Positions 1-24,148 of a stretch of 24,148 nucleotides of DNA are shown here, piece after piece; positions within the stretch are counted from its first letter, which is position 1, and the number at the start of each line of letters is the position of its first letter. The notes below the pieces were generated by a model. It saw only the letters and a program-made list of their open reading frames with translations. It searched no databases and was not told the DNA's origin. The position numbers and the translations under genes were made by a program. The stretch comes from a virus. Where the stretch lies: positions 1 through 24,148 of the IMG/VR virus record IMGVR_UViG_3300047510_000196. One strand, 5' to 3'.

Positions 1-306
1 CTTAGCCGCTAAAACAGCACCATCGCCTATCGTCACCCCGGACATAATCGTGCAGCCTGAGCCGATCCAGACATCATTCCCGATGATTACATCACCCTTA
101 GTCGCTGGATGTCCGTCACCATGCCAAGGGAATATTTCCTCATTGATATGCCCGAAAGGGTAGGTTGTCACCCAGTCCGTCCGATGATTTCCACCTAGAA
201 ATATCTCGACGTTATCGCCAATTGAGCAGAAAGCCCCAATTAAAACGTCAGCCTTTTCGCCCCAATGCCGGACAGTAATGTTTTCCAGCCCGTAGCTGTA
301 TCTCAT
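1..306 (-). CDS. CatB/Vat-like hexapeptide-repeat O-acetyltransferase, 3' end cut by window edge
   Basis: The first 102 codons of a left-handed beta-helix acetyltransferase are visible; the rest lies off the left edge. The segment GGNHRTDWVTTYPF (about residues 38-51) matches the xenobiotic acyltransferase (CatB/Vat) subgroup, where this His is the catalytic base. The stretch GDVIIGNDVWIGSGCTIMSG (71-90) shows hexapeptide repeats ([LIV]-G-x-x-x-x). Members transfer acetyl from acetyl-CoA to a hydroxyl, often on a sugar; the substrate here is unknown. The ATG at 306 overlaps the stop of the DUF6321-like gene by 4 nt (ATGA), so it is the last visible gene of the leftward operon. I infer a role in modifying surface sugar or another small substrate, not drug resistance. 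Confidence 0.85.
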   Translation of the reverse strand, partial: MRYSYGLENITVRHWGEKADVLIGAFCSIGDNVEIFLGGNHRTDWVTTYPFGHINEEIFPWHGDGHPATKGDVIIGNDVWIGSGCTIMSGVTIGDGAVLAAK

Positions 307-587
307 TTTTTCTTGTTTCTTGCGGATATAGCGGCTGCTTTAGACTTTGCATCAGCCTTTGAACTAGCTCCCCATGCCTTCAGGCTTAGGAGCAATCTAG
401 TAGGCTCACCGTTAGGTTTACGTTCTGCTCCCGGCATATTACCCATCCGGGCTAGGAAAGACGCTCTACGACCAGAATCCCCAGATTTCAATGGAGGCTT
501 CAGATCAGCACCCTCAGTTCGCTTAAAGTACTCTCTGCCAGCTTTATTTAAGCCGCCTTTAGGATTTTGATGCTTTTTAGCAACCAT
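303..587 (-). CDS. DUF6321-like small basic phage protein, probably with a rebuilt N-terminus
   Basis: A 94-aa basic protein. NPKGGLNKAGREYFKR near the N-terminus, then RRASFLARMGNMPG and RLLLSLKAWGASSKADAKSK, fit the DUF6321 family of phage proteins, whose function is unknown. The start at 587 has a good Shine-Dalgarno sequence (GAGGG, 6 nt spacing), but that site lies inside the 3' end of the upstream endonuclease gene, with an 11-nt gene overlap. The usual start of this family (a short W-T-K-K-x-G-K-N-P-type segment, from memory) is missing and seems to survive as a 12-codon remnant at 1172-1207, on the other side of the endonuclease. I therefore read this gene as one split by insertion and restarted. 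Confidence 0.8.
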   Translation of the reverse strand: MVAKKHQNPKGGLNKAGREYFKRTEGADLKPPLKSGDSGRRASFLARMGNMPGAERKPNGEPTRLLLSLKAWGASSKADAKSKAAAISARNKKK

Positions 588-1173
588 TGTTTGCCCTCAA
601 TGTTTTTACCCCGGCTTTTAATGGAGCCGAAATAGCTAAATCCATTGGAACTCCAACACGAAGTCTACGCATTAAAGTTGCTGGCTTTAAGTTAGCTTTT
701 CTTGCAATTTCAGAAATCGTTGCTTGTTTTGGAGTTTTTAAAATTTTTACAGCATTTTCAGGGCTAACTTTTTTTACAACAATTAGTTTCCATAATGCTT
801 GATAAGGAACTTCACAATTCATAGCAAGACGAGATATATTCATAATCTCGCCATTAAATGTTATCAAAACATTATTTCTTTTGTTTTTGCCTTGTTCAGA
901 AGAAGTTGCCCATCTTACATTTTCTGGTGAATAGCCTTTATTAACGTCAATACGATCCAACGAAAGTTTCTTACTTTGCCTTAAACCAACATCATTTAAG
1001 AAGTTCCAAAACCCATCCTCCCCATGCCATTGGTCGCAGACTTTTATTCCTCTTGCCCCGTAATTTTTATAATCTTCACATTTTTCTACATAACATCGGC
1101 GAAACAAATTCCTCCAGACATTGTAAGTTATTACAATTTTATCAACATCGTCTTTTAAAAATTTGTTAGACAT
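577..1173 (-). CDS. Mobile HNH-like endonuclease with C-terminal helix-turn-helix repeats
   Basis: A 198-aa protein of a phage family I know from its pattern: YNVWRNLFRRCY (17-28), then YGARGIKVCDQW (38-49), LDRIDVNKGYSPENVRWAT (72-90) and a final Q-x-x-N-K-R-N-N. The Asp/Arg/Asn core resembles HNH-type homing endonucleases. The tail holds two similar putative DNA-binding segments, about 113-142 (ISRLAMNC...) and 153-182 (ISEIARKANL...), the second reading like a helix-turn-helix. The gene is visibly richer in A+T than its neighbours. It lies between a 12-codon remnant and the DUF6321-like gene and appears to have inserted into the latter. Its ribosome binding site is probably AAGG, 9 nt upstream, inherited from the target. 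Cleavage activity is inferred only. Confidence 0.75.
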   Translation of the reverse strand: MSNKFLKDDVDKIVITYNVWRNLFRRCYVEKCEDYKNYGARGIKVCDQWHGEDGFWNFLNDVGLRQSKKLSLDRIDVNKGYSPENVRWATSSEQGKNKRNNVLITFNGEIMNISRLAMNCEVPYQALWKLIVVKKVSPENAVKILKTPKQATISEIARKANLKPATLMRRLRVGVPMDLAISAPLKAGVKTLRANNGC

Positions 1174-1207
1174 TCTTGCCAGCCTTCTTAGTCCATGCTG
1201 CGCCCAT
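1166..1207 (-). pseudogene. Remnant 5' end of the split DUF6321 gene
   Basis: From an ATG at 1207 this frame reads MGAAWTKKAGKNV and then stops at 1166-1168. The first 12 codons, ending GKN, would join directly onto PKGGLNKAG of the DUF6321-like gene if the endonuclease insertion (about 1171 down to 564-567) were removed, giving GKNPKGGLN, which suits that family. It overlaps the end of the 52-aa gene and the start of the endonuclease. It may be only chance reading of an overlap, because just a dozen codons are involved. Confidence 0.5.
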
Positions 1208-1346
1208 TTTTGCCCCGCTTATGCTTACCCATAGGAATCTTGATCTCGATTTCTATCTCATTAACACCGTTCTTTTTCTTCTCTTTTTCTTCGTCGAGAT
1301 ACTCTTTTAGCAACTCTTTGTCAGATTTCTTTTTACCGTTCTTCAT
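1188..1346 (-). CDS. Small highly charged phage protein (52 aa)
   Basis: Encodes a 52-aa, Lys/Glu-rich protein: MKNGKKKSDKELLKEYLDEE, an EKEKKK run, a beta-like IEIEIKI stretch and a basic tail ending GKHKRGKNGRSMD. I do not recognise the family. It is supported by position: its ATG shares an ATGA overlap with the stop of the gene upstream, like several neighbours. The acidic-basic helix followed by an alternating hydrophobic strand suggests a small nucleic-acid- or protein-binding factor, but this is a guess. Confidence 0.65.
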   Translation of the reverse strand: MKNGKKKSDKELLKEYLDEEKEKKKNGVNEIEIEIKIPMGKHKRGKNGRSMD

Positions 1347-1495
1347 TTCTTCCTCGGCTTGGCTGTTTTAGCGGCTTCCTTAAAATCTGCCTTAGTCGGC
1401 GCACCCTTAGAACCTACCTTACGCATCTTCTCGCCAGAACCCTCGGCAATACGTTTACGCTTGGCATGGATATTTGCGTATAGTCCGGCTTTCAT
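1343..1495 (-). CDS. Small basic phage protein, GLYANIHAKRKRI family (50 aa)
   Basis: The 50-aa product starts MKAGLYANIHAKRKRIAEGS and continues GEKMRKVGSKGAPTKADFKE. I recognise this as a very common small phage protein with no assigned function; it is often found close to DUF6496 genes, as here. It is strongly basic. ATGA overlaps join it to the genes on both sides, so its translation is probably coupled to theirs. Confidence 0.8.
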   Translation of the reverse strand: MKAGLYANIHAKRKRIAEGSGEKMRKVGSKGAPTKADFKEAAKTAKPRKK

Positions 1496-1656
1496 TTCTT
1501 CCCTTTCGAGGCTTTACGCCCTTCACTCATAGCAATTGCAACCGCCTGTTGCCTAGACTTAACAACCTTGCCACCTTTGCCTGAGTGCAGAGTACCTTCC
1601 TTGAACTCACCCATGACAGACTTAATTTTCTTGTCCATCTTCGACATCTTCTTCAT
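1492..1656 (-). CDS. DUF6496-like small basic phage protein (54 aa)
   Basis: The 54-aa product has the DUF6496 signature: VMGEFKEGTLHSGKGGKVV (about 14-32) followed by SRQQAVAIAMSEGRKA (34-49), the second part being a predicted amphipathic helix. The family is widespread in phages and some bacteria and has no known function. The start at 1656 overlaps the upstream HNH-like gene's stop by 4 nt (ATGA), and its own stop overlaps the next start the same way. Confidence 0.85.
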   Translation of the reverse strand: MKKMSKMDKKIKSVMGEFKEGTLHSGKGGKVVKSRQQAVAIAMSEGRKASKGKK

Positions 1657-1940
1657 ACGACCTCCAAATAGCCACGTTCAAAGAACAAGCCAATGGTCTT
1701 TCTATGAGCTTCTTCCCACATTTCTAACCGCTGCTGCTTGGAAAGATTCTTGCCTTGGTCAAGCTCAAAATGGCATAAAAAACAAAGGCTAGCAATCCTA
1801 AAATCACTAGCCTTTATACCCTTTCCTTTCCCATCTCGCAACTGATTCGAGTGGGCTGCGACTACTGTTCCGTCCTCCCTACCGCAATGCTGACAAGGTA
1901 GGTCTCTAGCCTTTTCAAGTAGCTTCTTGTTTCTGTACAT
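1653..1940 (-). CDS. Phage HNH-type nuclease domain protein (DUF1364/NinG-like)
   Basis: A 95-aa protein with a zinc-binding HNH-like layout: CQHC at about residues 16-19, VVAAHSNQL (26-34), and CFLCHFELDQG (53-63). Pfam DUF1364-type phage nucleases show the same order: Cys pair, an A-H-x-N/R motif, and C-x-x-C-H-x-x-x-D. In lambdoid phages such proteins sit with recombination genes and are thought to be structure-selective nucleases. The proposed start has only a weak Shine-Dalgarno (AAGAAC) and overlaps the previous gene by 26 nt. Unlike the other endonucleases in this window, it looks like a resident phage gene: its composition matches its neighbours and it has ATGA coupling. Confidence 0.7.
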   Translation of the reverse strand: MYRNKKLLEKARDLPCQHCGREDGTVVAAHSNQLRDGKGKGIKASDFRIASLCFLCHFELDQGKNLSKQQRLEMWEEAHRKTIGLFFERGYLEVV

Positions 1941-2121
1941 TAAAGTTCTTAGCCGGATAATTTACGAAACTCTCGCCCTCGTTGCACTCCTCACAGCAGG
2001 TAACGATCTCGCCAGACATATCCCTAGCCCTCGGAACCTCATCCCAATCTACTACCCAACCGCAATACTCACATTGTGCCAAATTGCTATCATCTGGTAC
2101 GTTATCCTGTAAATCATTCAT
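1915..2121 (-). CDS. Small acidic zinc-ribbon-like protein (68 aa)
   Basis: Reads MNDLQDNVPDDSNLAQCEYC and contains two Cys pairs, CEYC (about 17-20) and CCEEC (about 42-46), consistent with one zinc ribbon. It is acidic. The start is set at the ATG at 2121, preceded by AAAGGGGAAACT, a strong Shine-Dalgarno; a GTG 15 nt further up would place that Shine-Dalgarno inside the gene. It overlaps the previous gene's stop by 8 nt. Function unknown. Confidence 0.75.
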   Translation of the reverse strand: MNDLQDNVPDDSNLAQCEYCGWVVDWDEVPRARDMSGEIVTCCEECNEGESFVNYPAKNFNVQKQEAT

Positions 2122-2374
2122 AGTTTCCCCTTTCACGGATTAGTAAAGCGCATTTCAACAGCGCAACGTCATTTGGATCAAACTCTACCCGCGCAGGATT
2201 GCTTTCAACAATTACACTTCGCTGACTCTCACATAATTTCGCACACGCCTCACGCTCTGCTGCTGCGACAAATTCAGCAAACCTCTCAAGCAACGCAAAA
2301 GGCAAAGGCTCCTGATCCCAAGGAACCGATATACCAGCCTCCCGCGCCATGCGGATAATGTCATCTCTGGTCAT
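2114..2374 (-). CDS. Conserved phage hypothetical protein (86 aa)
   Basis: Begins MTRDDIIRMAREAGISVPWD and has a helical centre, LERFAEFVAAAEREACAKLC (29-48). I recognise this as a very common phage hypothetical family in proteobacterial phages (M-x-R-x-D-I-x-x-M-A-R-E-A-G at the start, A-E-R-E-A-C-A-K in the middle), without an assigned function. AGGGTG lies 8 nt before the ATG, and the start shares an ATGA overlap with the gene upstream. Confidence 0.8.
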   Translation of the reverse strand: MTRDDIIRMAREAGISVPWDQEPLPFALLERFAEFVAAAEREACAKLCESQRSVIVESNPARVEFDPNDVALLKCALLIRERGNYE

Positions 2375-2697
2375 TGCGTCACCCTATCCATAGTCCGATT
2401 ACTGGCTTCCTGACTGCGCCATACGTCGATCCGAGCCTGTGCTGCTATCAACTTCCACCTAAGTTCTTCAGCAGCCTCTACAGCCGCCTGAAGCCCTTTT
2501 AGTAAGGCTTGGTACTCTGGATGAGCATAAGCCTGATTTTCCCTGTCAGCGACCGTATTTCCTATTGCCTGACTGAACAGGATTGCTTTCTTGCTCTTAC
2601 GAAACTCCTCGAGGTACGTTACCTCAGCCTTAGCCTTAGCGTAAGCCGTAGAGTTCCGGTAGATAAAGTCGATTGAAGCGTGAGGATCAACCTGCAT
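2371..2697 (-). CDS. Conserved phage helical protein (108 aa), function unknown
   Basis: The start is set at the ATG at 2697 (MQVDPHASIDFIYRNSTAYA), which has GAGG at the right spacing; an ATG 36 nt upstream lacks one. The rest is mostly helical and charged, with the phage-typical pattern AKAKAEVTYLEEFRKSKKAI (about 20-39), then AHPEYQALLKGLQAAVEAAE and RIDVWRSQEASNR. I have seen this family next to recombination and replication genes, but no activity is assigned to it. The last codons share ATGA with the next gene. Confidence 0.8.
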   Translation of the reverse strand: MQVDPHASIDFIYRNSTAYAKAKAEVTYLEEFRKSKKAILFSQAIGNTVADRENQAYAHPEYQALLKGLQAAVEAAEELRWKLIAAQARIDVWRSQEASNRTMDRVTQ

Positions 2698-2866
2698 ACT
2701 GAGCCTCAGTAATGGAAACTCGGATTGCCTCAATCAGCTTCTCAGCGTTCTCAGGCGAGATAGACAAGTTTGCGCTACCGTTGGACAACATCACGTTAAT
2801 CCAGACGTTCTTGCCAATCGTATCGACGAAAATTGCTGTGTGTTGGGTTATTCCTTCAACTTTCAT
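2687..2866 (-). CDS. Small hypothetical phage protein (59 aa)
   Basis: Encodes MKVEGITQHTAIFVDTIGKN, then a strand-rich segment (VWINVMLSNGSANLSIS) and a helix PENAEKLIEAIRVSI. The layout of three beta strands and a helix suggests a small folded domain, but I do not recognise the family. It overlaps the next gene by 11 nt. Upstream AAGGGTGCAAT gives a reasonable ribosome binding site. Confidence 0.7.
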   Translation of the reverse strand: MKVEGITQHTAIFVDTIGKNVWINVMLSNGSANLSISPENAEKLIEAIRVSITEAQYAG

Positions 2867-2875
2867 ATTGCACCC

Positions 2876-3043
2876 TTAAATGTAGTTCCAAGGTTTAGCG
2901 TTCTGGCTTACTGCAAATTTCTTAGCCTCGCGCTTTTCCTTAAATTCAATTTTGGTAATTATGTTATCAAGCAATGGCTGGACACCATTTACTAGCGTCA
3001 ATTGCCAGCCGTTTTTAACTTTTGTCAGGTGCGCTGTAATCAT
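2876..3043 (-). CDS. Small basic hypothetical phage protein (55 aa)
   Basis: Encodes a 55-aa basic protein starting MITAHLTKVKNGWQLTLVNG and ending KKFAVSQNAKPWNYI. The first half looks beta-hairpin-like and the second half a charged helix. The ATG is preceded by AGGGGAACAAG, the Shine-Dalgarno style typical of this operon, and just upstream of that sits a GC-rich hairpin (3060-3077). Family not recognised. Confidence 0.7.
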   Translation of the reverse strand: MITAHLTKVKNGWQLTLVNGVQPLLDNIITKIEFKEKREAKKFAVSQNAKPWNYI

Positions 3044-3059
3044 CTTGTTCCCCTATAAC

Positions 3060-3077
3060 GCCGGGGTTCCCCCCGGC
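3060..3077 (-). other. GC-rich hairpin between two early genes
   Basis: A perfect 7-bp stem, GCCGGGG/CCCCGGC, closes a 4-nt loop (GGAA in the leftward transcript). It lies between the 81-aa gene and the 55-aa gene, 17 nt before the latter's start and directly ahead of its Shine-Dalgarno. No run of T follows on either strand, so it is not a standard terminator. It could protect RNA ends, mark a processing site or tune translation. Confidence 0.6.
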
Positions 3078-3084
3078 TGGTTGA

Positions 3085-3330
3085 TTAAATTTCGATTCCG
3101 TTTTCTGCTGCGAGTTGCTTTCCTTCTGCTGTAAATTGAATCCAAGTGCTACCTTGATCTGTCCAAGTTTCAATCAATCCTGCTTTTTTCAGTTGGGTCA
3201 GATTGCCGCGATCTTCTTTGCTGCCGCCAACATTGCAACCTACGCATGGTGTACCGCCCCAGTTACAAGCATCGTCTGCGTAAGCCAGAAAAAGTGCCTT
3301 TGATTGCTCAGTAATTTGGATTGTTTGCAT
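3085..3330 (-). CDS. Conserved small phage protein, winged-helix-like (81 aa)
   Basis: The sequence begins MQTIQITEQSKALFLAYADD and has the conserved block NWGGTPCVGCNVGGSKEDRG (23-42) followed by NLTQLKKAGLIETWTDQGST. The last part (L-x-x-L-K-K-A-G-L-I-x-T, then an aromatic beta-hairpin and FTAEGKQLA) resembles the end of a winged helix, so DNA binding is possible but unproven. It is the first gene after the control region 3331-3439 and has a strong AAAGGGGAAACAA ribosome binding site. Two Cys (C29, C32) form a C-x-x-C pair. Confidence 0.75.
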   Translation of the reverse strand: MQTIQITEQSKALFLAYADDACNWGGTPCVGCNVGGSKEDRGNLTQLKKAGLIETWTDQGSTWIQFTAEGKQLAAENGIEI

Positions 3331-3439
3331 TTGTTTCCCCTTTGTTAATACCGTGTTGGTATGGCTAAATCTTATCTATTACATTGCTTTGGGTAAACAC
3401 ATTTATTTCTATCTGTAAGCACATTTCTATAGATAAACA
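3331..3439 (-). promoter_or_regulatory. Leftward promoter region inside the early operon
   Basis: This 109-bp gap is one of few real gaps in a tightly packed operon. On the minus strand a candidate sigma70-type promoter has a -35 TTTACC (3392-3397), a 17-bp spacer and a -10 TAAGAT (3369-3374), each 4/6 to consensus. Three imperfect 16-bp direct repeats (3384-3439) overlap and lie just upstream of it, as operators would. It would drive the 81-aa gene and everything to its left. Confidence 0.5.
3384..3439. repeat. Three 16-bp direct repeats, candidate operators
   Basis: Copies at 3384-3399 (TTGCTTTGGGTAAACA), 3406-3421 (TTTCTATCTGTAAGCA) and 3424-3439 (TTTCTATAGATAAACA) fit TTTCTATnnnTAARCA, with about 11-12 of 16 positions shared between pairs. 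Centre spacing is 22 and 18 bp. The TTTCTAT half also occurs as an inverted pair in the divergent region at 7303-7322. A shared repressor or activator is plausible; the small HTH protein at 9725-9916 is one candidate. Confidence 0.55.
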
Positions 3440-3718
3440 CTATTCCCTGCAAACCTCTTTCACCGCCTTTATTGCGTCAATTACATTACTGACAACAGTT
3501 ACCTGCCCTTTCCATGAGTGATGCCATAAGACCTGATCCGGGGTTAGCTTGGCTTTCTCATCCCGTTTTATCTCCAGCAGGACGTTTTTACCCTTGTAGC
3601 CTACGAGAATATCCGGGCATCCTTTGCCTACGCTATGCAAATGCTCGACTTCCATCCCCAAGCGTCTTAACTCTTTGACGATCTCGACCTGATTGGAATC
3701 AACCCGTTTATAAACCAC
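3440..3718 (-). CDS. VRR-NUC-type PD-(D/E)XK nuclease (92 aa)
   Basis: The motifs are GCPDILVG (about residues 33-40) and VLLEIKRD (46-53), the PD...E-x-K active site of the VRR-NUC family, plus an N-terminal YKRVDSNQVEIVKELRRLGM that fits the family's first helix. Phage members are Holliday-junction- or flap-type nucleases used in replication and recombination. The start is set at the GTG at 3718: it has a near-perfect AAAGGGG 6 nt away and gives the family's usual N-terminus. An upstream GTG at 3796 would add 26 residues that only shadow the previous gene. It overlaps that gene by 11 nt and is the last gene before the control region. Confidence 0.85.
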   Translation of the reverse strand: MVYKRVDSNQVEIVKELRRLGMEVEHLHSVGKGCPDILVGYKGKNVLLEIKRDEKAKLTPDQVLWHHSWKGQVTVVSNVIDAIKAVKEVCRE

Positions 3719-3914
3719 GCCAATCCCCTTTCTCGCCTCGGTTCCCACGTTCCCACTGAGTTCGGCAATCTTTCTCCAGCTTCTCCCGCCTATCACCCTT
3801 GACCCTAGCCAGATAGTCCATCGCCTTGCCCCTGTCCTCTACTCTCCATGCTAAGACTTGGCGCACCTCGCACCTATGCCTATGCTCTAAAACTTCCTCG
3901 GTTATCAAAGTCAA
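3708..3914 (-). CDS. Conserved small phage protein with a TTG start (68 aa)
   Basis: Contains CEVRQVLAWRVEDRGKAMDYLARVKG (from residue 15) and ends WERGNRGEKGDWRGL. This is a common small phage family; I believe it is catalogued as DUF7696 but am not certain. The start is TTG at 3914, supported by AGGGG six bases upstream, the same Shine-Dalgarno style as its neighbours. It overlaps the helicase gene by 35 nt and the nuclease gene by 11 nt. The mostly helical, charged sequence gives no clue to function. Confidence 0.75.
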   Translation of the reverse strand: MTLITEEVLEHRHRCEVRQVLAWRVEDRGKAMDYLARVKGDRREKLEKDCRTQWERGNRGEKGDWRGL

Positions 3915-4878
3915 TTCTCGCCCCTATTCTTTCCACAAACTGCTGGCTTAGACTGTCGTACCAAAGTCCGTACCACTCTTGACCGTCACCATTCCGCTGT
4001 TTCTCGCACATTAGATAGGTATCCGGCTGAGTCTCGTCTATCTGCTCACCCCTATTTTTAGCGTTTTCCTTCTTCTTGTTTCTCCACACCAAAAAGACGT
4101 TATCCACCTGATCCGAGATACTTCCAGACCCTTTCAGGTCGTTCTTGTTCGGCTGTGTCTCGTCCGTCTGCTGCTTGCGGATATGGTGGACTAAATGAAC
4201 ATGGACGTTATGATCTCTCGCCAATGCTGTTAACTCGTCGATAAAAGACTTCTGACCGTTGAAGTCATCCTCGTTCTTCACGCACTTCATTAGGCTGTCG
4301 ATGATGATGTGCTTAACGCCTAGCTCTGTGGCGCAATACCGAGTCATGGCTATCACCTTCTCTGGCGACGTAGTTCCCTGCTGGTCGTAAAGGTACATAT
4401 TACTACCTAGAAACTTGTCCATCCGGTCAACCATCTTCGTGATAAATCCTGCCCTGTCATGGGTTAGCGGATCATCCAGCGATTCACCGGAGAACTGTCG
4501 GAGCATCCGCTGTAGAGTCCTCTCTGGCTTCATCTCGAATGACGCTATGCAGACCGACTGATTCTGCTTGACCAAGTGCAGCGCGATTTGACCAGTTATA
4601 AGCGACTTACCGCCCCCATTAGAACCAGCGTAAACAGTAACCTCACCCTCACGATAGGCAAAGGAATCATGCGTCTTAGTCCATGGCATAACAACTTTTC
4701 GCTCTACCGTTTCCGACAGGTAAGACTCTTTGACCGACTCCAGCCAATCCCTAGCCTTCCTTACCCGGATCGTCACATCGTTAGCGTGAAGGTACTTTTC
4801 AACGTCAATAGTCTCGGATTTCAGGATTCTGGCTTTCCTAGCCTCGTCTAGCTCTATCGCCCTCGCTTCAATGCTCAT
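3880..4878 (-). CDS. DnaB-like replicative helicase (RecA-type ATPase domain)
   Basis: The 332-aa protein has a RecA-fold DnaB C-terminal domain: Walker A GSNGGGKS (85-92), ASFEMKPERTLQRML (112-126, the DnaB motif with the catalytic Glu), Walker B HIIIDSL (190-196), a VHLVHHIRK segment, and GSGSISDQVDNVFLVWRN near 250-270. The usual DnaB N-terminal domain is replaced by a short 60-70-residue charged region. It probably unwinds the phage fork, with the CHC2 and DUF1376 genes upstream acting in priming and loading. The start is the ATG at 4878: AAGGGG lies 7 nt upstream, and an adjacent ATG at 4881 is too close. It overlaps the DUF3310 gene by 11 nt. Confidence 0.9.
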   Translation of the reverse strand: MSIEARAIELDEARKARILKSETIDVEKYLHANDVTIRVRKARDWLESVKESYLSETVERKVVMPWTKTHDSFAYREGEVTVYAGSNGGGKSLITGQIALHLVKQNQSVCIASFEMKPERTLQRMLRQFSGESLDDPLTHDRAGFITKMVDRMDKFLGSNMYLYDQQGTTSPEKVIAMTRYCATELGVKHIIIDSLMKCVKNEDDFNGQKSFIDELTALARDHNVHVHLVHHIRKQQTDETQPNKNDLKGSGSISDQVDNVFLVWRNKKKENAKNRGEQIDETQPDTYLMCEKQRNGDGQEWYGLWYDSLSQQFVERIGARIDFDNRGSFRA

Positions 4879-5083
4879 CATTCTTCCCCTTGGTTTCAAT
4901 GGCTCGGTTTAAATACCATATAGCTTTCTGCAAGTCTTGCGTATATGTACCCTTGTGTTCTGCCCTGCTTATGTATTTCACAGCGTTGCCAAGATGAAAA
5001 TCAAGCCGCTTTGCTTCGATGTAGTCAATAGCCTCAATGCCGCCTGTGTTGTAATGCGGAGGATTGTTCACCATGTCAGACAT
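4868..5083 (-). CDS. DUF3310 family protein (71 aa)
   Basis: Has the DUF3310 signature from the start: VNNPPHYNTGGIEAIDYIEA (5-24), then LGNAVKYISRAEHKGTYTQDLQKAIWYLNRAIE. This family is frequent in phages, sometimes labelled nucleotide kinase-like, but no activity is established. It sits directly before the helicase. Start at 5083 with GGAAAAGAATT upstream, overlapping the previous gene by 8 nt. Confidence 0.9.
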   Translation of the reverse strand: MSDMVNNPPHYNTGGIEAIDYIEAKRLDFHLGNAVKYISRAEHKGTYTQDLQKAIWYLNRAIETKGKNDEH

Positions 5084-5351
5084 AATTCTTTTCCTTAATC
5101 TTTGCCAAGAGCATCGTAGAGAAGTCGCTAGGCTTTTTCGTTAGGTTCCAGATAGCCTTGATCTCTGCGGTAGATAAGTCTTTCCATCCAGAATCAACCG
5201 GCTCCTCTGGCTCAGGTTCTTTCGGAAACTCAATCAGCGGATCTCCGGCTAGTCGATCAGCAAGGGATTTCGTTAGGGCATGGTTTGTGTACATCAGCTT
5301 TAGAATCTTTAGTAGCTCCTCAGCCTCATCTCTCGTTAGCTCGATAGTCAA
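5076..5351 (-). CDS. Small phage protein with a TTG start, paralogue of the gene upstream (91 aa)
   Basis: Starts MTIELTRDEAEELLKILKLM, has a Pro/Glu-rich linker PKEPEPEEPVDSG (43-55), and ends in WKDLSTAEIKAIWNLTKKPS...AKIKEKNYV. The TTG start at 5351 is supported by AAGGAG 9 nt upstream and by a TTGA overlap with the previous stop. Both its ends resemble those of that gene (MTIELAREE... and WQGLTDEEIS...AKLKEKN), while the middles differ, so the two look like diverged copies with swapped centres. Function unknown. Confidence 0.75.
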   Translation of the reverse strand: MTIELTRDEAEELLKILKLMYTNHALTKSLADRLAGDPLIEFPKEPEPEEPVDSGWKDLSTAEIKAIWNLTKKPSDFSTMLLAKIKEKNYV

Positions 5352-5602
5352 GTGTTCTTCTCCTTCAGCTTGGCTTCGATGGCGCGTACAAAACTGCCAG
5401 TATTGTGAGTATTCCGAATTACCTCCGATATTTCCTCATCCGTCAGCCCCTGCCATTCGCGCTGTGGTGGGGCGGTGTAGAGTGGGGTGACAGATGGGTC
5501 ATCAAGTACCTCTCCGTATTCAATTTGCTCACACTCTCCATCGGCATTAACATACATCCACGCCACCGGATGCACTTCCTCTCGCGCTAGTTCAATCGTC
5601 AT
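5348..5602 (-). CDS. Conserved phage protein, YTAPPQREWQGLTDEEI type (84 aa)
   Basis: Reads MTIELAREEVHPVAWMYVNA and later TPLYTAPPQREWQGLTDEEI (48-67), a phrase shared by many phage hypothetical proteins. The segment PVAWMY...PLYTAPP is typical of small proteins whose role is unknown; the last part is a helix ending AIEAKLKEKNT. The ATG at 5602 has GAGGAG 5 nt upstream, so a longer reading frame extending upstream is not used. See its paralogue downstream. Confidence 0.8.
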   Translation of the reverse strand: MTIELAREEVHPVAWMYVNADGECEQIEYGEVLDDPSVTPLYTAPPQREWQGLTDEEISEVIRNTHNTGSFVRAIEAKLKEKNT

Positions 5603-5777
5603 TAATGCTCCTCTGATCTTTAAATGATTCATACATTCGACGTAAGCATTCACGCAAAATTTCATTTTCCTCATGTAATCGGCGCAGTTCCTCGGAAGTC
5701 TTTCTAAGGATTGGCGAAAGACCCAACGAATCAAGAGTAGAAGCAAGTTGCAATGCTTCTGGTTTTTCCTTAGTCAT
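5592..5777 (-). CDS. Small coiled-coil phage protein (61 aa)
   Basis: The protein starts MTKEKPEALQLASTLDSLGL and has a likely coiled coil, SEELRRLHEENEILRECLRR (28-47). This is a familiar phage pattern (E-A-L-x-L-A near the start, then A/S-x-E-L-R-R-L-H-x-E-N). Function unknown. TAGGGGAAACT precedes the ATG, and there is an 11-nt overlap with the next gene. Confidence 0.8.
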   Translation of the reverse strand: MTKEKPEALQLASTLDSLGLSPILRKTSEELRRLHEENEILRECLRRMYESFKDQRSINDD

Positions 5778-5785
5778 AGTTTCCC

Positions 5786-6214
5786 CTAGTTAATGTAACT
5801 TACCGCTTCGTTGATTCTGGATACAGCCGTTTTAAGCCGTTTTCTGTCCTCGGCTGATACTTCCCTACCCTCGCTTACGTCAAACGCCGCTATGGACGTA
5901 ATAAGTGCCTCAAATTGGATTATTTTCAGCAGGTCTGTTGCGTAAAACGGTCTGCGTACTGGTTTGTTGATATGGTTTGCCTTTAATCGGTCTAGATTGT
6001 TGTCGTTAGGAAATAGGTCTGTCAAGTCCATTCCTACCGCTTCAACCACTTGATGCGCTGAACATCCGGCAAAACACTTAAGCAGGATTCGACCATCATC
6101 AGTTTCCGTTATGGCAAGGCTTGGTGATTTATCGCCATGAGCAGGACAGCAAGCAGTCCAGCGACCTTTAGAGCCTTTGACCTTTTCGAGTTTGTTTAGT
6201 AGATCGCCAATCAT
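5786..6214 (-). CDS. CHC2 zinc-finger primase-like protein (142 aa)
   Basis: Begins with a DnaG-type CHC2 zinc finger: TACCPAHGDKSPSLAI with C23 and H26, then LLKCFAGCSAHQVVEAVGMD with C47 and C51. The C-x3-C spacing differs from the C-x2-C of DnaG and matches plasmid/phage primase relatives. No TOPRIM catalytic domain follows: the remaining ~75 residues are helical, with no acidic motif I can see. It may be a priming helper or a template-recognition module rather than a full primase. Start at 6214 by ATGA overlap with the DUF1376 gene; GGGAG is nearby. Confidence 0.85.
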   Translation of the reverse strand: MIGDLLNKLEKVKGSKGRWTACCPAHGDKSPSLAITETDDGRILLKCFAGCSAHQVVEAVGMDLTDLFPNDNNLDRLKANHINKPVRRPFYATDLLKIIQFEALITSIAAFDVSEGREVSAEDRKRLKTAVSRINEAVSYIN

Positions 6215-6885
6215 AGAACCCGTCTCCCCATAGAATTTTGTTGAACCTGAACTTTAGGTTCGTAAACGTCAGACCAGTTAGCAAGGATGCTCTTTTGCAA
6301 TACCTCTGACGTATCGATGCCCTTGTTCTTCATTGTTTCCAATTTAGAAATCATTAACTTTACGGCTCGGTCTGTCATCGGCTTCTTTAACTTTTTCCGC
6401 ATTTCAACAAAGTCGTTCCAATCAGTTTTATTCAACCAATCAGGTAGTTCCGTAGGAACGACGGGTTTCCTTTCTTTTATTTGGTTATTGGTTATTGGTT
6501 TATGGTTATTGGTTAGTTGAACGTCCGTTGAACACTCGTTCAACACCTGTTCAGCAGACGTTAAGCGTTTGTTCTTCCGTTGTTCAGCAGATGCTTTGCC
6601 AGCTAGTGATTTCTTGCTAACAAAGCTACGATATTCCTCAAGTTCTGCATCACAACGTGACTGCCTCCAGACACCATTTTCAAGCCGGAAATAGGCTCTG
6701 AGCAGTAGCTCGACTTGGTCGGCTGGTAACCCGACTTGCAAAGCAAGAACGTCTATATCGTTAGGAAGGGGCTTTTCAGAGTCGTAGTACATCCAGATCA
6801 GGCGCAAATATGCCATTGCCTGAGAATCTGTTAGGCGTGAAGTAGCCTTAATGAAGTCACCGATATGGTGCTGGTAGTAGTGCAT
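6211..6885 (-). CDS. DUF1376 (YdaU-like) replication initiator-type protein
   Basis: The first ~85 residues match DUF1376: YYQHHIGDFIKATSRLTDSQ (3-22), AYLRLIWMYYDSEKPLPND, and LLLRAYFRLENGVWRQSRCD. Members are phage replication proteins in the position of lambda O or DnaT. A low-complexity linker (about 108-146, with TNNHKPITNNQIKERK) follows, then a C-terminal helical part, NKTDWNDFVEMRKKLKKPMT. The linker's DNA contains tandem TTGGTTA heptamers and an 11-bp phased GTT array (6481-6592), a candidate origin. GTGAGG precedes the ATG at 6885. Initiator function is inferred from family and context. Confidence 0.85.
   Translation of the reverse strand: MHYYQHHIGDFIKATSRLTDSQAMAYLRLIWMYYDSEKPLPNDIDVLALQVGLPADQVELLLRAYFRLENGVWRQSRCDAELEEYRSFVSKKSLAGKASAEQRKNKRLTSAEQVLNECSTDVQLTNNHKPITNNQIKERKPVVPTELPDWLNKTDWNDFVEMRKKLKKPMTDRAVKLMISKLETMKNKGIDTSEVLQKSILANWSDVYEPKVQVQQNSMGRRVL
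6481..6592. repeat. Candidate replication origin: AT-rich heptamers plus 11-bp phased iterons
   Basis: On the plus strand, 6481-6515 holds four or five TTGGTTA-type heptamers, suitable as a melting element. Directly after it, units of 11 bp begin with GTT at 6516, 6527, 6538, 6549, 6560, 6571 and 6582: GTTGAAC, GTTGAAC, GTTCAAC, GTTCAGC, GTTAAGC, GTTCTTC, GTTCAGC. The copies at 6527 and 6538 also form an inverted repeat. About one unit per helical turn, inside the initiator gene, resembles the arrangement of the lambda O-gene origin. Confidence 0.55.
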
Positions 6886-6897
6886 ATTAGCCTCACG

Positions 6898-6975
6898 TTA
6901 TTGGCTGTCGTTACTTAAAAGGGTGGGTTTGGCAGGACGGTAACGAATCGTCTTTTCAGGAGCTACCCTAGCCAT
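6898..6975 (-). CDS. Possible tiny ORF (25 aa)
   Basis: ATG at 6975 opens a 25-codon frame, starting MARVAPEKTIRYRPAKP, ending just before the DUF1376 gene. AGGG lies only 1-2 nt before the ATG, so initiation would be poor. It fills the gap between two genes and is basic. It could be real or chance. Confidence 0.25.
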   Translation of the reverse strand: MARVAPEKTIRYRPAKPTLLSNDSQ

Positions 6976-6985
6976 TCCCTGTGAA

Positions 6986-7162
6986 CTATACCGTAATGTT
7001 TCTCAACTGACAAATCTTACAAACATTGTGTTCCTTGAACTGCATTGATGATCTGGACTTCTTGCAGCCAGCGCAGTATCTCAGCCCATGGTGGTATTTC
7101 TTAATCGTTCCAGTTTTGTCGCTTAACGTTGGAACTGAGAGTTTTGAAGGTTCTTCTTTCAA
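6986..7162 (-). CDS. Small zinc-ribbon protein with a probable TTG start (58 aa)
   Basis: This frame has a clear double Cys pair: YCAGCKKSRSSMQFKEHNVC then KICQL (C30, C33, C48, C51), a zinc ribbon. There is no ATG upstream of the ribbon. The best start is TTG at 7162 with GAGG about 8 nt upstream; the frame stays open and protein-like for a few more codons, so a CTG start is also possible. It overlaps the 52-aa ORF by 62 nt in another frame. Such little ribbons are common in phage early operons; the partner is unknown. Confidence 0.55.
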   Translation of the reverse strand: MKEEPSKLSVPTLSDKTGTIKKYHHGLRYCAGCKKSRSSMQFKEHNVCKICQLRNITV

Positions 7163-7259
7163 CTGGTTGCCCTCTAGGAGTTGTCTTTCTAGGTTCAGGG
7201 TACTTCTCTAGCTTAGGTTGCGTTTCTTGCAATCTTTTTAATGTTTTCTCGTATTTCAT
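7101..7259 (-). CDS. Small basic hypothetical protein (52 aa), first gene of the leftward operon
   Basis: ATG at 7259 opens MKYEKTLKRLQETQPKLEKY, continuing into a Pro/Arg-rich segment PEPRKTTPRGQPVERR and ending NVKRQNWND. Only GAGA precedes the ATG, so initiation looks weak. Position as the first leftward gene beside the divergent control region argues for reality; the heavy overlap with the zinc-ribbon frame argues for caution. Family not recognised. Confidence 0.5.
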   Translation of the reverse strand: MKYEKTLKRLQETQPKLEKYPEPRKTTPRGQPVERRTFKTLSSNVKRQNWND

Positions 7260-7387
7260 TGTCTCATAATGTTGTTGTTTGGTAATAGAACTTCACTATT
7301 GATTTCTATTTCTTTATAGAAAATATTTCACAATTACCTGTTAATCTGTGGCACTATTTCGGGGCGGTAACTTACTAGGGGATAAAT
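7260..7387. promoter_or_regulatory. Divergent control region between leftward and rightward operons
   Basis: This A+T-rich gap separates the first leftward ORF (ATG at 7259) from the first rightward gene (ATG at 7388, with AGGGGATAAAT upstream). It must hold promoters in both directions, but no hexamer pair stands out: leftward, TTGTGA followed 17 bp later by AATAGA is the best I find. The clear structure is the inverted repeat at 7303-7322. Confidence 0.6.
7303..7322. promoter_or_regulatory. TTTCTAT...ATAGAAA inverted repeat, candidate operator
   Basis: Arms TTTCTAT (7303-7309) and ATAGAAA (7316-7322) are separated by 6 bp, a spacing usual for a dimeric regulator. The same TTTCTAT half-site appears twice in the repeats at 3406-3439. 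This suggests one regulator controlling both regions. Confidence 0.5.
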
Positions 7388-7717
7388 ATGAACGCACAGG
7401 AATTAGAGCAGTTTCTACTTTACGAACTGTTAGACGGTCATCCAGATGATGTGCTTTGCCACATGACAGCCGCTGATATTGGTGAAGAATTCTCACAGAT
7501 GTTATGGGTTTGGTCGCAGCATCATCAAAATCCTATCCAATTGAGAGACAGTATGCAACGGTTCATTATCAACATGATTAACCGTACTGTGAAGTCTAAG
7601 AACTTGCCTGAATACGATGAGACTGACGAGGATCGTCATTTCGAACATCAAGACAGGCTGTATCAGGAACACAAAGACCGGGAAGCAGAAAACTACTTTA
7701 AGGGAAAAGAAGCATGA
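7388..7717 (+). CDS. First rightward gene, unknown acidic phage protein (109 aa)
   Basis: Encodes MNAQELEQFLLYELLDGHPD followed by a mostly helical, acidic sequence with VWSQHHQNPIQLRDSM and a very polar tail (DETDEDRHFEHQDR...). I do not recognise the family. The ribosome binding site AGGGGA is strong. As the promoter-proximal gene of the rightward operon it may be an early regulator or host-takeover factor; this is only positional inference. Its stop overlaps the next start (ATGA). Confidence 0.75.
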   Translation: MNAQELEQFLLYELLDGHPDDVLCHMTAADIGEEFSQMLWVWSQHHQNPIQLRDSMQRFIINMINRTVKSKNLPEYDETDEDRHFEHQDRLYQEHKDREAENYFKGKEA

Positions 7718-7824
7718 ACAAACTATTCAGGACAGACGATAAGCTAGCAGACTTCATTGACCGTCATTCTGGTAAAGTCATCTTTCTAATGTTTCTACTG
7801 GCTTTGTTATTGGATAGCGTATGA
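7714..7824 (+). CDS. Single-span membrane micropeptide (36 aa)
   Basis: Starts MNKLFRTDDKLADFIDRHSG, then a membrane span VIFLMFLLALLLDSV at the very C-terminus (about 22-36). ATGA overlaps tie it to the genes on both sides, which argues that it is translated. It would place a short charged N-terminal domain in the cytoplasm. Function unknown; tiny phage membrane peptides can affect host envelope or superinfection. Confidence 0.65.
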   Translation: MNKLFRTDDKLADFIDRHSGKVIFLMFLLALLLDSV

Positions 7825-7991
7825 CATCAATCCTAGACCCATCATTCAAATATGTCTCGTCTGGCAAAACAAACATTCGTAAGACTTTTGACCGTATTCG
7901 CAAAGAGCAAAAGGAGGCTGCAAAGATACAAGCTACTAAGGAAGCACAACCTAACAATATCATCTTCAATAAAAAATTCGCTAAAGGATAA
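7821..7991 (+). CDS. Small conserved phage protein, MTSILDPSFKY type (56 aa)
   Basis: The sequence begins MTSILDPSFKYVSSGKTNIR and goes on with KTFDRIRKEQKEAAKIQ. The pattern (M-T-S-I-L-D-P-x-F-x-Y, then T-x-[IL]-R-K-T-F-x-R-I-R) recurs in many phages just ahead of annealing-protein genes, as here. It is basic and helical, with no known role. Its last codons (KKFAKG, stop) form an 18-bp near-repeat with the end of the ERF gene. Confidence 0.75.
   Translation: MTSILDPSFKYVSSGKTNIRKTFDRIRKEQKEAAKIQATKEAQPNNIIFNKKFAKG
7974..7991 (+). repeat. Gene-end repeat, copy 1 (other copy 8631-8648)
   Basis: AAATTCGCTAAAGGATAA ends the 56-aa gene and AAATTTACTAAAGGATAA ends the ERF gene; 16 of 18 positions agree. 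Each encodes F-x-K-G plus stop and supplies the AAAGGA Shine-Dalgarno for the following gene. Confidence 0.6.
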
Positions 7992-7994
7992 ATA

Positions 7995-8648
7995 ATGGAT
8001 AACCGTCAACAAGAGCAAGAAGAACAGCAGCAATGGCTTGTGTATGAGAAGCTACAGAAAGCCAGAGTCAAGCTCCAGAATATCGAGCTAAAAAAGTCAG
8101 GACATAACAAATTCGCAGGGTATCGCTACTTTGAATTGACCGACTTTCTGCCTACCGTCAACTCTATATTTGCTGAACTTGGACTCTGCCATACGTTAGA
8201 GTTCACCAGTGATCTAGCGACAATGCGTGTCATTGATACGGTTGATGGTGGATGCGCTAAGTTCACCTGTCCTATGGCTTCTGCTCAACTTAAGGGTTGC
8301 CATGAAGTCCAGAATCTAGGAGCATCGATTACCTACATTACTCGGTATCTGCTGGTAATGGCTCTGGCTATCTGTGAGCATGACGCACTAGATGCGACTA
8401 CCGGATCAGAAGAACCTAAGTCTGCAAAGCCTGTCACTAAGTCGGTATTTGACGAGCTAGACTCAGAATCTCAGGACGAGATTCGCAGCTATGCAGCCGA
8501 TGTAATTATGTTCATCCACAAGGATAAGGTAGGCGAGGCTGTGGAGTACATCAATTCTCTGGAACTGGATGCGGATTTAAAAACTGCACTCTGGTCACAG
8601 TTGGATAGCAAGCAACGTAGTGCAATTAAGAAATTTACTAAAGGATAA
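7995..8648 (+). CDS. erf: ERF-family single-strand annealing protein
   Basis: The core matches the ERF superfamily of phage recombinases: LKKSGHNKFAGYRYFELTDF (about 33-52, the N-K-F-x-x-Y-x-Y-x-x-x-x-D segment), SIFAELGLCHTLEF, and the GASITYITRYLLVMALAICE helix (109-128), where the family has the G-x-x-x-x-Y-x-x-R-Y motif. These proteins anneal complementary ssDNA during recombination and genome circularisation. Helical C-terminal residues 140-217 end in KKFTKG. AAAGGATAAATA gives the ribosome binding site. The SSB-like gene directly follows, a common pairing. Confidence 0.9.
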   Translation: MDNRQQEQEEQQQWLVYEKLQKARVKLQNIELKKSGHNKFAGYRYFELTDFLPTVNSIFAELGLCHTLEFTSDLATMRVIDTVDGGCAKFTCPMASAQLKGCHEVQNLGASITYITRYLLVMALAICEHDALDATTGSEEPKSAKPVTKSVFDELDSESQDEIRSYAADVIMFIHKDKVGEAVEYINSLELDADLKTALWSQLDSKQRSAIKKFTKG

Positions 8649-8650
8649 TC

Positions 8651-8887
8651 ATGGAATACGATAATACTAATCGCGGTATGTTAGGGCGCAACACTAACAA
8701 GCAGTCTGACAAGCATCCAGACTACTCCGGCACGATCAATATCGATGGCAAGGATTACTGGCTCTCTGGATGGCTTAAAGAAGGCAAGAACGGTAAGTTT
8801 TTCTCTCTAGCGGTTAAGGAGAAGGAAACCAAAAAAGCGCCACCAAAAGACGATGTCATGGGAGATGATGATATCCCTTTTAGTTAA
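8651..8887 (+). CDS. Small SSB-like ssDNA-binding protein (78 aa)
   Basis: HPDYSGTINIDGKDYWLSGW (22-41) followed by KNGKFFSLAVKEKE matches a small OB-fold-type phage family, and the C-terminus ends in an acidic tip DDDIPFS, like the protein-docking tail of bacterial SSB (D-D-D-I-P-F). At 78 residues it is shorter than E. coli SSB. It immediately follows the ERF gene with AAAGGATAATC upstream, so both likely act together on ssDNA. The family assignment is good; actual DNA binding is inferred. Confidence 0.8.
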   Translation: MEYDNTNRGMLGRNTNKQSDKHPDYSGTINIDGKDYWLSGWLKEGKNGKFFSLAVKEKETKKAPPKDDVMGDDDIPFS

Positions 8888-8895
8888 AACGGGTC

Positions 8896-8901
8896 TATAA
8901 T
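8896..8901 (+). promoter_or_regulatory. Possible -10 element (TATAAT)
   Basis: A perfect TATAAT stands in the 44-bp gap before the endonuclease gene at 8932. No -35-like hexamer is found 16-18 bp upstream and there is no extended -10 TG, so promoter activity is uncertain. Confidence 0.3.
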
Positions 8902-8931
8902 GGTCATATTTCATAGCACAGGAATAGTGAC

Positions 8932-9363
8932 ATGACTCGTTCAAAAGAGTGCTTTAAGTGCAAGACTATCAAGCCATTGACGGAGTTTTATAAACATAAG
9001 GAAATGGCTGATGGTCACTTAAACAAGTGCAAAGAATGTACGAAAAATGATGCAAATAAACATAGGCAAGAAAATCTTGAAAAGGTCAGAGCATATGATC
9101 GTGAAAGATCAAAATTGCCACATAGGATAAAACTTCATAAAGAGGTTACAGATAAGTGGAAAGCAAATTATCCAGAAAGAAGAAAAGCACAAACATTACT
9201 TAGGTACGCAGTAAAGATAGGGGTTGTAATGCCTCATCCATGTTGGGTTTGCGGAGAAAAAGCAGAAGCTCATCATCCAGATTACTCAGCACCTTTAGAT
9301 GTTGTTTGGCTATGCCATATTCATCATAGTCAAGCTCACGCTTTAGTAAAAAACATTTCCTAA
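8932..9363 (+). CDS. Zinc-binding HNH-type endonuclease, probably mobile (143 aa)
   Basis: The N-terminus has a treble-clef or ribbon-like zinc site (C7-x-x-C10 and C33-x-x-C36, with FYKHKEMADGHLNKCKEC). The C-terminal half has a second site and HNH-like core: CWVCGEKAEAHHPDYSAPLD (104-123), then WLCHIHHSQAH (126-136), with H114, H115, H131, H132 and H136. Phage proteins of this layout are usually called HNH or zinc-binding endonucleases. A+T content is visibly above that of the ERF/SSB genes beside it, which suggests separate acquisition. AGGA precedes the ATG. It may interrupt the transcription unit or bring its own promoter (TATAAT at 8896). Confidence 0.75.
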   Translation: MTRSKECFKCKTIKPLTEFYKHKEMADGHLNKCKECTKNDANKHRQENLEKVRAYDRERSKLPHRIKLHKEVTDKWKANYPERRKAQTLLRYAVKIGVVMPHPCWVCGEKAEAHHPDYSAPLDVVWLCHIHHSQAHALVKNIS

Positions 9364-9372
9364 GGAGAAACT

Positions 9373-9519
9373 ATGAAATACTTATTCGCACTCTGGTTAG
9401 CTCTCACAGCCCCTCTCGTTTGGGCTAGCTGCTCAACACATAGCTATTACTACGATGGTCGGTATGTGACCTGTACAACCTGCTGTTATGGTGGCAACTG
9501 CAATACAAGTTGCTTTTGA
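9373..9519 (+). CDS. Cys-rich exported micropeptide with signal peptide (48 aa)
   Basis: Strong TAAGGAGAAACT precedes the ATG. Residues 1-18 form a Sec signal (MKYLFALWLALTAPLVWA) with a good cleavage site V-W-A|S. The mature ~30 residues hold six Cys (20, 34, 37, 38, 43, 47), Tyr-rich YYYDGRY and CTTCCYGGNCNTSCF, so up to three disulfides in the periplasm can form. A lipoprotein is unlikely, because W occupies the lipobox -3 position. No known function; I recall similar C-T-T-C-C-x-G-x-x-x-x-T-S/T-C-F tails in other phage micropeptides. It could be an envelope-acting or exclusion factor (speculation). Confidence 0.7.
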   Translation: MKYLFALWLALTAPLVWASCSTHSYYYDGRYVTCTTCCYGGNCNTSCF

Positions 9520-9724
9520 TTATGAGGGAAAGCAGATGCCAGCTTTTCGATTAACAAATCGTCAAGGATAGAACTGGTGTAGCGAGTACCTCACCCTTAA
9601 GCCTAGCGATAGGTGGCGCACATAACCTACGCAGCATACGCACAGTCTCCTATCAGGTAGGTTTCTCCCCTCTGTGTGAGTATGTTGACAGCCCGGAAAG
9701 ACGGGCATTAACTCAGGAGAAAAC
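9520..9724 (+). other. 205-bp untranslated region with inverted repeats
   Basis: No credible gene is seen: short ATG frames end within about 12 codons. It contains an inverted repeat AACCTAC/GTAGGTT (9624-9630 and 9657-9663) and a hairpin GCCCG-GAAAGA-CGGGC (9691-9706) without a T-run. CCTA-GCGA-TAGG (9602-9613) is a further small stem. Stable RNA structure ahead of the HTH gene is likely; it may be a leader or a small RNA. Confidence 0.5.
9691..9706 (+). other. Hairpin just upstream of the HTH gene
   Basis: A 5-bp G+C stem with loop GAAAGA, followed by ATTAACT rather than U-rich sequence, 19 nt before the ATG at 9725 and directly ahead of its Shine-Dalgarno AGGAG. It is too weak in trailing T to be a terminator; an RNA-processing or translation-control role is possible. 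Confidence 0.5.
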
Positions 9725-9916
9725 ATGGAATTGCTGGACTATTTACTTAAAACCTACGACATCAAGAATGACCGCCAATTAGCCCTAACGCTAGGCGTAT
9801 CAACACCTACCATTAGCAAGATTCGTAACGAGCGATATGGCGTATCGGCTAGCATGATGATTGCCATTCACAAGACCTTTGCTATGCCTATTGAAGAAAT
9901 CGAGAGTTTCCTATGA
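9725..9916 (+). CDS. Small Cro/XRE-type helix-turn-helix regulator (63 aa)
   Basis: MELLDYLLKTYDIKNDRQLA is followed by an HTH: QLALTLGVSTPTISKIRNER (18-37), with V-S at the turn and T-I-S-K-I-R as recognition helix. The remaining ~25 residues complete a five-helix Cro-like fold. It is likely a DNA-binding regulator of one of the phage operons; the repeats at 3384-3439 and 7303-7322 are candidate targets, but nothing directly links them. AGGAGAAAAC gives a strong start. The next gene starts within its stop (ATGA). Confidence 0.8.
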   Translation: MELLDYLLKTYDIKNDRQLALTLGVSTPTISKIRNERYGVSASMMIAIHKTFAMPIEEIESFL

Positions 9917-10410
9917 GCTATGAAGAAATACCAATAACTCAAGCACACTTGAAAGAAATCTTAGATTACGACCTAGAAACAGGCGTATTTATCTGGAAAG
10001 TAAGCAAAGGTAGGCTTTGCAAGAAAGGCAATACTGCTGGCTCAACAGATAGTTGGGGTCACTTACAAATATGTATCAATGGCAGGAAACGATTGGCACA
10101 TAGACTTGCATGGCTCTATGTATATGGAACGGAACCCAAACAACAAATTGACCACATTGATGGCAATAAACAAAACAATTCTATAAGCAATCTTAGGGAT
10201 GTTACCCAAACAACAAATCAACAAAATAGGACAAGAGCTAGAAAAGATAGTTCTACTGGATTTATGGGTGTCTCAAAAACTGGATCAAAATACCAAGCAT
10301 CTATAAAAGCAAATAAAAAGACTTTTTATTTAGGAATGTTCAAAACAGCACAAGATGCATTTGATGCTTATAAAAAAGCTAAATTACAACTTCATGGGAT
10401 CGCAATATGA
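9913..10410 (+). CDS. HNH-AP2 homing-type endonuclease (165 aa)
   Basis: The protein has an HNH_3-type nuclease domain: HRLAWLYVYGTEPKQQIDHI with H63 and D80-H81, then DGNKQNNSISNLRDVT with the distal Asn. After it comes an AP2-type DNA-binding domain (about 113-160): GFMGVSKTGSKYQASIKANK, FYLGMFKTAQDAFDAYKKAK. Phage HNH-AP2 proteins are typical mobile endonucleases. A+T content is raised. It sits exactly between the HTH and MazG-like genes, with ATGA overlaps at both ends and TATGAG at each junction, as if inserted at a gene boundary without damage to either neighbour. Confidence 0.9.
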   Translation: MSYEEIPITQAHLKEILDYDLETGVFIWKVSKGRLCKKGNTAGSTDSWGHLQICINGRKRLAHRLAWLYVYGTEPKQQIDHIDGNKQNNSISNLRDVTQTTNQQNRTRARKDSSTGFMGVSKTGSKYQASIKANKKTFYLGMFKTAQDAFDAYKKAKLQLHGIAI

Positions 10411-10718
10411 GTAGCTTTAATATCACTGAACTTGAGGTAGTTAGATGGGGAACTGCTAGAGGAATCATCCAGAACTCAGACTCCAAGACGCAGCTATTAA
10501 AGGCTTTTTCTGAAATGGGAGAGTTAGCCGATGCGATTACCAAACGAGATCGTGAATCAATTATTGATGGACTTGGCGATATTCTTGTATGTCTTACTAT
10601 GGTCGCTGCTATTGAAGATGTTGATCTTAAACAATGTTTTAAGTCTGCCTACAATGAAATAAAAGACAGAAAAGGCTATCTCAATAAGGAAGGGGTATTC
10701 GTTAAAGATGACCAATGA
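10407..10718 (+). CDS. MazG-like nucleotide pyrophosphohydrolase (103 aa)
   Basis: Helical protein with a MazG-type active-site layout: E36-M-G-E39 in KAFSEMGELADAITK, and D54-G-L-G-D58 in IIDGLGDILVCLTMVA. The second motif lacks the usual inner Glu of E-x-x-D (Gly instead), a variation I believe occurs in phage members, so metal binding should rest on E36, E39, D54 and D58. The family cleaves NTPs or (p)ppGpp-related nucleotides to monophosphates; phage copies may protect replication or adjust host nucleotides. ATGA-coupled to the endonuclease gene upstream. Confidence 0.8.
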   Translation: MSSFNITELEVVRWGTARGIIQNSDSKTQLLKAFSEMGELADAITKRDRESIIDGLGDILVCLTMVAAIEDVDLKQCFKSAYNEIKDRKGYLNKEGVFVKDDQ

Positions 10719-10902
10719 CCTAAAGAAAGTTGTTGATATAGTAAATCTCTGGTGGTCTAAGTCTATCGTTGCCATCCTACTTTGTGTAATTGGATGGTAT
10801 ATCGGTGGGATACAGACCGAATCTAGGATTGCTTCTGACTGTAAGTTCGCAGGAGCCTTTAGGGTGGATATTCAGGCATTTACTTGCCAAAGAAGACTAT
10901 GA
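10708..10902 (+). CDS. Single-span membrane protein (64 aa)
   Basis: Has one membrane span at about 17-36 (KSIVAILLCVIGWYIGGIQT) followed by ESRIASDCKFAGAFRVDIQA and FTCQRRL. The tail pattern S-R-I-A-S-D-C-K-x-A-G-x-F-R-V with a second Cys is familiar from small phage proteins; the two Cys could bond in the periplasm if the tail faces out. It overlaps the MazG-like gene by 11 nt; the ribosome binding site is weak. Function unknown. Confidence 0.75.
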   Translation: MTNDLKKVVDIVNLWWSKSIVAILLCVIGWYIGGIQTESRIASDCKFAGAFRVDIQAFTCQRRL

Positions 10903-11087
10903 CTAAATTTTGTACCAGTTGCCAAGCTACAAGAGACTTAGAAGGTGGGATAACTAAACATCTTCGAGGCACTACCAGATGGATATGTAAGTCTTGCGTA
11001 GAGCATAAATCACCGAGTATTTACCGGAACTTATCTGGTAAACCTACGCCATCAGCATCAGTTAAACGGCTTTTTCAATTGCCATGA
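10899..11087 (+). CDS. Small zinc-ribbon phage protein (62 aa)
   Basis: Starts MTKFCTSCQATRDLEGGITK and has C5-x-x-C8 and a second pair in WICKSCVEH, so one zinc ribbon is likely. The basic tail holds SGKPTPSASVKRLFQLP. The ATG at 10899 shares ATGA with the previous stop; a TTG 15 nt upstream is not needed. Common type of early phage protein; no role known. Confidence 0.75.
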   Translation: MTKFCTSCQATRDLEGGITKHLRGTTRWICKSCVEHKSPSIYRNLSGKPTPSASVKRLFQLP

Positions 11088-11251
11088 ACAAATCAGATCA
11101 AGATTTAGTAAATGTAGTTGCAAATATTGCATTTATTAACGGGTTAAAGGAAATTGATGTTTTGCTACCACCAGATTTAAGACCATTTTTACCGCAATCA
11201 ATACGCAACAAATTTCAACTAATCCAAGAGGAACGAAATGGGCAGACCTAG
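11084..11251 (+). CDS. Small hypothetical phage protein (55 aa)
   Basis: Encodes MNKSDQDLVNVVANIAFING, then LKEIDVLLPPDLRPFLPQSI and a helical end RNKFQLIQEERNGQT. The family is not recognised. The start shares ATGA with the preceding stop, and the next gene begins 14 nt before its end, so it fits the coupled operon. Confidence 0.7.
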   Translation: MNKSDQDLVNVVANIAFINGLKEIDVLLPPDLRPFLPQSIRNKFQLIQEERNGQT

Positions 11252-11432
11252 AAAGAATCCTGACGATCCTAAGTGGCAAGAAACAAAAGAAAGCCCCGTT
11301 AATGACGATTGGCGTATCTTCTTCGCAGCGGCTCTAGGAGGCTTAATTGCTAGGGGTAGTGGTCAGACCTATGACCAGATGATAAAAACAGCCTCAGAGA
11401 TCGCTACAGAGGCTCAGAAGTCACTTTCTTAG
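11238..11432 (+). CDS. Small hypothetical phage protein, MGRPRKNPDDP type (64 aa)
   Basis: Begins MGRPRKNPDDPKWQETKESP, a basic, Pro-rich segment resembling AT-hook-like starts (G-R-P-R-K), and continues DDWRIFFAAALGGLIARGSG. The mid part is hydrophobic but too short and mixed to be a sure membrane span. GAGG stands 7 nt before the ATG. I know similar short phage proteins but no function. Confidence 0.7.
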   Translation: MGRPRKNPDDPKWQETKESPVNDDWRIFFAAALGGLIARGSGQTYDQMIKTASEIATEAQKSLS

Positions 11433-11439
11433 GATTTGT

Positions 11440-11940
11440 ATGGATAAGAAGATATTGACAGCGGAACGAGCTAAGGAGTTGCTTGATTATGACCCTTGTA
11501 CAGGCAACTTCTATAGAAAAGTGTCTTTAACGAATAGCGTCAAAGTTGGCGATATTGCTGGGTCAAAGACTCAAAAAGGATATCTTGAAATATGGGTCGA
11601 TGGGAAAAGATACCTAGCCCATAGATTAGCTTGGCTCATTGAGACTGGTGAGTTCCCTAAAGAACAAATAGACCACATTAACTGCATAAAAACAGATAAC
11701 AGAATTGCAAATTTAAGATGTGTAAGTGATTCCATCAACAAGCAAAACAGGCGAGAAGCGTTAGATAAAAATAAATCTGGACTACTTGGTGTTAGCTGGA
11801 TGGAAAGAGCTAAGAAATGGAAAGCTCAAATACAACTAAACAAAAGTGTTATCTATCTAGGATTGTTTGAAGATAAAGAACAAGCGTATCATGCCTATGT
11901 GCAGGCAAAACGATCCTTACATGAAGGCTGCACTATTTAA
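11440..11940 (+). CDS. Second HNH-AP2 homing-type endonuclease (166 aa)
   Basis: Same architecture as the 165-aa protein at 9913: nuclease core HRLAWLIETGEFPKEQIDHI (H63-like, D-H pair) with NLRCVSDSINKQN, and an AP2 domain with LLGVSWMERAKKWKAQIQLN and IYLGLFEDKEQAYHAYVQAK. The two are clear paralogues but diverged, so they probably arrived separately rather than by recent duplication. It is the last rightward gene and overlaps the spanin gene tail-to-tail by 8 nt. The weak-to-fair TAGGATTTGT precedes its ATG. Its A+T content is higher than its neighbours'. Confidence 0.9.
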   Translation: MDKKILTAERAKELLDYDPCTGNFYRKVSLTNSVKVGDIAGSKTQKGYLEIWVDGKRYLAHRLAWLIETGEFPKEQIDHINCIKTDNRIANLRCVSDSINKQNRREALDKNKSGLLGVSWMERAKKWKAQIQLNKSVIYLGLFEDKEQAYHAYVQAKRSLHEGCTI

Positions 11941-12409
11941 GTTTTTGATCTGATCTAATTGAATCATATTGTGCATAGCATTGCTTCAGCGCGAGTCTTA
12001 GATTATCTGCCTCTATTGCTATTTTGACAAAATCTTCTGCACTTTCTCGATAAAGCTGTCTTGGGGTACATCCACCTTGTCCAGAACTGGTGGAACCGGA
12101 CACGGTACTGCCTTGGGTGGAGATGGACGGACGCTGCTGCAGGCTGTTAGAGAGAGCAACAGCCCTAGCAGTAATATTCCTGATTTCCGCATCTTTCTCT
12201 TTCCTTAACTTGTCAGCGTTAGACTGTAGTTCCTGCTCCTTAGCCCTAGCTTCTTCCTGAGCCTTAGCATACTGAGCATATTGCTCGGCTTTCTCTTTAT
12301 CCCAAGCCTGTTGAACCTCAGCCTTGCCTAGCTGGTGTCCTTGATACAGACCTCCGGCTCCTGCAACGCCTATGGCTGCTACAACGCCAATGATGACGTA
12401 AGGGTTCAT
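11933..12409 (-). CDS. Rz: Rz-like inner-membrane spanin (158 aa)
   Basis: N-terminal membrane anchor YVIIGVVAAIGVAGAGGLYQ (4-23), then a long charged coiled coil (about 28-90, e.g. EKAEQYAQYAKAQEEARAKE), and a C-terminal region with two Cys. This is the i-spanin layout: it spans the periplasm from the inner membrane and joins the outer-membrane lipoprotein Rz1 to fuse the membranes at lysis. A complete Rz1 is nested inside it in another frame (12019-12192), which confirms the call. ATGA overlap with the gene upstream. The start is the ATG at 12409. Confidence 0.9.
   Translation of the reverse strand: MNPYVIIGVVAAIGVAGAGGLYQGHQLGKAEVQQAWDKEKAEQYAQYAKAQEEARAKEQELQSNADKLRKEKDAEIRNITARAVALSNSLQQRPSISTQGSTVSGSTSSGQGGCTPRQLYRESAEDFVKIAIEADNLRLALKQCYAQYDSIRSDQKLK
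12019..12192 (-). CDS. Rz1: Rz1-like outer-membrane spanin lipoprotein, nested in Rz (57 aa)
   Basis: From ATG at 12192, in a different frame from Rz, the product begins MRKSGILLLGLLLSLTACSS: a lipoprotein signal with lipobox L-T-A-C, so C18 would be lipidated. The mature part is Pro-rich (VRPSPPKAVPCPVPPVLD), as in lambda Rz1, and ends VQKILSK. AAGG and GGAAAG lie upstream of the ATG. The gene lies wholly inside Rz, which is the lambda-like embedded arrangement. It should interact with the Rz C-terminus to complete lysis of a Gram-negative host. Confidence 0.9.
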   Translation of the reverse strand: MRKSGILLLGLLLSLTACSSVRPSPPKAVPCPVPPVLDKVDVPQDSFIEKVQKILSK

Positions 12410-12588
12410 TTCGGCGGGACTTTAGTGCCATCAAGTTTCTTGTGGACTTTAACCTCGCGGCATACCTGAGTCTCTTTGCCCTTACGGTCTTTCTCAACGT
12501 GACAGACCTTCTTTGTCTCGCCAGCGTGAATGTTAAACACAAGTAGAAGACTAAGAACGACAGTTCCAACCATGCGTATCGCAATCAT
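12406..12588 (-). CDS. Small exported basic protein with two Cys (60 aa)
   Basis: Residues 1-22 are a signal peptide (MIAIRMVGTVVLSLLLVFNI-HA), cleaved probably before GETKK. The mature part has C29 and C43 separated by a charged loop, then KVHKKLDGTKVPPK. I recognise the K-K-V-C-H...V-C-K/R-x-x-K-V-H-K-K-L-D-G-T-K-V-P pattern from small phage proteins near lysis genes; no function is assigned. ATGA overlaps join it to the genes on both sides. Confidence 0.75.
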   Translation of the reverse strand: MIAIRMVGTVVLSLLLVFNIHAGETKKVCHVEKDRKGKETQVCREVKVHKKLDGTKVPPK

Positions 12589-13028
12589 GTGATCTCCGGG
12601 TGTGGTGGTTGTTCAGGTGCTGCTTTACCGTTATAACCTGCTGAAGCCATTGGCGCAATCGTTGGCTCCATACGGATAGGAGCCTGTGTAGGGGACTGTG
12701 GAGGCACTTTAGGCTTGTCCTCGCGTTCTGCTGCTGTAGATAATCCGGGTGGCACAAACGGAGCTATAGCATCTTTCCCTTTGACAGCAAGTAATGTCGC
12801 AAGACTTCCGAGGATATACTTTGACATATCGCTCAGGATTAGGAAGAACTGCTTATCTGCTGGAGCCATCATTTGAGGTTGCTCAACGAATACAACGCTA
12901 TAAAGACTCACGCCAACCATGATAATAACAGTGCAGCAAAACGTTACAGCGATACAAAACTTAATTACCGCATCGTGCTGCTCCTGCGTCATTGCAAGGA
13001 ATTGGCTGATTAACTTTAGGGGGTTCAT
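12585..13028 (-). CDS. Two-span membrane protein of the lysis cassette (147 aa), holin-like or accessory
   Basis: Two hydrophobic segments, about 22-48 (IKFCIAVTFCCTVIIMVGVS) and 62-83 (FLILSDMSKYILGSLATLLA), then a long Pro-rich cytoplasmic or periplasmic tail (KVPPQSPTQAPIRMEPTIAP...). The topology fits a small holin or a holin accessory, but a clearer holin lies upstream at 14660-14860, so this one may be an antiholin or helper. GAGG lies 7 nt before the ATG. It overlaps the lipoprotein gene by 68 nt. Confidence 0.7.
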   Translation of the reverse strand: MNPLKLISQFLAMTQEQHDAVIKFCIAVTFCCTVIIMVGVSLYSVVFVEQPQMMAPADKQFFLILSDMSKYILGSLATLLAVKGKDAIAPFVPPGLSTAAEREDKPKVPPQSPTQAPIRMEPTIAPMASAGYNGKAAPEQPPHPEIT

Positions 13029-13203
13029 TTGCTTCCTCTTTCATTACTTCAGGTTTTAGCAATTGATCTGGACAAGTACCTGTTACAGCACATCGTGGAC
13101 GCTGGCATCTTGGTTTATCCCAATTATCAGGGTCTTGACAAAAATACCTAAACCGATCACAACCGACTAAACTAAGAATGAACAACAGCCAAAGCACGCG
13201 CAT
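12961..13203 (-). CDS. Phage lipoprotein, Cys/Pro-rich (80 aa)
   Basis: The start is at ATG 13203: MRVLWLLFILSLVGCDRFRY, with lipobox L-V-G-C and lipidation expected at C15. The mature part contains FCQDPDNWDKPRCQRPRC and VTGTCPDQLL, a Cys-rich pattern I know from other phage lipoproteins close to endolysin genes. The predicted place is the periplasmic face or the outer membrane. Role unknown; superinfection exclusion or a lysis accessory are possible. It overlaps the endolysin gene by 32 nt and the following membrane gene by 68 nt, a long overlap in which both frames look real. Confidence 0.75.
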   Translation of the reverse strand: MRVLWLLFILSLVGCDRFRYFCQDPDNWDKPRCQRPRCAVTGTCPDQLLKPEVMKEEANEPPKVNQPIPCNDAGAARCGN

Positions 13204-13810
13204 ATTGAGCCTCTCTATCTTCCATACCCTTGTAACCACCGTTAATGACCTTAGTCATGCCTCGTAAGTCTGTGGCATCAGCAAATCGATTTAACTTATT
13301 TTCCGACCAAAACCAGCAAGCAGATTGGGCTGCTCCTTCGAATGTCTGCATATATTCAGCAGCTTCTTGAGGCGTAATCTCAAGGCTAGCAGCAAACCAG
13401 AAATAGTTGTTTTTGCCAGTGAGTTGAATCAGTCCTCGTCCCTTGTACAAACTTCCCTCGCCAGATGCTTCGTCACCGTTACCCATGCGGTTAGCGTAAA
13501 CAAGGTTAGCGATCTTATCCGGCTGTTTAGCGTAAGACTTAGCCTGTGAGTCAGTCTGAAAATACTTAGGAAATACTTTAAGAAGTCCTGAAGCAGAGTA
13601 GTTCAGGTTTTCCGTTAGCCACACAAATCCACCTGATTCGTGATGACATTGGGCTAGGAATGAGGCTATACGGTTCGGAGTCGTTATTTCGTATTCTTCT
13701 AGGAGCGACTTGCCGCCTAGTTCGGTCTGTTGGCTGAATAAAGCGTCATACCATTGATCCGGGTACTTAGAGTGAGGAATAAATTTCCTGAAAGCATTAC
13801 GGTCAATCAC
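13172..13810 (-). CDS. GH19 endolysin (chitinase/lysozyme-like)
   Basis: A compact 212-aa glycoside hydrolase 19 domain, with no binding module or signal peptide. AQCHHESGGFVWLTENLNYS (53-72) holds the catalytic Glu (E58) and the second acid E67; KVFPKYF (78-84), VYANRMGNGDEASGEG (104-119), YKGRGLIQLTGKNNY (122-136) and TKVINGGYKGMEDR (about 186-199) are family blocks. Such phage enzymes cleave peptidoglycan glycan strands; without a signal it would need the holin to reach the wall. It overlaps the membrane-protein gene upstream by 8 nt. Confidence 0.9.
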   Translation of the reverse strand: MIDRNAFRKFIPHSKYPDQWYDALFSQQTELGGKSLLEEYEITTPNRIASFLAQCHHESGGFVWLTENLNYSASGLLKVFPKYFQTDSQAKSYAKQPDKIANLVYANRMGNGDEASGEGSLYKGRGLIQLTGKNNYFWFAASLEITPQEAAEYMQTFEGAAQSACWFWSENKLNRFADATDLRGMTKVINGGYKGMEDREAQYARALAVVHS

Positions 13811-14108
13811 GATACATCCTCTCTATCAGTATCTCTCGCCGTAGTTCCTTCATCTTCCTAATCTCGATGATAGCGGCTTGATGAGCGTAGTACATATCGT
13901 AGTACATGAAAGCTAGAACGGGCATTATGATGAAGAACATTAGTAAGACAGCCATAACCACCACAATTAATGACCAAGGGACATTCTCATCATCGTGCTT
14001 CTTGTCGTTAGCCACATTAGAAACATTCCCCATGTAATTACGAACACCGTTGCCGATACCCATGCCGCTTTTGCCCGGATTTCCGCTATCCTTTTTCTGC
14101 GTCGCCAT
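13803..14108 (-). CDS. Single-span membrane protein of the lysis region (101 aa)
   Basis: A Gly/Asn-rich N-terminal ~45 residues (KSGMGIGNGVRNYMGNVSNV) leads to a membrane span, about 45-70 (SLIVVVMAVLLMFFIIMPVL), and a basic helical tail RKMKELRREILIERMYRD. Its first ~47 codons overlap the end of the ATT-initiated gene in another frame by 142 nt if the ATG at 14108 is used; ATGs at 14063 or 14033 would reduce this. No strong Shine-Dalgarno was found at 14108. Family not recognised. Confidence 0.65.
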   Translation of the reverse strand: MATQKKDSGNPGKSGMGIGNGVRNYMGNVSNVANDKKHDDENVPWSLIVVVMAVLLMFFIIMPVLAFMYYDMYYAHQAAIIEIRKMKELRREILIERMYRD

Positions 14109-14659
14109 GATGCTATCTGAGCTAGCCTAAGTTCTTCTGCGTGAGCTTCTTCTTGCTCTTTGACGATACGCTGCCACATCTCCTCGAACTTGCTCCACAA
14201 TGCCCCTAACTCTGGTGGAGCCTTGTAAACCATCGTTTCGCGTATCTCAGCTAACATCGCATCAAGTCGAGAAGTAATCAATATCCGCTTTAATGCTCTC
14301 CTACCTATCGATTCTTCACCTTTATAGACCTGCTTGGCTTCTAACTGCTCCTTGAGGAATAGCTTACTAATCGCATCGTAAGCATCCATCAATGCGCCTA
14401 GCTGGTTGCCGATGTCAGTAAACACATCGTTAGGGTCAGCCTTGGCTATCTCCTGAACCCTCTGGACTTCAGCGACGTATTGCGCTTTCTGAGCCGGAGT
14501 TGGATTCCCACCTGTTACCTTGTCATACTGAGCCTTTAGATCGTCTAATACGCCCTTGACTTCACCTGCTGCACCCTTGATCTCTTTGTAAAGTTGACAG
14601 CCTTTCTTTACAGCAGCAACCGCAGCATTAGCAGCAGCAAGTAACGTTAGCGGATCAAT
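13967..14659 (-). CDS. Membrane-anchored helical protein with an ATT start codon (230 aa)
   Basis: The frame is protein-like from ATT at 14659, directly after the holin stop TAA and in the same frame: IDPLTLLAAANAAVAAVKKG, CQLYKEIKGAAGEVKGVLDD, then a long helical charged region (LKEQLEAKQVYKG, FEEMWQRIVKEQEEAHAEE) and a membrane span at about 199-218 (AWVSATVFVITWGMFLMWLT). No ATG, GTG or TTG occurs in its first 78 codons. GGAGG stands 5 nt before the ATT, a near-ideal Shine-Dalgarno. A GTG at 14425 would discard a clearly coding stretch. Unknown family; possibly a lysis or virion membrane protein. Stop-codon readthrough from the holin, or a sequencing change of ATG, are alternatives. Confidence 0.75.
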   Translation of the reverse strand: MDPLTLLAAANAAVAAVKKGCQLYKEIKGAAGEVKGVLDDLKAQYDKVTGGNPTPAQKAQYVAEVQRVQEIAKADPNDVFTDIGNQLGALMDAYDAISKLFLKEQLEAKQVYKGEESIGRRALKRILITSRLDAMLAEIRETMVYKAPPELGALWSKFEEMWQRIVKEQEEAHAEELRLAQIASWRRRKRIAEIRAKAAWVSATVFVITWGMFLMWLTTRSTMMRMSLGH

Positions 14660-14860
14660 TTATTCCTCCGAATTAGCCTTTTGATTCTTTTTGGCTATTT
14701 TCAAATGCTGATGCTTATACCAAGTGCTAATTATCAATCCGATAATACCTATTGCTAGACCACCTAGTGCAGCAAATTCGTTAGCTGTAAGACCAAAAAA
14801 AACGGCAGTCGCAGAACCGCCGTAAGTCGCCGCAGTAGATGCTTTACCTATGTCAACCAT
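14660..14860 (-). CDS. Small holin (two membrane spans, HP1-type)
   Basis: 66-aa protein: MVDIGKASTAATYGGSATAV, a first hydrophobic stretch at about 10-24, a short turn (TANEF), a second span (AALGGLAIGIIGLIISTWYK, 30-49), then a basic tail HLKIAKKNQKANSEE. Size, two spans and the charged tail fit a class II phage holin (HP1-like). It would form membrane holes that release the endolysin. The start is the ATG at 14860 with GAGG 6 nt upstream, and it overlaps the fibre gene by 8 nt; a TTG 12 nt upstream is not needed. It is followed without gap by the ATT-initiated ORF. Confidence 0.8.
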   Translation of the reverse strand: MVDIGKASTAATYGGSATAVFFGLTANEFAALGGLAIGIIGLIISTWYKHQHLKIAKKNQKANSEE

Positions 14861-16019
14861 TTCTAGCCTCAAGTTGTTCGATACGCTGGCTCATCTCTTT
14901 TACTGCGTTAATCAGAGCAAACGTGAGTTCTGAAGTATCTACAATCTTAAACCCATTGTTGTCAGTTTTTACACAATTAGCAAAGGCAGTACCTTCGAGT
15001 TCCTGAGCGATAACTCCGACAAACTGCTGTGATGGGGCATCAGACTTCATAAACTCAGCGGTAAAACGGTAGTTCTTAGGCTCAACCTGCTTTAGTTCCG
15101 CTAGACCTTTATTGTAGGCACTAATGTCCTGCTTGTAACGTGAGTCTGAGTAGCTGTTAAACGTACCGCCACCGACTTTTTGAACGTCTGACAGGTCAAA
15201 ACCAGCCGATGTAGCACCCACAAACAAACGCATATTGCCAGCAATACGAATCTGAGCTTCAGCACCAGTCCAATACAAAGAGCTAGTTGTCGTAAAGTTA
15301 TATCCAGCAGAACTTACAGGAGCAGTATCAAATGTCTTGGTTCCTGCGAAATTTTGACTACCAGTATTAACAATGCCAGAAACAGTCGATGAGGCTGTAG
15401 GAAGGGCAGACGATGACCAAGAGCTACCGTTAGAAGTTAGGACGTTACCGCTAGAGCTAGGAGCTACCGACGATACAGCAGACGTACCGTTACCCACCAA
15501 TACTGCACCTGTAGATAGTGAAGCTACACCAGTACCACCAGCAGCCACGTTTAACGTACCGTTTAATGCAAACGTACCTGTTGATGTAATAGGGTTTGTT
15601 CCAGAAACCGTAATACCCGATAGGTTAGACGTTAGACCTACGCTAGTGACCGTACCAGTTCCCGGAGTAACAGTACCCCAAGCAACGCTAACACCGTCAG
15701 TCGTTAGGTATTTACCTGAGTTACTCGTCTGAGAAGGCATCAAAGCATTAATCGCTGTCGATGCTGTAGTGTTTCCAGTGCCGCCCTGAGCTATCGGCAA
15801 AGCAGTCGTTAGGGTAACGCTTCCAGTAACAGACAAGTTACCGCCAACAGTAAAGTTATCGCTATCAGCACCAGTCTGTTGGTCTTTTAGCTGCGCCATC
15901 AACTCACGAATAGCGTTATTGATGTTACTCGGCGCACAACCTTCCGCGATATTAATCCCACCAATGTCAGTGTTATTAGCCGCTGTTGCGCTGTATTCGC
16001 TAATCTTGTTCTTTGCCAT
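14853..16019 (-). CDS. Tail fibre/spike-type protein with C-terminal S74 chaperone domain
   Basis: 388 aa. N-terminal part NKISEYSATAANNTDIGGIN, then Gly/Thr/Ser-rich repeats (LPIAQGGTGNTTASTA, VAAGGTGVASLSTGAVLVGN), typical of fibre shafts. The last ~100 residues are an intramolecular chaperone/peptidase S74 domain: SDSRYKQDIS (from about 291), GLAELKQVEPKNYRFT, QQFVGVIAQELE and an end helix. S74 domains trimerise fibres and often cut themselves off before the Ser of S-D-x-R-x-K. It probably binds the host surface and is the last virion gene before the lysis cassette. Confidence 0.85.
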   Translation of the reverse strand: MAKNKISEYSATAANNTDIGGINIAEGCAPSNINNAIRELMAQLKDQQTGADSDNFTVGGNLSVTGSVTLTTALPIAQGGTGNTTASTAINALMPSQTSNSGKYLTTDGVSVAWGTVTPGTGTVTSVGLTSNLSGITVSGTNPITSTGTFALNGTLNVAAGGTGVASLSTGAVLVGNGTSAVSSVAPSSSGNVLTSNGSSWSSSALPTASSTVSGIVNTGSQNFAGTKTFDTAPVSSAGYNFTTTSSLYWTGAEAQIRIAGNMRLFVGATSAGFDLSDVQKVGGGTFNSYSDSRYKQDISAYNKGLAELKQVEPKNYRFTAEFMKSDAPSQQFVGVIAQELEGTAFANCVKTDNNGFKIVDTSELTFALINAVKEMSQRIEQLEARNG

Positions 16020-16021
16020 GA

Positions 16022-17626
16022 TTAATCCACCAATCCAAGTAGTCCGGGAACAGCAAACGGAGATGCAGTTCTAGCTCTCTGTACAGCCTCAGCAAATGTC
16101 GCTGGTCTAGGCGCAAACATAGCTCTCTCGCCTAAACGATAGTAAGGAGCAGTCATTAGGGCTGTCAATGCACCTGCCATTGGGTCAACGTAACCAGCAC
16201 CACCCGTTAGCAAAGCACCTGTCATACCTCTAGTTGCTGTACCGCTATCAGGCACTTTCTGACCAAGGATAGAAGCAGCACGACTAGATAAGTCTTGCAT
16301 AGGCGCAGCACCTCTAGCAAATGCAGCCTTACGCTTAGATATATCTGATTGACGTACAGCAGACTCTAACTGAGCCGGACTAAAGATACCTTCATCGCCG
16401 CGAGTCTTAGCCATAGCAGTTTGGACTCGAACAAAATCACGATAAGCAGAATCAACTTTCTTCAAGTCACTAGCGTACTTAGGATTCTGGTTTCGCAGAC
16501 TATTCATATAGAAGCCCTCAAGCTCCTTGAAAGCATCGCCTAGAATCTTCGTTGATCCAGTACCAGCACTATAAGTCCTAGCCATTTCTGCTAGGTCTTG
16601 CTTAATAGCTTGAGCCTTAACGCCAGAAACAGTGCCAGAAGCCCTAAAGTCAGCTTCTAAGCCATTTACATAGTTCTGAAACTGTTGTTTGTCAGCCTCA
16701 GACAAATTACCTTTTGAATAACGATTCTTGATAGCATCAAAACCAGCCTGAACTTTAGGCGTAAAACTGACCGCTAAATCAGGTACTACATCGTTATATT
16801 TGTCTCTGATCGACTTTTCTACAAACAAATAAGCATCACGACCAGTTAGCCCTTGTGGAACCTTCAACTTAGGGTTGAGATTGCTCAGAACCTTGTTATA
16901 AGCCGCAACATTAAACTCTGAGAATTGACGCTCTCTAGCACCGCTTACGATACCGCCGACTAATGGCAGACTTTCTGCGGCTTGTTCCATTTGCTGAATA
17001 CGACCACCAAACGCCGAACCCGGAGTTAAAGATATACCTTGTTGACGTAATGCAGCAGCTTCAGGACGTACAGCAGGAGCCATTAAACGACCTGCACCGC
17101 TAAGAACCGCAGTTCCTGCACCACCCATCAGACCACCAGTAACGGCACCGCCAGTGACATCCTCAGTAGCCTTACCAGCACCAGTAGCAGCACCCATACC
17201 AGTACCTAGAAGAACATCGCCTATGACCCCTGCACCGCGAGTTACTGGCTTTGTCATTACAGCAGCAGGAGCAAGCATACTTGCGCCAAACTCAGTACCA
17301 CCAGCCCTTAAAGGCTGCTCCTGAGCAAATTGGGCTTGCTGTGCGCGTAACTGATTTCTAATCTTTTCGTACTCAGCACCAGAAATAGCACCAGACCTAA
17401 ATGCAGCCTCTAGCTCATCAGCGAATCCAAAGGTAAGCCCTTGAGCAGCAGCCCTAGCAGTCTCAGCACCAGTAGAATATGGAACAGGAGCAACTACAGA
17501 CGGACTAGGAACAGCCGGAGTTCCTTGCTGTTTAGCAACTTCCTCAAGACCAGCAGTCGATACCTTGTCTAGCTTTCCAGCCTTTAGGTACTCTAGGTCT
17601 TTGGTAGAGAGTTTGGACAAATCCAT
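16022..17626 (-). CDS. Large Gly/Ala-rich virion protein, probable DNA-ejection protein (534 aa)
   Basis: MDLSKLSTKDLEYLKAGKLD leads into an Ala-rich region with QGLTFGFADELEAAFRSGAI (63-82), a phrase I know from phage structural proteins, then a long Gly/Ala-rich hydrophobic section (about 110-185, e.g. DVLLGTGMGAATGAGKATED, GAVTGGLMGGAGTAVLSGAG) suited to membrane insertion, and a helical C-terminal half. By order and composition it is one of the internal proteins that podoviruses eject with the DNA. Start at 17626 by TAATG overlap with the previous stop. The specific function is inferred. Confidence 0.7.
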   Translation of the reverse strand: MDLSKLSTKDLEYLKAGKLDKVSTAGLEEVAKQQGTPAVPSPSVVAPVPYSTGAETARAAAQGLTFGFADELEAAFRSGAISGAEYEKIRNQLRAQQAQFAQEQPLRAGGTEFGASMLAPAAVMTKPVTRGAGVIGDVLLGTGMGAATGAGKATEDVTGGAVTGGLMGGAGTAVLSGAGRLMAPAVRPEAAALRQQGISLTPGSAFGGRIQQMEQAAESLPLVGGIVSGARERQFSEFNVAAYNKVLSNLNPKLKVPQGLTGRDAYLFVEKSIRDKYNDVVPDLAVSFTPKVQAGFDAIKNRYSKGNLSEADKQQFQNYVNGLEADFRASGTVSGVKAQAIKQDLAEMARTYSAGTGSTKILGDAFKELEGFYMNSLRNQNPKYASDLKKVDSAYRDFVRVQTAMAKTRGDEGIFSPAQLESAVRQSDISKRKAAFARGAAPMQDLSSRAASILGQKVPDSGTATRGMTGALLTGGAGYVDPMAGALTALMTAPYYRLGERAMFAPRPATFAEAVQRARTASPFAVPGLLGLVD

Positions 17627-19167
17627 TATTTGCCCTTTCTACGATCTAACTCACGTTGAATTGCGTCCATATCAAACGCTGGAGCTACATTGCTCGGCAT
17701 CGTTGGAGCAGCACGACCAGACTTAATCATCGCAGAGTCAAGCAAGCTCTTTAAACGATTCTGTTTATCTTTGATGGTTGCTGGCTTATCACCAAGCATC
17801 GGGAAATAAGACCTGCGGTAGTTTTCCAACTGTTCGCGGGTATATGCAGCACCAGTGCCTAACGTAAGAGCAGCGTCAAGAATCTCTAACTGAGCAGCCT
17901 CAACCTGCTGACGAGACTCAGGATTAGCTAGATTCTTTAAGTAATCAGAACCAGTTAAGAACTTGACAGCTTCAGCACTAAACTTAGGAGATGCAGCCGT
18001 AGGATTTGCTCCTACAACAGCTTGCAACTGATTTAGCGAATTAACAACACGATTTGTTAGGAATCCGGCAGTACGCTCAGATTCGGTCGGCATATTGATG
18101 CTCGTAGCACCTGCCTTACGCTCTGCAATACGCATCTCATACAACTTATTCTCAAGTTGCATGAGTTCAGCAGGATTCAATTCCTCAATCGGTCTGCCTT
18201 GGAACATACCAGCAGCCACACGACGATCTTGGTTTGTGTAATCAGTTTTCTTAGTAACAAACTCAAGCGCACGTTTGTTAAGGTCTTGCAAACCTTGTCT
18301 GAGTTCGTTACCAGTAATTCCGCCTGTTACAGCGAGTTGCTGTAGCTTATCAACCTCGCCCTTGAACTGCGGAGGAACAGTATCCTTAATAGTTCCGAAA
18401 TCAAAATCTAGTACAGATTGACGCGATATTTGTTTACTAATTGCATCAATTTGCTCTAGGTTTGATTTAATTCTGTCTTGAGCTAACTTTGTAGGGATAC
18501 GAGATAGACGCTCATTCTCTGACAATAAAGCCTGTGTTCTTGCTGCCAATGGATCAACTTTTTGTGGTTGTCCTTGCACTATCATTTCAGGAAACGCACC
18601 TTCTTTAGCCGCTATTCCTTCCATCGGGATAGGATAGGTCTCAGGCTGACCAGAAAATGCAGGTCTTTCAGCATCGCCACCTAACAATGGCTTTGGCTCT
18701 GGAGCTACTTCCATCGCAGGAACAGATGGAGCAACCGTAGGACTAATAGCCTCACGAATAGGAGCCATCTCAGCAAAGTATTTGATAGCCTCAGCAGGAT
18801 TAGCCCGAATGTACGCTTGCATCATCGGGTCGTTAGCTACTCTTGGGTCTTGGAGTAACTGATTGATCGCGTTAATCTGAGCTCTCGATTGTTGCAACTT
18901 TTGCACATCTGCCAACTGACCAATACCAGCCTGATACGTCTGACCTGCACCTGAGAAACCTTGAGCAGCAGCAGACAAGATATTCTGTAGCGCAGAGCGA
19001 CGATAACCACCGCCACCCATTCCTTGAGCCAATGCAGCACCAAAACCTAGCAATCCAGCTAGGTTAGAACGCTTTTCTAATGAAGCCTGTTCCTGTGGAC
19101 TCAACAACCCTTGATAGACGGTTGGAGTACCACCAAAGATATTAGGGACGTAATCTTCTAGTGCCAT
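17626..19167 (-). CDS. Probable internal virion/ejection protein (513 aa)
   Basis: Begins MALEDYVPNIFGGTPTVYQG LLSPQE..., has a short Gly-rich hydrophobic stretch (about 36-75, with NLAGLLGFGAALAQGMGGGG and AAAQGFSGAGQTYQAGIGQL) and then a long, mostly helical, Gln/Ala-rich body. No enzyme motif is visible. It lies between two other Gly/Ala-rich virion genes, the pattern of podovirus ejection clusters. AGGTGACTT before the ATG at 19167 is a fair ribosome binding site. The next gene starts in its stop (TAATG). Confidence 0.7.
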   Translation of the reverse strand: MALEDYVPNIFGGTPTVYQGLLSPQEQASLEKRSNLAGLLGFGAALAQGMGGGGYRRSALQNILSAAAQGFSGAGQTYQAGIGQLADVQKLQQSRAQINAINQLLQDPRVANDPMMQAYIRANPAEAIKYFAEMAPIREAISPTVAPSVPAMEVAPEPKPLLGGDAERPAFSGQPETYPIPMEGIAAKEGAFPEMIVQGQPQKVDPLAARTQALLSENERLSRIPTKLAQDRIKSNLEQIDAISKQISRQSVLDFDFGTIKDTVPPQFKGEVDKLQQLAVTGGITGNELRQGLQDLNKRALEFVTKKTDYTNQDRRVAAGMFQGRPIEELNPAELMQLENKLYEMRIAERKAGATSINMPTESERTAGFLTNRVVNSLNQLQAVVGANPTAASPKFSAEAVKFLTGSDYLKNLANPESRQQVEAAQLEILDAALTLGTGAAYTREQLENYRRSYFPMLGDKPATIKDKQNRLKSLLDSAMIKSGRAAPTMPSNVAPAFDMDAIQRELDRRKGK

Positions 19168-19174
19168 AAGTCAC

Positions 19175-19714
19175 CTATAACAGACTGATTTTAGGGATTG
19201 GCGAGGAATAAGGCATTGCCTGTTCTTCTGCTGGTCTGCCTCGTAGCAATCCGGGGGTTGGAACCTGCTTCTGTCTAAATTCTTCTTGTGCCGCTTCAGC
19301 AGCCAACTTTGTAGCAAACGGATTCTCGCGGCTAAATTCACCAAAAGACTTAGGGATTTGCTTCAATGTATCCATCAGACCTACGCTAGTAGCAGCAGGA
19401 GATAGACCAACACCACTCATAGCAGGTGGAGCTAAATTAGCAACGCCCGGAGCTAGTCCAGCAGACGCAGGAGCCAAACCCATACCAGAAAACGCCGTAG
19501 GAGCCGTTAACCCTGTAGCCGCACCCATCTTTAGACCTGTAGCAGCAGGAGCCAAGCCAGCACCAGCGTTAGCAGCAGCCGCAGCACCACCACTAGCAGC
19601 ACCAAATACGCCACCACCAACGCCACCAAGCAATGCCCCTAGTAGCGGATTACCACCCCTAGCGGCAGAGATTCCACCCCCTAGTGCAGCACCTAGAATC
19701 ATTGGCGCACCCAT
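19175..19714 (-). CDS. Very Gly/Ala-rich hydrophobic virion protein, probable ejection protein (179 aa)
   Basis: The first ~115 residues are glycine-zipper-like and hydrophobic (GAALGGGISAARGGNPLLGA, LLGGVGGGVFGAASGGAAAA, with repeated GLAPA/NLAPP units), followed by a more polar helical end with FGEFSRENPFATKLAAEAAQ. Gly-zippers of this kind can form membrane channels. A role in building the DNA-ejection conduit is plausible from composition and position, not from homology. The GLAPA-like unit recurs about every 9-25 residues. TAATG overlap with the gene upstream. Confidence 0.65.
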   Translation of the reverse strand: MGAPMILGAALGGGISAARGGNPLLGALLGGVGGGVFGAASGGAAAAANAGAGLAPAATGLKMGAATGLTAPTAFSGMGLAPASAGLAPGVANLAPPAMSGVGLSPAATSVGLMDTLKQIPKSFGEFSRENPFATKLAAEAAQEEFRQKQVPTPGLLRGRPAEEQAMPYSSPIPKISLL

Positions 19715-20712
19715 TATTTACCCCCTGAAGTAGCTGTCTTAGTCTCCAATGGCGCACCATAGAAGATGTTAGTGGTACGACGCAGACGATCTAACGGAAT
19801 ATCCTGAGCCTTCAGTCTACCCTCGATAGCTTGCTGTTCGTAAGACTCGCGACCTTGACCAACCTGTAAGAGTTTCTGAATATCCGAATAATCCTGAGCA
19901 GCCAACGCTGGAGCCAACTGAGCAGCCTGAGCCTGTCTCGCTAGGTCAGCAGAAGTGATGTCAGAAGCAGCACTCAAAGCACCTAGACGAGTTCTTAAAG
20001 CCGCTTGCTCACCAGCCGTTAGACCACCAGCACCAGCAAAGCGATTCGCTATCGCCTGTTGCTCCAGACCGCCTAAACGACCCATAGCCGCTTCTTGAGC
20101 CTGACGCTCTAGCTGGTAATTCTGTAGGAACGCTTGCTGATTTTGTTCTGCCAAGGCACGAGCTAAGACATCCTGACTTCTGGCGGTCTGTTGCGCCATT
20201 GCACCTGAGCCGTAACGACCAGCAGCAGCAGCCTTAGCCTGTAAGTCCTTCATGCTCTCGCCAAAAGCCTCACCAGCTAGACGATTAGCTTGAGATAACG
20301 CACCCTGTAGATACGGACTAGCACCGCTTAGATAAGCACCACCAGCAGTCGATTTCGTTAGACGAGCAGCCTCGGACTCCGGCTGACCTTCCATCATGGA
20401 TCGATAGAAACCAGCAGACGGATCGTAAGCACCCATCCCCATAGCCTCAATCTTTCCGGCATAGGGGCTCGTATAGCCCATTTGTTGAGCTAGTACATTT
20501 TGAGCCTGTCCTGTTAGCGGAGAACCTGCTAAAGCACGTTGTTCAGCAGCAGACATCGCCTGTAGAGTCGCAGCAGATGGACTAACCGCTAAAGTCTCTG
20601 GTACGTTAGGCATTGCTCCGTATAGTCGCTTGGCTTCTTCTAAGCCAAACTTCATAAACGGCTTAAATTCCGGGTCGATTTCCGTCTTTTGTTCGCTTCC
20701 ACCGCCACCCAT
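19714..20712 (-). CDS. Ala/Gln-rich helical virion protein, probable ejection protein (332 aa)
   Basis: MGGGGSEQKTEIDPEFKPFM then FGLEEAKRLYGAMPNVPETL; later AQQTARSQDVLARALAEQNQ and a long helical Ala/Gln-rich stretch (about 150-300) that is probably a coiled coil. No catalytic motif. I know this kind of protein (Gly-rich first residues, then P-E-F-K-P-F-x-x-x-x-L-x-x-A-K-x-L-Y/F) as a frequent phage virion protein next to tail-hub genes. It is the first of four consecutive ejection-type genes. It starts 1 nt after the preceding stop; GAGG in GAGGTGTGAT serves as ribosome binding site. Confidence 0.7.
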   Translation of the reverse strand: MGGGGSEQKTEIDPEFKPFMKFGLEEAKRLYGAMPNVPETLAVSPSAATLQAMSAAEQRALAGSPLTGQAQNVLAQQMGYTSPYAGKIEAMGMGAYDPSAGFYRSMMEGQPESEAARLTKSTAGGAYLSGASPYLQGALSQANRLAGEAFGESMKDLQAKAAAAGRYGSGAMAQQTARSQDVLARALAEQNQQAFLQNYQLERQAQEAAMGRLGGLEQQAIANRFAGAGGLTAGEQAALRTRLGALSAASDITSADLARQAQAAQLAPALAAQDYSDIQKLLQVGQGRESYEQQAIEGRLKAQDIPLDRLRRTTNIFYGAPLETKTATSGGK

Positions 20713-20713
20713 A

Positions 20714-21115
20714 TCACACCTCGCTAATCCATTCTCTAGGACGGAAGCCGTAAGCCTTAGCCCTACGATTCCACCCCGGTCTATGACTTGAGAAACTTAA
20801 ATATTTGATATTAGCTTCTCTTGCCATATCTTTGATAAATTGTAAACCTTTTTCCACCAACTGATAATCATTTTCTAACGTCCAAGCCGCCCAAACATGG
20901 AGTTTCCCGTTGATTGGCTGTAGTACAAAGTACCCTGCAAAATGACTATCTTTTAACGCTACATATAAAAACGATTTACTGTTCCAACAGTCTGCGTAAA
21001 CATCCTCTGGTATCCAGTTTTCAGGGCTGCGCTTCTTTATTTCCTCTAGTCCGGGCTTGACGCTCATCCACCATTGTCTGAGTTGGTCAGGCTCGATAAA
21101 TTTGAATTCAATCAT
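20714..21115 (-). CDS. T7 gp13-like internal virion protein with GNAT fold (133 aa)
   Basis: MIEFKFIEPDQLRQWWMSVK and, later, SFLYVALKDSHFAGYFVLQP, KLHVWAAWTLENDYQLVEKG and NIKYLSFSSHRPGWNRRAKA-YGF have the strand order of a GNAT acyltransferase and match the phage T7 gp13/N-acetyltransferase-like virion family. The acetyl-CoA-binding loop (R/Q-x-x-G-x-G/A) is not clear, so it may be a structural relative. T7 gp13 is needed for virion assembly and internal core formation. Its A+T content is visibly higher than that of flanking virion genes. ATGA overlap with the gene upstream. Confidence 0.75.
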   Translation of the reverse strand: MIEFKFIEPDQLRQWWMSVKPGLEEIKKRSPENWIPEDVYADCWNSKSFLYVALKDSHFAGYFVLQPINGKLHVWAAWTLENDYQLVEKGLQFIKDMAREANIKYLSFSSHRPGWNRRAKAYGFRPREWISEV

Positions 21116-21903
21116 CCGACGATAATGTACCCATAAGTTTTGTCTGCCGTACTGTTAGCCCAATGACTGACAGTTGCCTCACCTTGTTGCTGGCTTGAAA
21201 CGTAAAGATTCGTTGTAGCCGATGGCGCAACATAATTTAGCGTAACAATAGCACTAGGAATGGATGGACGTGTAGGACTAGTGCTAGTTCCATACTGCTC
21301 TAGAGATACACCTACGTCCGTAGTCCTCCACATAATCTCAGCATAGTCACCAGCGTTCATTTCTATAAAGAAATTCATTGCCGCAATCAAGTGACTCGGA
21401 TCACCTGTGCTTTTCCTTGCTGGCATATGGAATCGGCTATTCGAACCAGCTACATCCGACCCATTCTTACGGAACCAAATATCTACATCCTGACCGTCAT
21501 TCGTCGTGTTTTTGTACTGAAACGAAAACTGAATGTTGTAAATCCCATAATTCCTAACGTTAAGCCTAGAGCTATTGGAAAGGTAGATTCCATTGGAATA
21601 ATCTGTTGTATTAAAGGTAACTGCATAGGCTGTAGTCGTATTAGCCGCAGTCTGGTCTGTAGTGTCCTGAAACGCCCCATAGGGAGCCGAATCAGCCTCG
21701 GCAGCATTAGATACCGGAACAAAGAAAATAAGGCTGTCATAGCCTATACGCCCGTCGTACAGGGTCGTTGTAACCGCATTTCCTGTCGCTAGGGTCAGAA
21801 GCCCAGTGTTATTCGTCTTTCCGTCCATAACGCCACGAACAACCTCAGCAACATCACGTTCCGAGGCTCCAAATGGCGGTAATGTGCGAAATTGACGAGT
21901 CAT
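21112..21903 (-). CDS. Virion jelly-roll protein, head or tail fibre-like (263 aa)
   Basis: N-terminal MTRQFRTLPPFGASERDVAE VVRG is followed by LLTLATGNAVTTTLYDGRIG and YDSLIFFVPVSNAAEADSAP. Residues ~85-215 look like a C1q/TNF-type jelly roll: TAYAVTFNTTDYSNGIYLSN, NYGIYNIQFSFQYKNTTNDG, DIWFRKNGSDVAGSNSRFHM, AGDYAEIMWRTTDVGVSLEQ. The end (ATVSHWANSTADKTYGYIIV) is beta-rich. Such modules form trimeric fibres or decorations. The first half resembles proteins placed next to gp10-like hubs. Overlaps the next gene by ATGA. Confidence 0.75.
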   Translation of the reverse strand: MTRQFRTLPPFGASERDVAEVVRGVMDGKTNNTGLLTLATGNAVTTTLYDGRIGYDSLIFFVPVSNAAEADSAPYGAFQDTTDQTAANTTTAYAVTFNTTDYSNGIYLSNSSRLNVRNYGIYNIQFSFQYKNTTNDGQDVDIWFRKNGSDVAGSNSRFHMPARKSTGDPSHLIAAMNFFIEMNAGDYAEIMWRTTDVGVSLEQYGTSTSPTRPSIPSAIVTLNYVAPSATTNLYVSSQQQGEATVSHWANSTADKTYGYIIVG

Positions 21904-23561
21904 CGATCACCAGCTTTCGTTACATCGACATCAACAGCCACCACAGTACGCCAGTTACTACCTGTAGGACGTACCTTTACCCTGTGATAGTTACCGCTAG
22001 ACCGTACAGACACCCGATTTATTGAGTCTGGAGAGGCATAAGACGTAAAAGTAACGTTATCTTGGAGCAATACTCGGCTAGATACCGCTACATCACCGCT
22101 GCCATTGTCCACAATCGGCTTAACGAGAGTCATTAAGCTCCTGCCAATGTCTATATCGTTCGTCGTAACAGAGGCTTCAGCAAAATCGCCCGTAAATCCG
22201 TACACTTTTTGACCGTAAACCGCTGCCAAAAACCAAGTGCCACCTGCATAAGCACGATCATCCAGCGTAATCGACGCAGCATCAATCGAAGGCAACGATA
22301 AAGTACAGTTACTCGTCGAAATAGACCCTGAAGCTACCGTCGTAAACGTGAAACTGTTGTCATCGACCTTAGTAATTTGATAAAACCCGTCAGCAGCACC
22401 ACCAGACGTTGCGTCAAAGTAAACATAGGCATTGGTATTTAGCCCATGATTGTTTGCCGTTACGGTAACAGTCGTAGTTGTACGAGTGTAAGTACCTGCT
22501 AGCGTATTCGTTCCCGGCGTAATTGAGAGTTTATCCAATGCCTCTAGGGAAGCCGAGGAAGTCACCACATAAGAGATCGACTGCACGTTAATCGTTGAAT
22601 ACGACCAGCGGTTTAGCTTCTGGCTGTAAATAAGTAATTTGTTACCTGCGGCTGTTGGAACTACCCAAATAATGAGCGAACGTACAGGGTCAACCGTTGC
22701 ACTCATCTCTGTTGTTACTTTGCTAATAGATACGTTCTCAAAGAACCAACGATCAACCTTTTCAGCACCAATCGGGGTAACTGTCTGACCGTTACAGGCA
22801 TAGAAACCATCGTCCGCTAGGAAGTAGGTAATCCCTGATAACTGAGCAATCGAGCCGTTAGCGATACATCCCAAAGACCGAGAGATAGCGTCAAACTGGA
22901 AAAAGAACGGACTACCAGCATACGTCATCCGGTAGATTGCCTTCTCCAAGAAGATCAGCCCGTATTCACCGCCAGCGATACCAGTAATGTCACCACCGTC
23001 AGGAAGCACCTGAGCATCAGCCTGAACCGATGATGAGGCAGTCCAAACAGTCTCGTTATTGATGTCAGACCAGTAAACCTTAGATTCCTCACCAGCTACG
23101 TTAGCTGCAACGACGAAATCTCGGACAACTGTAACAAATTTAGCAATAGGCGCATCAGCGGATAAATCTGCGAATAACGTGCTAGACCCCAAGTCGTAAG
23201 CCTGTAACTTGGCGTTACCGTCAGCAGCAATCACTACCGAGCCAAACTGCGTTACATCCCATGCCGAAGCCGTATAACCACCAGATTTACTAACATCCGA
23301 GTATGAGTTATTTGACGTATCAAACTTGTACAACTTGGAAGCACTAGCCGCAAATAACGTATTCTGACCGCCATACTTACCACCAAAGCAGGTCAGCAAA
23401 GTCTCAGAAGCCTGAGTCTCATCATTAGGATACGGCTCAATGTTCGGGATAGGCGCATAACCGTTAGCAACTGGATAACAGTTCACCGCATCCGATACCG
23501 CCTGAACGATACTCGGCTGATCCGGTAGCCATTCACCAAAGTTTATTCTTGTCGTTGCCAT
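21900..23561 (-). CDS. P22 gp10-like tail hub/packaged-DNA stabilisation protein (553 aa)
   Basis: A beta-propeller-like, all-beta protein: INFGEWLPDQPSIVQAVSDA VNCYP (from 6), ADGNAKLQAYDLGSS, VVRDFVVAANVAGEESKVYW, SDINNETVWT, and GEYGLIFLEKAIYRMTYAGS. This is the signature of the P22 gp10-type DNA stabilisation proteins that form the tail hub under the portal. Residues about 349-424 (TNTLAGTYTRTTTTVTVTAN, NHGLNTNAYVYFDA, DGFYQITKVDDNSFTF) look like an inserted beta domain of the common N-H-G-L-x-x-x-x-x-V-x-F type. The start at 23561 overlaps the repeat protein by 19 nt. Good evidence for a short-tailed virion. Confidence 0.85.
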   Translation of the reverse strand: MATTRINFGEWLPDQPSIVQAVSDAVNCYPVANGYAPIPNIEPYPNDETQASETLLTCFGGKYGGQNTLFAASASKLYKFDTSNNSYSDVSKSGGYTASAWDVTQFGSVVIAADGNAKLQAYDLGSSTLFADLSADAPIAKFVTVVRDFVVAANVAGEESKVYWSDINNETVWTASSSVQADAQVLPDGGDITGIAGGEYGLIFLEKAIYRMTYAGSPFFFQFDAISRSLGCIANGSIAQLSGITYFLADDGFYACNGQTVTPIGAEKVDRWFFENVSISKVTTEMSATVDPVRSLIIWVVPTAAGNKLLIYSQKLNRWSYSTINVQSISYVVTSSASLEALDKLSITPGTNTLAGTYTRTTTTVTVTANNHGLNTNAYVYFDATSGGAADGFYQITKVDDNSFTFTTVASGSISTSNCTLSLPSIDAASITLDDRAYAGGTWFLAAVYGQKVYGFTGDFAEASVTTNDIDIGRSLMTLVKPIVDNGSGDVAVSSRVLLQDNVTFTSYASPDSINRVSVRSSGNYHRVKVRPTGSNWRTVVAVDVDVTKAGDR

Positions 23562-24079
23562 GTATCACTCACCGGAGAAACTTTCGTCCATTCTTCACCG
23601 TAAATCATGCCCTCGGCAGTCACCACAGCCCTAGCAGTCATTGACCCTGTTGCCGTTGATCTTCTTACGCCACCTACGCAACGAACATCAGCCTCAGCAG
23701 TAACCGCAGCCGATGCCAAAACAGCATTATTCGCTATCGCTGTAAATGTACCTACGCCAACAATCTGAGCAGACGCAAACTTAGCCGTTCCACCTGCCGC
23801 TGTGACCGTCGCAGTGCCTACAATAGCCGCTACAGCAGACCTAGAGTAGCCTCCTAACGCAGTGACTACGGCTCTACCAGTAACCGAGGCTGAAGCCGAT
23901 GTAACGCCCTCAGAAGCCGTTACAACAGCCCGACCAAGGATTGCACCAGAGGCACTAACCGTCTTAGTTCCAGCCGCAGTAACTAACGCTCGACCGTTAA
24001 TCGCCCCTGACGCTGTAACCAGCGTAGTAATGCTATCTTCAGATATTGCAGCAGCAGATAACGGTAGGAATCCAAGCAT
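23543..24079 (-). CDS. Beta-repeat virion protein with seven ~20-aa repeats (178 aa)
   Basis: From about residue 20 to 155 the protein is a chain of ~20-residue units of form S-A-x-I-x-G-R-A-V-V-T-A-x-G, e.g. SGAINGRALVTAAG, SGAILGRAVVTASE, SVTGRAVVTALGG, AIVGTATVTAAGG, SMTARAVVTAEG. The C-terminal MIYGEEWTKVSPVSDTWQRQ has the W-x-x-V-x-P-x-x-x-x-W pattern common in tail-tip proteins. A repetitive beta structure (short fibre or decoration) is likely. It directly follows the preceding gene (TAAATG) with GAGG upstream. Its DNA shows the same repeats. Confidence 0.7.
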   Translation of the reverse strand: MLGFLPLSAAAISEDSITTLVTASGAINGRALVTAAGTKTVSASGAILGRAVVTASEGVTSASASVTGRAVVTALGGYSRSAVAAIVGTATVTAAGGTAKFASAQIVGVGTFTAIANNAVLASAAVTAEADVRCVGGVRRSTATGSMTARAVVTAEGMIYGEEWTKVSPVSDTWQRQE

Positions 24080-24148
24080 TTAAGCCTCTACTATCTCGAC
24101 CCAAGATGTCGTTGCCTCATCCCATGAGTACATCTTTCCATCGGTAGG
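24080..24148 (-). CDS. C-terminal fragment of an upstream virion gene, cut by window edge
   Basis: The last 22 codons of a leftward gene are visible, reading PTDGKMYSWDEATTSWVEIV and ending at TAA 24080-24082, which touches the next ATG. The D-G-K-M-Y-x-W-x-E-x-x-x-x-W-V pattern is common at the end of phage structural or assembly proteins. Nothing more can be said because the rest lies beyond the right edge. Confidence 0.75.
   Translation of the reverse strand, partial: PTDGKMYSWDEATTSWVEIVEA

Follow-up and report, generated by a model that had tools for sequence, protein, structure and literature searches.

A phage gene family that appears to start at AUU, AUC or AUA behind a strong ribosome-binding site

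A gene of unknown function, found beside the lysis genes of many freshwater phages, very likely begins at the very rare start codon AUU (or AUC or AUA, collectively AUH, or ATH in DNA) instead of AUG. The start codon is preceded by a strong Shine-Dalgarno (SD) site, apparently in order to keep translation weak, and start-finding software misses it. The example that led us to this family is found in a stretch of 24,148 nucleotides from the IMG/VR virus record IMGVR_UViG_3300047510_000196, which we call the window. The first-pass annotation of this sequence had proposed an ATT start for a 230-aa ORF located directly behind a holin gene. What it had read directly from the sequence is correct, and its interpretation is supported.

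The ATT start and its conservation

The ORF is found on the minus strand (13967-14659). The minus strand reads GAG GAA TAA ATT, with ATT at 14659-14657, a GGAGG at 14669-14665 and a spacer AATAA at 14664-14660. The frame remains open for 230 codons, until 13967. The TAA at 14660-14662 is in frame immediately before ATT, and it is also the stop codon of the upstream ORF (14660-14860, minus strand, ATG start), a holin (phrog_20, E=1e-12; Pfam Phage_holin_2_3, PF16080, E=2e-10). The first canonical start in frame is a GTG at 14425, codon 79, so that 78 codons lack ATG, GTG and TTG. With initiation at ATT the protein would begin (M)DPLTLLAAANAAVAAVK. This arrangement is more than chance. A six-frame scan of the window for a strong SD before an in-frame ATH codon, with no nearby canonical start, returned only one convincing case, which is this ORF. 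Of the other four, three have a canonical start within 1-2 codons, and one is a weak candidate antisense to the 19178-19714 gene.

Close homologues in IMG/VR all align from residue 1. In the best 80, the codon at this position is ATT in 48, ATC in 22, ATA in 2 and GTG in 8, never ATG. A DNA-pattern scan which began at codon 2, leaving the start codon free, gave 78 loci: ATT 48, ATC 4, GTG 24, ATG 1 and GTT 1, the last one with a GTG just upstream. We then added two more distant clades, using queries from the GenBank records MW202462 and MW202484, and removed duplicates. In the resulting 239 distinct loci the aligned codon is ATT 91, ATC 17, ATA 2, GTG 79, ATG 37 and TTG 2, while 10 more use a GTG and 1 an ATG one codon upstream. 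This column is therefore the start column of the family, and ATH is its most frequent occupant in the loci sampled. It should be noted that metagenomic loci are not independent samples, and that most of ours come from scans which were not exhaustive. Thirty-six of the 37 ATG cases belong to a single AT-rich clade (38% GC) in which SD use is generally low (36% strong, versus about 65%). The only genome hit of the family, obtained with the alignment, is a partial one in a Chitinophagia MAG contig, too weak for host assignment. A search with the single protein gave nothing. The AT-rich clade may perhaps belong to phages of Bacteroidota-like hosts.

The neighbouring genes in the same loci show no ATH start: endolysin (ATG 39, GTG 9), the 101-aa transmembrane protein TM101 (ATG 60), spanin (ATG 50, GTG 9), holin (ATG 10), ORF147 (ATG 26) and tail fibre (ATG 23). 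Neither the host nor the phage thus has a generally altered start rule. No tRNA or known RNA family was found in the window.

Start codon and Shine-Dalgarno strength

A feature of this family is the association between ATH starts and the SD site. Outside the AT-rich ATG clade, a strong SD (duplex energy -5 kcal/mol or lower) is found in 102 of 110 ATH loci, but only in 8 of 93 loci with GTG, TTG or ATG starts (Fisher 1.7e-37). These energies were calculated with the standard 16S tail, since the host is unknown. Seven to eight ATH loci have weak SD matches. The commonest aligned spacing is 5 nt, as in the window. Other ATG-started ORFs in these loci have a strong SD in about 65% of cases, so the GTG form of this gene is SD-poor and the ATH form is SD-rich relative to their own genomes. 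GTG starts are mostly found 4-6 nt behind the upstream stop, and are mostly preceded by U.

The two forms interchange many times. On a tree of 220 proteins the ATH label changes at least 32 times on the best tree, and at least 19 times on well-supported branches. A test with phylogenetically independent pairs gave 19 supported pairs, about 15 of them with SD strength changing in the same direction as ATH and on average none in the opposite direction (median p 6e-5). Near-identical proteins may carry either start. For example, the proteins from two of our loci, L210 (ATT) and L272 (GTG), are identical over 180 residues, with different upstream DNA. The two start regions thus appear to be swapped as units together with upstream DNA.

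In 70 of the 110 ATH loci the upstream gene ends in frame at codon -1 or -2. An in-frame stop at one of these positions is also found in 25 of the 32 loci where the upstream gene ends elsewhere. The consensus is GGAG(GNA)TAA(RAA)ATT. We read this as a portable border which supplies a stop codon for any in-frame neighbour and so insulates the gene from fusion. The loci are related, so the independence of this feature is uncertain, and we consider the insulating role to be no more than an even possibility. A mini-ORF ATG-GAG-GAA-TAA just before ATT is not general, only 29 of the 110 ATH loci have an in-frame NTG before the GAG.

The protein and its neighbours

The gene codes for a 230-residue protein which is predicted to be all-helical (mean pLDDT 75, pTM 0.51). 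A long C-terminal helix holds a hydrophobic segment (14009-14065, minus strand, about residues 199-217) preceded by RRRKR. It is probably a cytoplasmic helical protein anchored by its C-terminus, with an inferred N-in topology. No Pfam or PHROG family was found above cut-off, and no PDB fold match at E<=0.001. Viral fold matches with E<=0.001 are only uncharacterised phage proteins, and BFVD relatives are named 'Fragment', which suggests routine truncation by gene callers.

The gene is followed by that coding for the 101-aa single-TM protein (13803-14108, minus strand, ATG start), whose start overlaps its 3' end, including the TM segment, by 142 nt in another frame (13967-14108). The two genes are linked in 98 of 101 close homologues. 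A GH19-like endolysin (13172-13810, minus strand, GTG start; phrog_181, E=5.6e-70) comes next, and an endolysin is found within 1.5 kb in 63 of 101 close homologues. An Rz-like spanin (phrog_312; DUF2514) is located at 11933-12409 on the minus strand. A lysis role is plausible, but only from position: the description of this ORF as a phage lysis gene in the first-pass annotation has no support from any recognised lysis domain. Two HNH_3 endonuclease genes, possibly homing endonucleases, are found near the lysis region on the plus strand (9913-10410 and 11440-11940), the second one with an AP2-like domain. A GGTTATTGGTTATTGG-type low-complexity stretch inside a DUF1376 gene (6485-6540) matches Moraxella phages at 91%.

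Interpretation and comparison with known AUU starts

We consider it very likely that the gene is translated from AUH, presumably read by initiator tRNA as Met. The strong SD at 5-nt spacing would recruit the ribosome and partly compensate for the poor codon, giving a low rate of initiation. Other versions of the gene would reach a comparably modest start in a different way, through GUG, almost always without a strong SD and usually 4-6 nt behind the stop of the upstream gene. Selection therefore seems to act on low output of this tail-anchored membrane protein rather than on a particular codon. This last step is inferred without expression data: a low set-point appears somewhat more probable than not as the main purpose of the AUH start, although a GUG directly behind a stop could be efficient through coupling.

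A less likely possibility is that AUU is used because IF3 discriminates against it, as in infC, so that the gene would be translated only when active IF3 is scarce, for example late in infection, timing membrane events. AUU, AUC and AUA belong to the class which IF3 represses (infC, sigR: PMC5472188), and ATG is almost absent in the close clade (1 of about 140). Nevertheless, the same gene repeatedly switches to GUG, which IF3 does not discriminate against in the same way (PMC5472188 groups GTG with canonical starts), so IF3 sensing cannot be essential. IF3 control, which the first-pass annotation had mentioned for infC, is somewhat disfavoured here by this interchange. In its most speculative form, which we consider improbable, a portable SD-stop-AUH module would time or throttle a tail-anchored membrane protein during lysis, in effect reading the state of the host's initiation machinery.

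Obligatory termination-reinitiation, with ribosomes that finish the upstream gene restarting on the adjacent AUU, also appears unlikely. The 70 ATH loci with an in-frame stop at codon -1 or -2 are in its favour, and coupling is typical of the GTG form, with stops at -4/-6. On the other hand, in about 30 ATH loci the upstream stop lies elsewhere, up to -33 and in any frame, and the SD is strong in nearly all of them.

ALTERNATIVES. Readthrough of the holin TAA or frameshifting, which would give a holin fusion, is refuted by comparison, even though both genes are contiguous and in the same frame in the window. The holin is upstream in only 22 of 139 close homologues. In the others, the upstream gene codes for a tail-fibre-like protein, a 560-900 aa protein, a hydroxylase-like protein and others (names based only on our reading of the sequences), ending at offsets from -33 to +2 in all frames, and canonical GTG or ATG starts occupy the same column in relatives. 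A downstream GTG or TTG start is also contradicted. The GenBank relatives MW202462 and MW202484 (L082:2501-3190 and L083:2501-3226 in our numbering of loci) are annotated 24 and 21 nt downstream of the family start, but downstream starts are found at scattered positions (codons 6-89), codons 2-36 are under strong protein-level constraint, and D2-P3 are invariant in 70 diverse homologues. A mutated or mis-sequenced ATG, the other alternative of the first-pass annotation, is excluded by the 110 distinct loci which carry ATH. Initiation at the overlapping out-of-frame TTG in ATTGA, followed by a frame shift, is contradicted by the 19 distinct loci with ATC or ATA, which lack that TTG, and the frame closes within a few codons.

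AUU starts are already known. What appears to be new is a large phage gene family which repeatedly switches between AUH with a strong SD and GUG without it, we found no such report in the open-access literature searched. This family gives a natural, replicated data set on how evolution balances start codon and ribosome-binding site, and it shows that annotation truncates such genes.

One known case is infC, coding for the initiation factor IF3, which starts with AUU in Escherichia coli and AUC in Streptomyces (PMC5472188). Like our gene, it belongs to a family with a conserved AUU or AUC start, expected to be weak and IF3-discriminated. The phage gene does not code for an initiation factor, so there is no autoregulatory logic, and its start interchanges with GUG. 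In Staphylococcus aureus, cvfC1 (AUU) and ccpN (AUA) have starts which are directed by an extended SD and conserved among relatives, and reporters give about 10% of AUG output (PMC13009471). These are cellular genes, and we have seen no recurrent switching to GUG without SD described for them. In E. coli pcnB (Binns and Masters 2002, cited in PMC13009471) an AUU start limits expression of a protein, but this is a single cellular gene. Streptomyces sigR has a GTC start, a different codon, which also keeps one protein scarce and is misplaced by annotation pipelines, IF3 repression was shown experimentally in that case (PMC5472188). Among phages, a genome announcement states that ten genes of phage f18SE start at AUU (PMC4599075), an annotation count for which we saw no further evidence. 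The closest phage example is terS (orf28) of Streptococcus thermophilus phage TP-J34, predicted to start at ATT behind a strong SD (AAGGAGGTggatgtATT; SD AAGGAGGT), with the sequence checked by resequencing (PMC3952083). It codes for a terminase subunit, unrelated to our protein, it is only a prediction, and it does not show a family-wide pattern.
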